Shown one piece after another: positions 1 to 64,000 of a DNA stretch of 64,000 nucleotides (position 1 is the first letter of the stretch; every line of letters begins with the position of its first letter). Source of the DNA: Phycisphaeraceae bacterium (lineage in GTDB: Bacteria; Planctomycetota; Phycisphaerae; Phycisphaerales; SM1A02). Both the position numbers and the translations under genes were made by a program. The stretch spans positions 2,051,205-2,115,204 of the forward strand of contig CP054178.1 of assembly GCA_015709595.1 (NCBI GenBank), read 5' to 3'. The notes below the pieces were generated by a model. That model ran no database searches. It worked only from the letters and a program-made list of their open reading frames with translations, and was not told where the DNA came from.

Positions 1-1
1 G

Positions 2-421
2 CTTCTCGAGGAACTGCACGCCTGCACCGCCAGGCGCGAGGAGCCGATCGAGGTGCTGGTGCAGGTGAACGTGGCCGGGGAAAGACAGAAGTTCGGCGTG
101 GCGCCGGCGGCGGTGAAGCACCTGGTCGACCAGATCGACACCATGCTCGGGCTGCGCTGCCGCGGACTCATGTGCATGGCCCCGGTCGCCGATGATCCGC
201 GGACGCTGCGGCCCGTGTTCGAGCGCTGCCGCGAGATCTTCGAGGACATCCGCCTGACCGCCGCGGGAACCGACCGGTTCGATATCCTCTCGATGGGCAT
301 GAGCGGGGATTACGAAGTGGCCATCGAGTGCGGCGCCAACATGGTGCGCGTGGGGAGCGCGATCTTCGGACCGCCGCGCGCCCCCGAATCGGATGATGTC
401 GATTCGGCGGAGAACCACTGA
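2..421 (+). CDS. YggS/PLPBP-family PLP-binding protein (5' end cut off)
   Basis: The frame is open from the left edge and ends in TGA at 419-421, giving about 139 C-terminal residues. The family binds pyridoxal 5'-phosphate on a TIM-barrel fold, has no known catalysis and takes part in PLP and amino-acid homeostasis in the cytoplasm. The visible C-terminal signature is SMGMSGDYEVAI followed by GANMVRVGSAIFG, the phosphate-cradling end of the barrel. Upstream, QVNVAGERQKFG matches the family's V-N-x-x-x-E-x-x-K-x-G strand. The lysine that binds PLP lies outside the window. The gene runs convergently towards the nos cluster with a 63-bp spacer and no clear terminator. Confidence 0.9.
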   Translation, partial: LLEELHACTARREEPIEVLVQVNVAGERQKFGVAPAAVKHLVDQIDTMLGLRCRGLMCMAPVADDPRTLRPVFERCREIFEDIRLTAAGTDRFDILSMGMSGDYEVAIECGANMVRVGSAIFGPPRAPESDDVDSAENH

Positions 422-484
422 CAGGCCGATGGCGCCGCGGCGTCCGCACACCGCCTGCTTGCTTCGCCTCATCCGGGCGACTGC

Positions 485-1873
485 TCAGATCAGATACAGC
501 AGCGGGAACAGGAAGATCCAGATGAGATCGACCAGGTGCCAGTACAGCCCGCCCAGATCGACCTGGGTGAAGCGATGCGGACCGTATCGACCGCGGACGG
601 CGCCGATGAGCAGCCAGCCGATCACCAGCATGCCCACGAGCACGTGAATGCCGTGCAGCCCGGTGGTGAGGAAGTAGATGTTGAAGTAGAGGTGGGCGTT
701 GGCGGGGCGGGTTGGATCCTCGGTGTGATGCGCCACGGGCTGGATGAGCGGCTGCACGCGCTGGGCGCGGAATCGCGGCGAGATGCCGCGCGGCCCCTGG
801 GCGGCGTTGGGAATAGATGATTTCGGGATATAAAACTCCGTTGACTGCGCCGAAGAAGAGGCGGCGCCGGAAGCCGTCGCCTCGCCCGCCGTCGCCCCGG
901 CGGGCGGCGCGGATGGCTCCGCTTCCGCTCCCTCCGCAGCGCCTTCGGTTGGCGCATCGGGCTCGGACGGCGCGACCGGTTCGGGCGCCTTGAACGTTCG
1001 GATGTACGCCACGATGTGTCGAAGATCGTCGTCCTTGAGCGTCGGGTTGCCGCCCCTGGGAGGCATCTGTAGCCCCGTGGTGTTGAGTTTGTCGAAGGGC
1101 ATGCGGCCGCCCTTGATGAACTTGACAAGCTCCTCGTCGCTCTGGGATGCAATGAACTCGCTGCCGCGAATGTCCTTGCCCTGGCCCACGATGCCCTCGC
1201 CCGCCACGCCGTGGCAGGAGCGGCAGGTGGCCATCCACAGCGATTCGCCGGTCTTGGCGCTGAACTGGGGCGGCGGCGGAGGCGGCGGCGCGGCCTGATC
1301 GCCTTCCACCTCGTTCGCGGACGGGGCGGGCGGCTCCACGTGCGGCGGCGCGTAGAACCCGCGACCCCACACGAGCCCGTCGTGAATCTTGTGCGAGTAT
1401 TCCACGTACTTGATGCCCATGAACACGCCGCCCCCCAGCAGCGTCGCCGCCAGGCACCACACCAGCGGCCTGCGCTGTCCCCGCTGAGCAAAGGAGACGG
1501 CCATGGCCATCGTCATGCTGCTGACGATCAGCACCACCGTGTTGGTGGCGCCGAGCCACGTGTCGAGGAACTGGCTGCCGTAGGCGAAGACCTCGGGATG
1601 GTTCCCCCGAAGCACGGCGTAGTAGCAGAACAAGCCGCCGAACAGCAGCAGTTCCGTGGCGAGGAAAATCCACATCCCCAGCTTGGCGCTGGAGAACTGC
1701 TGGCCCAGCGACTCGAAGTGGTGCGCCAGTCCGGGGGCGTGCGCGTCGTCTACCGTTGCGGCGGCCGCGCCGTCATACTGGTGTCGGTGAACGGGGCAGC
1801 GCGAGAGCGAATCCGCGGGCCGATGCTCCGGCTCGGGCGGAGTCGCGGATGAGGGAGTCATGAACGCGGTCAT
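485..1873 (-). CDS. COX3/NorE-like membrane protein with inserted cytochrome c domain
   Basis: A 462-residue protein whose ends are haem-copper oxidase subunit III-like: hydrophobic segments near 66-86, 104-126 and 137-156, then 397-423 and 441-462, with typical FLATELLLFGG and TGLHGIHVLVGM sequences. Between the third and fourth segments lies a soluble class I cytochrome c domain (about 205-295) with haem motif CRSCH at 217-221 and a likely distal Met at 270 (LQMPPRGG). It is flanked by Pro- and Ala-rich linkers (177-203 and 295-345). The ATG at 1873 is preceded by an AGGAG box. The gene follows nosL by 22 bp in the same direction, so it is probably co-transcribed. No oxidase subunit I or II is nearby. 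An electron-transfer role towards NosZ is inference. Confidence 0.85.
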   Translation of the reverse strand: MTAFMTPSSATPPEPEHRPADSLSRCPVHRHQYDGAAAATVDDAHAPGLAHHFESLGQQFSSAKLGMWIFLATELLLFGGLFCYYAVLRGNHPEVFAYGSQFLDTWLGATNTVVLIVSSMTMAMAVSFAQRGQRRPLVWCLAATLLGGGVFMGIKYVEYSHKIHDGLVWGRGFYAPPHVEPPAPSANEVEGDQAAPPPPPPPQFSAKTGESLWMATCRSCHGVAGEGIVGQGKDIRGSEFIASQSDEELVKFIKGGRMPFDKLNTTGLQMPPRGGNPTLKDDDLRHIVAYIRTFKAPEPVAPSEPDAPTEGAAEGAEAEPSAPPAGATAGEATASGAASSSAQSTEFYIPKSSIPNAAQGPRGISPRFRAQRVQPLIQPVAHHTEDPTRPANAHLYFNIYFLTTGLHGIHVLVGMLVIGWLLIGAVRGRYGPHRFTQVDLGGLYWHLVDLIWIFLFPLLYLI

Positions 1874-1895
1874 GGCGATCTCCTGAAGCGGCGAG

Positions 1896-2444
1896 TCATT
1901 CGTGGTCGCTGGCGGACGGCGGCTCCTTCCGCAGCCGCGCGACCAGCGTGGCGAAGTCCATGTGAACGCCCGGGGTGACCAGCGCGGCCTGCTCCGCGGC
2001 GGCGCGGTCGGCGTAGGCGGCGGCTCCGAAGGCCATGGGCGTGATGATGTCGGGCGAGAACAGATACGCAGCGCGCGTGGCGTCGAGCCACTGGCCGCTG
2101 GAGGCGTCCGTGACCCAGCGGGCCAGCATCAGGGACTCATCCTGCCACTGCCCGACGATCAGGCAGCCGATGTCGTCGAACAGCAGCATCTCGCGTCGTC
2201 CGCCCTGCTCGATCAGCATTGCCGCCGCGAAGCGCGAGTCGCTCACGATCATGCCGCACTCGGCGCAGATGTCCTGCCCGTAGTGGATGGTCGGCGGTTC
2301 AATCGGCGTCTCGCGCTGGCACCCGGCGGTCACCGCGCCCGCGAGTGCGACCACGCACACACCGATCACCGAGAACTGAGAACCGAGAACCGACAACCAC
2401 CCCCCGTCGGCCGACAGCCGACCGCCGAAAGCCCGATTCCTCAT
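1896..2444 (-). CDS. nosL: NosL copper-binding lipoprotein
   Basis: 182 residues. NosL is a membrane-anchored Cu(I) chaperone that helps assemble the CuZ centre of nitrous oxide reductase. A hydrophobic segment ends in a lipobox (TAGC, Cys42), and the copper motif CAECGM (Cys60, Cys63, Met65) is intact, followed by the typical FDDIGC strand. The ATG at 2444 overlaps the nosY stop (ATGA), which supports translational coupling. A GTG codon about 25 codons downstream (VIGVCVVALAG) would also leave a usable signal peptide. The codons between the two starts contain repeat-like DNA (2368-2398), so the N-terminus may have been extended by an insertion. Confidence 0.9.
   Translation of the reverse strand: MRNRAFGGRLSADGGWLSVLGSQFSVIGVCVVALAGAVTAGCQRETPIEPPTIHYGQDICAECGMIVSDSRFAAAMLIEQGGRREMLLFDDIGCLIVGQWQDESLMLARWVTDASSGQWLDATRAAYLFSPDIITPMAFGAAAYADRAAAEQAALVTPGVHMDFATLVARLRKEPPSASDHE
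2368..2398. repeat. GAGAACC-type tandem repeat inside nosL signal region
   Basis: The stretch reads as short imperfect repeats of GAGAACTGAGAACCGAGAAC. It is followed by more repeat-like text rich in GCCGAC and GCCGAAAGCC up to 2433. Similar text occurs at 18601-18700 and 39391-39520. Here it lies inside the 5' end of nosL, where it encodes part of the residues before the lipobox. Confidence 0.6.
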
Positions 2445-3319
2445 GATCCACCTCGTCGAATGAAGATGGCCGCACTGAGCCCCAACGGCGCGATGATCCA
2501 CGCCGCCAGCACCCCGCCCAGCAGCAGCGAGAGTTGGTTGCCCCATGCCTGCATGGCGTAGAGCCCGGCGGGTCCGAGTACGTCCAGCGAGGCGTGAACG
2601 CTCTCGAGCGACGCCATCTTGAACACCTGCATGGGGTTGAGCAGCGACAGCCGGAAGAGGTCGGTGACGTGCAGCTTGAAGATCATCGCGCTGCCCATCA
2701 GCCCCAGGTCGCCGAGGAAGACGAACGTCAGCCACAGGAAGATGGCCGCCCCGTTGGCGGACGAGGCCCGCCGCGCGATGGTTGACACCAGCATGCCCAC
2801 GCTGAGCATGGCCAGCCCGAGGGCGTAGGCCAGTCCGACCAGCCGGGCGAAGTTGAGCGCGTCGTCCGTGCCGCTCTTCCAGGCGATGACCGCCGCGCTG
2901 GCCCCGAAGCCCAGCGCGATGGAGGCGAACAGCGCCGCCGCCAGCCCCAGGTACTTGCCCAGCAGCACTTCCAGCCGGCTCACGGGCTGGGCCAGCAGGT
3001 AGGCGAGCGACCCGCGCTCGCGCTCCGCGGCGAGCGACGCGGCCCCCGCGGTGAGCGCCATCAGCGGCACGATCAGGATCACGAGGTTGATCAGGCCCGC
3101 GGCGGTGCGGCCGAAGCCCGCGAAGCCCGTCGCCCCCGTGCCGACGAGCGACAGGAACGACAACCCGAGCGAGAGCGCCACGAAGGCGATCGTGTACAGG
3201 ATGAACCAGCGGTTGCGCAGGGCGTCGCCGACCTCCTTGCGGGCGATGGTGAACACCGCGCGCGGAGCGACGGGCCAGTCGGACGCCCCGGCTCGAATCG
3301 TGGCGGCGAAGTCAGACAT
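2441..3319 (-). CDS. nosY: NosY ABC transporter permease
   Basis: 292 residues, the membrane subunit of the NosDFY ABC system needed for CuZ maturation. Six hydrophobic segments are visible, with the ABC-2 type pattern ISRKEVGDALRNRWF-like at the N-terminus (here IARKEVGDALRNRWF) and AAERERGSLAYLLAQPVSR after the third segment. The ATG at 3319 has an AAGGAG box. The longer open frame upstream has no support, because it runs inside nosF. It overlaps nosF by 8 bp and nosL by 4 bp. Confidence 0.93.
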   Translation of the reverse strand: MSDFAATIRAGASDWPVAPRAVFTIARKEVGDALRNRWFILYTIAFVALSLGLSFLSLVGTGATGFAGFGRTAAGLINLVILIVPLMALTAGAASLAAERERGSLAYLLAQPVSRLEVLLGKYLGLAAALFASIALGFGASAAVIAWKSGTDDALNFARLVGLAYALGLAMLSVGMLVSTIARRASSANGAAIFLWLTFVFLGDLGLMGSAMIFKLHVTDLFRLSLLNPMQVFKMASLESVHASLDVLGPAGLYAMQAWGNQLSLLLGGVLAAWIIAPLGLSAAIFIRRGGS

Positions 3320-4235
3320 GGCGGTCTCCTTGAGCGTGATGGGATGCGGGCGCCGGCGTCGAGGCGGCTGAAGGCAGACGCCCGTTGCCGAGCAGTTCGA
3401 AGTCCTCAACGCGGATGCGTGTTTCCGCCAGGGCGTGGATCGGTCCCGCCTTCGCCCGCGGGTTGACGACGACATGCACGCCGCAGCCGTTGCGCGAGGC
3501 CTCGAAGCCGCGGCGGCTGAGCGCGGCGGCGGCTTCCTCGATCTGCCCGTCGGCGACGAAGACCTTCATCAGCAGGTTCTCGGCGATTTCCGCGGCGGCG
3601 TCGGGCTGCCCCTGTCGCACCACCCGGCCTCGCTCCAGCATCAGCACGCGATCGGCCAAGGCCCGCACTTCGGCGTAGTGGTGCGAGGTGAAGAGGATGG
3701 TCTTGCCCCGGTCCTTGAGCGACTTGAGCAGCGACATGAAGCCGCTCTGGGCCTCGGCGTCGAGGTTGGACGTCAGTTCATCGAGAATCAGCGCCGGCGG
3801 GTCGGCCAGCAGTGCCGCGGCGAGCGCGAGCCGCTGTTTCATGCCGCCGGAAAGCTCGCGCACGCGCTTGCGGGCGTGGCCTTCCAGTCCGACCTCCCTG
3901 AGAACCACGCCGATGCGCTCACGAGGCGTGCGCTTGAGTGAGGCGAGGAATCCCAAGGCGTCGGCGGCGCGAAGGTCGTCGTGGAAGGCCAGTTCCTGCG
4001 GCACGTAGCCGATCATGCGCCGGGCCGCCTTGCCGCGCCGCCGCACGTCGAAGCCGGCGACGGAGATCGAGCCGCGAAAGCGAATCAGCCCGAGCACGCA
4101 GCGGATGATGGTGGTCTTGCCCGCGCCGTTGGGGCCCCAGAGCGCCACCGCTTCTCCCTGCGCGATGGTGAGCGAGAGATCATCCACCGCGGTGAAGCGA
4201 CCGAATCGCTTGGTCAGGTGGTCGAGTCGGATCAT
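3312..4235 (-). CDS. nosF: NosF ABC transporter ATP-binding protein
   Basis: 307 residues, the cytoplasmic ATPase of NosDFY. Walker A is GPNGAGKTT near residues 34-42, the signature is LSGGMKQRLALAAAL, and Walker B is PALILDELTSNLD. The last is unusual only in having Leu-Thr-Ser after the catalytic Glu where many ABC proteins have P-T/F-x. The C-terminal 90 residues form the extra domain typical of NosF. The ATG at 4235 is preceded by GGAAGGAG and overlaps the nosD stop (ATGA). Confidence 0.95.
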   Translation of the reverse strand: MIRLDHLTKRFGRFTAVDDLSLTIAQGEAVALWGPNGAGKTTIIRCVLGLIRFRGSISVAGFDVRRRGKAARRMIGYVPQELAFHDDLRAADALGFLASLKRTPRERIGVVLREVGLEGHARKRVRELSGGMKQRLALAAALLADPPALILDELTSNLDAEAQSGFMSLLKSLKDRGKTILFTSHHYAEVRALADRVLMLERGRVVRQGQPDAAAEIAENLLMKVFVADGQIEEAAAALSRRGFEASRNGCGVHVVVNPRAKAGPIHALAETRIRVEDFELLGNGRLPSAASTPAPASHHAQGDRHV

Positions 4236-5592
4236 GACGCCGCTCCTTCCAGGTTGCGGGTGCGAGTCAGCAGCAGCACGCATGCGGCGCCGCCCAGCAG
4301 GACGAGTGCGACGACGGCCATGGCGCCCGGCGCTGCCTTCCGTGCGGCAAGTCCCTCAAGCCGGACTGGCTGCATGAGCGGCGCGGCATCAGCGAATCGC
4401 GGGCGGGGCCGCACCGCCGGGAACGCCCGGGCCGCCAGGTCAATCGCCTGCTGCGCCGGACTATGCAGAAACAACCGCATCATGGGCTCGCGCTCGATCA
4501 GGTTGTCGAAGAGCGAGGCGGCCTCGTAGGGCAGGTCGCCCAAGCCGTCGCCATTGAGGTCGAACCCGGCGTAATCACTCCAGTAGTTGCCCCTGCCGTT
4601 GATGGTGAAATCGTTGCCGCCGAAGTCGCCCGTGCCGATCACCGCCACCTGCTGCAGGTTCTCGATGAAGGCGTTGTCGGTGAATCGGTTGCGCTTGACG
4701 TTGGGCAGGAAAGCCAGACCAATGTCGTTGTATGCGAATACGTTGCGAGCGAAGTCGTCATACACGCCGATGGCGTGCGGTGAGTTGTCCAGGTACGCGC
4801 CCACGCGGTTGGCGACGAAGGCGTTCTCCTCCGCCACGATGCGCTCCATGTCCTTCAGACCCAGCCCGTAGCCGCTGGGTCCGCGGTTGCGGGAGAAGAC
4901 GTTGCGCCTGAGCACCAGGTCGCGGCTGTACATGAGGAACGCGCCGACGGAGTTGTTCTCCAGCACGTTCTCCTCCAGCACGTTGTTGTCGGTGTACATG
5001 AAGTGCATGCCGTAGCGGCAGTCGGAGACCGTGTTGCGCCGCAGCGTCACATCGCTGGAAAACCACACCACCACGTCTCGTCCGCGCGTGACCAGGTTGC
5101 CCTCGATGAGCGTGCCCGCGCACTGCCACAGCCGGATGCCGTCGCCCCGGCGGGCCACGTCGATGTCCTTGCCCCCGATCACGCAATCGCGGATGACGCT
5201 GTCGGGCGCGTTCTTGAGCAGCACGCCGAACAGCACGTCGTCGAAGATGACGTCCTGAATCACCAGGCGCTCGCCGCTGCCGAAGACGCCGGCGTGCTCG
5301 CGATCGAGCGTTTCGCCCGTGCCCCGCAGCGTGAAGCCGCGGATTGTCACGTCCGCCGCCGCGATGCGGAGCACGTGGCCCTTGCCCTCGGCGTCCAGCA
5401 CGGGACGATCCTGGCCGATCAGCGTGAGCGGCTTGGTGATGCTGAACATCCCCCGGTGGACGCCCGGCGGCACGGAGATCACGTCGCCCGGAGCGGCGGC
5501 GTCGATCGCCTGCTGCAGGTCAAACGCCTGACCCGGAGCGTCCCCGCCGGACAGCATCGCGGCGGCGACGGCGAGTTGGAGCATCAATCGCT

Positions 5593-5596
<4 letters not shown>
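4232..5596 (-). CDS. nosD: NosD periplasmic copper-site maturation protein
   Basis: 454 residues. NosD is a right-handed beta-helix protein that receives copper from NosL and works with NosFY in the periplasm. A short Sec signal (VKRLMLQLAVAAAML) is followed by beta-helix repeats with NTVSD, NVLEEN and NVFSRN-type ladders. The NYWSDYAGFDLNGDGLGD motif is diagnostic of the family. The GTG at 5596 overlaps the upstream stop as GTGA; an in-frame ATG lies four codons later. A C-terminal hydrophobic segment (about 428-446, AVVALVLLGGAACVLLL) ending in RTRN suggests anchoring to the membrane. Confidence 0.93.
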
Positions 5597-6321
<725 letters not shown>

Positions 6322-6396
6322 GATGGACTCCCGCAAAGGGTGATGGTGGAAAGAGGTGGCGGGCGGTGTTTCACGCCCGCCGCCCGAAGGAGAAGG

Positions 6397-8430
6397 TCAC
6401 TGCGGCTTCACGAGGAAGTAGCCCAGCATCTCCAGGTGCAGGGCGGAGCAGAACTCGGAGCAGTAGAAGGGGAAGGCGCCGGCCTGGGTGGCCTCGAACT
6501 CGATGGTCACGGTCTCGCCCGGCTCCAGACTGGCGGTGATGTTGTAGCCGGGGATGGCGAAGCCGTGAGTCGCGTCCTTGGTGCGTTCCACGTTGGTGAT
6601 GCGCCAGATGACATGGTCGCCCAGGTTCACCTCCACGCGTTCGGGCTTGAAGTGGCTGCGCACTGCGGTCATGTAGATCTCCACGGTCGAGCCGTTGCGC
6701 ACGATGCGCTCCTTGCCCGGCATCGGCGCGTTGGGATCAACTGACTGGGTGTGCGGGTTCCAGCCGATCTCGGGATAGACCTCCCAGGTCTTGAGCTTGT
6801 CCGCGCGAATCATCTGGGAGTAGTGCGGTTCGCCCAGGCCCACCGGCGCGTCGTAGATGACCTGCATCTTGTCGCCGGTCTGGGAGATGTCGATCAGCTG
6901 GAAGTTCTGCGGGAGCAGCGGTCCGGTGGGGAAGAACCGGTCGATCGACCACTTGTTGAACGCGACGAGGTACTTGCCGTCCGGACTGACGGTGTCGCCC
7001 TCGGCCGCGCCGAGGTGGCCGACGTTGTACTGCACGGGCACCTTGGCCACGAGGGACCAGGGCTTGTCGGGGTTCTTGCCCGCGTAGGGGCCGCCCAGCG
7101 TCCAGCGGGCGATGGCGGAATCAAGGAACAGCGAGGTATAGGCGTAACCCTTGTCATCGAACTGGGTGTGGAGCGGTCCAAGCCCCAGCTCCACCTGCGC
7201 CTCGACCACGTCCTCCAGTTTCAGGATCGGCACGCCGTACACGTCGCGGTCGAACTTGCCCGCGGCGATGGCCTTCTGGATCTTGTCGAAGGAGTAGACG
7301 GTGACGTGGGGATCGAGCTTGCCGGAGACGACGATGTACTCGCCTCCGGGGGTGATGTCCACGCCGTGCGGACTCTTGAGCTCGGGGGCGAAGAACAGGA
7401 TGCCCTCGTCAATGCAGGTCTGCAGGGAGAGAACGTTGAACCCCTTGACCTTCGTCGCCTTGCCGGCCTTGAAGACCTGCTCGGCCTTCTTCCAGTTGAT
7501 GATGTGCAGGTAGTCGGTCTCGTTCTGGCTGGCGCCGGCCTCGAAGTAGTTCTTGTCGTTCACCGTGGCGCTGCCGGTGGCCAACTCGGTGTTGATGGAG
7601 TTGCCGAAGATCCAGCCGTCGCTGACGCCCTTGCCGGCGTCAAAGAGGTCCTGCCAGTAGGGGGGCAGTTCCAGGGCGAAGGACTGATCCACGTCGATGC
7701 GGCCCTTGGCGCGGTCGAACTTCCACATGGTCACGTTGCCGCGGTAGGACTTCTGGTAGTCCTCGAGCGGCGCGTAGTCCCATCCGAGCGGCGTGCCGTA
7801 CTGCCCGCCCTCGATGATGTATTCGGTGTTGGGCGTGACGAACGTGCCGCCGTGGTCGTTGATGGCGATGGGGTTCTTGACGATCTGCTTGGTCTCGAAG
7901 TCGCGCAGGTCGATCACGGCGACGCGGGCGTTGGCCTTGTCGCCGATGAAGAGCCACTGGCCGTCGAACTCGCCGTTGGTCTCGCTGATCGAGGGATGAT
8001 GGGTGTCGGCCCAGCGGATCTCATTGTTGCGGGCGTTGCCCTGGTCGAGGATCTCGTTGCCCACGCCGTAGCCCCAGCCCTGCCAGGGCTCGGGGGTGAA
8101 GACGGCGATGACCCGCAGCAGGCGCATCGACGGTACGCCGTACACCAGCACCTGCCCGCTGTGCCCGCCCGAGGCGAAGAGCAGGTAGTCGTCGATTCGG
8201 CCGCTGGGCATGTAGGTCTTGAGGGCGGCGGTGATGTCGTCGGGCGTCAGGTCGCGGGCCTTGGCGATGGCGGCGGCGTCGCCGCTGAGCCCGCCCGCGC
8301 TGGCGGCGCCTCCGGATGTCTTTCGGGCGGTGTCCACCTGTCGGATGTCCGGGCTCGACCCGGACTCTCCGCCGCCGCAGCCGGTCAGCACCAGACCGCC
8401 TGCGGCCAGGATTGCGAGATGCTTCTTCAT
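6397..8430 (-). CDS. nosZ: Nitrous oxide reductase NosZ, clade II type
   Basis: 677 residues. Reduces N2O to N2 in the periplasm using a tetranuclear CuZ site in a beta-propeller and a CuA site in a C-terminal cupredoxin domain. The N-terminus MKKHLAILAAGGLVLTGC is a Sec lipoprotein signal with no twin arginine, as expected of clade II. CuZ ligand regions are visible: WADTHHPSISETNGEFDG, LKSPHGVDITPGGEY, GPLHTQFDDKGYAYTS and NVGHLGAAEGD. The CuA loop CSEFCSALHLEM is complete near 657-668. The ATG at 8430 has a GGAG box. The longer open frame upstream runs into the regulatory spacer and is not supported. Confidence 0.97.
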   Translation of the reverse strand: MKKHLAILAAGGLVLTGCGGGESGSSPDIRQVDTARKTSGGAASAGGLSGDAAAIAKARDLTPDDITAALKTYMPSGRIDDYLLFASGGHSGQVLVYGVPSMRLLRVIAVFTPEPWQGWGYGVGNEILDQGNARNNEIRWADTHHPSISETNGEFDGQWLFIGDKANARVAVIDLRDFETKQIVKNPIAINDHGGTFVTPNTEYIIEGGQYGTPLGWDYAPLEDYQKSYRGNVTMWKFDRAKGRIDVDQSFALELPPYWQDLFDAGKGVSDGWIFGNSINTELATGSATVNDKNYFEAGASQNETDYLHIINWKKAEQVFKAGKATKVKGFNVLSLQTCIDEGILFFAPELKSPHGVDITPGGEYIVVSGKLDPHVTVYSFDKIQKAIAAGKFDRDVYGVPILKLEDVVEAQVELGLGPLHTQFDDKGYAYTSLFLDSAIARWTLGGPYAGKNPDKPWSLVAKVPVQYNVGHLGAAEGDTVSPDGKYLVAFNKWSIDRFFPTGPLLPQNFQLIDISQTGDKMQVIYDAPVGLGEPHYSQMIRADKLKTWEVYPEIGWNPHTQSVDPNAPMPGKERIVRNGSTVEIYMTAVRSHFKPERVEVNLGDHVIWRITNVERTKDATHGFAIPGYNITASLEPGETVTIEFEATQAGAFPFYCSEFCSALHLEMLGYFLVKPQ

Positions 8431-8801
8431 GGCGTTTCTCCACGGGGTGAGAGGGCTGAAAGCCGGCGACGCCCCGCCCGGGCCGGTGCGAAAGGCCCCT
8501 GCGGCCTTGGCAGGGGAAGTGGTGGGGGCTGGTCGGGATGTCGCCGGTTGATGATGCATGACGGAAGATTCATCGACCAAATCTTGATAAATGGATAGAC
8601 ATATCCACTATACGACGATAGGATAGGAGGCGTCAACCGTTGACGCCGGGAATTCGTGAAGGAAATCACAAAGCAGGGCCAAAACCGCGATTCCAGGGCT
8701 GAAACCGGGGAATCTTCCCCGATGGCCCATCCGACCGTCGTCCGAACCCTGTCCGACCCGCACCACTCCGTCGACCTCGCACGCCCCTTGAGGACCACGC
8801 C
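8431..8801. promoter_or_regulatory. Divergent nosZ / tpl regulatory spacer with inverted repeats
   Basis: A 371-bp gap between divergent starts. It holds three perfect dyads: TGGATA-gaca-TATCCA at 8592-8607, GGCGTCAAC-c-GTTGACGCC at 8629-8647 and GGGGAA-tc-TTCCCC at 8707-8720. An imperfect 20-bp direct repeat starts with CAGGGC at 8674 and again at 8694. The AT-richest part of the spacer is 8581-8625, about 160 bp before nosZ. No coding frame with a credible start is seen. The first two dyads look like operators. Their cognate regulator is unknown, but the Rrf2-type gene downstream is the nearest candidate. Confidence 0.6.
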
Positions 8802-10256
8802 ATGATCCGACGCGACAGACGTTCCTGGGCCGAACCCTACCGCATCAAGATGGTGGAGCCGCTGCGGCTCACGACCCGCCGCCACCGCGAGGCGGCCATC
8901 GCCGAGGCGGGGTTCAACACCTTTCTCCTTCGCAGCGAGGACGTCTACATCGACCTGCTCACCGATTCAGGCACCAACGCCATGAGCGACCGGCAGTGGT
9001 CGGCCCTGATGCTGGGCGACGAGGCCTACGCCGGCTCCGCCAGCTACTACCGGCTGGAGGCGGTCGTCCGCGAGCACTACGGCTTCAAGCACCTGATCCC
9101 CACCCATCAGGGTCGCGGCGCCGAACACCTGCTCAGCCAGCTCTGCATCAGGCGGGGGGACGTGGTGCCCGGCAACATGTACTTCACCACCACCAAGTTC
9201 CACCAGGAATACGCGGGCGGTCGATTCGTGGACGTGAGCATCGACGAGGCGCACGACCCCGCGTCGCTCCACCCCTTCAAGGGCAACGTGGACCTGGCGA
9301 AACTGGAGCAGGTCATCCGTTCGGCCGGTCCGGAGCGCGTGTCGTATCTGTCGCTGGAGCTCAACGTCAACATGGCGGGGGGGCAACCGTGCAGCATGGA
9401 GAACATCCGCGCTTCGTGCGACCTGTGCCATCGTTACGGCATCCCCGTCTATCTCGACGCGACTCGGGCCATCGAGAACTGCTACTTCATCCAGTTGCGC
9501 GAGCCGGGGTACGAGGGACGCGACCTGAAGGACATCCTCCGTGAAATGTGCTCCTACGCCGACGGCTGCACCGTCTCGGGCAAGAAGGACTGCCTGGTCA
9601 ACATCGGCGGCTTCCTGGCGGTCAACGACGATGACCTGGCCGAGCGGGCCCGCAACCTGTGCGTGGCCTTCGAGGGGCTGCATACGTACGGCGGTCTGGC
9701 CGGGCGCGACATGGAAGCCATGGCCGTGGGCATCCGCGAGTCGGTGGAGTTCGACCACATGCGCGCCCGCGTGGGGCAGGTGGAGTATCTCGGCGAACTG
9801 CTGCGCGGCGAGGGAGTGCCCATCGTGCTGCCGATCGGAGGGCATGGCGTGTTCATCGACGCGGCCCGCTTCCTGCCTCACATCCCCCGCGAGCAGTTTC
9901 CGGCCCAGGCGCTCTCCGCCGCGCTGTACGTGGAATCGGGCGTGCGTTCGATGGAGCGTGGCGCGGTGTCGGCGGGCCGCGACCCGGACACGGGGGAGAA
10001 CATCTACCCCTCGCTCGAGCTGGTGCGTCTGACGCTGCCTCGGCGCGTCTACACCCAGGCCCACATGGACGTGGTGGCCGAGTCGGTGGCGGCGCTGTTC
10101 GGAGCGCGGGAGAACGTGGTGGGGCTGCGAATCACGCACGAGCCGAAGCACCTGCGATTCTTCCAGGCACGGTTCGAGCCGGTGCGCGGCTCGAAGGTGC
10201 TGATCGGCGACGCCCAAACCGTCCCTGCCGCCCCCGAGCCGGAGTGGGCCATCTGA
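8802..10256 (+). CDS. tpl: Tyrosine phenol-lyase (beta-tyrosinase)
   Basis: 484 residues of the PLP-dependent beta-eliminating lyase family. It is expected to split L-tyrosine into phenol, pyruvate and ammonia in the cytoplasm. The Schiff-base motif SGKKD places the PLP lysine at 262. The segment YVESGVRSMERG (Met384, Arg386) matches tyrosine phenol-lyase; tryptophanases carry a different AGVRAVEIG-type sequence here. FTTTKFHQE (about 128-136) and LRFFQARF near the C-terminus also match tyrosine phenol-lyase. The ATG at 8802 has a GAGGA box 8 bp upstream. It is about 30 residues longer than the well-studied enzymes, mostly at the C-terminus. Rrf2 follows 57 bp downstream in the same direction. 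Confidence 0.9.
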   Translation: MIRRDRRSWAEPYRIKMVEPLRLTTRRHREAAIAEAGFNTFLLRSEDVYIDLLTDSGTNAMSDRQWSALMLGDEAYAGSASYYRLEAVVREHYGFKHLIPTHQGRGAEHLLSQLCIRRGDVVPGNMYFTTTKFHQEYAGGRFVDVSIDEAHDPASLHPFKGNVDLAKLEQVIRSAGPERVSYLSLELNVNMAGGQPCSMENIRASCDLCHRYGIPVYLDATRAIENCYFIQLREPGYEGRDLKDILREMCSYADGCTVSGKKDCLVNIGGFLAVNDDDLAERARNLCVAFEGLHTYGGLAGRDMEAMAVGIRESVEFDHMRARVGQVEYLGELLRGEGVPIVLPIGGHGVFIDAARFLPHIPREQFPAQALSAALYVESGVRSMERGAVSAGRDPDTGENIYPSLELVRLTLPRRVYTQAHMDVVAESVAALFGARENVVGLRITHEPKHLRFFQARFEPVRGSKVLIGDAQTVPAAPEPEWAI

Positions 10257-10313
10257 GCCCCGCTACGATGGACATGATCATCCGGACATCCTTCATGGAC
10301 TGAGAGGTGACAC

Positions 10314-10790
10314 GTGATCACGCAGACCGCCGAGTACGCCCTGCGGGCCGCCGCCGACCTGGCGACGCATCATGGACGACCCCGGACCTCGCAGCAGATG
10401 GCCCGTGCCACGCACGTACCACCCGATTACCTCTCCAAGGTGATGAAGGAACTGGTGCGCGCGGGGATCGTGCGCTCCCAGCGCGGCGTCAACGGCGGCT
10501 TCTCGCTCCTGCGCGATCCGGATGACCTGCCGGTCTACGACGTCATCAACGCCGTCAACCCCATTCAGCGCATCCGTGAGTGTCCGCTGGGGCTGCGCGC
10601 CCACGCCAGGGGCAATCTCTGCCCGCTGCACCGACTGCTGGATGACGCGATGGAGAAGATCGAGGCGGCCTTCAAGGGCGTCACGCTGGGACAACTGGCC
10701 CGCCAGGCCAAGCAGCATGGGAAGAACGGCGATCCGCTCAGCCGACCGCTGTCGCTGACGGTGGATCGGGCCATGCGCGCGGCGTCCTGA
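10314..10790 (+). CDS. Rrf2-family transcriptional regulator
   Basis: 158 residues. The N-terminal winged helix is typical (ITQTAEYALRAAADLA, then PPDYLSKVMKELVRAGIVRSQRGVNGGFSL). Family members such as IscR and NsrR sense Fe-S status or NO through three cysteines. Here the sensor loop has only Cys90 and Cys103, with His97 between them and His106 in a C-x-x-H arrangement like IscR Cys104/His107. It may therefore bind a cluster with mixed ligands, or none. The GTG at 10314 is chosen because it follows AGAGGTG and begins exactly at the conserved first residue. Control of nosZ or tpl is inference from position. Confidence 0.88.
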   Translation: MITQTAEYALRAAADLATHHGRPRTSQQMARATHVPPDYLSKVMKELVRAGIVRSQRGVNGGFSLLRDPDDLPVYDVINAVNPIQRIRECPLGLRAHARGNLCPLHRLLDDAMEKIEAAFKGVTLGQLARQAKQHGKNGDPLSRPLSLTVDRAMRAAS

Positions 10791-10829
10791 TGGGCGTCAT
10801 CAGCGTTCGATGCGACGCTCGATCAGCGA

Positions 10830-12134
10830 TCAGTTGGCCCCACCGGCGGTATTCCCGCCGGCGTTTCCGCCGAACGCGGTCAACTGTCCCGACAGAATCG
10901 GGATCGCCACCTTCAGGGCTACGGTGTAGACCATCAGCCCGAAGGCCCAGATGCCCGCAGTGACCTTCCATTCGGTCAAGCTCGGCGTGTACTCCACCAC
11001 TTCGTGGAGCGTGCTGGGGATGAACCCCGGCACGATCAGACCCATGCCCTTCTCGATCCAGCAGCCCATGAAGGCCAGCGCCGCCGCGATGATGACCACG
11101 CGGGCGCTGCGCATGGCGGCGGGGTGCAGGAACAGCACCGCGGCGACCACGTTCATCACGATCGCGGACCAGATCCACGGCACCAGCGCCGACTTGCCGT
11201 GCAGCCCGAAGAACAGATACACCGCTGAACTGGTGTGGGCTCCGCCCGTGTAGAACTCGGTGAAGATCTCCGAGATCAGCAGCAACAGGTTGATGAGAAT
11301 GGTGACGCGGACAATGTTGACCAGCGTCTGGATGGGCCGGTCATGCACGTCCATGCCGACGATCTTCTTGAGCACCAGCAGGGTGACCATGATGAAGGCC
11401 GGACCGGAGACGAAGGCCGAAGCGAGGAAGCGGGGGGCCAGCACCGCGCTGTTCCAGAAAGGCCGCCCGCCCAGCCCGCAGTAGAGGAACGCGGTGACGG
11501 TATGGATCGAGATCGCCCACACGATCGAGATCATCACGAAGGGCACGTACCACCTGGGGTTCGGCTGCCGCCCGAGGAACCGCATGTAGAGCATGTACCC
11601 GCAGATGTGCAGGTTGAGCAGCAGGTAGCCGTTGAGGACGATCACGTCCCAGGTGAGCATGGAAATGGGAAAGTTGAACCGCCCAATCACCGGGAAGAGG
11701 TGCCAGAAGCGATCGGGACGACCCAGGTCCACGGTGACGAACATCAGGCACATCACGATGGCGGCGATCGCCAGCAGTTCGCCGATGATCACGATGTCGT
11801 GCATGCGGCGGTCGTGGTACAGGTAGGCGGGAATGACCATCATCACGCCGCCAGCCGCCAGCCCCACGATGAAGGTGAAGTTGGCGATGTACAGCCCCCA
11901 CGAGACGTGATCGGTCATGTTGGTGACGATCATCCCCTGCGACACCTGGCTGGCCCAGGCGTGAGCGCCCACCAGGGCGATGGCGGTGAGCAGCGTCATC
12001 CACGCATAGAAGAGAGGCGGTCCGTCCGTCGCCAGCACCAGCATCCGGTACAGGAAGCGAGGGTAGTTCGTCCAGTGACGCGGACGCTCCTCCAGCGCGG
12101 GGGACGGCGTCGATCTGGTGTCGGCGGCGCTCAT
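10830..12134 (-). CDS. NrfD/PsrC/DsrP-type quinol-interacting membrane protein
   Basis: 434 residues with about ten membrane segments. The family is the membrane anchor of several periplasmic redox complexes (Nrf, Psr, Dsr, Hme) and exchanges electrons with the quinone pool. The N-terminal WASQVSQGMIVTNMTDHVSWG and the segment LFVTVDLGRPDRFWHL-like (here MFVTVDLGRPDRFWHLF) fit the family's conserved second and fourth helices. The ATG at 12134 overlaps the stop of the cupin gene (ATGA) and has an AAGGTG box. It is the last gene of a four-gene minus-strand run starting at 14105. It converges on the Rrf2 gene with a 39-bp spacer. Confidence 0.9.
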   Translation of the reverse strand: MSAADTRSTPSPALEERPRHWTNYPRFLYRMLVLATDGPPLFYAWMTLLTAIALVGAHAWASQVSQGMIVTNMTDHVSWGLYIANFTFIVGLAAGGVMMVIPAYLYHDRRMHDIVIIGELLAIAAIVMCLMFVTVDLGRPDRFWHLFPVIGRFNFPISMLTWDVIVLNGYLLLNLHICGYMLYMRFLGRQPNPRWYVPFVMISIVWAISIHTVTAFLYCGLGGRPFWNSAVLAPRFLASAFVSGPAFIMVTLLVLKKIVGMDVHDRPIQTLVNIVRVTILINLLLLISEIFTEFYTGGAHTSSAVYLFFGLHGKSALVPWIWSAIVMNVVAAVLFLHPAAMRSARVVIIAAALAFMGCWIEKGMGLIVPGFIPSTLHEVVEYTPSLTEWKVTAGIWAFGLMVYTVALKVAIPILSGQLTAFGGNAGGNTAGGAN

Positions 12135-12472
12135 GCGGCGTCACCTTTCACCAACGTCAGCAGGAAGATCGTCGGCTCCACGGCCTTCAGCGCGTGCAGT
12201 GCGTTGGGCGGCATGAGCAGCCAGCTTCCAGGGCGCATGTCGTGCGACGCGCCATCGACGGTGAACGTCAGCCGTCCCGTGATGATCTGCACCGTAGCCA
12301 CGAAGGGCGCCTTGTGGTCGCTCATCTCCTGCTCGGCGTCCATCGAGAAGAGCACCTGACGCAACGAGGGCGTGTTCACCAGCGGCTTGCTCACCGTCGC
12401 GCCCGGAACCACCGGACAGAGGTCGGGCAGCAAGGCGGCGTGGACGGCGTGCGTGTCGAACGTGGGCTTCAT
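12131..12472 (-). CDS. Small single-domain cupin protein
   Basis: 113 residues forming one cupin beta-barrel. The second motif is visible as RPGSWLLMPPNALHALKA, and the first as SDHKAPFVATVQIITGRL. The metal ligands are incomplete: His in the SDHKAP segment and His in NALHAL remain, but the usual H-x-H pair is not present. No signal peptide is seen, so it should be cytoplasmic. It lies between the Fe-S protein and the NrfD-type gene with coupling distances, which suggests an assembly or sensing role for that complex. The function is not known. Confidence 0.8.
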   Translation of the reverse strand: MKPTFDTHAVHAALLPDLCPVVPGATVSKPLVNTPSLRQVLFSMDAEQEMSDHKAPFVATVQIITGRLTFTVDGASHDMRPGSWLLMPPNALHALKAVEPTIFLLTLVKGDAA

Positions 12473-12487
12473 GGCGTCACGTATGGT

Positions 12488-13489
12488 TCAGCGGTCGAAG
12501 AAGTAGAAGAACGACGGCAGGGTGCCCAGTTCCTCCTTGAGCACGTACACCCGCTTGTGCTCGAGGATCCAGTGCAGTTCGGAGTTCGGGTCGTTGATGT
12601 CGCCGAACACCCTGGCCCCGGTGGGGCAGGCCTCCAGGCAGGCGGGCGCGCGGCCGACGCGGGTCCGGTGCAGGCAGTAGTGGCACTTCTCCATCACGCC
12701 CTTGGGGCGCAGACGATTGGAGAGATACCCCTGGTTGGGGTTGATCTCGTCGGGCGGGATGACCGGCTCGGTCCAGTTGAATCGCCGGGCGTGATAGGGG
12801 CACGCCGCCTCGCAGTAGCGGCAGCCGATGCACCAGTCGTAGTCCACCACGACGATGCCGTCATCCTCCTTCCACGTGGCCTCCACGGGGCACACATGAA
12901 CGCAGGGCGGGTTGTCGCACTGCTGACACTGCACCGGCAGGTAGTACTTGCCCGGCTGGGGCACCTCGTGGGTGTACGTGGTGTTGCCCTTCTCCATGTC
13001 CAGCGAGCCCTTCTGCATCTCGATGACGCGGATGTAGGACTGCTTGCTGGCCCGGTCGTGGTTGTTCTCGCGGTGGCACGCCTCGACGCAGCGCCCGTTG
13101 CCGTTGCACTTACTCAGGTTGATGGCGTAGACGAACTTCGTTCCAGGGATGGGCGGCGGGTCGCTGATTGACACCCGGACGCCGGTTCGCTCCAGCGTCC
13201 GTCGCTCGATCCGGGCGAAGACGGCCTGCTTGTCCTCCGGCGTGAGCTCCTTGTAGTGGCGCTGCAGGAACTCCTCGAGCGTGAGTTCCGACGCCACGTC
13301 CAGCAGGGGCGACAGCGCGTGGGCGAACGCACCCAGCCCGAGCATGGCGCCCGCGCCCTTGATGACCGTTCGACGGGACACCTGCCCCAGTACGGGCAAT
13401 GACACCGTCTGGGTGGTGCCGGCGGCGGCGCGACGCTCCGCCTCGCGCGCCCGATCGTCCGCATCACGGCGAATCGGCGTCTCACTCAT
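12488..13489 (-). CDS. Tat-exported four-cluster ferredoxin subunit (DsrO/HybA type)
   Basis: 333 residues. The twin-arginine signal (SRRTVIKGAGAMLGLGAFA) lies after a 37-residue N-terminal extension, so the protein is predicted to be periplasmic. Cysteine groups for four [4Fe-4S] clusters are visible: CNGNGRCVEAC, CQQCDNPPCVHVC, CIGCRYCEAAC and CHYC followed by CLEAC. This is the usual electron-wire subunit between a periplasmic cytochrome or catalytic subunit and an NrfD-type anchor. The ATG at 13489 overlaps the upstream gene's stop by 8 bp. The cupin gene follows after 15 bp. Confidence 0.92.
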   Translation of the reverse strand: MSETPIRRDADDRAREAERRAAAGTTQTVSLPVLGQVSRRTVIKGAGAMLGLGAFAHALSPLLDVASELTLEEFLQRHYKELTPEDKQAVFARIERRTLERTGVRVSISDPPPIPGTKFVYAINLSKCNGNGRCVEACHRENNHDRASKQSYIRVIEMQKGSLDMEKGNTTYTHEVPQPGKYYLPVQCQQCDNPPCVHVCPVEATWKEDDGIVVVDYDWCIGCRYCEAACPYHARRFNWTEPVIPPDEINPNQGYLSNRLRPKGVMEKCHYCLHRTRVGRAPACLEACPTGARVFGDINDPNSELHWILEHKRVYVLKEELGTLPSFFYFFDR

Positions 13490-14105
13490 GCCCGACGCCC
13501 TCCCCGGTGAGGAACCGATCGCGCGGCTTGAAGGTGGGAATCATCCTCGGGAACTGCGGCGCGTGTGGGTCATGGCAGTCGATGCAGTTGTTGCGCGTCC
13601 GCGGCCCTTTTCTGCGATCCCAGTAGCCGGTCATGCCGCCGTGAATGCCGTGTTCATAGTCCCGCGCCTGCGGTCCGTGGCACTGGGCGCAGAGCGTCAT
13701 GACGTCGGGGTATTCGAGCCGACGCCCGTCCGCCAGCCGCAGGGCGTCGTAGTTGCCTGGGTCGTGGCATGAAAGACAGGTGATCGATCCGTGCCGGAAG
13801 GTGAGCCCCTGGTGAAAGAGGTCAAGGTCCGCCCCCGAGGCGTTGTCGAAGTTCGGCTCGCGCGAGGCGTGGCAGGTGGAGCAGGCGATGGTGATCTCGG
13901 CGCCGCTGGCGTCGAACACGCCCGTGCCCACGCGCGGCGGGCCCGCAGGGCGGCGGATGAAGATCGGATGCAGTTCAACGTCCTGCCGCGAGGCGGCCTG
14001 TTGATCGGCGCGATCCGTCATCGCGCTGTCGGACGTCTCTCGCGAGCACCCGGCCGCGAGCGTGCCGATCAGCATGATCGCCAGGATGGCGTCTCGTGAG
14101 AGCAT
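13482..14105 (-). CDS. Periplasmic tetrahaem c-type cytochrome lipoprotein
   Basis: 207 residues. MLSRDAILAIMLIGTLAAGC gives a lipoprotein signal. Four CxxCH haem sites are visible: CSTCH, CLSCH, CAQCH and CIDCH. The C-terminal DCHDPHAPQFPRM followed by PTFKPRDRF resembles doubled-CxxCH cytochromes found beside NrfD-type complexes. The ATG at 14105 is preferred because it starts a clean signal peptide; the frame extends 33 codons further upstream into the divergent promoter region. It is the first gene of the Fe-S/cupin/NrfD run, and the nap operon starts divergently 165 bp away. Confidence 0.9.
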   Translation of the reverse strand: MLSRDAILAIMLIGTLAAGCSRETSDSAMTDRADQQAASRQDVELHPIFIRRPAGPPRVGTGVFDASGAEITIACSTCHASREPNFDNASGADLDLFHQGLTFRHGSITCLSCHDPGNYDALRLADGRRLEYPDVMTLCAQCHGPQARDYEHGIHGGMTGYWDRRKGPRTRNNCIDCHDPHAPQFPRMIPTFKPRDRFLTGEGVGHE

Positions 14106-14205
14106 CGTGGGCGTGGACCATCGAGTTCGGAAGTTCGCTCCAGTGTACCGAATGGCGGAGCATATGGGGAGCGCCCGCCGTTTCGATCCGGGAAACTTTC
14201 GCATC

Positions 14206-14233
14206 TTGCACGGTGTGTGTGAGACCGTACACT
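14206..14233 (+). promoter_or_regulatory. Candidate sigma-70-type promoter of nap operon
   Basis: TTGCAC (14206-14211) and TACACT (14228-14233) are separated by 16 bp and lie about 40 bp before the napD start. They are the best hexamer pair in the 165-bp divergent spacer. The spacer also serves the tetrahaem cytochrome gene on the other strand, for which no clear promoter is seen. Confidence 0.4.
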
Positions 14234-14270
14234 GGGTTCAGGCGCGACGCAGCGCGCTCAAGGGTGCTAC

Positions 14271-14603
14271 ATGCCTGTCAGCGGACTGGTTGTGACGCTT
14301 TCTTCCGACGCCGCGCTCGCGGACCAGGCGCGGTCGTGGCTGCGCCGTCGTCCGGAGGTGGAGCTGGGGGAGCGACAGGGGCTGCGGCTGCCTCTCGTCA
14401 CCGAGACGTCATCCGCCCTCGCCGCTCACACTCTGCACGACGCCATCCGTGCTCTGCCGGGCGTGGTCGGGGTGGATGTGACGTTTGTCGCGTATGACGA
14501 TGAGATGAAGTCGCCGGGGGACCGGGCGCATGCGCCGCCTGTCCCACGGTCAGTTGCCTGCGTTCCGCCCGGCTCTTCGAACGCCACGGAGGTTGAGCCA
14601 TGA
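14271..14603 (+). CDS. napD: NapD, signal-binding chaperone for NapA
   Basis: 110 residues with a ferredoxin-like fold. NapD binds the twin-arginine signal of NapA in the cytoplasm and prevents export before the molybdenum cofactor is inserted. The core runs from [10 protein letters not shown] to [15 protein letters not shown], the usual NapD end strand. About 30 residues beyond it are poor in structure and may be dispensable. The ATG at 14271 follows AAGGGTG. The stop overlaps the napA start (ATGA). Confidence 0.88.
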
Positions 14604-17047
14604 CCGCCACGCTGATTCCCCAGGATCGTCGCGCCTTCATGAAGCACGCCGCCATGGCCGCCGCCAGCGCGGCCGCCGCGGGGGCGAGCGCGAAGGCGGG
14701 GGGCGCCTTCGCCCTTCCGCTCTTTGACGGCGGGCAGGCGTCGGGCGGCGTGACGTGGGACAAGGCCCCCTGCCGCTTCTGCGGCACGGGCTGTCACGTG
14801 CAGGTGGGCGTGCAGGACGGCAAGGTCGTCGCGATTGCGGGCGACATCAACGCCGAGGTCAACAAGGGGCTGCTCTGCGTCAAGGGCTATCACGTGGGGC
14901 TGGCGATGTACGGTCCTGACCGGCTGACCCATCCCATGCTGCGCCGCAACGGCGTGCTGGAACGGATCACCTGGGATGAGGCCATCGACATCATCGCCCG
15001 GCGCATCATGGCCAACCCCGCCGCCTTCGGCATGTACGGCAGCGGGCAGTGGACCATCGGCGAGGGCTGCGCCGGCAATAAGTTCATGAAGGCCGGGCTG
15101 GGCAGCAACCACCTGGACGGCAATCCCCGCTTGTGCATGTCGTCGGCGGTGACGGGGTTCCTTTCCACCTACGGAGTGGATGAACCGGCCGGCTGCTACG
15201 ACGACCTGGACCATTGCGACGTGCTCATCATGTGGGGCAACAACCCCGCCGAGATGCACCCGGTTCTGTTCTCGCGCGTGGTCGATCGCCGCAGCAAGGG
15301 TGAAGAGGTCACCCTCATCGACATCGGCACGCGGCGCACGCGCACCACCGACCACTGCCAGCACTATCTGGAGTTCAAGCCCAACTCCGACCTGGCCGTC
15401 GCCAACGGCATCGCGCATCTGCTGATCCAGCGCGGGGCGTACGACAAGCAGTTCGTCGAAAAGCACTGCAACTTCCGGCAGATGAACCCCGAGAAGCCGG
15501 ACGACATGTACGGCATGCCGATGACCTTCGACGAATACGCCGCCGCGGTGGCGTCGTATACACCCGAGCGCGTGGAGGCGATTTCCGGCGTGCCGGCGGA
15601 GAAGATCGTCCTGCTCGCCGATCTCTTCAGCCGGCGCGATATCCGCATCACCTCGCTCTGGTGCATGGGGATGAACCAGCACACGCGGGGCACGGCCATC
15701 AACTGCCTGGTGCATGGAATCCACCTGCTTTCAGGGCACTTCGGGCGGCCCGGTGATGCGCCAACCTCCCTCACCGGTCAACCCAGCGCGTGCGGCACGG
15801 TGCGCGAGGTGGGCACGCTCTGCCACCTGCTGCCGGGCGGGCGCGTGATCGCCAACGCCGAGCATCGGGCGCAGGCCGAGCAGTTGTGGAACGTGCCCGC
15901 CGGTCGCATCAACCCCAGGCCCGGCTATCACACGGTGCTGCTCTTCGAGAAATTCTGCACGCCGACGGACCAGGGCGGCGACATTCAGACGCTCTGGGTG
16001 CAGGTGACCAACCCCGGGCAGACGCTGCCCAACCTGCACAAACTCTTCCGCGCCAAGAAGAATCTCGAGGACAAGTTCCTCATCGTCTCCGATGTCTACC
16101 CCACCGCGACCACCGAACTGGCCGACCTCGTCCTGCCCAGCGCCATGTGGGTGGAGAAGAACGGGATGTACGGCAACAGCGAGCGGCGGACGCAGCAGTG
16201 GTTCCGCATGGTCATGCCGCCCGGCGAGGCGCGGGACGACTGCTGGCAGACCATCGCCGTGGCCCACCGGCTGCTGGAGCTCGGCCACGAGGGCATGAAG
16301 GGCTCGGATGGCGAGTTCATCTTCACGGTGCGCGATTCCTCCGGTGCGACTGTCCCGATCTGGGACTGGAATCACTACTACGACGTCAATGTCGATGAGC
16401 ACCTCTTCGAGGAGTACCGGCCGTTCACGCGGCTCAAGCACAAGGATCTGGCGCCGTACCGGGAGTACGTCAAGGCCCGCGGCCTGCGATGGCCGGTCGT
16501 CGAGCAGCCGGATGGCTCATGGCGCGAGACGCGCTTCCGCTTCTCGGGGTTCGACGACCCGTACGTGGAGAAAGGGCGCGAGTTCCAGTTCTACCACTCC
16601 GTCACCAAGGACGACCGGGCGCTCATCTGGTTCCGTCCGTACGAAGACCCGCCCGAGATGCCGGACGAGGCGTACCCCTTCTGGCTCTGCACCGGGCGCG
16701 TGCTGGAGCACTGGCACACCGGCTCGATGACGCGGCGGATTCCGCAGCTCTCCCGCGCCATGCCCCGCGCCTACGTGGAGGTTCACCCCGAGGACGCCAA
16801 GCGGCTCAACCTGCGCAACGGCGACCTGGTGGTGGTCGAATCCCGCCGCGGCTCGATGACGCTTCCCGCGTGGATGAACGGGCGAGGTCGCCCGCCCGAG
16901 GGGACGGTCTTCGTGCCATTCTTCGATGAAACCAAGCTCATCAATGAGGTCACGCTGGACGCCCACGACCCCTTCTCCAAGCAGCCGGACTACAAGAAGT
17001 GCGCGGTGCGAATCCGCCGGGCCGACCTCCGGGCGGCGAAGGGGTGA
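14600..17047 (+). CDS. napA: Periplasmic nitrate reductase catalytic subunit NapA
   Basis: 815 residues. Reduces nitrate to nitrite at a Mo-bis-MGD centre. The Tat signal [18 protein letters not shown] is followed by the [4Fe-4S] motif CRFCGTGC (Cys58, 61, 65) with the fourth ligand Cys93 in LLCVKGYH. The molybdenum-binding cysteine is Cys179 in [12 protein letters not shown]. Further molybdopterin oxidoreductase signatures are [13 protein letters not shown] and [21 protein letters not shown]. The ATG at 14600 has GGAGGTT upstream and overlaps napD. Length and motifs match NapA and not assimilatory Nas, and napB follows within 4 bp. Confidence 0.96.
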
Positions 17048-17050
17048 GGC

Positions 17051-17914
17051 ATGAGCCACGAGCCACCAGAAGACAACCCCGGACGGCTTGATCCCGTGAC
17101 GGCCCGGCATCGCCCGTCCGCGAACGGCGCGGTGCGGATACCGCCCCGAGCGCTGCACCTCATCGTCATCGCGGCTGTCACGCTGGCGGGTGCGGGGTAT
17201 CTGTTCGGACTTGGTCAGCCGGTGCGACCCGAGGGCGTCGCGCACCCGTTCGAGTCCGCGGGGCCAGCCGGCGCCGGCGGGGGCGACGCGGTGCCCGCCG
17301 TCACCTACGCCGACATGGCGGCCCGGCGCATGGGTCCGAACCAGGGGTGGCGCTCCGAACTGGCGTCGCTGGTGCAGCGGCAGGTGACGTACACCGACGA
17401 CGAAAAACGCGACCCGACGCTGCGGGCGGCTTCGCTCGCCGATCGCGCTGCGCGGCGGGCCTACAACGGCGCTCCCCCCACGGTGCCGCACACGGTGGAT
17501 CAGCTTTCCGCCGCCGCGTGCATGGCGTGCCACCAGGAAGGAACGCGCGTGGATGCGCGGCTGGCGTCACCCATGCCGCACCCGTTTCTGGCCAACTGCA
17601 CGCAATGCCACGTGGAGGACCGAACTTCAGCCCCGGTGAGCCCGGTGATCGTGGAATCGCTGTTCCAGGGTTTGCCCGCGCCGTTCCAGGGCGAGCGGGC
17701 CTGGCCCGGCGCCCCACCGACCGTTCCGCACTCCACCTGGATGCGTGATGACTGCCTCAGTTGCCACGGGCCGATGGGCCGTCCCGGCATGATGACGACC
17801 CACCCGGAGCGTCAGAACTGCCTGCAGTGCCATGCGCCATCCGCCACGCTGGATCAGCGCCCCGCCTCCGATCCGGTGCAGTTTCTGCGCGACCTGAGCG
17901 AGCGGGAGTGGTGA
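17051..17914 (+). CDS. napB: NapB-type cytochrome c with duplicated dihaem domain
   Basis: 287 residues. An N-terminal membrane helix (about 35-55) probably anchors the protein to the inner membrane facing the periplasm. NapB passes electrons to NapA and normally has two haems. Here there are four CxxCH sites: CMACH (157-161), CTQCH (183-187), CLSCH (235-239) and CLQCH (257-261). Each pair is preceded by the same text: GAPPTVPHTVDQL at 140-152 and GAPPTVPHSTWMR at 220-232. This looks like tandem duplication of the NapB haem domain. The ATG at 17051 is 3 bp after the napA stop. The end overlaps the next gene as GTGA. Confidence 0.85.
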   Translation: MSHEPPEDNPGRLDPVTARHRPSANGAVRIPPRALHLIVIAAVTLAGAGYLFGLGQPVRPEGVAHPFESAGPAGAGGGDAVPAVTYADMAARRMGPNQGWRSELASLVQRQVTYTDDEKRDPTLRAASLADRAARRAYNGAPPTVPHTVDQLSAAACMACHQEGTRVDARLASPMPHPFLANCTQCHVEDRTSAPVSPVIVESLFQGLPAPFQGERAWPGAPPTVPHSTWMRDDCLSCHGPMGRPGMMTTHPERQNCLQCHAPSATLDQRPASDPVQFLRDLSEREW

Positions 17915-18570
17915 GCGATCAGCCGCCCATCTCGCGGCGCGACTGGCTGCGCGGCGCGTTGCGTCGCCGCGGTGAGTCGGGAGAAGGTGGTCGTCGCGAG
18001 TCGAACGACTCAGGACGTGCGCCTGTCCATCGCGGGATGGATGAATCGCGCGAAGCGAATCCGCCGGGGGGCCGCTTCCCTCGCACATTCCCGATCCATC
18101 GTCCGCCGGGAGCCATCGAAGAATCGTCCTTCCTGACCGAATGCACGCGATGCGAGGCATGCATCGAGGCCTGCCCGCACGATGCGATCGTGCTCGCCCC
18201 GGCGCGCTACCGCGGGGCGGCCGGCACGCCCATGATTGACGCCGCCTCCGCTCCGTGCCGGATGTGTCCGGACACGCCCTGCATCGCCGCCTGCGAACCG
18301 GGCGTGCTGCGGGGTGATCTGGGGCCGCGCGGCCTGGTGATGGGCGAGGCCCGCATTCATGCCGATGACTGCCTCGCATTCACCGGCTCATTCTGCACGG
18401 TCTGCTCCGAGCAGTGCCCGGTTTCGGGGGCGATCGAGGTGCGCGAAGGAAAGCCGCGCATCATCGCCGAGGTCTGCACCGGCTGCGGCGTGTGCCATCA
18501 CGTCTGCCCCGCCCCGATCAACGCGGTGATGCTGCTGCCGGCCTCGCCGCGGCCGCCGAGGCCGGGGTGA
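17911..18570 (+). CDS. NapG/NapF-type polyferredoxin
   Basis: 219 residues with four [4Fe-4S] cysteine groups: CTRCEACIEAC, CRMCPDTPCIAAC, CLAFTGSFCTVCSEQC and CTGCGVCHHVC. A possible twin-arginine sequence (SRRDWLRGALRRRG) at the N-terminus lacks a hydrophobic core, so export is doubtful; this is more like NapF. The GTP-x-I segment before the second group and the total of four clusters are more like NapG. The GTG at 17911 overlaps the napB stop (GTGA). No napH follows, so the usual NapGH quinol dehydrogenase cannot form from this locus. Confidence 0.75.
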   Translation: MSDQPPISRRDWLRGALRRRGESGEGGRRESNDSGRAPVHRGMDESREANPPGGRFPRTFPIHRPPGAIEESSFLTECTRCEACIEACPHDAIVLAPARYRGAAGTPMIDAASAPCRMCPDTPCIAACEPGVLRGDLGPRGLVMGEARIHADDCLAFTGSFCTVCSEQCPVSGAIEVREGKPRIIAEVCTGCGVCHHVCPAPINAVMLLPASPRPPRPG

Positions 18571-18600
18571 GGAAGTGAAGCGCGGAGCGCGGGGAGATAG

Positions 18601-18700
18601 AAGTCAGCCATCAGCCGGAGGCATCAGGCGTCAGGTACCGGGCGCTCGGCGGAACCGAGGATCGAACCCTGAGAACCAAGTGCCAACTCAGCACTCCGCA
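18601..18700. repeat. Low-complexity CAGCC/GAACC repeat-like spacer
   Basis: The spacer between the napG-like gene and the next small gene is made of GTCAGCCATCAGCCGG, GGCATCAGGCGTCAGG, GAACCGAGGATCGAACC and GAGAACC words. The word GCCTGATGCCT (reverse strand here) recurs at 35990-36003 and 39448-39461. It looks like shared non-coding repeat material. Confidence 0.5.
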
Positions 18701-18724
18701 CCCTCCCTCAATCCTCTCCCATTC

Positions 18725-19045
18725 ATGGACGCATCCTCACCCAACCCGCCCCTGCCCGTGCTGCACGAGGCGATTCTCAGCGCCGAAGAACTCGTCCGGC
18801 TCTTCGATGATCTTCAACGGAGTGCGGCCATCGAGCGCGTGACGATCAGGTCCGCGGGAGCGCGGCGAGCCGAGTCCTCGGCCATTTCACTGGACGAGGC
18901 GCGCACCTTGTTCGCCTCGGGCGATGCCGCCGCGGTGCAGGTGCGATACGAATACGACGGCGCGGCGTGGTGCGACACGATTCTGCGAACGCCGGGCGGA
19001 GCGCGGATTGTCCGCATGAAACAGGCGCTCGATGGACCGACGTGA
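18725..19045 (+). CDS. Small protein of unknown function at end of nap region
   Basis: 106 residues with no signal peptide, membrane segment or cysteine cluster; a single Cys is present. The sequence is acidic to neutral with an alpha/beta look: a helix HEAILSAEELVRLFDDLQ, then strands around IERVTIRSAG and AAVQVRYEYDG, then ARIVRMKQAL. The ATG at 18725 is chosen because the frame upstream is repeat-derived. It may be carried on the nap transcript, 154 bp after the ferredoxin gene. The family was not recognised. Confidence 0.6.
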   Translation: MDASSPNPPLPVLHEAILSAEELVRLFDDLQRSAAIERVTIRSAGARRAESSAISLDEARTLFASGDAAAVQVRYEYDGAAWCDTILRTPGGARIVRMKQALDGPT

Positions 19046-19062
19046 TGACCCGGCGGAAACGA

Positions 19063-19091
19063 CAACCGACCGGCGCCGGGCCGGTCGGTTG
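19063..19091. terminator. Bidirectional hairpin terminator candidate
   Basis: An 11-bp perfect stem (CAACCGACCGG / CCGGTCGGTTG) with a 7-base loop lies between two convergent genes, 18 bp after one stop and 31 bp after the other. There is no clear T-tract on either side, so termination is inferred from position and stem strength. Confidence 0.6.
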
Positions 19092-19121
19092 CCAGAGAGT
19101 CATCAGCGTCAGGCGAGGCGA

Positions 19122-19949
19122 TCAGCCGCGGCGACGGCGCGTCGAAACCAGCCCGGCCAGGCCGAGCAGGGCGACGGCGCCGGGCGCGGGAATCTCGGAG
19201 ATGAACGCCGCGGCGCTGAACGTGCCGCTGCCGGTGAAGGGCGAGGGCAGCGTGCGCAGCAGGGCGCCGCTGTTGATGTCGTACACGTAGAAGTTGGGCT
19301 GCGTGGTGTTGGGGCCGTCGGTGACGTAGTAGGCGATGCCGTTGTGGGTGGCCAGGCCGTCAATGTCGGTCTCGCCTCCCGGATAGGGGGCGCGGAAGAA
19401 CTGATTCTGCGCGTTGGTGTCGATCTCGTACAGCCCCGCGCCGCCTGTATCGCTCAGCCCGTAGAGCTTGCCGTTGGTGGCGTCCACGTCCACGCCGCCG
19501 AAGTCGAACGCCGAGGAGTACTGGTAGATGAGGGTGGCCTGGCGCGTGACGGGGTCGATCTCGTACACGGCTTCGGTGGCGATGTTGCGGGTTCCCAGCA
19601 GCTTGCCGTTGCGGAAGCCGAGACCGACGAAGTTCACGGCCCCGCCGTTGTAGGTCATGGAGCCCAGGTTGGTGGGGGTCAGGCCGCTCATGCTGAATGG
19701 CGAACTGTACAGCGTGCCGCCGTTGTTCCAGTAGAGGGTGTTGGTCTGCGGGTCGTAGGCCATGCCCCAGGGCTTGGCTTCAGTCGTTGAAGACGAATAC
19801 AAGGGTGTGGCGACCCCCGTGTTCACGTCCACGTGATAGATCGTGGCCACGCCGGACTGATCGTTGCCGACGATCAACTGGGCCTGAGCGCCCATGCCGA
19901 GGGCGGCCAGGGGCAGGGTGGTCATCAGTGCAAGTGTGGTCGTACGCAT
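19122..19949 (-). CDS. PEP-CTERM-type exported beta-propeller-like protein
   Basis: 275 residues. A Sec signal (MRTTTLALMTTLPLAALGMGAQA) is followed by repeats such as GVATIYHVDVNTG, AVYEIDPVTRQATL and GLYEIDTNAQNQF, typical of a six- or seven-blade propeller. The C-terminus has a sorting signal: EIPAPGAVALLGLAGL then RRRRG. The PAPG replaces the usual P-E-P, a variant common in PEP-CTERM proteins. It is probably cut and transferred to the envelope by an exosortase, which is not in this window. The ATG at 19949 has a perfect AGGAGG box. Confidence 0.85.
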   Translation of the reverse strand: MRTTTLALMTTLPLAALGMGAQAQLIVGNDQSGVATIYHVDVNTGVATPLYSSSTTEAKPWGMAYDPQTNTLYWNNGGTLYSSPFSMSGLTPTNLGSMTYNGGAVNFVGLGFRNGKLLGTRNIATEAVYEIDPVTRQATLIYQYSSAFDFGGVDVDATNGKLYGLSDTGGAGLYEIDTNAQNQFFRAPYPGGETDIDGLATHNGIAYYVTDGPNTTQPNFYVYDINSGALLRTLPSPFTGSGTFSAAAFISEIPAPGAVALLGLAGLVSTRRRRG

Positions 19950-20281
19950 GTTGCCTCCTATCCGCGAAAGTGCCTCAGTGAAGGGCTCTCGATATGGCGC
20001 GGAACCTGTTTCACCACGCCGAGGCGTGCGTGAACGCGTCGTTTCGGCGCGAATGTCGATGAGCCCGGAACCTCGATCACCGGCAGAATAAGGCGAATTG
20101 CGGGGATTTCAAAGCAAAAAGGGGCGAAAAAACCGCCTCCACCAGCCAGTGGAATCAGCTGTGTGCAATCTGGCAAGCCCACTGTTCCGGTGGCCGTTCA
20201 CCGGCGCAACTTCCTACACTCTCTGACTTGTCCACGTTCGCCTGCTCTCGGCGGCCACGGACGCCGCAAGGATTGCTTCCG
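19950..20281. promoter_or_regulatory. Divergent spacer with promoter for PEP-CTERM gene
   Basis: 332 bp between divergent genes. On the minus strand TTGAAA (20107-20112) and TATTCT (20085-20090) are separated by 16 bp and would drive the PEP-CTERM gene with a leader of about 130 nt. An A-rich stretch with AAAAAGGGGCGAAAAAACCG lies at 20115-20134. No promoter for the plus-strand lipoprotein gene and no coding frame stood out. Confidence 0.5.
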
Positions 20282-21019
20282 ATGTCATTGACTCAGCATC
20301 TCGCCGCCGCGTCGTTTCTGGTGTTCGCGTTCCTTTCGGGCGGGTGTGATCGGTCGCCCGCGGGCGACGCCGGCATCAGGGACAACGGGGCGCGCGTGTA
20401 CGCGCTGGAGCCGGAAGACGCGCCCGTTCAGGGTGATGTCGCCCGCGCGAGCGGCGAAAGGGCCTCGTCAGGGGAAGCGGAACGGACGCACGCCGACGCC
20501 GGTCGTCCGGTCGAACCGCAGCCGCCCGGTGCGCGTGGAACCCCGGGCGGCGAAGATCCGGCCGGTACGCGCCGCATTTCCTTCAGCGGGTTGAGCGCGC
20601 CGGTTCCTCTCTCCTGGGAGCCGGAGCAGCCCGGCTCCTCCATGCGTGCGGTGCAGTTGCGCGTGGCGGGCGTGGATGGCGCGGGCGAGGCGCGACTGGT
20701 CGTCTTCGTGGGCATCGGCGGCTCCAACGAGAGCAACATTTCGCGCTGGGTCGGTCAGTTCCAGGGCGAAGGCGGCCAGCCGGTCACGCCCCGCGTCGAT
20801 GAAATCACGGTTGGTGACCTCCGTATCACCACGGCGACATTGTCGGGCACGTTTTCCGGAGGCATGGGCGTCGGAGAAGGCGGACCCGGCATCATGATGG
20901 TCCAGTCCATCGTGGAGAAGCCCGGCGGCGAGAAGGTGTTCATCCGCCTGCTCGGTCCGATCGCGACGGTGGAGGCGGCTCGTCCGGCGTTCGAGGCGCT
21001 GCTCCAGGGGATTCGTTGA
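20282..21019 (+). CDS. Lipoprotein of unknown function
   Basis: 245 residues. The lipobox is FLSGGC after a short hydrophobic signal. A disordered region rich in Gly, Pro and Glu (about 30-100) is followed by a folded domain from 105 with beta-rich segments (AVQLRVAGVDG, ARLVVFVGIGG, DLRITTATLSGTF). The ATG at 20282 is chosen over an upstream start because it begins the signal peptide. A membrane protein gene follows 36 bp downstream and may share the transcript. Similar lipoproteins are common in planctomycetes, but I do not recognise a functional family. Confidence 0.75.
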   Translation: MSLTQHLAAASFLVFAFLSGGCDRSPAGDAGIRDNGARVYALEPEDAPVQGDVARASGERASSGEAERTHADAGRPVEPQPPGARGTPGGEDPAGTRRISFSGLSAPVPLSWEPEQPGSSMRAVQLRVAGVDGAGEARLVVFVGIGGSNESNISRWVGQFQGEGGQPVTPRVDEITVGDLRITTATLSGTFSGGMGVGEGGPGIMMVQSIVEKPGGEKVFIRLLGPIATVEAARPAFEALLQGIR

Positions 21020-21055
21020 GGCCAAGGCGGATGCCGCCTGAGGAGATCGAGGGAC

Positions 21056-21520
21056 ATGCACACCCCGCCGATTCAGCCATCCGCCGCCGTTTCGCCTTCG
21101 GAAGCTGCGGCGGACGAGCAGCACCTGAAACTGCTGTCGCTGTTCTACTACATCATGGCGGGGCTGTCCGCGCTGGGCGTGTGTGCGGGCGGCATCTATG
21201 TCTTCATGGGCTGGTTCATGGCGGAAGGGATGCGTCGGGACACGACGCCCGACCCGAACGCCCCGTCGCCGGAGTTCTTCCTGTGGTTGTTCAGTGGTCT
21301 GGGGGTGGGCGTGATCCTGGTGTCGCTGCTGCTGGGGCTGCTCTACTTTCTCGACGCCCGTTGGATCAGCCAGCGAAGGCACCGCACGTTCACGTATGTG
21401 CTGGCGGGGTTCTCCATGCTGAGCATCCCCGTCGGAACGGCCCTGGGTGTGTACACGTTCATCGTGATGAATCGTCCGGGCGTGAAGGCGCAGTACGAGC
21501 GCGCCGCTGGATTGCGCTGA
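21056..21520 (+). CDS. Small integral membrane protein of unknown function
   Basis: 154 residues with three to four hydrophobic segments (about 27-52, 74-97 and 109-135). The DEQHLKLLSLFYYIMAGL start and LDARWISQRRHRTFTYVLAG loop are the most conserved-looking parts. The ATG at 21056 has a GAGGAG box. It probably forms an operon with the upstream lipoprotein. No catalytic motif is visible. Confidence 0.75.
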   Translation: MHTPPIQPSAAVSPSEAAADEQHLKLLSLFYYIMAGLSALGVCAGGIYVFMGWFMAEGMRRDTTPDPNAPSPEFFLWLFSGLGVGVILVSLLLGLLYFLDARWISQRRHRTFTYVLAGFSMLSIPVGTALGVYTFIVMNRPGVKAQYERAAGLR

Positions 21521-21526
21521 GACCTC

Positions 21527-22291
21527 TCAGGCGCCCGTCGGGTCGTTCTTGCGGGTCATCAGCAGCGTGATCGGCCAGCCCCAGAGCTGCCTGACGCTGT
21601 GCGGGTCGAACACCCGGCGGGACCAGTCCGAACCCACGACCACCAGCATGCCGTAGAACAGCAGCCCGAACCCCATCAGCCCCACCGCCGCCAGCGTCTG
21701 GTGCCATTCCATCTTTCCCTTCGGCCCGGCGGTGAACGCCAGCCAGTCCCACAGAAAATGAATGGTCAGCGAAACGGCCAGGCATCCTGCCAGAACTCGG
21801 GGCCACCGCGCCATCTTCATGCGCGCCATGCCTACGCCGAACCCTGTGATGCCCCCCAGCACCAGATGACCGGCGTATCGCACGAACTCGGTGGCGGGCG
21901 GCAGGGCGCTCAGCGGCGTGCGCCACAACTGCAGGTATGACATCGACTCCTCGATCGCCATCCCCAGGCCCACGATGGAGCCGTAGATGATGCCATCCAT
22001 CGGGTCGTTGAAATGCCGCGGAATGAGCCAGGCGATGAGGGCGACGAGCAGCAGCCGGGCGCCCTCCTCGTGCGTGGAGGCCACCGCCGACACCACCACG
22101 TTGTGCCATTCGGCGGTTCGGAACAGGTCGATGGTCCACTGCTCGATGTCGCCCAGCAGCCACATGACGCCGAATCCCGCGGTTGCCGCCAGCAGCAGCA
22201 TGGGCCACGGTTCGCGGTCGTAGAGGTCGTAGCGATAGACCAGCAGCGCCGCCAGCAGGCCCGTCACGATGAGGGTCGAATAAAGAACCAC
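21527..22291 (-). CDS. PrsW-family intramembrane protease
   Basis: 254 residues with about seven membrane segments. The family cuts membrane-bound substrates such as anti-sigma factors using paired glutamates. The first pair is in THEEGARLL (Glu75, Glu76) and the second in YGSIVGLGMAIEESMSYL (Glu114, Glu115). A third conserved element, SLTIHFLWDWLAF, carries a histidine. The start is GTG at 22291 with only a weak ribosome site. It converges on the small membrane gene with 6 bp between stops. Confidence 0.78.
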   Translation of the reverse strand: MVLYSTLIVTGLLAALLVYRYDLYDREPWPMLLLAATAGFGVMWLLGDIEQWTIDLFRTAEWHNVVVSAVASTHEEGARLLLVALIAWLIPRHFNDPMDGIIYGSIVGLGMAIEESMSYLQLWRTPLSALPPATEFVRYAGHLVLGGITGFGVGMARMKMARWPRVLAGCLAVSLTIHFLWDWLAFTAGPKGKMEWHQTLAAVGLMGFGLLFYGMLVVVGSDWSRRVFDPHSVRQLWGWPITLLMTRKNDPTGA

Positions 22292-22359
22292 GCCGGGTCA
22301 GATATCGGCCCAAGCCACGACACTCGCGCAGGCAAAGCGACAGGATCGCGGGAATTGTT

Positions 22360-22530
22360 CTATCGCAGTGGTCGTCCGTGCAGGGTGATCCGCTGAGGTC
22401 GGGACTTGGCGGGCCTTCCGCCCGAGCCATGACACCCGCCGTGTCCAGCGGCCCACGAGCGCCACCAACGCCGCGCCAGGTACGTCGCGGCGGTCAGGAC
22501 GATCAGGATGACCAGCGCGGCTTCCAGCAT
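22360..22530 (-). CDS. Short single-helix membrane protein (56 aa), possible
   Basis: MLEAALVILIVLTAATYLAR starts a 56-codon frame that ends in TAG at 22360. One membrane helix is followed by RRWWRSW, a GGCHGSGG motif and a basic tail ending ITLHGRPLR. The layout, one helix then a Cys/Gly patch and a basic tail, resembles FeoB-associated small membrane proteins, but only one cysteine is present. The Shine-Dalgarno is weak. It lies in the 387-bp gap between the PrsW-type gene and nadA, where nothing else coding is seen. Confidence 0.45.
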   Translation of the reverse strand: MLEAALVILIVLTAATYLARRWWRSWAAGHGGCHGSGGRPAKSRPQRITLHGRPLR

Positions 22531-22678
22531 GGGTGGGCGTCATGGAATTGAAAGACCGGCGCAGGAAAGCGCTTGGAATGAGTGTATCTCCATACCGCGC
22601 TGGTGCGAGGCGATGCGCTGAACCCGTGCCGACGGGCCGTCGTAGCACTCCTAGGATTGCCGCATCCGGGAGCCCCCC

Positions 22679-23932
22679 ATGCTCTGGCAGCCCGCCCTTC
22701 CCGAACGCTACCGCACCATGTCCGATGACGATCTCGCCCGCGCCATCCAGGCGCGAAAGCGGGAACTGGGAAACGACCTGCTCATCCTCGGCCACCACTA
22801 CCAGCAGGACGACGTGATTCAGCACGCCGACCTGACGGGCGACTCGCTGAAACTCAGCCAGCTGGCCGCCGAGGAGTCCGTGAAGCGGGGCACGAAGTAC
22901 CTCGTGTTCTGCGGCGTTCATTTCATGGCGGAGACCGCCGACATTCTGACGGACGAATCGGTGCGCGTGATTCTGCCCGATCTGTCCGCCGGCTGCTCGA
23001 TGGCCGACATGGCCGAGTACGACGACGCGGTGGAGGCATGGGAGACGATCGAGCGGGTGGTGGGGGAAGGCCGTCAGCCGTCAGCCGCCGGCCGGAAGCC
23101 GCGTGCCGGCGGTCCGCGCGCCCGGCTCATTCCCATCACCTACGTCAACTCCTCCGCGGCGGTGAAGGCCTTCGTGGGCCGGCATGGCGGGGCGTGCTGC
23201 ACCAGTTCCAACGCGAAGCGCGTCTTCGAGTGGGCGCTGAAAGGCGGTGAGGCGGATGATGGTGCGGAGAACATCAAGATTCTCTTTCTCCCCGATCAGC
23301 ACCTGGGGCGCAACACCGCCTCGTCGTTCGGCCTGCTGACCGAAGTGGACGAGGCCGCGGGGCGCGGGCGCTCGCAGACGCGCGTGTGGAACCCGAAGAA
23401 GCCGGGCGGCGGGTTGACGGATGACGAGATCCGCGAGGCGAAGGTGCTGCTCTGGGCGGGGCACTGCTCCGTCCACAAGCTCTTCCGGCCCGAGCATGTT
23501 GACCAGATTCGCGCCGCCTACGCCGAGAGGGGCGGCATCACCGTGCTGGTGCATCCCGAGTGCTGCAAGGAAGTGGTGGACAAGGCCGATCTTTCCGGTT
23601 CAACCGAGTACATCATCCGACAAATCGAGAAGGCGAAACCCGGCTCCAACTGGGCGGTGGGCACCGAGTTTCACCTGGTGAACCGTCTGGCCGCCGCCGC
23701 GAAGCAGCGCGGCGTCAACGTGCGCATTCTCAGCGAGTGTCAGTGCCTCTGCACCACGATGTACCGCATCGACCAGCCCCACCTGCTGTGGACGCTTGAC
23801 AATCTCGCGGAAGGGCGCGTGGTCAACGAGGTGCGCGTGCATCCCGAGGCCCGTGAGTGGGCGCGGGCGGCGCTGGAACGGATGCTCTCGCTGGTGGGCG
23901 AGCGCCTGGCGTCTCCCGCATTGGTGGACTGA
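22679..23932 (+). CDS. nadA: Quinolinate synthase NadA
   Basis: 417 residues. Condenses iminoaspartate with dihydroxyacetone phosphate to quinolinate in NAD synthesis, using a [4Fe-4S] cluster. Family signatures are ILGHHYQQDDVIQHADLTGD, the cluster cysteines in DLSAGCSMAD, VHPECCKEV and SECQCLCTTMYR, and AVGTEFHLVNRL. The ATG at 22679 has a GGGAG box. A run of about 20 residues near 130-150 (GEGRQPSAAGRKPRAGG) interrupts the usual sequence before LIPITYVNSSA. It is encoded by repeat-like DNA. Confidence 0.95.
   Translation: MLWQPALPERYRTMSDDDLARAIQARKRELGNDLLILGHHYQQDDVIQHADLTGDSLKLSQLAAEESVKRGTKYLVFCGVHFMAETADILTDESVRVILPDLSAGCSMADMAEYDDAVEAWETIERVVGEGRQPSAAGRKPRAGGPRARLIPITYVNSSAAVKAFVGRHGGACCTSSNAKRVFEWALKGGEADDGAENIKILFLPDQHLGRNTASSFGLLTEVDEAAGRGRSQTRVWNPKKPGGGLTDDEIREAKVLLWAGHCSVHKLFRPEHVDQIRAAYAERGGITVLVHPECCKEVVDKADLSGSTEYIIRQIEKAKPGSNWAVGTEFHLVNRLAAAAKQRGVNVRILSECQCLCTTMYRIDQPHLLWTLDNLAEGRVVNEVRVHPEAREWARAALERMLSLVGERLASPALVD
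23069..23091. repeat. CGTCAGCC tandem repeat inside nadA
   Basis: GCCGTCAGCCGTCAGCCGCC is a tandem of the GTCAGCC word seen at 18601-18620. It is in frame within nadA and adds a Gln-Pro-Ser-Ala-Ala-rich stretch between conserved segments. Confidence 0.5.
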
Positions 23933-24053
23933 CGGGGGACTTCGGAGCCGCGTGAGCCAGGTCGCGCTCCGCGATCATTCGCCTTTCACGCGCCTCCGGC
24001 AGACAATGCAGGGCGGGCGCCGGGGAATCAACCGATCAGGAGGGGTGTGACGC

Positions 24054-27000
24054 ATGTCGCAGCCGCCGCGAGGGAAGAGTCGTTTCAAGCGGGTCATCAC
24101 ATGGTGCGCCGCGGGGCTGGCGGCGCTGGTCGTCTTCGTCGTGCTCCTGCCCACGCTCATCTCGTGGGGGCTGTTCCAGGGGTTCATCACCGACGCCATC
24201 CAGTCCCGCATCGACGGGCGGGCCGAGATCAAGGGGTTGTCGCTGGGCTGGTTCAGCGGACAGCGCGTGGAAGGGCTGTCGATCGTCTCGGCGGACCGGG
24301 ACACCACCATCGACGCCAATGTATCGCTCGACAAGGGGCTGCTGGGGCTGATGTTCGCCGGCGGCGATTATGGCGCCATCCGCCTCTCGGGGGAGATGAG
24401 CGCCATGCGCTACGAGGATGGAACGACCAGTTTCGAGCGCCTGCTCAAGTCCGCTGACCCCGGCAAGCCCGCGCCGCCCGAAGCATCATCGTCCGGTCCG
24501 CCCCATCTGCGGGCGCGGCTGCTGGTCGAGGGGCTGACCATCAAGGTGCGCGACCGGACGATCGACCAGAACCTGGCGCTCAACGACCTGCGGGCCGACG
24601 TGGACCTTGATCTTGCGCAGGCGATCACGTTTGACCTGCGCTCGGGCACGCGCGTGGGGGCGACGGAGGGCCGCCTGGAGGCGCGAGGCAAGGTAGTCGA
24701 TCCCTTCACGCCCGAAGGGGCGTTCAACGTGGACGGACTGATCGTCACGGTGGACGCCACGATTCAGTCGTTTCCCGTGGCCATGCTCGAAGCGCTCACG
24801 GGCCTGGGCTCGCGGCTGTCCACGGTCGCGGGCGACGTGCTGGAGCGGGCGACCGTCAACGTCGACGGCGATTTGGAGCGCGCCGCCGTGGTCTTCTCGG
24901 TCGCGGCGCCCCGGCTGAACGTGGACGGCAAGGCGAACCTGCAGGACGGGCGGCTCATCGTCAGGCAGGGCAGCCCCGTGACCATGCGGCTGATGCCGCG
25001 CGACGACACGCTCGGCGCCTGGCTGCCCGCCGACCTGGCCAGGACGATGGGGCTGCACAGCCGCCCGTCGCTCGCGCCGGGCGCGGGGGGCGAGCCGACC
25101 AGCATCGAAGTGCGCATCGACGCGGCGTCGATCAACGTGCCGCGGAGCGGAGGCGGACTCAACCTGACGCGCGGCAGCGTGGATGCGAGCATCATCACGC
25201 GCAGCGCCCGCGTGGACCTGCCCGGTCACCCGGACGTGCAGGTGATCGATCTGAGCGGGCTGACCCTGCGCGTGAGCGCGTCGGACCTGTCCAGGCAGGT
25301 GGATGTCTCGATCGACCTGAGCGCCACCGTCAACCAGTTCCAGCCGACCACCGTCACGGCGTCGCTGGCGGCGATCGAGATGCTCTCGCCCGCCGGCGCG
25401 TTCGCGTTCGATCCGGCGCGGCTGGCGGGTACGTTCAAGGCCACGCGCCTGCCCGCGGTGATGGCCCAGCGCTTCCTGTCGGGTACGCCGGTGGTCATCG
25501 AGCGCGACCTGGGCCCGACGCTGGACGTGGAGGCCGCCTTTGCGCAGGGTGAAACGCGGGCGATTTCGCTCAGCGCCGCCGCCGCCAACCTGGTGGCGCG
25601 GGTGGAGGCGGACGTGGACTCCAAGGGAGGGTTGAACGGACGCACCCTGGTGGTGGAGACGGACCTGCGACCCGAACTGGTGGCGGGTTTCGCGGGCGAG
25701 CGGGGCCTGCGCCTGCCCCGGCGGCTTCGGGCGTCATTCGATCAGTTCACACTCCCCGCGATGGGAGGAGCCGCCGCGTTTGATCCCTACGTCATCGCGG
25801 CGCGGGGGGAAGTGACGCTGACCGGCCAGCCGATCATCGTCAACCCCGCGCTGCCGCCGGTGGATGTGACGTCGTTGCGGCTGGGGCTGAGCACGCCGGG
25901 GGCGCGGCAGCGGGTGGGGCTGACGGGTTCGATCGTCGCGGAAGGGGCGACAATCAACCTGGATCAGTCGATCTCGGGCCTCATCAACGCCTCGGGGGCG
26001 GTGGATGCGCTCAACTGCACCCCGGTGGGCACGCTGTCGGTGGCCAACATCACGCCGGGGCTGATCTCGCGTTTCGCGCCGGACCTGCCACCCGTTGTGG
26101 CGGCGCACCTCAACGGCGCGCTGGGATTGACGGTGGAGACCCGGCCAGCGGGGCGCGACCTGCTGGCGGTCGTGCGCGTGGAAAGCCCCGGACTGGGCGC
26201 GAACCTGACCACCCGGCGCACCGAGACGGAAGTGCTGCTGGAGAGCGGCACAGTTCGGACCGCGCTGCGGCCCGAAGTGGTGTCGATGGTGCTCAATCCG
26301 GCGGAAGACGAGGAGGCGGGAGGCGCCGGGGGGGCGCCGCCCAACCCCATGCAGGTGTCGTCGGAGAGCATCGTGGCCACGTTCAAGCCCGCGCGGCTGT
26401 TCACACGCGCGGGGGGCTCGTATGCCGCCGATGTGGGCGGGTTCGAGGCCGATCTGCGCGTCTCGGACATTCGGGTCGCCAACGCGCCGGGGCTGCCGGA
26501 GACAGAGGTGCTGCTGCTGCGGCGCATCACCGCCGCGGTAACCGGAGTTCTGGGCGAGCGGATGTCGATCGGCGTGAAGGGCGACGCCCTGGTCCGCGCC
26601 GACGCCCGTCAGCGCAAGGTGGCGGACGTGGCCTACGACCTGCGCGTGGCCCGCGACGCGGGGGGCGTGTTCCGTCCCGCCGCCACGCTCAACTTCACCG
26701 AGTTCGACGTGGTCATGCTGGAGCCGCTCCTGGGGTATCCGTCCGGCGACCTGCGCCGCTGGCTGGGGGATGCCGGCGCCCTGCGGCTGGAGGCGACGGT
26801 GCTCGACAACGGTGGCTACCGCGCGATCCTGGCGCCGGCCTTCCCGCACTTCACGGGCACGTTCACCGCCAGCGCCGACGCCGACACCGTGCGCGTCACC
26901 TCGGATCGAACGGCGATCACGCTGACGGCGGCGGCGGCGGCGTCCCTGCTCAACCCCAGCCACGCCGAGGGCGCGCCGGCGCCGACGGTTCAGCATTCGG

Positions 27001-28277
27001 TGGCGGCGGACGTGCCGATGTCGCTGACCATCCGTGAGTTCTCACTGCCCGCCCAGGCGCTGTCGCTGCTCCGTCCGCAACTGCCCTCGACCCGCGCCAA
27101 GATCGACATTCAGCTCAATGCGACGCGCCCCGTGTCGATCACCCGGCGCGACCTGGCCGCCGGCGCGTCGGACACCATCACGCTCAACCGCTTCGACGTC
27201 AAGGTGCTGTGCGACGATCTGGCCATCGGTCCGAAGGTGCAGCTGCTGGGGGTGCTGCGCGGCACGGGCGACGAATCGACGATCCCCGAATCGGAGCGAT
27301 CCACGCTCAACGCTACGCTCACGCTGCGGCGGCTGGTGGACGAGGAGCGGCGGCTGGTCTTCGAGAAGGGCGCGCTTGACGCCGACATTCGCGTCAACAG
27401 GTTCCCCACATGGCTTGTCGATGCGTACTCGGGGCGCAACTCGCTGCTGGTGGACGCCCTGGGGCCGACGGTCAGCGCCGATATCCGCACGCGTGGCCTG
27501 TCGGCGACCACGGGCCGCATCAACGCTTCGCTCGACGCGGCCAACGGCTCCACGGCGCGCACCGCGCTGGCGGTGGGGGAGAAGCGGTACATCCTGCAGC
27601 GGGACCAGCCCACCACCGCCTCCCTGGAGTGGACGGAGTCGCTCCGCAAGCGGGTGCTGTACCAGATTCACACCATCTTCGCCGACATCCGGACGGTGGA
27701 GAAGCCCATCCAGGTCACGATCACGCAGGCGAGCGTCCCCTCGGACAACGACCTGTCGAAACTCAACGCCGACATCACGATCTCGGTGGGCGCGGTGGAG
27801 TTCGAGAGCGGCTCGCAGTTCCTCAAGATTCTGCAGTACGTGAACACGCAGCGGCGCGACACGATCCCCGGCCACGTGGGCGACCTGGTCGTCCAGATCC
27901 GCAACGGCGTGCTGGCTTACGAGAACTTCGTCATTTCCATCGGCGGCGACCGGGGCGACCGGCAGCGGCTGGTCTTCGCCGGCAACGTGGACCTTGGCCG
28001 GAAGGTCGTCAACGCCATCGTGGCGGCGTACCCGGTGGCGGACATCCGCAACTCGATCGAAGGCCTGCGCTTCGTGCCCGACGGCGTGAGCGTGGGCGTC
28101 AAGTTCTCCGGCCCGTTGTACGACGCCAGGGGCGAGCCGCTGCCGCTCAAGACCGAACCCATCATCGACGTGAAGATGGAGGACATCATCAAGCAGCAGG
28201 TGAAGGACAAGTTGCCGAAGCTGCCGGACGTGCCGGGTCGCCTGGGTGACCTCTTCAGACGCGACGGGGGCGGATGA
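24054..28277 (+). CDS. Large AsmA-like membrane-anchored protein
   Basis: 1407 residues. One N-terminal membrane helix (about 15-40, VITWCAAGLAALVVFVVLLP) is followed by a long, beta-rich periplasmic body. The N-terminal RIDGRAEIKGLSLGWFSGQ segment has the AsmA/TamB look. The C-terminus contains VVNAIVAAYPVADIRNSIEG and VKFSGPLYDARG, like the terminal domain of AsmA-type proteins. The family is linked to lipid or protein transport between inner and outer membranes. The ATG at 24054 follows a perfect AGGAGG. It is a single-gene unit ending at a strong hairpin. The exact family assignment is by pattern, not alignment. Confidence 0.7.
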   Translation: MSQPPRGKSRFKRVITWCAAGLAALVVFVVLLPTLISWGLFQGFITDAIQSRIDGRAEIKGLSLGWFSGQRVEGLSIVSADRDTTIDANVSLDKGLLGLMFAGGDYGAIRLSGEMSAMRYEDGTTSFERLLKSADPGKPAPPEASSSGPPHLRARLLVEGLTIKVRDRTIDQNLALNDLRADVDLDLAQAITFDLRSGTRVGATEGRLEARGKVVDPFTPEGAFNVDGLIVTVDATIQSFPVAMLEALTGLGSRLSTVAGDVLERATVNVDGDLERAAVVFSVAAPRLNVDGKANLQDGRLIVRQGSPVTMRLMPRDDTLGAWLPADLARTMGLHSRPSLAPGAGGEPTSIEVRIDAASINVPRSGGGLNLTRGSVDASIITRSARVDLPGHPDVQVIDLSGLTLRVSASDLSRQVDVSIDLSATVNQFQPTTVTASLAAIEMLSPAGAFAFDPARLAGTFKATRLPAVMAQRFLSGTPVVIERDLGPTLDVEAAFAQGETRAISLSAAAANLVARVEADVDSKGGLNGRTLVVETDLRPELVAGFAGERGLRLPRRLRASFDQFTLPAMGGAAAFDPYVIAARGEVTLTGQPIIVNPALPPVDVTSLRLGLSTPGARQRVGLTGSIVAEGATINLDQSISGLINASGAVDALNCTPVGTLSVANITPGLISRFAPDLPPVVAAHLNGALGLTVETRPAGRDLLAVVRVESPGLGANLTTRRTETEVLLESGTVRTALRPEVVSMVLNPAEDEEAGGAGGAPPNPMQVSSESIVATFKPARLFTRAGGSYAADVGGFEADLRVSDIRVANAPGLPETEVLLLRRITAAVTGVLGERMSIGVKGDALVRADARQRKVADVAYDLRVARDAGGVFRPAATLNFTEFDVVMLEPLLGYPSGDLRRWLGDAGALRLEATVLDNGGYRAILAPAFPHFTGTFTASADADTVRVTSDRTAITLTAAAAASLLNPSHAEGAPAPTVQHSVAADVPMSLTIREFSLPAQALSLLRPQLPSTRAKIDIQLNATRPVSITRRDLAAGASDTITLNRFDVKVLCDDLAIGPKVQLLGVLRGTGDESTIPESERSTLNATLTLRRLVDEERRLVFEKGALDADIRVNRFPTWLVDAYSGRNSLLVDALGPTVSADIRTRGLSATTGRINASLDAANGSTARTALAVGEKRYILQRDQPTTASLEWTESLRKRVLYQIHTIFADIRTVEKPIQVTITQASVPSDNDLSKLNADITISVGAVEFESGSQFLKILQYVNTQRRDTIPGHVGDLVVQIRNGVLAYENFVISIGGDRGDRQRLVFAGNVDLGRKVVNAIVAAYPVADIRNSIEGLRFVPDGVSVGVKFSGPLYDARGEPLPLKTEPIIDVKMEDIIKQQVKDKLPKLPDVPGRLGDLFRRDGGG

Positions 28278-28303
28278 GCGCAAGGCGATCAGCGCCAGGA
28301 GCG

Positions 28304-28326
28304 ACGCCGCCGTTCGTCGTCGGCGT
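28304..28326. terminator. Hairpin between convergent genes, terminator candidate
   Basis: ACGCCGCCG and CGTCGGCGT pair over 9 bp with one mismatch around a 5-base loop, 27 bp after the AsmA-like stop and 48 bp before the kinase stop. No T-run follows. Confidence 0.45.
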
Positions 28327-28373
28327 GAGGTGATCGTGTACGTTCCCGACCAGTGATGTGCCTCCCACGTCGG

Positions 28374-30107
28374 TTATCCGGTCGACCAGCGTGAATCGTC
28401 CAGCCCGCCTGAACCGTGTCCCCGCGGGGCGCGGGTGTCGGATGAGTCAGCCCGCTGGCGATCGGAAGGCAGCCAGAGGATGAAAAGCGCGCCTCCCTTC
28501 GCCGCGCCGTCACCCTCGGCGGGCGGCGCGAGCGTGATATCGCCCCCGTGCTCGCGCGCCAGTTTGCGGGCCACGGCCAGGCCCAGCCCCGTGCCGCGCT
28601 GGCCCTTGGTGGACTGGAACGGTTCGAAGATGAGATCCCGCATCGGCTCGGGCACGCCCGGGCCGTTGTCGCCCACGTGAATCTCGGCCCGGTGCTGGGC
28701 GGCGTCGAACCGCGTGCGCAGCGTGATCACGCCCTTGCGGTCGGACACGGCTTCCATGGCGTTGGTCAGCAGGTTCATCAGCGCCTGGTGGATCATGCCG
28801 GGGTCGGCGGGGATGGGCGGCATCGACTCGTCCAGATCCTGGATGATGGCGATGCTTCGCTTGCGGCACGCTTCCTGCACCAGCTCCACCGCCTCGGCGA
28901 CGATGGCGTGCAGGTTCTCCAGCTCGATCTCCGGCTCGCGGTGCTTGGAGAAGGCGAGCATGTTCATGGTGAGCGAGTAGATTCGGTCGAGGTTGCGGGC
29001 CACGATGGGCCAGGCGTCGCGGGCCATCTTCAGGTCGCCCTTGTTCAGGGCCAGTTCCACCGCGTCGGCCCCGCCGCGCAGCCCCTGCAGGATGTTCTTG
29101 GTCGAGTGGCTCAATGAAGCGACGGTCTCGCCGATCGCCGCCAGTCGCTCGGTGCCCACGCGGGCGCGGATGAGTTCCGCGGTCTGCAGCGCCAGGCCGG
29201 TGTGCATGCCGATGGCGGCCATGAGCCGCAACTGCTCCTCGCTGAAGGAGAAGTTGGCGACGCTGGAGTCGATGTGGATAACGCCGAAGATTCGGTCGCC
29301 GGTGCGGATGGGCACGCAGATGGCGCTGCGGATGCCGTAGCGCATCACCGAGTCCCCCGAGCGGAATCGCTGGTCGTTCATGGCGTTGGTGGCCAGAATC
29401 CCTTCGCCCTTGCGAAGCGTGTGCTGCACGATGGTGCGGCTGACGGGAATGTGGCCCTCGTCCAGCGTGCGCGGCCGCTCACGGTAGCGGATCACCACCG
29501 GGTCGGGCCTCGCCGCCGGGTCGCTCTGCAGCAGGATGAAGCCGCGGTCGGGCGTGAACTCGCGGAAGATCAGGTCCATCACCTGGTTGAGCAGTTCATC
29601 GCGATCGACGGTGCGGCTGATGATCGCGGTCACGTCGTAGATGATGCGCAGGTGGCGGATGGCGCTGCCTCGGGCCTCGGCGAGCGCCTGCTCGGCGGAT
29701 TGGTCCGGCGCCGCCAATCCGTCCAGCCCCGCGTCGCCGGGCACGGTGCGCTCCACGGTGGCGTCCATGTCCTCCGGTCCGACCACGCGGATGGGGCTGG
29801 AGGGGCGCGTCTCGCCCGGTTCGAGCCCGAAGAGGAAGAGCGTCGAGCCGCAGCGGATCTGGTCGCCGGGCGCGAGCTTCACCCGCGTGGTGATGCGCTC
29901 GCCGTTCACCCAGGTGCCGTTGGCGCTGTCGATGTCGCGCACGTACCAGTCGCGTCCGTCCGGCGTGAGCTCGGCGTGACGTCGGCTGACGCTCCGATCG
30001 GTGATGGGCAGCGCCTCGGTGGAGCGCCCGATCAACTGCGGCTCGTTGTCCGGCAGCGTGAAGCGCTTGCCTCGATCGGGGCCTTGGAGGACGTGGAGGG
30101 AGAGCAT
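28374..30107 (-). CDS. FHA-GAF sensor histidine kinase
   Basis: 577 residues, with no membrane segment. An FHA phosphothreonine-binding domain occupies about 1-95 ([25 protein letters not shown]). A GAF domain follows at about 145-310 ([26 protein letters not shown]). The kinase core starts with an H-box [14 protein letters not shown] and continues with N-box [12 protein letters not shown]1 DNGPGVP and G2 [10 protein letters not shown]. It should be a cytoplasmic kinase recruited through phosphothreonine proteins. No response regulator is adjacent. The ATG at 30107 begins the FHA domain; the frame open upstream runs antisense to holA and is discarded. Confidence 0.92.
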
Positions 30108-30176
30108 CGACGGGATTCTAAGCGTGGCGCATTCCAGCCGACTGGCGGCCGCGCCCCTGCCGGGTACCATCCGCGC

Positions 30177-31202
30177 ATGGCCAAACGGTCCGCCGCCAAG
30201 TCGGGCTCGCTCACCGGCGACATGCGTCTCGTGGTGCTCTCCGGCAAGGAGCACTTTCTGCTCACCGAGCGCACCCGCCAGCTCACCGCCGCGCTGGAGG
30301 AGAAGCATGGCGACGTGGGCGTCTTCCGCTTCGACGGCGCCGCGGCGACCCTTGCCGACGTGCTCGATGAACTGCGAAGTTACGGGCTGATGCAGGGGTA
30401 CAAGCTGGTCATCGTGGATGACGCCGACGAGTTCATGAAGAAGGGGGACGGCGAGTACCGCAGGGCGATGGAGCGATACGCCGCCGCCCCCGTGGACCAC
30501 GCCACGCTGCTGCTGCGGGCGGACGTGTGGTACGCGGGCAACTTTGACAAGTCGTGCGACGCGGTCATCAAGTGCGAGGAGCTCAAGCCCGACGCCGCCG
30601 CCCAGTGGTGCGTGGAGCGGGCGAACGGCGAATACGGCATCACCATGCGGCTCGAGGCCGCCGTCCTGCTCGTGGACCGGCTCGGGTGCGGCCTGGTGCG
30701 GCTGGACACCGAGATCGCCAAGCTGGGTTCGATGGTCGAGCCGGGAGCCGTCATCACCCGCGATCTGGTCGCCCAGATGGTGGGCAAGAGCCGGGAGGAG
30801 CAGGGGTGGGAGATTCAGTCCGCCGTGCTTTCGGGTGACCCGGGCCACGCCCTGGCCAAGACCCGCGAGCTGCTGGAGGTTTCCCGCGCGCCCGTGGAGC
30901 TGCTGATGTGGTCGCTCATGGACCTCTGCCGCAAGCTGCATGGAACATCCCGCCTGCTGGCGGAGCGCACTCCGCCGTTCGAAGTCAAGAAGCGGATGAA
31001 ACTCTGGGGGCCGGGCGGCGACGCCTTTCTTGATGCCGCCCGCGCGGGCACGCCCCACCGATTCGCGCAACTTCTGCGTCAGGTGGTCGAACGCGATGTG
31101 AAGGTCAAGACCGGCCAGTTGACAGGCGAGCGGAATGTTGAAGCATTGGCGACCCTTCTGGCCGATCGACTGTCAGGCGCTTCGGCCGTCGCGTCGCGAT
31201 GA
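30177..31202 (+). CDS. holA: DNA polymerase III delta subunit HolA
   Basis: 341 residues, the clamp-loader subunit that opens the beta clamp. The N-terminal LVVLSGKEHFLLTERTRQL and the YKLVIVDDADEFMKKG strand match HolA, and the C-terminal helical collar contains PVELLMWSLMDLCRKL. Several Walker A residues are absent, as is normal for delta. The ATG at 30177 is divergent from the kinase gene with a 69-bp spacer. The lipoprotein gene follows after 60 bp. Confidence 0.85.
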   Translation: MAKRSAAKSGSLTGDMRLVVLSGKEHFLLTERTRQLTAALEEKHGDVGVFRFDGAAATLADVLDELRSYGLMQGYKLVIVDDADEFMKKGDGEYRRAMERYAAAPVDHATLLLRADVWYAGNFDKSCDAVIKCEELKPDAAAQWCVERANGEYGITMRLEAAVLLVDRLGCGLVRLDTEIAKLGSMVEPGAVITRDLVAQMVGKSREEQGWEIQSAVLSGDPGHALAKTRELLEVSRAPVELLMWSLMDLCRKLHGTSRLLAERTPPFEVKKRMKLWGPGGDAFLDAARAGTPHRFAQLLRQVVERDVKVKTGQLTGERNVEALATLLADRLSGASAVASR

Positions 31203-31262
31203 TGTCGCGTGCGCGGCGGTTCCCGATCCGGAGGATCGGTCCCAGGTGCAGGAGGCACAGCC

Positions 31263-32570
31263 GTGATCCGCTCGCTGTTCAATCGTCACTCGGGCCGCCT
31301 GTTCGGGGCGGCCATGGTCGCGCTCATCGCCGGATGCGGAGGCGACAAGCAGTCATCCAGCCGCCCGATGGGCGAGGCCAGACCGCTTGACCTCGAGGCC
31401 GCGGCGGCGGGCGGCTCGCGCACGGCCGCCGGGCCGGCCAATGCGGACCAGTCCGGGCCGCTCACCCCCGAACAGATCGCCACCCAGTTCGAACGCGATC
31501 AGCAGGCGTTCCTCGCCATGCGGCGCCAGCGCGAAGGGCAGGTGGATGGCGCCGCGGGCACGACGACCGGCGCGCTTCCCGCCGCGCCGCAGACTCCACC
31601 CGTGTCCTCCGGCTCCAGCCGCGTGGTCTTCAACGACCAGGCGGGCGGCTCGTCCGGCCAGTCCAGCACGGGTTCAGCCGTCGCGTCGCCGTCGGGCATG
31701 GCTTCGCCGACCGGCGCTTCGCCTGGCGCGTCAGGCGGCCCTGCGTGGAACCCCAACAACCCCTTCGGACGCCCCTCGGGGTCGGGTGACACGGTCGCCG
31801 CCGGCGCCGTGGAGGAGATGAACGCCGGGGGCGGCAGCGTGGAGGAGCGTCTGCGCACCGCGATGGTGTCGCTGCGCCGGGAGTTGTCGCAGCACGCCTC
31901 GTACGATGAATCGCCCCTGCGGCACTATCTCGTGATGGCGGCGCTCTCGCTGGTGGACCCGGAGCGGGAGATCAATCCGGAAGCGCTCTACGACCTCGAC
32001 GGGCAGGAGCGCGACCTGCTGCGCGCCTATCAGGCGTTCTTCCGGAAGCTGGGCACGGAACTGAAGGGCAGCCGCAGCGACGCCGCGCTGGTCGCGCTGC
32101 TCGATGAACTCAAGATGGCGATCACGGACCAGGGACCGCTGAAGATCGCCCGAGCCGAACTCTGCACCAGCGTGGAGGGCTTCGGACGCTTCGAGACGTT
32201 CGACAAGTACGCCTTCCTGGCGGGCACGGCCCAGCCGGTGGTCATCTACACCGAGATTGAGGAGTTCACCAGCGTCCAGAACCAGAAGGGCGAGTGGGTC
32301 ACCGACCTGTGGCAGGAACTGGTCATCTACAACACCCACGACAACCTGCCCATCTGGCACCAGGAGTGGCGGGCCGCGCCGGACGTGTCATCGAGAAAGC
32401 GGACGGACTTCTTCATCTCCTATGTCATCACGCTGCCCGAGCGGCTCACCGTGGGGCAGTACACGCTGAAGGTGCGCGTGCGGGACGAGAAGTCGGGGCT
32501 GATCGCCGAGTCGGGCATCCCGTTCTCCATCGTGGCGGATCCGAAACTGGCGGCGAAGGTGCCGCGGTAG
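31263..32570 (+). CDS. Lipoprotein of unknown function with low-complexity linker
   Basis: 435 residues. A signal ending in ALIAGC is followed by a Gly/Ser/Ala/Pro-rich linker (about 25-195), then a folded domain with a helical part (VEERLRTAMVSLRREL, then LRHYLVMAALSLVD) and a beta-rich end (AQPVVIYTEIEEFTS, YTLKVRVRDEKSG). The GTG at 31263 is chosen because a perfect AGGAGG precedes it by 7 bp. The fold suggests a scaffold or envelope protein. I do not recognise a named family. Confidence 0.8.
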   Translation: MIRSLFNRHSGRLFGAAMVALIAGCGGDKQSSSRPMGEARPLDLEAAAAGGSRTAAGPANADQSGPLTPEQIATQFERDQQAFLAMRRQREGQVDGAAGTTTGALPAAPQTPPVSSGSSRVVFNDQAGGSSGQSSTGSAVASPSGMASPTGASPGASGGPAWNPNNPFGRPSGSGDTVAAGAVEEMNAGGGSVEERLRTAMVSLRRELSQHASYDESPLRHYLVMAALSLVDPEREINPEALYDLDGQERDLLRAYQAFFRKLGTELKGSRSDAALVALLDELKMAITDQGPLKIARAELCTSVEGFGRFETFDKYAFLAGTAQPVVIYTEIEEFTSVQNQKGEWVTDLWQELVIYNTHDNLPIWHQEWRAAPDVSSRKRTDFFISYVITLPERLTVGQYTLKVRVRDEKSGLIAESGIPFSIVADPKLAAKVPR

Positions 32571-32574
32571 TTGA

Positions 32575-33276
32575 TCAGGGACTCTCCTCCACCCCCCGAT
32601 CCTTCAGATACGCCAGCAGCGTCGATCGCTCCGGGTGGCCATCAATCCAGGCGCGGATGCGGCGGATCTCGTGGTACACTTCGGTCCCGAGTTTCCGCTC
32701 GTAGATCGCCTCCAGCGCCTGCTGTGCTTCCTCCTGCCGAAGTCGCAGCTGCCACGGCTCGGAGAAGACCCGGTGCAGGTCGCGGTGGAGACCCTGCCTC
32801 CGCAGCACTTCCCACTCGTCCCGGTCCAGCCACACCCCGTTGCAGTGGTTGCAGCGATCGACCTGAAAGTCGATGTCGTGGGCCACGCGGTAGCGGATCA
32901 TCAGGTGCCCGCACTCGGGGCAGAGTTTCGCCTTGCGCGACCCCGCCACGGTGACGCCAGAGGAGGGTTTTCGCGTCACCGCAGATTCGCCCGACAAGCG
33001 AGCGGCGGTGTTCGCCGTCGGAATCCGCCCGGACGTGGGGGAAGGCGACGGCGCGGACTCCTCCTCGGCCGTCTCGACCGCCTGCGGGCGGTCATCCGGA
33101 TCGGACGGGGGGGTCGGCGGCCGTGCCGAGCCGGGTTCGTCGAACGTCGCCACCCAGTCCAGGTAGGCCGCGCTCGCCACCCAGTGACCGCCGCATCCGG
33201 CGCAGGCATGGGCGGGCGGACCGGCGTCCAGGCGAACCGGCTGCAGGGGGGCGGACTTGCATGATGGGCACTGCAT
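32575..33276 (-). CDS. Double zinc-ribbon (TFIIB-type) protein
   Basis: 233 residues with two zinc ribbons joined by a Pro/Ser-rich linker. The first is CPSCKSAPL with CAGCGGHW (2-30), and the second is CPECGHLM with CNHCNGVWLDRDE (about 118-150). The second has the typical zf-TFIIB G-x-W-L-D/E end. A helical tail follows with repeated Arg and Glu. The ATG at 33276 starts right at the first ribbon and has a GGAG box. The protein is cytoplasmic and its target is unknown. It converges on the lipoprotein gene with a 4-bp gap. Confidence 0.8.
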   Translation of the reverse strand: MQCPSCKSAPLQPVRLDAGPPAHACAGCGGHWVASAAYLDWVATFDEPGSARPPTPPSDPDDRPQAVETAEEESAPSPSPTSGRIPTANTAARLSGESAVTRKPSSGVTVAGSRKAKLCPECGHLMIRYRVAHDIDFQVDRCNHCNGVWLDRDEWEVLRRQGLHRDLHRVFSEPWQLRLRQEEAQQALEAIYERKLGTEVYHEIRRIRAWIDGHPERSTLLAYLKDRGVEESP

Positions 33277-33395
33277 GGACTTCTCCGACACGGCGGATAC
33301 GGGCGTGAACAGCCGGATCACGTCATCATCCACCGGCGACCCGAGGCGAGGGCGGCGCGTGTCATCCGACCACCTTCAGGATACCATCCGCCACC

Positions 33396-34355
33396 ATGCC
33401 GCTGACGCTCAGGCGATCGGGCCACCTGCTGGGACTGGACGGCGTCTCCCGCGACGAGATTGTCGCCCTGCTGGATGACGCGGTGCGGCTGTCCACGGTC
33501 GCGTCGGGCCGGCAACCGCCGCTGGACGTGCTGCGCCACCGCACCGTCGCCAACATCTTCTTCGAGAACTCCACGCGCACGCGATGCAGTTTCGCCCTTG
33601 CGGCGCGGCGGCTTGGGGCCGATGTGCTGGACATCATGGGGGAGACCACCAGCCAGAGCAAGGGCGAGACGCTGCTCGATACCTGCCGCAACCTGGAGGC
33701 GATGGGCGTGGACGCCTTCGTCATTCGCACCTCGGCTTCCGGCGCGCCGCACCAGGTGGCGGCGCGGCTTTCCAAGCCCGTCATCAACGCCGGCGACGGG
33801 CGGCACGAGCACCCCACGCAGGGCCTGCTGGATGTGATGACCCTGCGCGAGCGCCTGGGCGATCTGGCGGGCCGCACCATCACCATCGTGGGCGACATCG
33901 CCAACAGCCGCGTCGCCCGATCGGCTCTGTTCGGTCTGACCACGATGGGCGCGCACGTGGTGCTGGTGGGTCCGCCTCCGCTGGCCCCGGCCTCGATGGA
34001 GCGGCTGCCGGTGCAGGATGGCAGCATCAAGGTGCTCCGCGACCTGGACGCCGTACTGCCCGCGTCCGACGCGGTGATGATGCTGCGCGTGCAGTTCGAG
34101 CGTGCGGCGGGCGAGGCCATTGCTTCCGTGGACGAGTACCGCCGTCGCTACGGATTGTCGCCCGACCGCGTGCGCACGCTGCCGCCCCATGCGGTGATCC
34201 TGCACCCCGGTCCCATCAATCGCGGGCTGGAGCTGGAGAGCGAAGTGGCGGATGACCCGGCGCGCAGCGTGATCCTGCAACAGGTGGCCAACGGCGTGGC
34301 GGTGCGGATGGCGGTGCTGAAGTCTCTGCTGGCGGACGACCCTGCTGGCCGATAG
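33396..34355 (+). CDS. pyrB: Aspartate carbamoyltransferase catalytic subunit
   Basis: 319 residues. Forms carbamoyl-aspartate in pyrimidine synthesis. The carbamoyl-phosphate motif is FFENSTRTRCSF, and the downstream HEHPTQGLLDVMTL and aspartate-binding HPGPINRGLE are intact. The motif is S-T-R-T-R, with Cys-Ser-Phe after it. The N-terminus is about 10 residues longer than in many enzymes but matches bacterial PyrB in overall length. No pyrC or pyrI is next to it. Confidence 0.95.
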   Translation: MPLTLRRSGHLLGLDGVSRDEIVALLDDAVRLSTVASGRQPPLDVLRHRTVANIFFENSTRTRCSFALAARRLGADVLDIMGETTSQSKGETLLDTCRNLEAMGVDAFVIRTSASGAPHQVAARLSKPVINAGDGRHEHPTQGLLDVMTLRERLGDLAGRTITIVGDIANSRVARSALFGLTTMGAHVVLVGPPPLAPASMERLPVQDGSIKVLRDLDAVLPASDAVMMLRVQFERAAGEAIASVDEYRRRYGLSPDRVRTLPPHAVILHPGPINRGLELESEVADDPARSVILQQVANGVAVRMAVLKSLLADDPAGR

Positions 34356-34416
34356 CCCTCACCCTCGCCCATTCCCAGGTGTGGAGTGTGTGTGCGGCGC
34401 TGCAAGCGGTTGATGA

Positions 34417-35277
34417 TCACGCCGCCGCGCATCGCATGGTGATCATGGCGATCTCCGGCGGGCAGTTCACCCGCAGCGGAAACCACGCGCCGACCCCGGT
34501 GGTGACGTACAGGTGGCTGCCGTTCTCCTCGAACAGGCCGGCGCGGCGTTTCTGCGTGAAGGCCAGGTTGGCGTTGGGACGGTTCTTGATGGCGATCTGA
34601 CCGCCGTGCGTGTGACCGGAGAGGGTCAGCGGGATGCCCATTTTCGACGCCTGCTGGAAGGCGCGGGGATTGTGGGCCAGCAGCAGGTCGCGTCCCGCAC
34701 CCAGACGCTCGACGTGCGCGGCACAGGCCTTCTGCGAGCGGGCCCAGTCAATGCCGCCCACCGACAGCCGCGCGCCGCGGCGGCTCAATTCAATCGAGCG
34801 GTTGCGCAGCACGGTCATGCCGGCCTTCTCGGCCATGCGCACCACGACCCGCTCATCATCCAGTTCATCGTGATTGCCGAGCACCAGCAGGGAGCCCATC
34901 GGCGCGCCGGTCTCGGCGAGGGCCTTGAGCAGCGGCTCCGCGCCGGCGGCGTGAAGATCCACCACGTCGCCCGTGCAGGCCACCAGGTCGGGCGACTGAT
35001 CCGCCAGCAGCGAGACTATTTCGATGCCTCGCTCCAGGGGCAGCAGGTCGCCGAGGTGGAAATCGCTCACGTGAGCAATGCGCAGTCCGTCCAGCGCCGC
35101 AGGCCAGCGCGGATTGACGATCTCAATCTCGCGGATCGCCACCGGGCGGGCGATGTGCCGCCTGGTCAGCCGACCACCGGTCAGCCGGTGCGGGCCGCTC
35201 GTGAACAGAAAGTGCCGCAGACGCGCGCGGTGATACTTGGCGCTCTTCTTCCCCGGTTGCTGCGGTCGGGTGCTCAT
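34417..35277 (-). CDS. Metallophosphoesterase (YkuE/calcineurin-like)
   Basis: 286 residues. The five metal motifs of the calcineurin-like fold are present: HVSDFHLGD, ACTGDVVDLH, VLGNHDELDD, LLLAHNP and LSGHTHGGQ. The family includes UDP-2,3-diacylglucosamine hydrolase-like and phospholipid phosphodiesterase-like enzymes. The basic N-terminus without a membrane helix suggests a cytoplasmic or peripheral protein. The ATG at 35277 has only a weak ribosome site. It is divergent from the arfB-like gene with an 81-bp spacer. Confidence 0.88.
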   Translation of the reverse strand: MSTRPQQPGKKSAKYHRARLRHFLFTSGPHRLTGGRLTRRHIARPVAIREIEIVNPRWPAALDGLRIAHVSDFHLGDLLPLERGIEIVSLLADQSPDLVACTGDVVDLHAAGAEPLLKALAETGAPMGSLLVLGNHDELDDERVVVRMAEKAGMTVLRNRSIELSRRGARLSVGGIDWARSQKACAAHVERLGAGRDLLLAHNPRAFQQASKMGIPLTLSGHTHGGQIAIKNRPNANLAFTQKRRAGLFEENGSHLYVTTGVGAWFPLRVNCPPEIAMITMRCAAA

Positions 35278-35358
35278 GCAGGTTCCATCGGCATGACAGA
35301 ATCGAATCAACAGGTCTACGCTCTTCGGACCAGCCCTGTTCGACCCGCGAGGAACGGT

Positions 35359-35826
35359 ATGACCGACGACCACGACGCACAACCGGTGGGGGATGGCGGC
35401 CACCTTGCCCTGGCGCCGGGTGTCACCGTGCCCCGCAAGGCCTTGCGGTTCGCGTATTCCCGCTCCTCAGGCCCGGGTGGACAGAACGTCAACAAGGTCA
35501 ACACCAAGGCGGAAGTTCGCGTGTCCCTGCGGGACATGCAGGGGTTGGACGCGGCGGGGTTGGAACGGCTCCGCGCCGTGGCGGGCAGCCGCGTCACCCG
35601 CGACGATGAACTGGTCCTGACCTGCGATGAGTCGCGCTCGCAACGGATGAATCGGGAGATCGTGCTGGAGCGGCTGCGCCTGCTGGTGGTGCAGGCCGCA
35701 CGCCCGCCGCGCATGCGCAAGAAACGCAGGCCATCGCGGGCCGTGAAGCAGCGCCGACTGGAGAGCAAGCGACGGCGCGGCGAAACCAAGGCGCGGCGAA
35801 CGTGGCGCGACCGCGCGGATGGGTGA
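35359..35826 (+). CDS. arfB: Peptidyl-tRNA hydrolase ArfB-type ribosome rescue factor
   Basis: 155 residues of the release-factor GGQ family without a codon-recognition domain. The catalytic motif is SSGPGGQNVNKVNTKAEVR. The C-terminal tail is very basic (RKKRRPSRAVKQRRLESKRR), as in ArfB, where it enters the empty mRNA channel of stalled ribosomes. The ATG at 35359 has a GAGGA box. An in-frame ATG 66 bp upstream (35293) is possible but lacks a ribosome site. Confidence 0.9.
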   Translation: MTDDHDAQPVGDGGHLALAPGVTVPRKALRFAYSRSSGPGGQNVNKVNTKAEVRVSLRDMQGLDAAGLERLRAVAGSRVTRDDELVLTCDESRSQRMNREIVLERLRLLVVQAARPPRMRKKRRPSRAVKQRRLESKRRRGETKARRTWRDRADG

Positions 35827-35893
35827 GGGGCATGCGCGGATCACCACGTGTTCACCGGTATGCGTGTGTGTGTGGGGGCGCCAGACTGTCCGT

Positions 35894-35931
35894 GATCGGT
35901 TGTCGGGGGCCGATCCGTCTCGTTCTGACGG
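35894..35931. terminator. Pair of small hairpins after arfB
   Basis: GATCGG (35894-35899) pairs with CCGATC (35910-35915), and CCGTC (35915-35919) pairs with GACGG (35927-35931). They share a base, so only one can form at a time. They lie between the arfB stop and the ftsK stop and may act as terminators; no T-run is present. Confidence 0.25.
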
Positions 35932-36015
35932 GATGAGTCGTGATGGTCCGCGCGGACTCGGTTCCCCCTTCTCGCAGCGCCGACGACGCGGCGCCTGATG
36001 CCTCGTGCTTACTCC

Positions 36016-38700
36016 CTACATCCGATACTCGTCTCCGTACTCATCCGGTACTCTGCGATCGTCGTCCGTGTCGAACGGCGCATCGTCGTTGCCGACCAGG
36101 GCTGGGGCGTCGCCTGATTCGTCGTTCTGGAAGATGGTGCCCTCGGCCTCCTGCTGGGCTTCAAGGCGTTTCATCTCCTCCCACTCCTCCAGCGTGATGA
36201 GCACATCCCGCGCCACTGAGCCGCGGTGCTCGCCCAGGATGCCCGCCAGACCCATCTGATCGACCAGGCGCGAGGCCCGCGAGTAGCCGATGGCCAGCCG
36301 CCGCTGCAGCAGCGAGACGGAGCCGCGGCCGGACTCGATCATCACCTTCACGGCTTCGTCGAAGAGCGGGTCGCGTTCGTTGGCGTCCAGTCCGCCCTCG
36401 CCCGCGTCGCCATCCCCACCCTGACCGGGTCGGATGGTGAGCAGCGCCCGCTCGAAGGTGGGAGCGGCGACCTCCTTGAGGAACTTGGCCACCTTGCGGA
36501 TCTCGTTGTCGGTCACGAGCGTGCCCTGAGCGCGTTTCACCTCGCTGGTGTGCGGGGCCAGGAACATCATGTCGCCCTGCCCCAGCAGCAGCTCCGCGCC
36601 CTTCTGGTCGAGCACGATGCGTGAGTCCATGCCCGAGGCCACCTTGAACGAGACGCGGCAGGGCATGTTGGACTTGATCAGACCCGTCACCACGTTGGCC
36701 TGAGGCCGCTGCGTCGCCAGCACCAGGTGAATGCCCACCGCGCGGGCCTTCTGCGCGATGCGCACGATCGAGTGCTCCACTTCCTTGTTGGTCATCATCA
36801 GGTCGGCCAGTTCGTCGATGATGAAGACCATGAAGGGCAGCTTCTTGGGAATCTTGGCCCGCTCCAGGTCGTTCTGCGGCTGGAAGCGCTCGTAGAGCTC
36901 CTCCTCGGTCAGCGCGTTGTAGCCGCCGATGTCGCGCACGCCCGCCTCGGAGAGCAGTTCGTACCGTTCCTCCATCTTGGTGACGGCCCATTCGAGGATG
37001 GCCGCCGCCTTGCTCATCTCCGTCACCACCGGGCACATCAGGTGGGGGATGTTCTGGAACTGGCTCAGTTCGACCATCTTGGGGTCCACCAGCACCAGTT
37101 TCAGTTCATCCGGGCGCTTGGTGTAGAGCCACGACATGATGATCGAGTTCATGCACACGCTCTTGCCCGAGCCGGTGGTGCCGGCGATGAGCATGTGGGG
37201 CATGCGGCAGAGGTCGGAGACCAGCGGCTCGCCCGAGGCGTCCTTGCCGAGGAACATGGGCAGGCCCATCTTGTCGGCGTGTCCGCCGGACATGAGCTCC
37301 TTCAGCCGGACCTTCTCCTTCTGCAGGTTGGGCACCTCGATGCCAATGGCCGTCTTGCCCGCGATGTTGGGCACGATGCGGATGTTCTGCGCCCGCAGCG
37401 ACCGGGCGAGGTCCGACGCCACCGCCGTCACCTTGGCCACCTTGGTGCCGGGAGACAGTTCAACGGCGTACAGCGTGACCACCGGGCCGGAGTCGATGCC
37501 GACCACCTCGCCGTCGATGCCATAGGTGCGCAGCGACTCCTCCAGCACCTGCGCCTGGTCACGGACGAACTTCTCCAGCCGCTCGGAGTAGTTGGTTTCG
37601 GGATCCTCCAGCAGGGAGAGCGGCGGGAACTGGTAACTCTCGAAGTTGGGTTCCTGCGGCTCGCGGGGGATGTCGGCGTCCTTGGCGATGGCGGTGTTCT
37701 TGCCCGCCATGCGCACGGGCAGTCTGGCGATCTTGGCCTTCAGTTCCTCGCGGGAGAGTTGCTTGCGTTCCGGCCGCGCCGGTTCGATCAGGCCGATCGG
37801 CTCTTCCGCGTCGTCGTCCGGCTCCGAGGGAGCCGTCGCCGCCGGCTTCTGCTCGATGAGCGCCTTGGGCGCCTCGGTGACGGGGCCCACGGGCTCGTCG
37901 ATCTCGTGCTCTTCGGGCACGAAGGATTCGACCCCCCCGACGCCCCCGGCATCCGGGTCGATGGCGACGGGATCGGTGGGTTTCTTCTTACCACGCCTGT
38001 TCCTTGTTTCGCTGGCGGTTTCCTCCGCCGAGCCGTCCGTTGAGGCGGCGCGGGCGTCCACCCCGCCGAAGCCGGGGATCGACAGCCGGGGCATCGATAC
38101 CTGCGGCAGCGGGATCGACCGCACCTTGCGCGTGAACTTGAGCGTCCGCCACACGGCGCGGGGCAGGGCGAGCACAACTTCATCCATGGCCACGATCGCG
38201 CCCACCAGGAACGTGGCGGCGACGAACAGAAACGTGCCCAGCACGTTGAATCGCCCCGCAAGCTCCCCCGTCACGTAGATGCCGAAGAACCCGCCCGAGA
38301 CCGACCCCAGCGGTCCAACCGTGGGCGCGATCAGGGCGTGCAGCGCGGCGAAGGCGATCGACATGAGCACCAGCCCGATCGCCCGCAGCACCGGCTGGGT
38401 GACGCGCCGGCCCGTGGCCGTCACGCCCAGGAAGCCCGCCAGCCCCAGCAGCAGCACCCACGCACCCAGTCCGAGCACGAGGTAGCCGTGGTAGGCAATC
38501 GACGCCCCCACCGGGCCGCACCAGTTGCGCACCGGATCATTCCACGGGGCGGCGGCGTGCGTGGGTGGATCCGCCGGGTGAAAACTCACCAGCGACCCCA
38601 GCAGGAACAGCCACGCCCCCAGGCCGATCACCCAGCCGATGCGGCGGGCGATGGAGGGGGCCGGCAGGATCTCCGACTCCGGTTTCTTGCGCGCACTCAT
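36016..38700 (-). CDS. ftsK: DNA translocase FtsK/SpoIIIE
   Basis: 894 residues. Pumps chromosomal DNA through the division septum. Four N-terminal membrane helices (about 25-190) are followed by a Pro/Glu-rich linker (200-330) and the RecA-like motor. Walker A is GTTGSGKSV, Walker B is FIIDELADLM, and RPQANVVTGLIKSN is diagnostic of the family. The C-terminal gamma winged helix (VMIESGRGSVSLLQRRLAIG, then RASRLVDQMGLAG) should read KOPS-type sequences. The tail is acidic with DDDR and DEYGDEYRM. The ATG at 38700 is used; no in-frame alternative fits the first helix better. Confidence 0.95.
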   Translation of the reverse strand: MSARKKPESEILPAPSIARRIGWVIGLGAWLFLLGSLVSFHPADPPTHAAAPWNDPVRNWCGPVGASIAYHGYLVLGLGAWVLLLGLAGFLGVTATGRRVTQPVLRAIGLVLMSIAFAALHALIAPTVGPLGSVSGGFFGIYVTGELAGRFNVLGTFLFVAATFLVGAIVAMDEVVLALPRAVWRTLKFTRKVRSIPLPQVSMPRLSIPGFGGVDARAASTDGSAEETASETRNRRGKKKPTDPVAIDPDAGGVGGVESFVPEEHEIDEPVGPVTEAPKALIEQKPAATAPSEPDDDAEEPIGLIEPARPERKQLSREELKAKIARLPVRMAGKNTAIAKDADIPREPQEPNFESYQFPPLSLLEDPETNYSERLEKFVRDQAQVLEESLRTYGIDGEVVGIDSGPVVTLYAVELSPGTKVAKVTAVASDLARSLRAQNIRIVPNIAGKTAIGIEVPNLQKEKVRLKELMSGGHADKMGLPMFLGKDASGEPLVSDLCRMPHMLIAGTTGSGKSVCMNSIIMSWLYTKRPDELKLVLVDPKMVELSQFQNIPHLMCPVVTEMSKAAAILEWAVTKMEERYELLSEAGVRDIGGYNALTEEELYERFQPQNDLERAKIPKKLPFMVFIIDELADLMMTNKEVEHSIVRIAQKARAVGIHLVLATQRPQANVVTGLIKSNMPCRVSFKVASGMDSRIVLDQKGAELLLGQGDMMFLAPHTSEVKRAQGTLVTDNEIRKVAKFLKEVAAPTFERALLTIRPGQGGDGDAGEGGLDANERDPLFDEAVKVMIESGRGSVSLLQRRLAIGYSRASRLVDQMGLAGILGEHRGSVARDVLITLEEWEEMKRLEAQQEAEGTIFQNDESGDAPALVGNDDAPFDTDDDRRVPDEYGDEYRM

Positions 38701-38973
38701 TGCGGATCAGGGCCTCACGTCGTCAAAGGTCTGATATCGGCGAGAGCCATGCGCGCCGGACAGAAAGGGGGCGGCATGGTGCGGCGCAGGAATTGCGCGG
38801 CGAAGCGATCAACCGACATGGCGCCGCATCTGATGACTGTCGAAGAGATGTCGGATGATCACAGGCGAGACGCCTGTGCCACTGAATGAGAGGCGGAACG
38901 CCAGTGCCGCCCCCAGGGGGTGGTCGTTGGGTGCTTGCGTTTCCGCCCCGCCGCCCCTACCGTCACCCCTTCC
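38701..38973. other. Non-coding spacer upstream of FabZ-like gene
   Basis: 273 bp between divergent ftsK and the dehydratase-like gene. GATCACAGGCGAGACGCCTG and GTGCCACTGAATGAGAGG lie at about 38857-38892, the former containing the dyad CAGGCG-aga-CGCCTG (38864-38878). No credible promoter hexamers or open frame stood out. Confidence 0.4.
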
Positions 38974-39408
38974 ATGAAGTTCGTCCTCATCGACCACATC
39001 GTGGAGCAGACGGCCGACCGGATCGTGGCGGTCAAACAGGTGTCGCTGGCCGAGGAATACCTGCAGGACCACTTCCCGTCGTTCCCGGTGCTGCCGGGCG
39101 TGTTGATGATCGAGGCCATGACGCAGGCGGCGCGGGCCATGCTCGCCCCGCGCGGCAACCCGCGACTGGTGCTGGGCGAGGTGAAGGCCCTGAAGTTCGG
39201 CAACATGGTGCGCCCCGGTGAGCAACTGGAGATCGAGGTGGGACTGGTCAAGGACGCGGGGGACGGTTCGTACGTGTGCAGGGGTACCGGGCGTGTCCGA
39301 CGTGCGGGTCAGGCCCAAACGGATGCCGCCGGAGACGCGACAGCCGTATCCGGTCGGTTTACCATGCGGCCCGTGAGCGAATGGGTAGCACGGAGGACTG
39401 AGGACTGA
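38974..39408 (+). CDS. FabZ/FabA-like hotdog dehydratase, first copy
   Basis: 144 residues of a single hotdog fold. The active-site segment DHFPSFPVLPGVLMIEAMTQ matches FabZ, including the catalytic His and the glutamate of the long helix. The family removes water from 3-hydroxyacyl-ACP. The C-terminus after residue 100 diverges. Its last residues (RRTED, then stop) are encoded by the repeat-like DNA that continues downstream, so the original end may have been replaced. An acyl carrier protein gene follows in the same direction. Confidence 0.85.
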   Translation: MKFVLIDHIVEQTADRIVAVKQVSLAEEYLQDHFPSFPVLPGVLMIEAMTQAARAMLAPRGNPRLVLGEVKALKFGNMVRPGEQLEIEVGLVKDAGDGSYVCRGTGRVRRAGQAQTDAAGDATAVSGRFTMRPVSEWVARRTED

Positions 39409-39520
39409 TGGGTTCTCGGTTCTTGGTTTCAATATGGCCCAATGCCCGGCGCCTGATGCCTTCGTCTGACCGCTGATCTCCTTTACTCTCTGTGTCCTCC
39501 GTGCCCTCTGTGGTGAACAA
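39391..39520. repeat. Dispersed repeat-like spacer (GGACTGAGGACTGA ... CTCTGTGTCCTCC)
   Basis: The DNA is built of short words: GGACTGAGGACTGA, GGTTCTCGGTTCTTGG, GGCGCCTGATGCCT, then CTCTCTGTGTCCTCCGTGCC and CTCTGTGGTGAAC. Parts recur at 18601-18700 and 35990-36003. It starts inside the end of the FabZ-like frame and supplies its stop codon, then fills the 142-bp spacer before the acyl carrier protein gene. Confidence 0.6.
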
Positions 39521-39550
39521 TCCCGCTCCAATCAACCGGAGATCGACTGC

Positions 39551-39946
39551 ATGACGCGTGATGAAATCTATGAGAAGGTCAAGGGCGTCCTCGAGGAGGC
39601 CCTGGGCGTGGATGAGGACGAGATCACGCCCCAGGCGTCGCTGACCAGCGACCTGGGCGCCGAGTCCATCGACGTGCTGGACATCCAGTTCCGGCTTGAG
39701 AAGACCTTCTCGACGCCCGCCAGGCCGTTCAAGGTGGCTCAGGGCGAGCTCTTTCCCGAGAACCTGATGGAGAACCCGGAGTGGGTGGCCGGCGGCAGGT
39801 TCACCGATGCGGGCATGAAGATGCTCCGCGAACGCATGCCCCACGTGGACTTCTCAAAGTTCGAGGGCGATCGAGAGGTGGCCAAGGTCGCTGAGCACAT
39901 CACCGTGGAATCGCTGGTGGACTTTGTCGCGCGAAAACTGGGGTGA
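39551..39946 (+). CDS. Acyl carrier protein with large insertion
   Basis: 131 residues against about 80 for typical ACP. The phosphopantetheine site is DLGAESIDVLDIQFRLE with Ser39. Helix I (TRDEIYEKVKGVLEEALG) and the final helix (TVESLVDFVARKL) are normal. Between helix II and the last helix an extra stretch of about 55 residues (56-112) carries FPENLMENPEWV and AGMKMLRERMPHVDF. It lies between two FabZ-like genes, with only 6 bp before the second, so it probably carries their substrate. The insertion may bind a partner enzyme or shield a long acyl chain; that is inference. Confidence 0.85.
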   Translation: MTRDEIYEKVKGVLEEALGVDEDEITPQASLTSDLGAESIDVLDIQFRLEKTFSTPARPFKVAQGELFPENLMENPEWVAGGRFTDAGMKMLRERMPHVDFSKFEGDREVAKVAEHITVESLVDFVARKLG

Positions 39947-39952
39947 CGCCCC

Positions 39953-40471
39953 ATGCGCTGGATGTGGATCGACCAGATCGTCGCCTACGAAGCCGACCGG
40001 CGCCTGGTCGCGGTGAAGTGCGTCTCGCTGGCGGAGGAGCATCTGCACGACCACTTCGACGCGGCGGGCGGCCTTCCCGCCATGCCCATCATGCCCGCGT
40101 CGCTGATGATCGAGGGCATGGCCCAGACGGCGGGCATCCTGGTCGGCTCCGTCAACCGCTTCCGCGAGAAAGTCATCCTCGCCAAGGTGGTGCGGGCGGA
40201 GCTGGACGCCGACGTGACGCCCGGAATGAACATTCAGTACGACGCGACCATCGAGCGAATGGACACGCTGGGCGCCTCGACCACGGGCATCGTGCGCGTC
40301 ACCACGCCGGTGTCCGGCGCTTGGGCCGAGATCGGGCGCGTGGACCTGATGTTCAGCCACATCGACCGCAACCTGGCGGGGATCGAGTTCCCAGAGGAGA
40401 ACTTCGTGTTCAGCGACAACTTCCGCACCATCTTGCGCACCGCAGGGCTTGAAACGCTGGCTGATGGCTGA
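39953..40471 (+). CDS. FabZ/FabA-like hotdog dehydratase, second copy
   Basis: 172 residues, hotdog fold. The N-terminus RWMWIDQIVAYEADRRLVAV parallels the first copy's KFVLIDHIVEQTADRIVAVK. The active-site stretch is DHFDAAGGLPAMPIMPASLM followed by IEGMAQTAG, so the catalytic His is kept but an insertion of five residues interrupts the usual H-F-P-x-x-P-x-x-P-G. The Gly after Pro is replaced by Ala. It may be a non-catalytic or altered-specificity partner of copy one. A strong hairpin follows 34 bp after the stop. Confidence 0.82.
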   Translation: MRWMWIDQIVAYEADRRLVAVKCVSLAEEHLHDHFDAAGGLPAMPIMPASLMIEGMAQTAGILVGSVNRFREKVILAKVVRAELDADVTPGMNIQYDATIERMDTLGASTTGIVRVTTPVSGAWAEIGRVDLMFSHIDRNLAGIEFPEENFVFSDNFRTILRTAGLETLADG

Positions 40472-40859
40472 AGGGTCTTGCCGGAGAGTCAACCACAGGA
40501 CAAAGACGGCGGCCGTCGCTCACGCGAGGGCCGCCGTCGGGACCGGAACACCCCCGGAGTGGCCCGGAGTTCCCCCGGAACTCCCCGGCATCTCCGGCCG
40601 TCCGGCGTCGCAGAAAATGCCCCGATCGAGGAGGCGATCCGACCGGGGCCGATCCAGGGCTCATGCCCACCCGATCACCTCCATCATCCAATCCCCGATC
40701 CCCATCTCCAAACGCTGCGCATGGTTTGCGCCGCAACGGCGCCGGCCGCATGGGTTCGGCAAGTTGCGCGGACTGGAAGGGCTTGGGCGGCGCCTTGAGC
40801 GGGTGGGTGCGACTGGTCACGGACGCCCAATTCACCGCCGCCTCACGTACAATCCGCCC
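40472..40859. other. Spacer between FabZ-like gene and coaD
   Basis: 388 bp. It begins with a strong hairpin, described separately. After this, 40548-40611 has overlapping CCGGAGT, CCCCCGGAACTCCCCGG and CATCTCCGGCCGTCCGG words that can form alternative hairpins. No open frame with a convincing start or family match lies in the spacer, and no clear promoter for coaD was seen. Confidence 0.4.
40505..40538 (+). terminator. Strong hairpin terminator candidate after FabZ-ACP cassette
   Basis: A 10-bp perfect stem (GACGGCGGCC / GGCCGCCGTC) encloses a second small stem (TCGC / GCGA, 40516-40527). It lies 34 bp after the last stop. No T-run follows, so it would be an unusual intrinsic terminator or a protein-assisted one. 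Confidence 0.55.
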
Positions 40860-41429
40860 ATGCCCACCAGCACGCCCCACGTGGCGGTGTATCCCGGTTC
40901 GTTCGACCCCATCACGCTGGGGCATCTGGATGTGGTCCGGCGCGCCCGCCGCATGTTCGACGGGCTGGTCGTCGCCATCGGCCACAACCCCGACAAGCCC
41001 GCCCTCTTTTCCTACGAGGAGCGACTGGACATCGCCACCCGCCTGATCCGGGAGATGCTGGAAGTCGAGCCGCAGGGCTGCCCCGTGCGCGTGGAGCACT
41101 ACACGGGGCTGACCGTGGACTTCGCCCGGCGCACCGGGGCGGTGGCGATCCTGCGGGGCATCCGCAACGTGAGCGACGTGGCCTACGAGTGCCAGATCGC
41201 CATCACCAACCGCCACGTGGCGGATGTGGAGACGGTGTTCATCGTCACCGGCGAGGCGTACGCCTACACCAGTTCGTCGCTCATCAAGCAGATCGCGGCC
41301 TTCGGCGGCCCGCTGGAGCGTCTGCGGTCGATCGTCCCGCCGCTGGTCATCGAGCGACTGCGCGAGAAACTCAACGACCCCAAGCACCCGATCCGGCGGA
41401 TGGCGCAGGATCAGATGACGGATTCGTGA
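40860..41429 (+). CDS. coaD: Phosphopantetheine adenylyltransferase CoaD
   Basis: 189 residues. Forms dephospho-CoA from 4'-phosphopantetheine and ATP. The nucleotidyltransferase signature is YPGSFDPITLGHLDVVRRA, and the second motif is AYAYTSSSLIKQIAAFGG, where most enzymes have S-S-S-x-V-K-E. ILRGIRNVSDVAYE is also typical. It is about 25 residues longer than usual, at the C-terminus. The ATG at 40860 is well placed before the signature. The next gene starts 68 bp after the stop. Confidence 0.95.
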   Translation: MPTSTPHVAVYPGSFDPITLGHLDVVRRARRMFDGLVVAIGHNPDKPALFSYEERLDIATRLIREMLEVEPQGCPVRVEHYTGLTVDFARRTGAVAILRGIRNVSDVAYECQIAITNRHVADVETVFIVTGEAYAYTSSSLIKQIAAFGGPLERLRSIVPPLVIERLREKLNDPKHPIRRMAQDQMTDS

Positions 41430-41497
41430 TTCCGCGCCGGCAAGGTCGTCGTGAGCGATCCCAGTTGACGCAGGGGCGACCCCTACCATCCACCCCC

Positions 41498-42184
41498 ATG
41501 GACGCCACCTACCGCATCATCTCGATCGGGGCCTTCGCCGCCCATCCGCTGTGGAACGAGCAGGGCGCACAGCGCACCGCGCACGCCACCACCACGCTCA
41601 TCGAGGCGGGCAAGGCGAGGATTCTCGTCGATCCCTCACTCCCGACCCAGGTGCTGGCGGCGCGTCTCAGCGAGCGGGCCAATCTCACCCCCGGCGACAT
41701 CACGCACGTGTTTCTGACTTCGTTCGAGCCGATGCGCCGCCGCGGGCTGGCGGCGTTCGAGCAGGCGGCATGGCTCGTGAGCGAGCGTGAGCGCGAGGCG
41801 ATCGGCGTGGCGATGATCGAGCGTCTTTCCGTCGCCGAGGAGGCGGGCGATGCGCCCGTGCGCGACCTGCTGCGCTCGGAGATCGCGATTCTGCAGCGCT
41901 GTCAGCCCGCGCCGGACTCGATTGCTCCCGGTGTGGACCTGTTTCCCCTTCCGGGGGTTACGCCCGGCACGTGCGGCCTGCTGCTGCCGACCTCCCGCGC
42001 TACGGTCCTCATTTGCGGCGACGCGGTGGCCTCCGTCGAGCACCTCGAGCAGGGAAAGGTGCTGCCCACCTGCGCCGACCGCGAGCAGGCGCATGAGTCC
42101 TTCCGCGAGGCGATTGAGATCGCCGATGTGCTCGTACTGGGGCGCGACAACTATGTTGTCAACCCGTTGCGCCGGGGGGTGTGA
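41498..42184 (+). CDS. Metallo-beta-lactamase-fold protein with degenerate metal motif
   Basis: 228 residues. The fold is visible from ARILVDPSLPTQVLAARL (strand and loop) to the second half with LFPLPGVTPGTCGLLLPT and TVLICGDAV, which match the G-H-T-P-G and D sites of metallo-beta-lactamase-fold hydrolases. The key motif normally reading T-H-x-H-x-D-H is THVFLTSFEPMRRRG, so the three histidines and the aspartate are lost. The later Gly-Asp (CGDAV) remains. The protein is probably not a standard zinc hydrolase and may be a binding protein. No signal peptide is seen. Confidence 0.78.
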   Translation: MDATYRIISIGAFAAHPLWNEQGAQRTAHATTTLIEAGKARILVDPSLPTQVLAARLSERANLTPGDITHVFLTSFEPMRRRGLAAFEQAAWLVSEREREAIGVAMIERLSVAEEAGDAPVRDLLRSEIAILQRCQPAPDSIAPGVDLFPLPGVTPGTCGLLLPTSRATVLICGDAVASVEHLEQGKVLPTCADREQAHESFREAIEIADVLVLGRDNYVVNPLRRGV

Positions 42185-42261
42185 CCCAGAGCCCACCGCC
42201 TGAGGGACGCTCCGGCGAGCAACGTCCGTGTGGAAGACGTACTCCCCCGATGTGACAGTGA

Positions 42262-42285
42262 GCCGCGACCGTGAGGGAGCGGTCG
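42262..42285 (+). repeat. Dispersed repeat, copy A (GCGACCGTGAGGGAGCGG)
   Basis: GCCGCGACCGTGAGGGAGCG followed by GTCG. Related copies lie at 47700-47720, 50906-50929 and, on the other strand, 51241-51260. This copy is intergenic, 63 bp before the ATG of the next gene. Confidence 0.75.
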
Positions 42286-42347
42286 GTCGAACATCAGCGC
42301 GCCAAGCCGCTTCGATCCTGTTCACGCTCCGTGCCGTATCATCGGTC

Positions 42348-44258
42348 ATGGGCGTCTCTCAGATGTGCTGCGCGGTTTTCGCCCTGCTTGCCGTGGCGCC
42401 CGCCGCAGCAACTCAGGTCGCGCCGCCTGACTGGGTGGAGCGTCTGTCGGCACGACTACGGCAGACTGACGCTCGGCAGACGATCGTCGATCAGGTCGTG
42501 CTCGTCACCGACGAGCGCGAGTTCATCAGCGAGATCGCCCGTTGGACGCCCGAGCGCCGCTGGCCGGTGCTCTTTCAGGATGACGTGTACGCGCCCATGT
42601 TCATCCGGCGATTCCAGCCGCGAACCGTGCTGCTCAGCGAGTCGCGCTCCGAGCCGGACGTGCCGCCCGAGGAGTTGAAACGGCTGCTGGAAGAGGCGCT
42701 CCTGAAGTCATGGGGAGGCGATCCGAGGCGGGACACGCTGGCCCGATGCTTCGCCGAGCGCGGGCACGCACCGGCGGGAGCGGCCTTGGCCTCGCCCCGC
42801 GATCCCGCATGGCCCGCGGCGCTGGCGCTCGCGGCGGGTCGGGGCCAGCCGATCCTGTGGCTGGAGGACGACCTGGGTCGCATCAATCAGTCGATGGACC
42901 GGCTGACCGCCGAGCGGCTGTTCGCCCGCCAGGTTGAGTTGCTGCGCCAGGCCGGCTGGTCCTTCGACGCGCTGGGGGATGACATCGAAGCGATCACCAT
43001 CTGCCGCTCGATGTCGCCGCGCGTCGAGGTGGGAGTCGATGGCGCGGGCGATCAGGATCACCGCGCCATCACCGACCTGATGGGTCGCCTGCCGGACGGC
43101 TCGCGGTTCGCCTTTGCGGGATGGATCTTCGGTGACGAAGCGCGCTCCGCGTATGCGGCGATGTGCTCGCTCTTCCTGCCGCGCGAGCGCGCGGTGCTGG
43201 CCAACACCTACCCCGTCGATCAGGGGGCGTGGGGCGCGTATGACACCGCGCCGGCGGGAGCGGCGCTTCAGCAGGCGGGATGGCGGATCACGGCACATGG
43301 CGGACGCGACATGACGGCCCAGGCGTGGATCGCGCGCCTGCCCGGCGGGATGAGCGGCGACGTGCTGCTGATGAACACCAAGGGCAACTCGACCTTCTTC
43401 GAGATGGTCGGCGGCGATCGATGCCACAGCGTCGATGCGCCCGTGCTCAACGAGCCGATGGCCGTCCACTTCATTCACAGCTGGTCGGCGATGCAGCCCG
43501 GCGGCGGCGCGACGGTCGGGGGGCGCTTCCTCGAACATGGCGCCTACGCCTACGTGGGTTCGGTGCAGGAGCCGGGACTGGGCGGGTTCGTGCGGCCGCG
43601 CGAGGTGGCGGATCGACTGATCGCGGGCGTGCCGTTCCTCATCGCGGCGCGTCACTGGGGGGCAACGGTGTGGCGCATCAATACGCATGGCGATCCGTTG
43701 ATGACCTGCGGGCCGCGATCCACCGCGCGAGCCGATGGGACCCCGCGGGATGGGTTGATCGACCTGCGCGAGCGCTTGAAGGACGTGCTGCGCGAGGCGG
43801 AATCCAGTCGCAGCGCGGCGAAGTTCGCCGAGGCGGTGCGGCTCGCCCACCTGCTCGGCGAGGATCAGATCGCGTTTCGCACCTGGCAGCACGCCCGCGA
43901 GCGTCGGCTGGAAGGCGACGCCTCGCGCTGGGTGCTGCCCGCGCTGTTTCGACTTCGCCGAAGTGCGGACTTCCTCGACGCGTGGGATATGACGCTGCAG
44001 CCCACCGACCTCGATCGCGACATGCTCTGGCACCTGCTCACGCCTCGCCTCGGCGGCAACGTGGATGAGCGGCTCCTGACCACGCTTCGGAACAACATCC
44101 GCGGTCCGATGACCCATGCCGACCTGGCCCGGCTGGCGCCCGTTCTGCGGGCCGCGTTCGGGGCGGCGTATGTCAACACCCTCATTGACCGTGAACTGGC
44201 GAACACGAACAACCCCATGAACCGTCGGGAGCTGGAGCGGCTGAAGCGGGGGAGATGA
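42348..44258 (+). CDS. Secreted protein of unknown function
   Basis: 636 residues. MGVSQMCCAVFALLAVAPAA is a Sec signal, and the mature protein has no other membrane segment. The middle (about 90-500) reads as an alpha/beta protein with AFAGWIFGDEAR, MSGDVLLMNTKGN and AVHFIHSWSAMQPGGGATVGG segments. The last 120 residues are helical. I do not recognise a family. The ATG at 42348 is used because it begins the signal peptide, while the longer frame begins inside the repeat. It is probably exported to the periplasm or cell surface. Confidence 0.75.
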   Translation: MGVSQMCCAVFALLAVAPAAATQVAPPDWVERLSARLRQTDARQTIVDQVVLVTDEREFISEIARWTPERRWPVLFQDDVYAPMFIRRFQPRTVLLSESRSEPDVPPEELKRLLEEALLKSWGGDPRRDTLARCFAERGHAPAGAALASPRDPAWPAALALAAGRGQPILWLEDDLGRINQSMDRLTAERLFARQVELLRQAGWSFDALGDDIEAITICRSMSPRVEVGVDGAGDQDHRAITDLMGRLPDGSRFAFAGWIFGDEARSAYAAMCSLFLPRERAVLANTYPVDQGAWGAYDTAPAGAALQQAGWRITAHGGRDMTAQAWIARLPGGMSGDVLLMNTKGNSTFFEMVGGDRCHSVDAPVLNEPMAVHFIHSWSAMQPGGGATVGGRFLEHGAYAYVGSVQEPGLGGFVRPREVADRLIAGVPFLIAARHWGATVWRINTHGDPLMTCGPRSTARADGTPRDGLIDLRERLKDVLREAESSRSAAKFAEAVRLAHLLGEDQIAFRTWQHARERRLEGDASRWVLPALFRLRRSADFLDAWDMTLQPTDLDRDMLWHLLTPRLGGNVDERLLTTLRNNIRGPMTHADLARLAPVLRAAFGAAYVNTLIDRELANTNNPMNRRELERLKRGR

Positions 44259-44287
44259 GTGATCCGGCGAGCGGGGCGATCATCCGC

Positions 44288-44308
44288 CGTCACCCGTCAC
44301 CCGTCACC
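44288..44308. repeat. Three tandem CGTCACC units
   Basis: The 7-bp unit CGTCACC occurs three times without interruption between two genes. It is too short for a CRISPR or a minisatellite and looks like slippage. Confidence 0.6.
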
Positions 44309-44394
44309 CGGCGGTCCTTCCGTTCGTTCTTCGCCTGCCGCCGATCGTTTGGGCGTCTGTACAATCAGTCGATGTGCGAATGCGAGTGCACTCC

Positions 44395-45966
44395 ATGATG
44401 CGATCCGCTCGTTGCGTCGGTCTGGCAATGGGGCTGCTGTGCGCCGGCACGTGGCTGACGTGGCCTGTCCTGTCGCAGAATCCGCCGCAGCGCACGCCGC
44501 CCGCGAGACAACCGGAGAAGCCCCCGGCTGAGCCGCGCGAGGCGCCTCCGATGGATGCGCCGCCGGCCTCTTCCACCGAAGCCGACGATCCCAACGTCGA
44601 GCGCCAGTGGTGGCGCGAGGCCGACGTCGAGGAGAAGGCCGTCATCGGCGAGATGCTTCGCAGCGATGACTGGGCGTTCCGGGCGCTGGCGCTGATGCGG
44701 CTGGATCGCTTCCGCGGGCCGGAAGTGGACGCGATGCTCGCCGACGCGCTGGATGATCCGACGTGGCAGGTGCGGTGCTTCGCCATCCGCCATGCGTGGA
44801 AGCACGGCGTGGCCATCGACGGATCACGCTACGCGAAGGAGGATGACCCGCGCGTCCTGCGCACCGCGCTGGCGTTCGGCGTGGAGGCGCCGGCGAAGGT
44901 CGTCGAGCAGACGGGATCGCGCCTGCTGCGGACGCGATCGGTGGACGCGCTGATCGTGGGCATCGAACTGGGCGCCGCCTGCCGCAGCGACGAGGTGCGG
45001 CGCGAGGCGACGCAGCGGGCCCTCACGCTGGTGCGCAACATGGACCCGGTGGTGGCGGGCGTCATCGGGCGGCGGCTGGCGCGGGTGTTTCAGATTGATC
45101 CCGCGCCGCCCGACGCCCTGGCGTGGCGACGCTGGGTGGCGGGCGCGCCGAAGAACTACGTCCTCCCGCCTCTCGCCGCCCCGGGCCAGCGCACGGACAA
45201 GTCGCTGGTGTCGATGGTCGACGCCGACACGTTCGTGCGGCTGCGCGACTACATGGGCGTGCTGCGGCGGCGCAACCTGGAGATGGTCATCGCGGTGGAC
45301 GCCACCAACTCCATGACGCCCGTCATCGACGAAGTGAAGGCCGACGTGGATGCGCTGATCCTGTTTCTCACCGACATTTCATCCACCCTCAAACTGGGCA
45401 TGGTGGCGTACCGTGATCACGACAACCCCGGCAAGCTCATCGAGGGGCATCCCTTCACGACCAATGTCGATTCGCTGCGCCACTTCCTCTTCGGGCTTCA
45501 GACGCCGGGTGGTCCGACGTTTCCAGAGGCGGTGCTGGCCGGCGTGCAGGCGTGCGGGCCGCGACAGTTTCCGTGGAGTGAACGGGCGGAGCGCGAGATC
45601 ATCCTGATCGGCGACGCGCCGCCCCACGATCACGAGAGTTCGGAGCTGCGGGCGACCCTGGAGTGGTATCGCCAGAACGGTCTGACCGTGCACGCGGTCC
45701 ACGTGCCCATGCAGTGGCCGGCGGGGTACCTGCGGTCGCTGCCGCGGGCGCAGGCGGAGCAGCAGGAGGCATGGCGTCAGGATTACAACATCGCCACCCG
45801 CCGGGCGTTCAGCGACATCGCCAGCATCGGCGGCGGGCAGCTGGTCGAGTTCGACGCCTCGCGGCAGACGCACCTGGTGCGCTCGATCATGAAGCTGACG
45901 CTCGAGCCGGAGTGGTGGCCCTACTTCGATGACTTCTATGACGGCTACCTCGATCTGTGTCGGTAG
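44395..45966 (+). CDS. Exported HEAT-like and von Willebrand factor A protein
   Basis: About 523 residues. A hydrophobic signal (MMRSARCVGLAMGLLCAGTW) is followed by a Pro-rich linker, a helical repeat region (about 50-200: AFRALALMRLDRF, DDPTWQVRCFAIRH) and a VWA domain from about 275. The MIDAS motif is DATNS (usual D-x-S-x-S), with later GGPTFPEAVLAGVQ and IILIGDAPPH. In VWA proteins the MIDAS binds a metal and a partner protein. Start codons are crowded: GTG 44374, ATG 44380, ATG 44395 and ATG 44398 are all in frame. 44395 fits the signal best. Confidence 0.82.
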   Translation: MMRSARCVGLAMGLLCAGTWLTWPVLSQNPPQRTPPARQPEKPPAEPREAPPMDAPPASSTEADDPNVERQWWREADVEEKAVIGEMLRSDDWAFRALALMRLDRFRGPEVDAMLADALDDPTWQVRCFAIRHAWKHGVAIDGSRYAKEDDPRVLRTALAFGVEAPAKVVEQTGSRLLRTRSVDALIVGIELGAACRSDEVRREATQRALTLVRNMDPVVAGVIGRRLARVFQIDPAPPDALAWRRWVAGAPKNYVLPPLAAPGQRTDKSLVSMVDADTFVRLRDYMGVLRRRNLEMVIAVDATNSMTPVIDEVKADVDALILFLTDISSTLKLGMVAYRDHDNPGKLIEGHPFTTNVDSLRHFLFGLQTPGGPTFPEAVLAGVQACGPRQFPWSERAEREIILIGDAPPHDHESSELRATLEWYRQNGLTVHAVHVPMQWPAGYLRSLPRAQAEQQEAWRQDYNIATRRAFSDIASIGGGQLVEFDASRQTHLVRSIMKLTLEPEWWPYFDDFYDGYLDLCR

Positions 45967-46029
45967 GAGGCGCCCGATCGAGGGACTTTCCCGCCGCTGG
46001 GTTGATTGGGCGGCGCGGTATCATCCGCC

Positions 46030-47712
46030 ATGCCGTTCCTGCAGCCGATGCTCGACACCCCGTTCGGCGAGATCGCCGCGATCCTGCTGATCGCGGCGGT
46101 GGTGGGCGTGATCGGCGCCCTGATGCGCCAGCCGCTCATTGTGGCGTTCATCGCGGTGGGCATTCTCGTCGGTCCCTCGGCGCTTCATCTGGTCCGCCAC
46201 GCCGAGGAACTGGAGCTGCTCGCCTCCATCGGCATCGCGGTGCTGCTGTTCCTCGTGGGGCTGCGGCTGGACGTGAGCGTCATCCGCACCATGGGTCCGG
46301 TGTCGCTGGCGACCGGTCTGGGGCAGGTGGGCTTCACGTCGATCATCGGGTTCTTCCTGTGCCTGCTGCTGGGGATGAGCGTCGCGGCGTCGGTGTACGT
46401 GGCGGTGGCGCTGACGTTCTCGAGCACGATCATCATCGTGAAGCTCCTCAGCGACAAGCACGAGATCGACGCGCTGCACGGGCGAATCGCGGTGGGGTTC
46501 CTGATCGTGCAGGACATCGTGGTGGTGCTGGCGATGATCGCGCTGTCGGCCTTCGGCGGCGCGGGGGCCGACGGCGACGGGCAGCCGCCGCTGGGGCGCG
46601 CCCTGCTGGTGCTGGCCCGAGGACTGGGGATGCTGGGCGTGGTGGCGCTGATGATGCGATACGTGCTGCCCCATCTGACGCGCATGATGGCCAGGCACCA
46701 GGAACTGCTGATTCTGTTCGCCATCGCGTGGGCGGTGGCGCTGGCGGCGACGGGAGAGGCGATGGGCACCTCGCGCGAGGTGGGCGCCTTCCTGGCTGGG
46801 GTGTCGCTGGCCTCCACGCCCTACCGCGACGCCATCGGCGGACGCCTGGTCAGTCTGCGCGACTTCCTTCTCCTGTTCTTCTTCATCAACCTCGGCGCCA
46901 CGCTCGACCTGTCGCAGATCCGGGGCGACCTGCTGCCGGCGGCGGTGCTGAGCATCTTCGTGCTGGTGGGCAACCCGCTCATCGTGATGGTGATCATGGG
47001 CGCGATGGGCTACCGGCGGCGCACCGGCTTTCTGGCCGGGCTGACCGTGGCGCAGATCAGCGAGTTCTCGCTGATTCTCGGCGCGCTGGGCGTGTCGCTC
47101 GGACACATCGACCCGTCCGTGATGGGCGTCATCACGCTCGTGGGGCTGATCACCATCGGGCTGAGCACGTACATGATCCTCTACTCCCACCCGCTGTTCG
47201 AGCGCGTGGCGCCGCTTCTGGGCGTGTTTGAAAAGGCACAACCGTACCGTGAGTCGGCTGATTCAGACCAGATGGCCGTGCAGCCGGATGTCATCGTGTT
47301 CGGACTGGGACGGTACGGTTCGAACATCGCCCACCGGCTCGAGCAGCGCGGACTCCGGGTGCTGGGGGTGGATTTCGATCCCCAGGTCATCCGGCGCTGG
47401 CGCGATGAAGGCCGGTCGGCTCAGTACGGCGACGCGGAGGATCCCGAGTTCGCCGCCACGCTGCCGCTCGCGCGGGCGACGTGGGTCATCAGCACCATGC
47501 CGCAACTGCACGTGAACCAGGCGCTGCTTTCCGCGCTGCACGAACAGAGGTACGCCGGCTCCGTGGCGGCAACCGCGCACCACCACCACGACGCCAGGCG
47601 GCTGGAGCAGCTCGGCGCCAAGGTCGTGCTGCTGCCGTTCTCCGATGCCGCGGAGGAAGCCGTGGACCGAATTCTCGGCGAAGCGCCGCAGGACAACAAG
47701 CCGCGACCGTGA
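46030..47712 (+). CDS. Kef/CPA2-type cation:proton antiporter with TrkA-N domain
   Basis: 560 residues. About 12 membrane helices form the Na+/H+ exchanger fold; conserved text includes VALTFSSTIIIVKLLSDK and FLIVQDIVVVLAMI. The Asp in VQDIVV is the expected ion-binding site. A cytoplasmic RCK/TrkA-N domain starts near 420 with the NAD-binding GLGRYGSNIA. Exchange of K+ or Na+ for protons controlled by nucleotide binding is expected. The last residues (KPRP, stop) are encoded by a dispersed repeat. The ATG at 46030 is the first that leaves a normal first helix. Confidence 0.9.
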   Translation: MPFLQPMLDTPFGEIAAILLIAAVVGVIGALMRQPLIVAFIAVGILVGPSALHLVRHAEELELLASIGIAVLLFLVGLRLDVSVIRTMGPVSLATGLGQVGFTSIIGFFLCLLLGMSVAASVYVAVALTFSSTIIIVKLLSDKHEIDALHGRIAVGFLIVQDIVVVLAMIALSAFGGAGADGDGQPPLGRALLVLARGLGMLGVVALMMRYVLPHLTRMMARHQELLILFAIAWAVALAATGEAMGTSREVGAFLAGVSLASTPYRDAIGGRLVSLRDFLLLFFFINLGATLDLSQIRGDLLPAAVLSIFVLVGNPLIVMVIMGAMGYRRRTGFLAGLTVAQISEFSLILGALGVSLGHIDPSVMGVITLVGLITIGLSTYMILYSHPLFERVAPLLGVFEKAQPYRESADSDQMAVQPDVIVFGLGRYGSNIAHRLEQRGLRVLGVDFDPQVIRRWRDEGRSAQYGDAEDPEFAATLPLARATWVISTMPQLHVNQALLSALHEQRYAGSVAATAHHHHDARRLEQLGAKVVLLPFSDAAEEAVDRILGEAPQDNKPRP

Positions 47713-47720
47713 GGGATCGG
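47700..47720 (+). repeat. Dispersed repeat, copy B, at end of antiporter gene
   Basis: GCCGCGACCGTGAGGGATCG, one base different from copy A over 20 positions. The TGA stop of the antiporter frame is inside the repeat (47710-47712). Confidence 0.7.
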
Positions 47721-47736
47721 TTTCCTCCTGTCCGCG

Positions 47737-48753
47737 TCACGCTGCCGGTGGACTCTCCGGGATCGGATTCGCCTTGAACAGCCGCGTATCCAGCGCGAAG
47801 ATCTTGTCGGTGAAGTGCGCGTCGGAGCCATTCTCCGGCTGGTTGAGCCGGGTGTGCTGAATGGCCATGGCGGTGCGGGCTTCGAGGTTGTCGAGCATGG
47901 AGACGAAGACCGCCTCGGGCGTGCTGGGGCGCTTGGCGGCGCCGTACTCCGGCTCGTTGTGGTGGCTGATGATGATGTGCGAGAGAATGACGTGGGTGCG
48001 CGCCGGCAGCACCGGTCCGCCCTTGGCGGCGACCTCGCGGATCTTGCGCTCCAGCCACAGCGCCCCGGTGACGATGTGTCCGATCAGGTTGCCGGTGATG
48101 GTGTAGTTGAAGCCGCGCTCCCACTCCAGTTCGTTGGTCTTGGCCAGGTCGTGCAGGAACAGCCCCATCAGCACCACGTCGCGGTTGAGTTCCGGGTAGA
48201 GAGGCAGCATCCGGTCGGCGAGTTTCAGCAGTTGCAGCGTGTGCTCCAGCAGCCCGCCGATCCAGGCGTGGTGCAGGTTGACCGCCGCGGGCGCCTCCTT
48301 CAGGTTGCGGATGAGTTTCTCATCGTCCAGGTAGGCCTGGGCCAGGGCCTTGAGGGCCGGATGCTCCAGCGTGCCGAGAATGGCGGTCAGTTCGGCGAAC
48401 ATTTCCTCCACGTTGAAGCGCGTGCAGGGCAGGAGTGCTCGCAGTTCCTCCGCGCTCACCTCGACGGGCTGGATCTTCTCGAGGATGAGCTGAATCTGGC
48501 CGTTGAACTCCTGCGTGTGGCCGGCCACCCAGACGAAGCCGGTGGAGCCGGTCTCGTTGGCGGTGCGCTCGTCGATGGTCCACTGCCGCGCGGGGCACTC
48601 GCCGGTGGCGTCACGCAGGATGCACTTGAGGTAGGGCTTGCCCGCCCGCGTGGTGCCCACCTGCGGGTTGTAGACGGCGTAGATGCCGTCCACGAACATG
48701 TTGGGCGTGAGGGAGCGGATGTCGAGGTGCGGCCTGGCCTGCGTGCTGCTCAT
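47737..48753 (-). CDS. YhaM-like OB-fold and HD-domain nuclease
   Basis: 338 residues. An N-terminal OB-fold (about 10-110, DGIYAVYNPQVGTTRAGKPY) is followed by an HD domain with GGLLEHTLQLLKLAD, VLMGLFLHDLAKTNEL (the HD pair), and later ILSHIIISHHNEPEYGA. The arrangement matches YhaM/CBF1-type 3'-5' exoribonucleases of Bacillus and relatives. The protein is cytoplasmic. The ATG at 48753 directly precedes the OB-fold. It converges on the antiporter gene with 24 bp between stops. Confidence 0.85.
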   Translation of the reverse strand: MSSTQARPHLDIRSLTPNMFVDGIYAVYNPQVGTTRAGKPYLKCILRDATGECPARQWTIDERTANETGSTGFVWVAGHTQEFNGQIQLILEKIQPVEVSAEELRALLPCTRFNVEEMFAELTAILGTLEHPALKALAQAYLDDEKLIRNLKEAPAAVNLHHAWIGGLLEHTLQLLKLADRMLPLYPELNRDVVLMGLFLHDLAKTNELEWERGFNYTITGNLIGHIVTGALWLERKIREVAAKGGPVLPARTHVILSHIIISHHNEPEYGAAKRPSTPEAVFVSMLDNLEARTAMAIQHTRLNQPENGSDAHFTDKIFALDTRLFKANPIPESPPAA

Positions 48754-48976
48754 GGGGCCATGCTAGCACGGACGAGGGCGGAATCGGGCTGGTCATGAAT
48801 GAAACCTCCCCCCACGGGCGGCATCGGACGGAGAGCGACGGCACGCTTCGCCGCGCGGTCGCGCGCCGTGCCGGGGCATCCAGCCCCGCGATGGCGTCGA
48901 AGTCCAAGAAAACGATGGCGGGACGCGCGGCCATCCCGTAGGATCGCATTGCCACGCCGCTGGAAGGGGACGAGCC

Positions 48977-49765
48977 ATGTTCATGCGACCGAGACCGAGG
49001 GTTCTGGTGGCCATCCCCGTGTACAACGAGGAGCGGTATGTGGCGCGCGTGCTGGGACGGGTGCGCGAGTTCGCCTCCGACATCCTGGTCATCGACGACG
49101 GCTCCACCGACAAGACCCCCATGCTCCTCGCCCAGCAGCCGGTGGAGGTGATCCGCCATGCCCGCAATCGGGGGTACGGCCGCTCCATGCAGGACATGTT
49201 CCGCTGGGCGGCGGTGGACGGCTTCGACTGGCTCATCACCATGGACTGCGACGAGCAGCATGAGCCGGAGGCGATTCCCCGGTTCATCGAGGCCATCGAA
49301 TCCGAGGATGCGGATGTGATCTCCGGCAGTCGCTACCTGGCCAATACCCCGCTGGATGACGCCCCGCCGGGCGACCGACGGGCCATCAACGCCACCATCA
49401 CCGAGGAACTGAACGCCCGGCTGGGTTTGACTCTGACGGATTCCTTCTGCGGGTTCAAGGCGTATCGCGTCGAGGCGGTGAGCCGGTTGCGCCTGAACGT
49501 TGACGGCTACGACTTCCCCATGCAGTTCTGGGTGCAGGCGGCGGCGCAGGGGCTTCGCATCAGCGAGATTCCCGTGCGGCTGATCTACAACGACCCGTCG
49601 CGCAGTTTCGGCGGGCCGCTGGATGACCCGGCGCGTCGGCTGGCGCACTACCGTCGCACGATGCACGCCGAGATTCTCCGCTGCGCCGACCAGCTGCCAC
49701 CCGGTGCGGCGGATGGACTGGGGCCGTCAGACGAGCGGCCGTGCGAATCCTGCCGCTGTTCCTGA
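48977..49765 (+). CDS. Family 2 glycosyltransferase
   Basis: 262 residues of the GT-A fold. Conserved pieces are VLVAIPVYNEERYVARVLG, VIDDGSTDKT, ARNRGYGRSMQDMF and the D-x-D metal site MDCDEQHEP. SFCGFKAYRVEAVSRL and WVQAAAQGLRISEIPVRLIY are typical of dolichol-phosphate mannosyltransferase-like enzymes. No membrane helix is seen, so it acts on a cytoplasmic or membrane-surface acceptor. The C-terminus has an unusual RPCESCRCS. The next gene starts 20 bp after the stop, or overlaps it if its GTG is used. Confidence 0.88.
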   Translation: MFMRPRPRVLVAIPVYNEERYVARVLGRVREFASDILVIDDGSTDKTPMLLAQQPVEVIRHARNRGYGRSMQDMFRWAAVDGFDWLITMDCDEQHEPEAIPRFIEAIESEDADVISGSRYLANTPLDDAPPGDRRAINATITEELNARLGLTLTDSFCGFKAYRVEAVSRLRLNVDGYDFPMQFWVQAAAQGLRISEIPVRLIYNDPSRSFGGPLDDPARRLAHYRRTMHAEILRCADQLPPGAADGLGPSDERPCESCRCS

Positions 49766-49785
49766 TTCAGGGCGTTCAGTCGTCG

Positions 49786-51306
49786 ATGTCGAGCCCAGTC
49801 AGCATCACGCTCGAGCCGGAGGCGCGAACCTGGGCCCAGGCGGCGGGCGCGTGGCATGACGCCATCGCGTTGCGGGATGATCTGGTTTTCCAGGGACGCC
49901 CGCTGGCGGCGTGGCGCACGCAGACGCGGCGCGAACTGGGGTTGCCGGAGCAGGCCGTCATCATCGCCACCGGGCACCAGGCGGCGATCTGGCATCCCGG
50001 CATTCTCGTCAAGTACATCGCGGCGGATCGGCTGGTGAGGACGATCAGGCGAGAGGCGATCGCACTGGACGTGATCGTCGATCAGGACGTCAACGACGTT
50101 GCTGCGATCGAAGCGCCCGTGCGGCCCGGAGCGGGCCGGCTCGCCGCGCGGCGCGTGGCGCTGCTGCCTGAGGCCGCCGGCGATGACAGCCGACCCGTGG
50201 AATCGAGGGCGGCGTCGCAGCCGCTTCCGCTTCCCGCGGGCGTCGCCTGGGCGCTGCCGAGCGTCGAGGCGGGGTTGGGGCGGACGAGGGAGGCGCTTGC
50301 TTTGCAGGCCGGTGCATCCAACGCGGCAATGCAGTTCGCCGGCGCGGCGGCGGAACTGCGGTCGCCGTGGGTCGGTGCGATGCCTCGCGTGTTCGCCAGC
50401 GGGCTGCCGAGGTCGTCGTTCAGTCAGGCCCTGGTGAGTGCGATGTTACTCGACCCGCGCGGGTGTGCCGGCACGTACAACGCGGCGGTTGCCGAGGCCA
50501 GCGACGCCGGTCTGACGATGCTGGAGGTGACGGGATCGAGCGTGGAACTGCCGCTCTGGCGCCTCGACGAGGCGGGGCGTCGCACGCCGGTCTTCGCCCA
50601 CGAACTGGAGTCGGTCGATCCCGCTTGGCTTCGGCCCCGCGCCCTGACCATGACGGCCATCATCCGCCTGGCGGTCGCAGACCTGTTCATTCACGGCCGG
50701 GGCGGCTTCATCTACGACCGGGTCATGGAGCGCTGGATCAACGCCTGGCTGGGTCTGCCTGCGGCCCCGATGACCCTGGCCACGGCGGACGTGCGGCTGC
50801 CGCTGCCCACGGCGACCGATCAAGGTGTGGCGGAGGCGATCGCGTCGTATCGGCGCGTGTGGCACGATCCGCCTCTGGCTGATGCGGTCGAAGAGAAGTC
50901 ACCGAGCCGTGACCGTGAGGGAGCGGTCGATGGGCCGTCGATCTCGCCCGCCAAGCGCGCCCTGCTCGACCGGGTGTACGCCGCCCCCCGGCGCAGTCCG
51001 GCGCGACGCGCCGCCTTCGACGCCTATCAGCGGTGGCTGCGACAGGCGCGAGCGGCGCGGCCTGAAGTCATCGATGCGGCAAGACGAAGCATTGACCTGG
51101 CGATCGCGGATCGAGCTGAGCGTGAGATCGCGATACGGCGCGACTGGCCGTTTCCGCTGTATCCGCGCGAAGTGCTCGACGAGTTGGCCCGCGCGGTGGA
51201 GCACGCCATCGACCGGGCGGGCGAATCGGGTGTGGTGGGCGTCCGCTCCCTCCCGGTCGCGTCTCACTCGACCGAGACGATCTCCAGCCGCTCGACTTTC
51301 GGATGA
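49786..51306 (+). CDS. Protein of unknown function, distantly BshC-like
   Basis: 506 residues, without signal or membrane segments. The N-terminal VIIATGHQAAIWHPGILVKY and DVIVDQDVND resemble the T-G-Q-Q-x-G-L / P-L-x-x-x-K pattern of BshC-type cysteine-adding enzymes, and IHGRGGFIYDRVMERWI is a second conserved-looking motif. The match is too weak for a name. A GTG at 49741 would overlap the glycosyltransferase gene; ATG 49786 is preferred. A dispersed repeat inserts PSRDREGAVDGPS, and a second, inverted copy lies near the C-terminus. The last 43 bp overlap a convergent gene. Confidence 0.65.
   Translation: MSSPVSITLEPEARTWAQAAGAWHDAIALRDDLVFQGRPLAAWRTQTRRELGLPEQAVIIATGHQAAIWHPGILVKYIAADRLVRTIRREAIALDVIVDQDVNDVAAIEAPVRPGAGRLAARRVALLPEAAGDDSRPVESRAASQPLPLPAGVAWALPSVEAGLGRTREALALQAGASNAAMQFAGAAAELRSPWVGAMPRVFASGLPRSSFSQALVSAMLLDPRGCAGTYNAAVAEASDAGLTMLEVTGSSVELPLWRLDEAGRRTPVFAHELESVDPAWLRPRALTMTAIIRLAVADLFIHGRGGFIYDRVMERWINAWLGLPAAPMTLATADVRLPLPTATDQGVAEAIASYRRVWHDPPLADAVEEKSPSRDREGAVDGPSISPAKRALLDRVYAAPRRSPARRAAFDAYQRWLRQARAARPEVIDAARRSIDLAIADRAEREIAIRRDWPFPLYPREVLDELARAVEHAIDRAGESGVVGVRSLPVASHSTETISSRSTFG
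50906..50929 (+). repeat. Dispersed repeat, copy C, inside coding frame
   Basis: GCCGTGACCGTGAGGGAGCG then GTCG, one substitution from copy A. It is read in frame as Ser-Arg-Asp-Arg-Glu-Gly-Ala-Val in the gene of unknown function, in a linker between helices. Confidence 0.75.
51241..51260 (-). repeat. Dispersed repeat, copy D, inverted
   Basis: Read on the minus strand it is GCGACCGGGAGGGAGCGGAC, two substitutions from copy A over the shared 20 bases. It lies just before the overlapping convergent stop codons. Confidence 0.65.
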
Positions 51307-51989
51307 CCCTGCGCGCCCAGCACGGTGACGCGGCGGGATCGTTCCTCGCGCACCACGCCGACGCCGGGTACGATCCACTGCGTGGTCAGCGTGTCGGCGT
51401 CGGCGAACGTGAGGTCAGCGAGAAACGTGATCTCCACGCGGTGGGCGTCGAACGATCCCGCGGGGGTGGTGACATGCTCGACGCCCACGTGTGAAATCGT
51501 CCTTCGAGCCGTGCCCTTCTCGCGCTGGCGGCCGGGGTTGGCGTCGCTGACGACGCGCATGGACGACTCGCTGGCGAACGGTTCGCCCGCGGAGAGGGTT
51601 GGCGGGCAGACCACCAGTGGGGGGTCGAAGAGCGCCAGCGAGCCGTCATCGCGCTCGACGGAAGCATGAAGCCGCAGCGAACCGTCCGTTCCGGTGCTGA
51701 GGTACTCGATTCGCCGCTCTCCCTCGTGGATGGCGAAGGCGGCGCCATGTTCTGACGTGTCGAGGCGGCGCCGCGTGAGACGCTGCGATGGTTCGGATGA
51801 ATCACCTGTGAAGAGGTCGAACTGATGCGCGGCGCTGCCCGATGGAAGAAAATCATCCGGGGTCAGGGCGCGCGTCGAGGGTCGCAGATCATCCTGCGGC
51901 GGCGCGTGGGTGCGTTCCCGGACGGCGCAGCCCAGGGTGAGTATTCCCCAGGCGACGATCAGCGCGGCACGGAGCGCTGAAGGCGTCAC
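51264..51989 (-). CDS. Lipoprotein of unknown function
   Basis: 241 residues. The lipobox is LTLGC in a short signal. The body has beta-rich text (IEYLSTGTDGSLRLHASV, VEHVTTPAGSFDAHRVEITF) ending in WIVPGVGVVREERS, which resembles the end of lipoprotein families that hold a hydrophobic cargo. The start is GTG at 51989, overlapping the stop of the preceding gene as GTGA. It converges with and overlaps the gene at 49786-51306 by 43 bp. No family recognised. Confidence 0.72.
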   Translation of the reverse strand: MTPSALRAALIVAWGILTLGCAVRERTHAPPQDDLRPSTRALTPDDFLPSGSAAHQFDLFTGDSSEPSQRLTRRRLDTSEHGAAFAIHEGERRIEYLSTGTDGSLRLHASVERDDGSLALFDPPLVVCPPTLSAGEPFASESSMRVVSDANPGRQREKGTARRTISHVGVEHVTTPAGSFDAHRVEITFLADLTFADADTLTTQWIVPGVGVVREERSRRVTVLGAQGHPKVERLEIVSVE

Positions 51990-53413
51990 GAACGCCCGCC
52001 CGTGGGAAGACCCTTCCGCCGCCAGAGGTCGAGCAGACGCTGCGGCTCGATCGGTTCGGTCACCGTGCCGTCGGTCTTGGTGCGTCGGATGAGTCTGCCG
52101 TTGCGATCGTACACGGCGGTGATGGGCGGCAGGTCGGGCAGCAGACGCGACTGAAGAACCCAGTTGCCGGTTCCATCGGACGCGGGCTTCCAGGAGTCGA
52201 TCCGCATGGGGAGCGCTTCGGCTTCCTCCAGGGACGCTTCGTGGTACCGGAAGGCCATTTCACCGACGATCGAGCCGTCGCGGGGCAGCAGCGATCCGAG
52301 CAGATAGACCTCCGCCTGGGAGAGATAGGGCTCCTCCACAACGTACTCGAACTCATTGCGGGCGCGGGTCTGCACGCCGTTCTTGATGATCTTGAGCTTG
52401 CTGTAGCCCAGCGCGGGAGGCGTGCGCACCCCGTGTTCGCCCTCGGTGCGGGACGCCTCACCCTGGCGCTGCGTGGCGACGGCGGACCAGGTCTCCTCCG
52501 TGCGGTCCCAGTTGAGCCAGAAGCGAATCTGGCTGTCCACGATCAGCCCTCGTTCGACGTTGGCGAGATAGCGGGCGTCCACCAGCACCAGCAGACCCAG
52601 CTCCTGTTCGCTTGGCGTATAGCGGGCGGGCTCACGCGAGGGATTCACTTCACCTCGTCGCCCTTCGCGGACGGTGACGCGGTAGAAGCCGACTTCGGCG
52701 TCCTGCGTGGAGTCGCCCGCCGCGCCGGGTCGGTAGATGCGATACCACTGCTCCGGCGCTACGAGCTTGCGCAAGTGGTCGGCGGAAAGGCGGGAGATCA
52801 ACTCCGCGCCAAGTCGCTCCTGTTTCTGCCGCGTGGCGCGGAGCTCCTCGGTGGACACCACGCGCACGGTGCGGAATGAATGCTCGATGACCTGAAACAC
52901 GCGGCTGAATTCGGTGGCCAGGCAGGTCAGGCGGAAGACGAGATAACGATTTTCGCCGGTGCCGACGATCAGGAAGCCGCCGACGCCCTCGCCCGATTCG
53001 ATGGCCAGCAGGTGTCCGACCCTCGCGCCCAGGGCGATGGGCTCGTTGCGCAGCACCTTGGCGCCGGGATCATCGCGCTGGAATCGCCGTTGCAGGAACG
53101 TCGCCACCCCCTTGGCATCCGCGGTGTCGAGCTCGCCGAGCGTCATCTGCTGGATGCGCATCTCCCACAGTGGCGGCGTCGCGGAGTCCTGCATGGCCAC
53201 TTCGACGTGGGCTGGTGTGACCGTGGGAACCACAAGGGCACCCAACGGGTAGTGCATGGTGAGTCCGAGTCGGTCAATTGATAGTGGTGTGGGATCGAGT
53301 CCGACTGCCCGCGGATCGAAGGTGGGATCGTCCGGCGATTGAGCCAGCGCGGAGCGGGCCGCACCGAGCGTCACCACTGCGATCATCCATGACCACCAGG
53401 CGATATGTCGCAT
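51986..53413 (-). CDS. Exported protein of unknown function
   Basis: 475 residues. The Sec signal MRHIAWWSWMIAVVTLGAAR followed by SALAQ cuts after Ala. The mature part starts with a beta-rich domain (about 45-175, LGLTMHYPLGALVVPT) resembling bacterial domains of the same layout in stress lipoproteins, then a longer domain with WYRIYRPG, YRVTVREGRRGEV and LNWDRTEETW. The ATG at 53413 begins the signal; the huge frame upstream is antisense to rpsJ-rplD and not coding. It is coupled with the following lipoprotein gene (GTGA), so the two probably act together in the envelope. Confidence 0.78.
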   Translation of the reverse strand: MRHIAWWSWMIAVVTLGAARSALAQSPDDPTFDPRAVGLDPTPLSIDRLGLTMHYPLGALVVPTVTPAHVEVAMQDSATPPLWEMRIQQMTLGELDTADAKGVATFLQRRFQRDDPGAKVLRNEPIALGARVGHLLAIESGEGVGGFLIVGTGENRYLVFRLTCLATEFSRVFQVIEHSFRTVRVVSTEELRATRQKQERLGAELISRLSADHLRKLVAPEQWYRIYRPGAAGDSTQDAEVGFYRVTVREGRRGEVNPSREPARYTPSEQELGLLVLVDARYLANVERGLIVDSQIRFWLNWDRTEETWSAVATQRQGEASRTEGEHGVRTPPALGYSKLKIIKNGVQTRARNEFEYVVEEPYLSQAEVYLLGSLLPRDGSIVGEMAFRYHEASLEEAEALPMRIDSWKPASDGTGNWVLQSRLLPDLPPITAVYDRNGRLIRRTKTDGTVTEPIEPQRLLDLWRRKGLPTGGRS

Positions 53414-53520
53414 GACCTGTCTCCGTCCGAGCGTAAGCGAAACCCGGTAAGGATATCGCTTCGACGCCCGCAGGCGGCGGGTGGAACGCAAAATGGGCGA
53501 CGTCCGACCGTCGCGGCGCG

Positions 53521-53548
53521 TTGACAGCGTGCAGGCGCCGCGTATCAT
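53521..53548 (+). promoter_or_regulatory. Sigma-70-type promoter of the S10 operon
   Basis: TTGACA (53521-53526), 16-bp spacer, TATCAT (53543-53548). The -35 is consensus and the -10 differs at one base. It lies about 150 bp before the rpsJ start, in the spacer between divergent genes, so it would give a leader of about 140 nt. Confidence 0.75.
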
Positions 53549-53580
53549 GGCCGGTTCGCAACTCGACAGACGCATCGTCC

Positions 53581-53620
53581 GGCACCGTCGTGCCCGTTCG
53601 ATATCCCCGCGGGGATCGAA
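53581..53620 (+). promoter_or_regulatory. Hairpins in rpsJ leader
   Basis: Two dyads in the leader: GGCAC-cgtc-GTGCC at 53581-53594 and TTCGAT-at-CCCCG / CGGGG-ATCGAA at 53597-53620. S10 operons in many bacteria are controlled by leader structures bound by L4. Whether these do that is not shown by the sequence. Confidence 0.4.
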
Positions 53621-53698
53621 TGCAGCAGGGCACGGCACGGGGATGCATTCTCCCGAGTTTTCCCGTTCGTTTCGTTGGTTCGCACCCAGGGCTCTCCC

Positions 53699-54007
<309 letters not shown>

Positions 54008-54022
54008 CCCCGTTGTGTCCTC

Positions 54023-54050
54023 ACGGCCTTTCGCGGAAGCGGAGGGCCGT
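54023..54050 (+). terminator. Stem-loop with T-rich tail between rpsJ and rplC
   Basis: ACGGCC (54023-54028) pairs with GGCCGT (54045-54050); inside, CGC-ggaa-GCG (54032-54041) gives a second stem. TTTCGTTTCC follows at once. This is the most intrinsic-terminator-like structure of the window, and it may attenuate the operon after its first gene. Confidence 0.55.
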
Positions 54051-54148
54051 TTCGTTTCCTGAATGTCCCAGCAAGGGTTTCCCGCATCCGCCATGTCGGC
54101 CTTCGCACGACGACGAGCCCACCTCTGGCGATTCCTCGGAGCACTGCC

Positions 54149-54844
54149 ATGCCGGCCGCCATCATCGGGCGCAAGATCGGAATGACGCGGTACTTCACCG
54201 AAGACGGTCGCAACGTTCCCGTCACGGTGATCCAGGCCGGTCCCTGCGCCGTCACCCAGGTGAAGACCGAAGCGACGGACGGCTACTCCGCCGTGCAACT
54301 CGCTTTCGAGGACGTCAAGCCCCGTCGCAGCACGATCCCGGTCATCGGGCACGATCACAAGGCGGGCGTGAGCCCCAAGCGCGTACACCGGGAATACCGC
54401 CTGCCCAACGACAAGGCCGCCTCGGGATACGAGCTGGGCCAGACGGTGAACGTGTCGGCGTTCGAGAACGTCAGGTTCATCGACGTGATCGGCACCAGCA
54501 AGGGCAAGGGCTTCCAGGGGGTCATGAAGCGGCACCACTTCGCGGGGCAGGAAGCCAGCCACGGCTGCGAGCGCAAGCATCGCTCGCCCGGCTCGATCGC
54601 CAGCCACGCCACCAACCGTGGTCGCGGGCCCAAGCCCAAGAGCGGCAAGCGCATGGCCGGCCACATGGGTCACGAGCGGGTCACGGTGCGGTCCCTTGAC
54701 GTGGTGTCCATCGACCCTGCGAAGAATCTCATGCTGGTGCGCGGTTCGGTGCCCGGCCCCAACAGCGGCCTGGTCTTCATCCGCGAAGCGATCCGGCTCA
54801 GCCGGGCCAAGTCCAATGCCCTCAAGGGCAAGAAAGGCAAGTGA
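54149..54844 (+). CDS. rplC: 50S ribosomal protein L3
   Basis: 231 residues. IIGRKIGMTRYFTEDGRNVP is the family N-terminus, and the central KGKGFQGVMKRHHFAGQEAS is the extended loop that reaches the peptidyl-transferase region. The family's GSIGASS-like stretch is GSIASHATNRG. It lies 141 bp after rpsJ with a hairpin in between. The ATG at 54149 is the first with good context. Confidence 0.97.
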   Translation: MPAAIIGRKIGMTRYFTEDGRNVPVTVIQAGPCAVTQVKTEATDGYSAVQLAFEDVKPRRSTIPVIGHDHKAGVSPKRVHREYRLPNDKAASGYELGQTVNVSAFENVRFIDVIGTSKGKGFQGVMKRHHFAGQEASHGCERKHRSPGSIASHATNRGRGPKPKSGKRMAGHMGHERVTVRSLDVVSIDPAKNLMLVRGSVPGPNSGLVFIREAIRLSRAKSNALKGKKGK

Positions 54845-54850
54845 CCTGAT

Positions 54851-54876
54851 CGGCGGGTTCCCATGGAGGCCCGCCG
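54851..54876 (+). other. Hairpin in rplC-rplD spacer
   Basis: CGGCGGG and CCCGCCG form a 7-bp stem around a 12-base loop, 7 bp after the rplC stop. The 135-bp spacer is long for this operon. No T-run follows, so a processing or regulatory role is more likely than termination. Confidence 0.4.
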
Positions 54877-54979
54877 CGACATTCCGGTCAACCGAGTCGG
54901 ATCCCGACCCCGCGTCCCCGAACAACAGACGCGCGGCGGGTGAGGCGGAACGCGGCCAGCGCCGCGAAGGTGACGAACG

Positions 54980-55636
54980 ATGATTGAACTCGCTGTCTAC
55001 AACCAGACGGGGAAGCAGGTCGGCACGCTTCCCATCGACGAAACCCTCCTTGGAGGCGAGGTGCGCCCCGCCCTGCTCAAGCAGGCGTACGTGCGGCTGC
55101 ACGCCAACCAGCGACAGGGCTCGGCGCGAACCAAGAATCGCAGCCGCATCGAGGGCTCGACCAAGAAGATCTACCGCCAGAAGGGCACCGGCAACGCCCG
55201 CATGGGCGCCAAGCGGACCAACCTTCGCAAGGGAGGCGGCGTGGCCTTCGCCAAGCTCAAGGAGCGCGAGGAGTACCGCCTCGACATGCCCCGCAAGATG
55301 CGGCGGCTGGCCAACCGCAACGCCCTGCTGGCGAAGCTCGTTGACGGCGAAGTGAAGTGCATCGACCAGCTGGCCTTCGCCGAGCCGAAGACCCGGGCCT
55401 TCAAGTCGGTGCTCGACGCGGTGGGCGTGGACCGGACATGCCTGGTGGCGCTGGACCCCGCCAACGTGAACGCTCTCAAGAGCGCCCGCAACCTGGACGG
55501 CGTATCCACCGTGCGGATTCAGCAGCTCAACGCGTTTGATCTGCTCAATCACCGCTACCTGGTGGTGGACAAGGCCTCGCTGCAGGCGTTTCTGGACGGC
55601 AGCGCGTGGAACGGCGACGACAAGGAGGCCGCGTGA
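54980..55636 (+). CDS. rplD: 50S ribosomal protein L4
   Basis: 218 residues. The loop that lines the exit tunnel is visible: RQKGTGNARMGAKRTNLRKG followed by GGVAFA. L4 is also the usual autoregulator of this operon. The basic N-terminal part KNRSRIEGSTKKIYRQ is normal. The stop overlaps the rplW start by one base (TGATG). Confidence 0.96.
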   Translation: MIELAVYNQTGKQVGTLPIDETLLGGEVRPALLKQAYVRLHANQRQGSARTKNRSRIEGSTKKIYRQKGTGNARMGAKRTNLRKGGGVAFAKLKEREEYRLDMPRKMRRLANRNALLAKLVDGEVKCIDQLAFAEPKTRAFKSVLDAVGVDRTCLVALDPANVNALKSARNLDGVSTVRIQQLNAFDLLNHRYLVVDKASLQAFLDGSAWNGDDKEAA

Positions 55637-55914
55637 TGGAACTCACCACGATCATCCGCAAGCCGCTGATCACCGAGAAGTACACGCAGACGGCGGACGA
55701 GCACAACCGGTACGCCTTCGAGGTGGATCGCCGCGCCAGCAAGGACCAGATCCGCCAGGCGGTGGAGGCCATCTACAAGGTGCGCGTGCTGGACGTCTCC
55801 ACGCTCAACCGCAAGGGCAAGACCCGTCGTCACCGCTTTGGCGTGACGCAGCAGCCCACCGTCAAGCGAGCCGTGGTGAAGGTGCATCCGGAGGATCGGA
55901 TCGAACTGTTCTGA
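55636..55914 (+). CDS. rplW: 50S ribosomal protein L23
   Basis: 92 residues, at the exit tunnel where trigger factor and SRP dock. IIRKPLITEKYTQTADEHNR, YAFEVDRRASKDQIRQAVEA and VSTLNRKGKTRRHRF are diagnostic. The Met at 55636 is preferred to a start ten codons upstream inside rplD because it gives the usual length. Confidence 0.95.
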   Translation: MELTTIIRKPLITEKYTQTADEHNRYAFEVDRRASKDQIRQAVEAIYKVRVLDVSTLNRKGKTRRHRFGVTQQPTVKRAVVKVHPEDRIELF

Positions 55915-55955
55915 TGACGAGCGTCGCGTCCGCGGCGAACTGACGAGCCACTGCC

Positions 55956-56810
55956 ATGCCCACACGAATCTACAAGCCGGTGACCAACGGACGGCGCAAC
56001 GCGTCGGTGAACCTGCACGCCGAGGTCACGAAGAAGAACCCTGAAAAGGCCCTGCTCCGGCCCCTCAAGAGCCAGGGAGGCCGCAACAATCAGGGCATCG
56101 TGACGGTGCGCGGGCGCGGCGGCGGCCACAAGCGCCGCTACCGAGTCATCGACTTCCGTCGCAACAAGGATGACGTGAGCGGGATCATCGTGGGCGTCGA
56201 GTACGACCCCAATCGCACCTGCCATATCGCGCTGGTGGAGTATGCGGACGGAGAGAAGCGGTACATCCTCGCCCCCAAGGGGCTGAAGGACGGCCACGAC
56301 GTGATGAGCTCGTCCCAGGCGATTGAGCCGAAGGACGGCAACTGCATGCCGCTCAAGTTCATCCCCACCGGCCTGGCGGTGCACAACATCGAGTTCGAGC
56401 CGGGTCGCGGCGGCGCCATGTGCCGCAGCGCGGGCATGAGTGCCCGGCTGACCAACCGCGAAGGCCGCTGGGCCACGCTGGTGCTTCCCTCGGGTGAAAT
56501 CCGCCAGGTGTCGGTCGACTGCCGGGCCACCATCGGCGAGATCGGCAACGCGGATCACCAGAACATCAAGCTGGGCAAGGCCGGTCGCAACCGCTGGAAG
56601 GGACGCAAGCCCAAGACCCGCGGCGTCGCCAAGAGCCACCACGTTCACCCGATGGGCGGCGGCGAGGGTCGCAGCAAGGGCAACCGTCCGCCGGCGAGCG
56701 CCTCGGGCACGCTGGCCAAGGGCGGCAAGACCCGCGCCCGCAACAAGTGGAGCAACGCCCGCATTCTGCGCCGTCGCTACAGCAAGCGGTACGGGCAGCT
56801 CACCCTCTGA
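55956..56810 (+). CDS. rplB: 50S ribosomal protein L2
   Basis: 284 residues. GRNNQGIVTVRGRGGGHKRR near the N-terminus and GNRNRWKGRKP-like text (here AGRNRWKGRKPKTRG) are conserved. The C-terminal loop usually reading N-P-V-D-H-P-H-G-G-G-E-G is SHHVHPMGGGEG, so the Asp before and the second His are replaced while the first His is kept. The C-terminus is somewhat longer and ends KRYGQLTL. It starts 41 bp after rplW. Confidence 0.96.
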   Translation: MPTRIYKPVTNGRRNASVNLHAEVTKKNPEKALLRPLKSQGGRNNQGIVTVRGRGGGHKRRYRVIDFRRNKDDVSGIIVGVEYDPNRTCHIALVEYADGEKRYILAPKGLKDGHDVMSSSQAIEPKDGNCMPLKFIPTGLAVHNIEFEPGRGGAMCRSAGMSARLTNREGRWATLVLPSGEIRQVSVDCRATIGEIGNADHQNIKLGKAGRNRWKGRKPKTRGVAKSHHVHPMGGGEGRSKGNRPPASASGTLAKGGKTRARNKWSNARILRRRYSKRYGQLTL

Positions 56811-56838
56811 CGAAGCACTCGGAACCCGGAACTGACTC

Positions 56839-57132
56839 ATGGGACGTTCACTCAAAAAAGGCCCGCACGTCGTGGAGAGTCTCTACCGCAAGGTGGAGCG
56901 ACTCAACGCGCAGAACAAGCGTTCGCCCATCAAGACCTGGGCGCGGTCATGCACCATCGTCCCCGAGTTCGTGGGACACACCTTCCAGGTGCATAACGGG
57001 CGCCACTTCACCGACGTCTTCTGCACCGAGGACATGGTGGGTCACAAGCTGGGCGAGTTCAGCATCACGCGCGTGTTCCGCGGGCACACGAACAAGAAGG
57101 AAGCCATGAAGACCGGCGAGGGTTCGGAGTAA
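56839..57132 (+). CDS. rpsS: 30S ribosomal protein S19
   Basis: 97 residues. [20 protein letters not shown] and the conserved [20 protein letters not shown], then [15 protein letters not shown], span the family. It sits in the 30S head near the A site. The start is fixed by the Met before G-R-S-L-K-K-G-P. The C-terminal [13 protein letters not shown] is slightly longer than usual. Confidence 0.97.
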
Positions 57133-57157
57133 TCCGCCCCGCCTGCTGGAAACCGCC

Positions 57158-57490
57158 ATGTCGTACCGATCCACCCATCGATTCGCCCGCATCGCCCCGC
57201 GCAAGGCGCGGCTGGTGGCGGACCTGATCCGCGGCCGCCGCGTGGACGACGCGATGACGCAGCTTCAGTTCTCCAAGAAGCGCGCCGCGTACTACTTCCG
57301 CAATGTGCTCAAGTCCGCCATCGCCAACGCGGAAGAGCAGGACGCGGACGTGACCTCGCTCTACGTCACCGAGTCGCGCGTGGACGAGGGGCCGACCATC
57401 AAGCGCTTCCAGCCCAAGGATCGCGGTCGGGCGCACCAGATCCTCAAGCGAACCAGCCACCTGCACGTCGCCGTGGACGAAAGGAACTGA
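57158..57490 (+). CDS. rplV: 50S ribosomal protein L22
   Basis: 110 residues. The family N-terminus is RFARIAPRKARLVADLIRGR, and the tunnel hairpin is visible around DEGPTIKRFQPKDRGRAHQI. It lines the nascent chain tunnel where macrolides act. The ATG at 57158 lies 25 bp after rpsS. The C-terminal RTSHLHVAVDERN is normal. Confidence 0.96.
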   Translation: MSYRSTHRFARIAPRKARLVADLIRGRRVDDAMTQLQFSKKRAAYYFRNVLKSAIANAEEQDADVTSLYVTESRVDEGPTIKRFQPKDRGRAHQILKRTSHLHVAVDERN

Positions 57491-57494
57491 CCCC

Positions 57495-58193
57495 GTGGGA
57501 CAGAAGACGCATCCATTCGGTTTCCGCGTGGGCGTGACGGAGGGACACAAGTCCCGCTGGTTCGCCCCCAAGGCGCTGTACGGCGAGCTGCTGGTCGAGG
57601 ACTACAAGATCCGCAAGTACGTGGACAAGCGCCTCAATCGCACGCCCCCATTCGCAGCGGTGAGCGATATTCTCATCGAGCGCACCCGCGAGGAGCTGAC
57701 GGTCATCGTCCGCACCGCCCGTCCGGGCTTGGTCATCGGCCCCAAGGGTCAGGAGGTGGAGAAGCTCACCGCCGACCTGCAGGCGCTCACGGGCCGCAAG
57801 GTGGTCATCAAGATCATCGAGATCAAGAACCCCGACACCGAGGCGGTGCTGATCGCCGAGGCCATCGCCGAGCAGCTCAAGAAGCGGGCCAACTTCCGCC
57901 GCGTGCTCAAGCAGCGGTGCGACGCGGCCATGCAGAACGGGGCCAAGGGCGTGCGCATCGTGCTGTCAGGTCGCCTGGGCGGGGCGGAAATGTCCCGCAT
58001 GCTGGACACCCGGCTGGGCTCGATTCCGCTGACCACGCTGCAGGCGCAGGTGGATTACGGCTTCGCCCCCAGCCACACCACCTACGGCACCATCGGGGTG
58101 AAGGTGTGGGTGTACAAGGGGATGTACTCGGACGTGGTGGAGGAGGAGTCGAAGGCCGCCGGCGCCCGGGCGCGGGCGCGCGGTCGTCGCTGA
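57495..58193 (+). CDS. rpsC: 30S ribosomal protein S3
   Basis: 232 residues. GQKTHPFGFRVGVTEGHKSR is the family start, TARPGLVIGPKGQEVEKL is the KH-domain loop, and SGRLGGAEMSRMLDTRLGSI follows. It contacts incoming mRNA at the entry tunnel. The start is GTG at 57495, 4 bp after the rplV stop; an ATG is not available at this conserved position. The C-terminal AGARARARGRR is basic. Confidence 0.97.
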   Translation: MGQKTHPFGFRVGVTEGHKSRWFAPKALYGELLVEDYKIRKYVDKRLNRTPPFAAVSDILIERTREELTVIVRTARPGLVIGPKGQEVEKLTADLQALTGRKVVIKIIEIKNPDTEAVLIAEAIAEQLKKRANFRRVLKQRCDAAMQNGAKGVRIVLSGRLGGAEMSRMLDTRLGSIPLTTLQAQVDYGFAPSHTTYGTIGVKVWVYKGMYSDVVEEESKAAGARARARGRR

Positions 58194-58254
58194 CCCGCTG
58201 TCCCGCGGGCGGTTGGTCGCGGGACGTTGAGCAAGTTCGAAGGAGTCTGGTTCG

Positions 58255-58674
58255 ATGCCTCGGATGCCCAAACGAGTGAAGTTCCGCAAGCAGCAGCGCG
58301 GCAAGCTGCGCGGCAAGGCGACGCGCGGAAACTACGTCGCGTTCGGCGACTTCGGCCTGCAGTCGCTGGAGGCGCACTGGGTGTCGGCGCGCCAGCTGGA
58401 AGCGGGCCGCATCGCCTGCCAGCACTATCTGCGCCGTCAGGGCGTGGTGTTCATCCGCGTCTTCCCCGACAAGCCCATCTCCAAGAAGCCGCTGGAGACT
58501 CGAATGGGCAAGGGCAAGGCGGAGACGGACTTCTGGGCCGCCCGCGTCAAGCCCGGCACCATGCTGTTCGAGGTGAGCGGCGTGCCCGAGAACGTGGCCA
58601 AGCAGGCCCTGGCCCGCGTGGCCCACAAGATGCCCGTGAAGTGCCGCTTCGTGGGTCGGCGTCTGGCGGTCTGA
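58255..58674 (+). CDS. rplP: 50S ribosomal protein L16
   Basis: 139 residues. MPRMPKRVKFRKQQRGKLRG and the conserved RRQGVVFIRVFPDKPISKKP, then GKGKAETDFWAARVKPGTML, match L16. It helps place A-site tRNA. The arginine hydroxylated in some bacteria lies in the later segment, but the exact site is not marked here. The start is fixed by M-P-R-M-P-K-R. Confidence 0.97.
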   Translation: MPRMPKRVKFRKQQRGKLRGKATRGNYVAFGDFGLQSLEAHWVSARQLEAGRIACQHYLRRQGVVFIRVFPDKPISKKPLETRMGKGKAETDFWAARVKPGTMLFEVSGVPENVAKQALARVAHKMPVKCRFVGRRLAV

Positions 58675-58695
58675 TTTGATCGAGGAACTGGTTCC

Positions 58696-58911
58696 ATGGC
58701 CAAGAAGGCGAAGAACATCAGGAAAATGAGCGACGAGGATCTGATCCTCGAGGTGACCGACGCGCGGAAGCGGCTGTTCGACCTGCGCAGCCAGGCCGTC
58801 ACCGAGAAGATCGAGGACACGTCGCAGTTCGGCAAGATCCGCAAGCACATGGCCCGCCTGCTCACCGAGCACTCGGCGCGGAAGCGGGCGAAGGCAGGGA
58901 TGACGTCGTGA
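58696..58911 (+). CDS. rpmC: 50S ribosomal protein L29
   Basis: 71 residues, mostly two helices. MSDEDLILEVTDARKRLFDL and FGKIRKHMARLLTEHSARKR are the two conserved helices. It lies at the tunnel exit beside L23. The stop overlaps the rpsQ start (GTGA). The N-terminal KKAKNIRK is a short extension. Confidence 0.93.
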   Translation: MAKKAKNIRKMSDEDLILEVTDARKRLFDLRSQAVTEKIEDTSQFGKIRKHMARLLTEHSARKRAKAGMTS

Positions 58912-59249
58912 GCCACCTGAAAGAGATCAAGGTATCGGACAAGGCGCCGCGCCGCGTGGGCGTGGTGGATTCCGCGCGGCGCGACAAGACGCGCACGGTG
59001 TCCATCCCCTACGCCGTCAAGCACCCCAAGTACGGCAAGTACGTGCGCCGACGCACCGTGCTTCACGTGCATGACGAGCACAACGTGAGCAAGGTGGGCG
59101 ACCGGGTGGAGATCGCCGAGTGCCGACCCATTTCCAAGACCAAGTCGTGGGTGCTCCTGCGCGTCGTTGAGGCGGCGCCGGAGGACGTGGGCACCCACGT
59201 CACCACCGCCGGCGGCTACGGCGCCGAGAGCGAGGAGGGCCAGCGATGA
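58908..59249 (+). CDS. rpsQ: 30S ribosomal protein S17
   Basis: 113 residues, about 30 more than in E. coli. The OB-fold core is present: [34 protein letters not shown] and [20 protein letters not shown]. The extra length is at the C-terminus ([18 protein letters not shown]). The start is GTG at 58908, overlapping rpmC; the stop overlaps rplN (ATGA). Confidence 0.95.
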
Positions 59250-59632
59250 TTCAGAAGGAGACCCGACTCGACGTGGCCGACAACAGCGGCGCCAAGATCG
59301 CCTACGTGATCGGCGTGCTGGGCGGCTCCACCGGCCGCGGACGCTACACCCGCAAGGCGGCGGGGGTGGGCGACACCATCGTGTGCTCGGTCAAGAAGGC
59401 CCTGCCCAACTCGGACATCAAGGCCGGCGACAAGGTCAAGGCCGTGATCGTGCGGACCAAGTACCCCACGCGCCGGGACGACGGCTCGTACGTCCGCTTT
59501 GACACGAACGCCTGCGTGCTCATCGACGCCGAGGGCAACCCCAAGGGCACGCGCATCTTCGGGGCGGTGGCCCGCGAACTGCGCGAGCGCAACTACATGA
59601 AGATCGTGTCTCTGGCATCGGAGGTGGTCTGA
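59246..59632 (+). CDS. rplN: 50S ribosomal protein L14
   Basis: 128 residues. [20 protein letters not shown] is the family start, and [20 protein letters not shown], then [19 protein letters not shown], follow. It forms part of the bridge to the 30S subunit. It is a few residues longer than most because [11 protein letters not shown] in the first loop is longer. Confidence 0.97.
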
Positions 59633-59633
59633 C

Positions 59634-59972
59634 ATGGCCCGTCACGTCAAGAAGGGCGACCAGGTGATCGTCACCGCCGGCAACGACCGCAACACGGTCG
59701 GCGAGGTGCTGCACGTGCTCACCAAGAGCAACCGGGTCGTGGTGAAGGGCGTCAACATCCGCTCGCGGCACGTCAAGCCCAGCCAGACCAATCCGCAGGG
59801 CGGCGTCATCCGAAAGGAGATGCCCATCCACATTTCCAACGTCAGCCCGGTCGTGGACGGCAAGCCCACCCGTGTGCGTTTCGTCACCAGGCCGGACGGC
59901 GCCAAGGTCCGCGTCGCGGCCCGGAACGGGGCTGAACTCCACACCCTGCGAGGCCCGAGCAAGAAGTCCTGA
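59634..59972 (+). CDS. rplX: 50S ribosomal protein L24
   Basis: 112 residues. The KOW motif is visible in HVKKGDQVIVTAGNDRNTVG, followed by RVVVKGVNIRSRHVKPSQTN. The family's G-x-I-x-x-x-E-x-P-I-H-x-S-N-V is GVIRKEMPIHISNVS. It starts assembly of the 50S subunit. It lies 1 bp after rplN. Confidence 0.96.
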   Translation: MARHVKKGDQVIVTAGNDRNTVGEVLHVLTKSNRVVVKGVNIRSRHVKPSQTNPQGGVIRKEMPIHISNVSPVVDGKPTRVRFVTRPDGAKVRVAARNGAELHTLRGPSKKS

Positions 59973-60007
59973 GACCCCGCCAGGTCTCCGTCGGAAAGAG
60001 ATGATCC

Positions 60008-60592
60008 ATGGTCGCTCAAGCGAAGCAGACACCCCGGTTGAAGGCCCTGTACAAGGGCGAGGTCGCGAAGAAGACGCTGACCCAGTTCAAGCTGTCCAAC
60101 GCGCATCAGATGCCGCGCCTCACCAAGATCGTGGTGAACGTCGGCGTGGGCAAGCAGCTGGAGAACCAGAAGCTCAAGCCCGAGATCCGCGACGCGGTGA
60201 TCTCCACCCTGAGCACCATCACTGGACAGAAGCCGGTCATGCTGGTCGCCAAGAAGTCGGTGGCCAACTTCAAGGTGCGCGAGGGCGCGCCCAGCGGGTT
60301 CATGGTGACCCTGCGAGGCGACCGCATGTGGCACTTCCTGGATCGGCTGATCCACCTGGCGGTGCCCCGCATCAAGGACTTCCGCGGACTCAAGGACACC
60401 GCCTTCGACCGGCAGGGTTCGTACTCGATCGGGCTCAGCGAGCAGGCGGTGTGGCCCGAGATCAACATGGCCAACGTGAACTTCACGCACGGCATGAACA
60501 TCAACATCGTCTTCGAGAACTCCACGCCCGACATGAGCCGCTTCGTGCTCCGGGAGCTGGGCGTGCCGTTCGTGCGCAAGGACGAAAAGTAA
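60008..60592 (+). CDS. rplE: 50S ribosomal protein L5
   Basis: 194 residues. NAHQMPRLTKIVVNVGVGKQ, TGQKPVMLVAKKSVANFKVR and KDFRGLKDTAFDRQGSYSIG mark the family. It binds 5S rRNA. Near the C-terminus INMANVNFTHGMNINIVF replaces the usual I-D-x-x-x-G-M-D-I-x-I. The ATG at 60008 is 35 bp after rplX. Confidence 0.97.
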   Translation: MVAQAKQTPRLKALYKGEVAKKTLTQFKLSNAHQMPRLTKIVVNVGVGKQLENQKLKPEIRDAVISTLSTITGQKPVMLVAKKSVANFKVREGAPSGFMVTLRGDRMWHFLDRLIHLAVPRIKDFRGLKDTAFDRQGSYSIGLSEQAVWPEINMANVNFTHGMNINIVFENSTPDMSRFVLRELGVPFVRKDEK

Positions 60593-60648
60593 GAGGATTC
60601 GGTTCGTTCGCCCGCGGCGCGTCGCCGCGAGCCCAGGAAGGATGATGC

Positions 60649-60834
60649 ATGGCCAGCAAACGTGTCTTCGCCCGGATGAAGCAGAAGCCCAAGTTCTCCA
60701 CCCGCCATCGCAATCGCTGCGAGATCACGGGTCGGGCGCGGGGCGTGTACCGCAAGTTCCGCGTCAGCCGCATCGTGCTGCGCGAGCTGGCGCTGCGCGG
60801 CATGGTGCCGGGCATGCGAAAGGCCAGCTGGTGA
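60649..60834 (+). CDS. rpsN: 30S ribosomal protein S14, short form lacking zinc cysteines
   Basis: 61 residues, the length of zinc-binding (type Z) S14, with its normal N-terminus ([16 protein letters not shown]) and end ([12 protein letters not shown]). In type Z proteins four cysteines form C-x-x-C and C-x-x-C. Here the first pair is CEIT and the second is SRIV, so only Cys24 remains. The protein should therefore fold without zinc. It lies between rplE and rpsH as in other spc operons. Confidence 0.95.
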
Positions 60835-60888
60835 GTCGAAGCGAGTTGGGTCTCTCATGGACCCGGAGTTGATCGGGAGTTTCTCCGC

Positions 60889-61287
60889 ATGTCATTGAAC
60901 GACGTCACCGCCGACCTGCTCACGCGCATCCGCAACGCGGTCCGCAACCGCGCCAAGCGCGTCAAGTGCCTTAACAGCAAGCTCAACCGCGGCGTGGCCC
61001 AGGTGCTTGTGGATGAGGGCTACGTGGAGTCGTACCACGTCATCGACGACGGTCGCCAGGGCATCCTCGAGGTGCATCTGAAGTACGGCCCGCGCGGCGA
61101 GGCGCTGATCAACACCATCGACCGCTTCTCCAAGCCCGGCTGCCGCGTCTACAAGGGCGTGGACGACCTGCCCCGTCCCCTGCAGGGGCTGGGCGTGGCC
61201 ATCGTCTCCACCTCGCGCGGCGTGATGAGCGACCGCAAGTGCCGCACCGAGCGCGTGGGCGGCGAAGTGGTCGCCATCGTCACCTGA
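60889..61287 (+). CDS. rpsH: 30S ribosomal protein S8
   Basis: 132 residues. DVTADLLTRIRNAVRNRAKR at the start and STSRGVMSDRKCRTERVGGE followed by VVAIV at the end match S8. In E. coli S8 represses the spc operon by binding its mRNA. The ATG at 60889 is 54 bp after rpsN. Confidence 0.97.
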   Translation: MSLNDVTADLLTRIRNAVRNRAKRVKCLNSKLNRGVAQVLVDEGYVESYHVIDDGRQGILEVHLKYGPRGEALINTIDRFSKPGCRVYKGVDDLPRPLQGLGVAIVSTSRGVMSDRKCRTERVGGEVVAIVT

Positions 61288-61326
61288 GAGGCGTCCGTCA
61301 CAGCGATCGAATCAGAGGATTCAGTC

Positions 61327-61884
61327 ATGTCCCGCATCGGCAAACTTCCCATCCAGGTGCCCGCCAACGTGAAGGTGGCGCACGACCCGGCCAGGCGCAC
61401 CGTCGCCTTTGACGGGCCCAAGGGCAAGAACTCGTTCACCTACCGACCCGAGGTCACCGTGCAGTGGGACGAGAGCAAACGCGCCCTCACCTGCTCCGTG
61501 CCCGAGTCGAAGCTCGAGGACGGACGCGCCAAGGCCTACTGGGGCACCACGCGCGCCCGCATGCAGAGCATCGTGCAGGGCGTGACCAGCGGCTACTCGC
61601 GCAAGCTGGAAGTGATCGGCGTGGGTTGGTCCGCCAGGGTGACGCCCAAGGGCCTGACGCTCGCCGTGGGCTACTGCAACCCCATCGAGCTGCCGCTGCC
61701 CCCGGGCGTCGCCTGTACGGTGGAGAACAACGTCATCACCATCTCCGGCCACGACGATCAGGCGGTGGGGCAGTTCGCGGCGGAGATCCGCTCCAAGCGC
61801 AAGCCGGAGCCCTACAACGGCAAGGGCATCAAGTACGCCAACGAAGTCATCCAGCGGAAGCAGGGCAAGGCGTTCGGCGCGTGA
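61327..61884 (+). CDS. rplF: 50S ribosomal protein L6
   Basis: 185 residues in two similar domains. [17 protein letters not shown] is the family start, and the C-terminal [20 protein letters not shown] followed by RKQGKAF is the diagnostic end. It sits near the factor-binding centre. The ATG at 61327 is fixed by M-S-R-I-G-K. Confidence 0.97.
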
Positions 61885-61934
61885 TCCCGTCCCCCGCGCC
61901 GCGGGGGATGACGCGACGGAAGGAACAAGGCATC

Positions 61935-62294
61935 ATGAAGAACGCGATTGTCAGACAGCAACGACGCACCCGCCGCAAGCGCGGCCTGCGCAAGACCATC
62001 TTCGGCACGCCGGCGCGTCCGCGGCTGACCGTCTATCGCTCGCTCAAGCACATGTACGCCCAGATCGTCAACGATCTGGAAGGGCGCACGCTCGTGTCCG
62101 CCTCCACCAACGAGAAGGGCGCCAAGGTCAAGGGCAGCAACAAGGGCGGCGCGTCGGAGGTCGGCAAGCGACTGGCGCAGCGCGCCAGGGAGGCGGGCGT
62201 CACCGCCGTCGTCTTCGACCGCAACGGCTACCGCTACCACGGACGCGTGAAGGCCATCGCCGACGCCGCCCGCGAGGCGGGCCTGCAGTTCTGA
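61935..62294 (+). CDS. rplR: 50S ribosomal protein L18
   Basis: 119 residues. [20 protein letters not shown] then [18 protein letters not shown] and [20 protein letters not shown] are typical. It binds 5S rRNA together with L5. The ATG at 61935 is chosen over longer upstream options in the same frame because it gives the usual length; the upstream frame overlaps rplF. Confidence 0.96.
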
Positions 62295-62325
62295 ACCGCC
62301 CGCTCACAGGAAAAGAGCAAGCACC

Positions 62326-63021
62326 ATGGTTGACGTGATCGACGAGGTTTCCGAGTTTGAATCGACGACGGTGGGCGTGTACCGCACGTCCGCCACCGTC
62401 AAGGGCGGCCGGCGCTTCAGCTTCAGCGCGCTGGTGGTGGTGGGCGACCGCAACGGGCGCGTGGGCATCGGCTACGCCAAGGCCAACCAGGTGCCCAACG
62501 CCATCGAAAAGGCGCAGAAGGAGGCGCGTCGCAAGACCCGGCGCTATCCGCTGCAGGGTCGCACGCTTCCCCACACGGTGGAAGGCCGCTTCAGCGCCAG
62601 TTCGGTGCGCCTGGTGCCGGCCTCGCCTGGCACGGGCGTCATCGCCGGGGCCGCGGTTCGGGCGGTGCTCGAAATGCTGGGCGTTCAGGACTGCCTGACC
62701 AAGGTGTACGGGTCGTCCAACCCCAAGAACCTGGTGAAGGCGGCGCTGGATGGGCTGTCGCAGCTTCGATCCAAGGACACGGTCGCCGAACTGCGCGGTC
62801 AGGATCTGGGCAAGTCCGCCATCGAGGAGGCCATCGAGAAGGGCGCCGCCTTCATGCCCGCCCGAAGCGGCGGGGAGAAGGCCGAAGCCCCCGTCAACCG
62901 CGTCGGTGAACGCACCCGCAAGGGAGGCGGTCGAGGCGGGGAGCGCGGCGGTCGCGGACGATCGCGGCGCGGCGCCGAGGGCGCGGACGAGTCGACCGGC
63001 GCGGAGGTCGCCGCCGAGTAA
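62326..63021 (+). CDS. rpsE: 30S ribosomal protein S5 with long basic C-terminal tail
   Basis: 231 residues against about 166 in E. coli. [40 protein letters not shown] and [20 protein letters not shown] cover the conserved domains. The last 60 residues are low complexity, with [19 protein letters not shown], and are absent from most S5 proteins. S5 lies at the mRNA entry channel with S3 and S4. The next gene is rplO with no rpmD between. Confidence 0.96.
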
Positions 63022-63048
63022 GCGTCGTCTCCCACGAACAGGCATGAT

Positions 63049-63070
63049 CCCGCGTCGGCACCGGCGCGGG
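63049..63070 (+). other. Hairpin in rpsE-rplO spacer
   Basis: CCCGCG and CGCGGG pair over 6 bp around a 10-base loop in the 72-bp spacer where rpmD (L30) normally lies. The spacer is too short to code for L30. Confidence 0.35.
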
Positions 63071-63093
63071 CGATCGGTGAAAGAGCATCCGCC

Positions 63094-63579
63094 ATGATGA
63101 TTCACGAGATTACCGAACAGGTCGGCCGCAAGAAGCCCCGCAAGCGCGTGGGTCGCGGCGAGGCCAGCGGCCTGGGCAAGACCTCCGGTCGCGGGCACAA
63201 GGGCGCCAAGTCACGCTCCGGCTGGACCTATCGCCCCCACTTCGAGGGTGGGCAGATGGAGCTCTTCCGTCGGCTGCCCAAGCGCGGGTTCACCAATGCG
63301 CCATTCCGCAAGGAGTTCGCGGTGGTGAATCTCCACGTTCTGGAGAAGCACTTCAAGGCGGGCGACGTGGTGGACGCCGCCGCGCTTTTCAAGGCGCGCC
63401 TGATCCGTGACGCCGCCGAGCCGGTCAAGGTGCTTGGCGAGGGCGACCTGACCAAGAAGCTGACGGTGACGGCGGCGAGGTTCTCAGCCAGCGCTCGCGA
63501 CAAGATCGAGAAGGCCGGCGGCACCGCCACGGTGCTGGAGCGTCGCCCGGCGGCGACCGGCGAGAAGGCCGCCGGCTGA
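63094..63579 (+). CDS. rplO: 50S ribosomal protein L15
   Basis: 161 residues. RKRVGRGEASGLGKTSGRGH then KGAKSRSG is the family's glycine-rich start, and FEGGQMELFRRLPKRGF is the next conserved segment. A hydrophilic alpha/beta C-terminus follows. Two ATG codons are adjacent (63094 and 63097). SecY starts 16 bp after the stop. Confidence 0.96.
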   Translation: MMIHEITEQVGRKKPRKRVGRGEASGLGKTSGRGHKGAKSRSGWTYRPHFEGGQMELFRRLPKRGFTNAPFRKEFAVVNLHVLEKHFKAGDVVDAAALFKARLIRDAAEPVKVLGEGDLTKKLTVTAARFSASARDKIEKAGGTATVLERRPAATGEKAAG

Positions 63580-63595
63580 TCCCCAAGAAGATTCC

Positions 63596-64000
63596 ATGCT
63601 GCAGGCATTCCTCAACATCTTCAAGATTGCCGATCTTCGCAAGAAGGTGCTGTTCACCCTGGCGATGCTGGTGGTGTACCGCGTCGGCTTCTTCGTACCC
63701 CTCCCCGGCGTCGATCAGACGGCGCTGGCGGAGGCGGCGGCCAACGCGCGGGAGTCCGGGTCCGCCTTCGGGGCGTTCCTCAACTACACATCCATCTTCA
63801 CCGGGGGCGATTTCGGACAGTCCACCATCTTCGGGCTGGGCATCATGCCGTACATCACGGCGGCCATCATTTTCCAGCTCTTCCAGAGCGCCATCCCGGC
63901 GCTGCAGCGGCTGAAGCAGGAGGGGGCGACGGGGCAGCAGAAGATCCAGGAATGGACGCGCTACGCCACCGTGGGGCTGTGCCTGATCCAGGGGTTCATG
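63596..64000 (+). CDS. secY: Protein translocase subunit SecY (3' end cut off)
   Basis: 135 residues visible, up to the right edge. IADLRKKVLFTLAMLVVYRV then GFFVPLPGVD is the first helix and plug-side loop of SecY, and IFGLGIMPYITAAIIFQLFQ is the conserved second helix. It forms the membrane channel for protein export. The ATG at 63596 is chosen because it precedes the conserved start directly. The distal part of the spc operon lies outside. Confidence 0.96.
   Translation, partial: MLQAFLNIFKIADLRKKVLFTLAMLVVYRVGFFVPLPGVDQTALAEAAANARESGSAFGAFLNYTSIFTGGDFGQSTIFGLGIMPYITAAIIFQLFQSAIPALQRLKQEGATGQQKIQEWTRYATVGLCLIQGFM

Follow-up and report, generated by a model that had tools for sequence, protein, structure and literature searches.

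A COX3-like protein with a cytochrome c domain between its third and fourth helices closes a clade II nos operon and is a candidate electron donor to NosZ

Clade II NosZ is an important biological sink of N2O and, to our knowledge, the electron route to this enzyme is little known outside Wolinella. Relatives of oxidase subunit III occur outside oxidase operons in denitrification, as the COX3-like proteins NorE and NirO of nor and nir clusters, and we know of no haem domain in either. In the available text of one study, the predicted role of Wolinella NosC1 and NosC2 is to pass electrons to NosZ, and the nos cluster of Methylacidiphilum IT6 is embedded in an ACIII cluster (PMC11102522). Cytochromes of the NosC1/NosC2 type, including NosB-NosC2 fusions, bring a class I c-type haem domain to the nos operon (PMC11102522; PMC11409646, both as far as the available text goes). 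In the tri-haem CcoP of N. gonorrhoeae, an oxidase subunit has captured a cytochrome domain, carries it on an Ala/Ser/Pro-rich linker and serves a denitrification enzyme (PMC2924362, available in part). Subunit III (or I/III) also lies at the ACIII interface of the ACIII-oxidase supercomplexes of F. johnsoniae and R. marinus, with a cytochrome c bridge: according to the accessible parts of two papers, the contacts in F. johnsoniae run through the five-helix subunit III (reviewed in PMC8361435), and in R. marinus subunit I/III was fitted beside ActC in a 20 A map (PMC5928083). In the open-licence literature searched, as far as its text was available, we found no account of a COX3 that carries a cytochrome c domain internally, or of a link between such a fusion and nosZ.

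The protein described here resembles each of these systems in part. The NosC1/NosC2-type cytochrome is a protein of its own, whereas here the haem domain sits inside a five-helix COX3 bundle. The gonococcal CcoP is, by analogy, the nearest parallel in kind, although it is a cbb3 subunit extended at its C-terminus, whereas the present fusion concerns subunit III, lies inside the bundle and is encoded in a nos operon. The F. johnsoniae and R. marinus supercomplexes differ from the fusion in that they reduce O2 and have their cytochrome domain in ActA or subunit II.

The window, i.e. the whole 64,000-nucleotide stretch analysed (Phycisphaeraceae bacterium, contig CP054178.1, positions 2,051,205 to 2,115,204), contains a single 462-aa ORF with an ATG start that encodes a COX3 bundle together with a class I cytochrome c domain. 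Its parts are as follows:

485-1873, reverse strand: COX3-cytochrome c fusion gene, 462 aa, terminal gene of the nos operon (ORF, Pfam, model)
1880-1884, reverse strand: AGGAG, resembling a ribosome-binding site, six bases 5' of the ATG (sequence)
1601-1708, reverse strand: membrane helix 1, aa 56-91, with Glu74 of the COX3 core (model, residue conservation)
1481-1561, reverse strand: membrane helix 2, aa 105-131 (model)
1382-1474, reverse strand: membrane helix 3, aa 134-164 (model)
1268-1381, reverse strand: linker 1, Pro/Ala-rich, aa 165-202 (sequence, model)
986-1267, reverse strand: inserted class I (NosC-type) cytochrome c domain, aa 203-296 (Pfam, model, structure match, domain tree)
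1211-1225, reverse strand: CRSCH haem attachment motif, aa 217-221 (sequence; C, C and H invariant in 20/20 copies)
1064-1066, reverse strand: Met270, expected second axial haem ligand (sequence; invariant in 20/20)
698-985, reverse strand: linker 2, Ala/Pro-rich, aa 297-392 (sequence, model)
596-697, reverse strand: membrane helix 4, aa 393-426 (model)
491-568, reverse strand: membrane helix 5, aa 436-461, with the WHLVDLIW core (model, residue conservation)

The ORF, Pfam, the structural model and structural comparison agree on this layout and bear out the first-pass annotation of the frame as a subunit III core with a complete class I cytochrome c domain, bounded by Pro/Ala linkers, between helices three and four. 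COX3 (PF00510) scored 51.5 bits in two stretches (cut-off 23.8), and a Cytochrome_CBB3/Cytochrom_C match, also above cut-off, covered aa 206-293. The AlphaFold2 model, built from an input alignment of 59 rows (mean pLDDT 72.4, pTM 0.57, low in the linkers), shows five membrane helices in all, with a helical haem domain placed after the third and before the fourth. Among solved structures, residues 43-462 resemble the COX3 chains of many oxidases (Z 16-21, ∼180 residues aligned), and for residues 202-296 the matches are cytochrome c-554, at Z 11.1, and, at Z about 10, the cytochrome domain that three-domain Cu nitrite reductases carry. We take the five helices to be helices III-VII of bovine COX3, which would place the insert in the V-VI loop. 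The haem ligands C, C, H and M are invariant in 20 of the 20 aligned copies (here and below, counts out of 20 omit the copy of G762, found after the alignments were made). An assembly or frame artefact is ruled out by the same architecture in at least 20 further genes from at least 18 other genomes; because it recurs in this way, the fusion is real and not a product of chance or misassembly.

The fusion gene stands last in a cluster transcribed in the order nosZ (clade II, Sec type), a 247-aa protein in the nosB position, nosD, nosF, nosY, nosL and the fusion:

6397-8580, reverse strand: nosZ, clade II, Sec type, with a lipoprotein-like LVLTGC signal after an inner Met (TIGR04246, 851.6 bits, above cut-off)
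5593-6336, reverse strand: 247-aa protein in the nosB position, named by position only (nosB position as in the available text of PMC11409646)
4232-5968, reverse strand: nosD (TIGR04247)
3312-4283, reverse strand: nosF (ABC_tran and position)
2441-3475, reverse strand: nosY (ABC2 membrane family and position)
1896-2735, reverse strand: nosL, ORF as listed, true start probably inside (PF05573)

No Pfam or NCBIfam match was found for the 247-aa protein. The ATG of the fusion gene lies 22 bases beyond the nosL stop, and its downstream neighbour is a long ORF (2-421) of the alanine-racemase-N family on the opposite strand. No second cytochrome c ORF was found in the first 12 kb of the window, where the sole other CxxCH belongs to a lyase on the opposite strand, in accord with the earlier description of the gene as the last of a clade II nos operon that has no separate cytochrome.

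The window genome is complete (3.84 Mb, one contig) and carries an ACIII operon followed by sco, coxB, coxA, coxC and coxD; its coxB encodes a C-terminal CxxCH domain of its own. The plain CoxC of this ACIII-caa3 oxidase (297 aa, no CxxCH) has the same five-helix fold as the fused protein and matches its two halves in two stretches, with 67% and 51% identity. An IPKS/VPRS-like stretch is common to linker 2, in its IPKSSIP-like part, and to the helix 3-4 loop of CoxC. The loop is haem-free in CoxC, and coxC lies between coxA and coxD in this genome, whereas neither coxA nor coxB was found near any of the 21 fused genes in the stretches read (which were short for L005, G236 and G600). The prevalent neighbours of the fused genes are thus not oxidase subunits I and II; the first-pass annotation had stated that a predominance of such neighbours would refute its interpretation. 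The fused protein is a COX3 by sequence and fold, without the gene context of a COX3.

At least 21 fused genes were found in at least 19 genomes, the window included; this total is a lower bound, drawn from the matches listed. A sequence scan of an 84,980-species collection yielded 153 loci, the best 80 of which comprised three fused genes and 77 genes for COX3 without CxxCH that adjoin coxA and/or coxD. Further searches covered 392 genomes of the phylum, 397 of the class, the 18 fused genomes again and 14 genomes of the phylum of G750. Among plasmids, 325 records matched, and in none of them did a single place cover 80% of the query. Ten of the 21 copies found close nos clusters (the window, L005, L006, G337, G513, G448, G468, G530, G656 and G691), seven after nosL and three after nosY with no nosL detected. 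The L005 contig does not include nosZ, and in G691 nosZ and the fused gene lie on separate contigs, the latter with nosY.

The fusion is not confined to the vicinity of nosZ, a restriction that the first-pass annotation had raised as a check: eight of the 21 copies found adjoin NarG/NarH-type genes (L039, G236, G530, G578, G740, G651, G749 and G762). By position, these eight would serve a NarG/NarH-type enzyme, which counts against a donor role at NosZ. Five of these loci (L039, G236, G530, G578 and G762) encode a ∼600-aa dihaem protein of the kind found in L039, where Pfam assigns it to EB_dh; in G740 the EB_dh protein lacks CxxCH, and the dihaem protein of G651 is NarI-like. Both G530 and G749 carry one nos copy and one nar copy, and in G748, the genome to which L005 belongs, a NarG of this kind lies on a different contig. 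The remaining three copies were assigned to neither type of locus (G600, at a contig end, G677 and G433). The G236 gene, split across two contig ends, was counted once, and its partial form was excluded from the COX3 trees and the identity table. The fused copies did not group together in a quick COX3 tree; a single origin of the fusion was not rejected (p-AU 0.088, 14 fused rows versus 46), and the COX3 tree that included the diverged copies is unreliable owing to its long branches.

Loop charges point to the membrane side of the haem domain. Lys and Arg outnumber Asp and Glu in loop 2-3 of 20 of the 20 aligned copies and in loop 4-5 of 18, with two ties, while in loop 1-2 acids equal or exceed bases in 18. 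By the positive-inside rule, the positive loops 2-3 and 4-5 leave loop 3-4, with its haem domain, in the periplasm. The haem domain should therefore be on the side where haem c gets attached, and not in the cytoplasm, the topology that the first-pass annotation had named as fatal to its proposal.

A tree was built from 112 cytochrome domains over 104 columns, and its inner forks are weak; in it, 20 fused copies and 62 nos cytochromes fall together across a 97% branch, with 10 CoxB, 10 ActE and 10 Di600 domains (the dihaem proteins of nar loci) on its other side; the cytochrome of L204, which is split over two ORFs, was excluded. Derivation of the haem domain from the cytochrome of CoxB (caa3) or ActE is not supported by this tree. 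Since the nos cytochromes had been chosen by their likeness to the insert, an unbiased whole-genome check was made with the 97-aa domain against 36 genomes. Matches outside the window's own gene were found in 33 of them, and the best match was the nosZ-adjacent cytochrome in 32 of the 33; in G489 another gene ties with it. At E 1e-6 the window genome gave no match beyond its own gene; no match to the domain came from G404 or G418. The tree and the genome-wide best matches together indicate that the inserted domain is NosC-type, in the sense that these genomes give to the term: it falls in one domain clade with the nos cytochromes that sister genomes of the class encode, and the comparison was with these rather than with Wolinella NosC.

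Clade II nosZ was found in 43 of the 397 class genomes, and the nos loci of all 43 were read, within contig limits. In eight genomes the nos cluster is closed by the COX3-cytochrome c gene, the sole class I cytochrome c seen in these eight clusters (the G656 contig ends 0.4 kb above nosZ); their other CxxCH matches belong to a lyase in two cases, to an ORF lying out of frame within nosY and, in G691, to a five-haem protein encoded on the opposite strand. A stand-alone nos cytochrome is present in 33 of the other 35 nosZ genomes, in a search by likeness to the insert that unlike cytochromes could escape. Before nosZ, 26 of these proteins have two CxxCH motifs, three have three and two have one, while the slot after nosL is filled in G503 and G454 by a monohaem cytochrome, of 158 and 157 aa respectively, that looks lipoprotein-like by eye. 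Neither kind was found in G404 and G418, so some genomes manage without a dedicated nos cytochrome. The either/or pattern gives a Fisher p of 3e-7, or 1e-6 without G656, with relatedness ignored, and both kinds of cytochrome occur inside each of the families f1, f103 and f113.

ACIII was found in 17 of the 18 fused genomes tested, the window's included, and in all 35 other nosZ genomes. With 52 of 53 genomes positive, ACIII is refuted as a trait that would separate genomes with the fusion from other nosZ genomes. The one fused genome in which ACIII was not found, G433, also gave no COX1 or NarG, and its fusion counts against a donor fed by ACIII. Cytochrome b was detected in five of the 18 fused genomes, and none was found in the complete genome of the window; according to the available part of a survey of the class, Phycisphaerales have ACIII and no bc1 (PMC11266412).

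The operons also differ in how NosZ appears to be held. An explicit lipobox rule flagged a lipoprotein-like NosZ signal in nine of the nine COX3-cytochrome c operons with nosZ in view; applied to the other 35 it flagged three, of which L216 is a false positive, and L219 and L220 are among those it missed. By eye, NosZ is lipoprotein-like in six of the 35 other operons (L226 and L228 weakly so), all six of which have a monohaem cytochrome or none, and in 0 of 29 operons with multihaem NosC. NosZ of the COX3-cytochrome c operons is probably lipid-anchored, judging from these signals, and an arrangement in which both NosZ and a one-haem donor are tethered would suit the passage of electrons along the surface of the membrane.

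Four observations argue for the donor role proposed in the first-pass annotation: the position of the gene in the cluster, which has no separate cytochrome, the descent of the insert from NosC-type domains, and the either/or pattern. We predict, with a probability of roughly 0.7, that the fused protein is a dedicated membrane-held electron donor to NosZ, fed by ACIII. Such a protein would be NosC-like in function while differing from NosC in architecture. Electrons would pass from menaquinol to ACIII, a step that is established for ACIII elsewhere, and from ACIII presumably to the haem of the inserted NosC-type domain. Swinging on its Pro/Ala tethers in the periplasm, this domain would reduce CuA of NosZ, as its ancestry and its replacement of the usual cytochrome suggest. 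The COX3 bundle would keep the haem domain in the membrane and, in the group of the window, most likely also bring it to ACIII; this last part of the proposal, which is weaker, is suggested by the docking of subunit III in a known ACIII-oxidase supercomplex.

How much the COX3 half contributes depends on the lineage. That the bundle is a membrane anchor only, for which any tether would suffice and which docks on nothing, goes further than the suggestion of the first-pass annotation that the fold could be used only as a scaffold, and as a general account we consider it doubtful. In the nos group of the window, mean identity is 58% for the membrane core versus 53% for the haem domain, and in the nar group, to which G677 and G600 were assigned (in the trees and the identity table) by likeness to G651, their own loci having no nar genes, it is 64% versus 50%; a Nar like that of G651 is present elsewhere in G600 and was not found when sought in G677. 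The COX3 marks Glu158, His446 and Asp449 are retained in 15 of the 15 non-diverged aligned copies and Glu74 in 14 of the 14 that cover this residue. Conservation of this extent exceeds the needs of an anchor, so the COX3 half of the window's group is probably not a mere anchor. In family f113 the relation is reversed: among five nos-linked copies the membrane part is 33% and the haem domain 62% identical, the order being the same in 10 of 10 pairs. These copies have lost the COX3 hallmark residues and Pfam no longer detects COX3 in them; their descent is still visible in profile comparison, where the bundles score 99.4-99.8% for COX3 and <1% for five other families. Several nos cytochromes of sister genomes rely instead on a lipoprotein-like signal or on a membrane helix at their N-terminus, which also favours a simple tether. 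In f113, then, the scaffold view fits, and the donor function seems to outlive the loss of the COX3-specific surface; with five nos-linked copies devoid of the hallmark residues, docking on ACIII is not general. Of the original interpretation, the donor idea is supported, while restriction to nos loci and a purely structural role for COX3 are not.

The same retention of hallmark residues, in 15 of 20 copies (the non-diverged ones), would suit an alternative subunit III of the ACIII-caa3 oxidase, one that replaces CoxC on CoxA/CoxB and diverts electrons to N-oxide reductases. There is a precedent in the third haem domain of gonococcal CcoP, which derives from cytochrome c5 and supports nitrite reduction (PMC2924362, available in part). 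Neither G651 nor G600 has coxC in its ACIII-CoxB-CoxA-CoxD operon, and no COX3 other than the fused protein was found in either genome, both assemblies being incomplete (97-98%); in these two it may also be the subunit III of the oxidase. It is the failure to find another COX3 there that keeps such a branch point under consideration. The window genome retains plain CoxC in its oxidase operon and no fused gene was seen beside coxA or coxB, and we regard this reading as unlikely. Quite improbable, in our judgement, is a maturation or redox-regulatory factor that would, e.g., keep the NosZ copper reduced during assembly instead of acting as a respiratory donor. The fusion gene is grouped with the maturation genes nosDFYL, and the available part of an appendix table lists P. 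aeruginosa norCB with a heme-copper oxidase subunit III gene, with no mention of haem c there (PMC8756737). The molybdenum enzymes beside the nar-type copies, however, have no NosZ copper site, and the inserted domain is of the NosC type and occupies the place of the stand-alone nos cytochromes.

A broader version of the donor proposal can be put forward tentatively. COX3 may be a general plug of ACIII, with CoxC serving the oxygen reductase and COX3-cytochrome c paralogues serving NosZ or an outward-facing NarGH-type reductase; with NosZ lipid-anchored, the chain would run wholly at the membrane without a soluble carrier. One quinol oxidase would then reach several acceptors through exchangeable subunit III adaptors that carry a NosC-type haem at the exit of ACIII; the clearest examples would be G530 and G749, each of which has a nos adaptor alongside a nar adaptor.

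For the annotation of these genomes we suggest the rule that a 'COX3' that ends a nos operon and has CxxCH in a loop is probably an electron donor and not an oxidase subunit. The fusion provides a concrete candidate for the NosZ donor of bacteria whose genomes yielded ACIII and no cytochrome bc1, and points to the recruitment of an oxidase subunit with a grafted haem to anaerobic respiration, at both nos and nar loci. If the COX3 half indeed docks on ACIII, this would explain how the acceptor of a single quinol-oxidising complex can be changed among O2, N2O and nitrate.

In the operons that encode alternative complex III (ACIII) together with a caa3 oxidase, coxC is missing between coxA and coxD at loci L238, L239, L242 and L243 (genomes G651, G600, G740 and G337). 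G337 and G740 carry a plain coxC, i.e. COX3 without the haem domain, elsewhere in the genome; none was found in searches of the G651 and G600 genomes. G433 encodes a fusion of the COX3 bundle with a cytochrome c domain (L154:9644-10984); searches of this genome found no ACIII, COX1, NarG or nosZ.

At least four genomes (the window and loci L116, L207 and L219) have a gene for a beta-eliminating lyase close to their nos genes. The nos operon of the window also adjoins a group of further genes, perhaps encoding a Nap-like nitrate reductase:

8802-10256, beta-eliminating lyase (PF01212)
10314-17047, Rrf2 regulator, NrfD-type membrane subunit, 4Fe-4S protein, tetrahaem cytochrome and molybdopterin oxidoreductase

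Within the nos operons of relatives, matches to NosD and NosF share one ORF in L006, L155, L158, L228 and L229, and three loci have single ORFs (1005-1042 aa) that match NosB-like proteins, NosD and NosF:

L160:11995-15123
L161:12897-15914
L162:10513-13566

Trihaem nos cytochromes are encoded before nosZ in G489 and G639 (L197:2947-4284 and L216), and their domains 2 and 3 are much alike.

By N-terminal motif reading, NosZ has a lipoprotein-like signal in all nine COX3-cytochrome c operons where nosZ is in view (window 6397-8580, minus strand; L006, L116, L155, L158, L160, L161, L162 and L208). Judged by eye, such a signal occurs in none of the 29 operons with multihaem NosC. From these sequences, it looks as if lipid-anchored NosZ were paired with one-haem or absent nos cytochromes.
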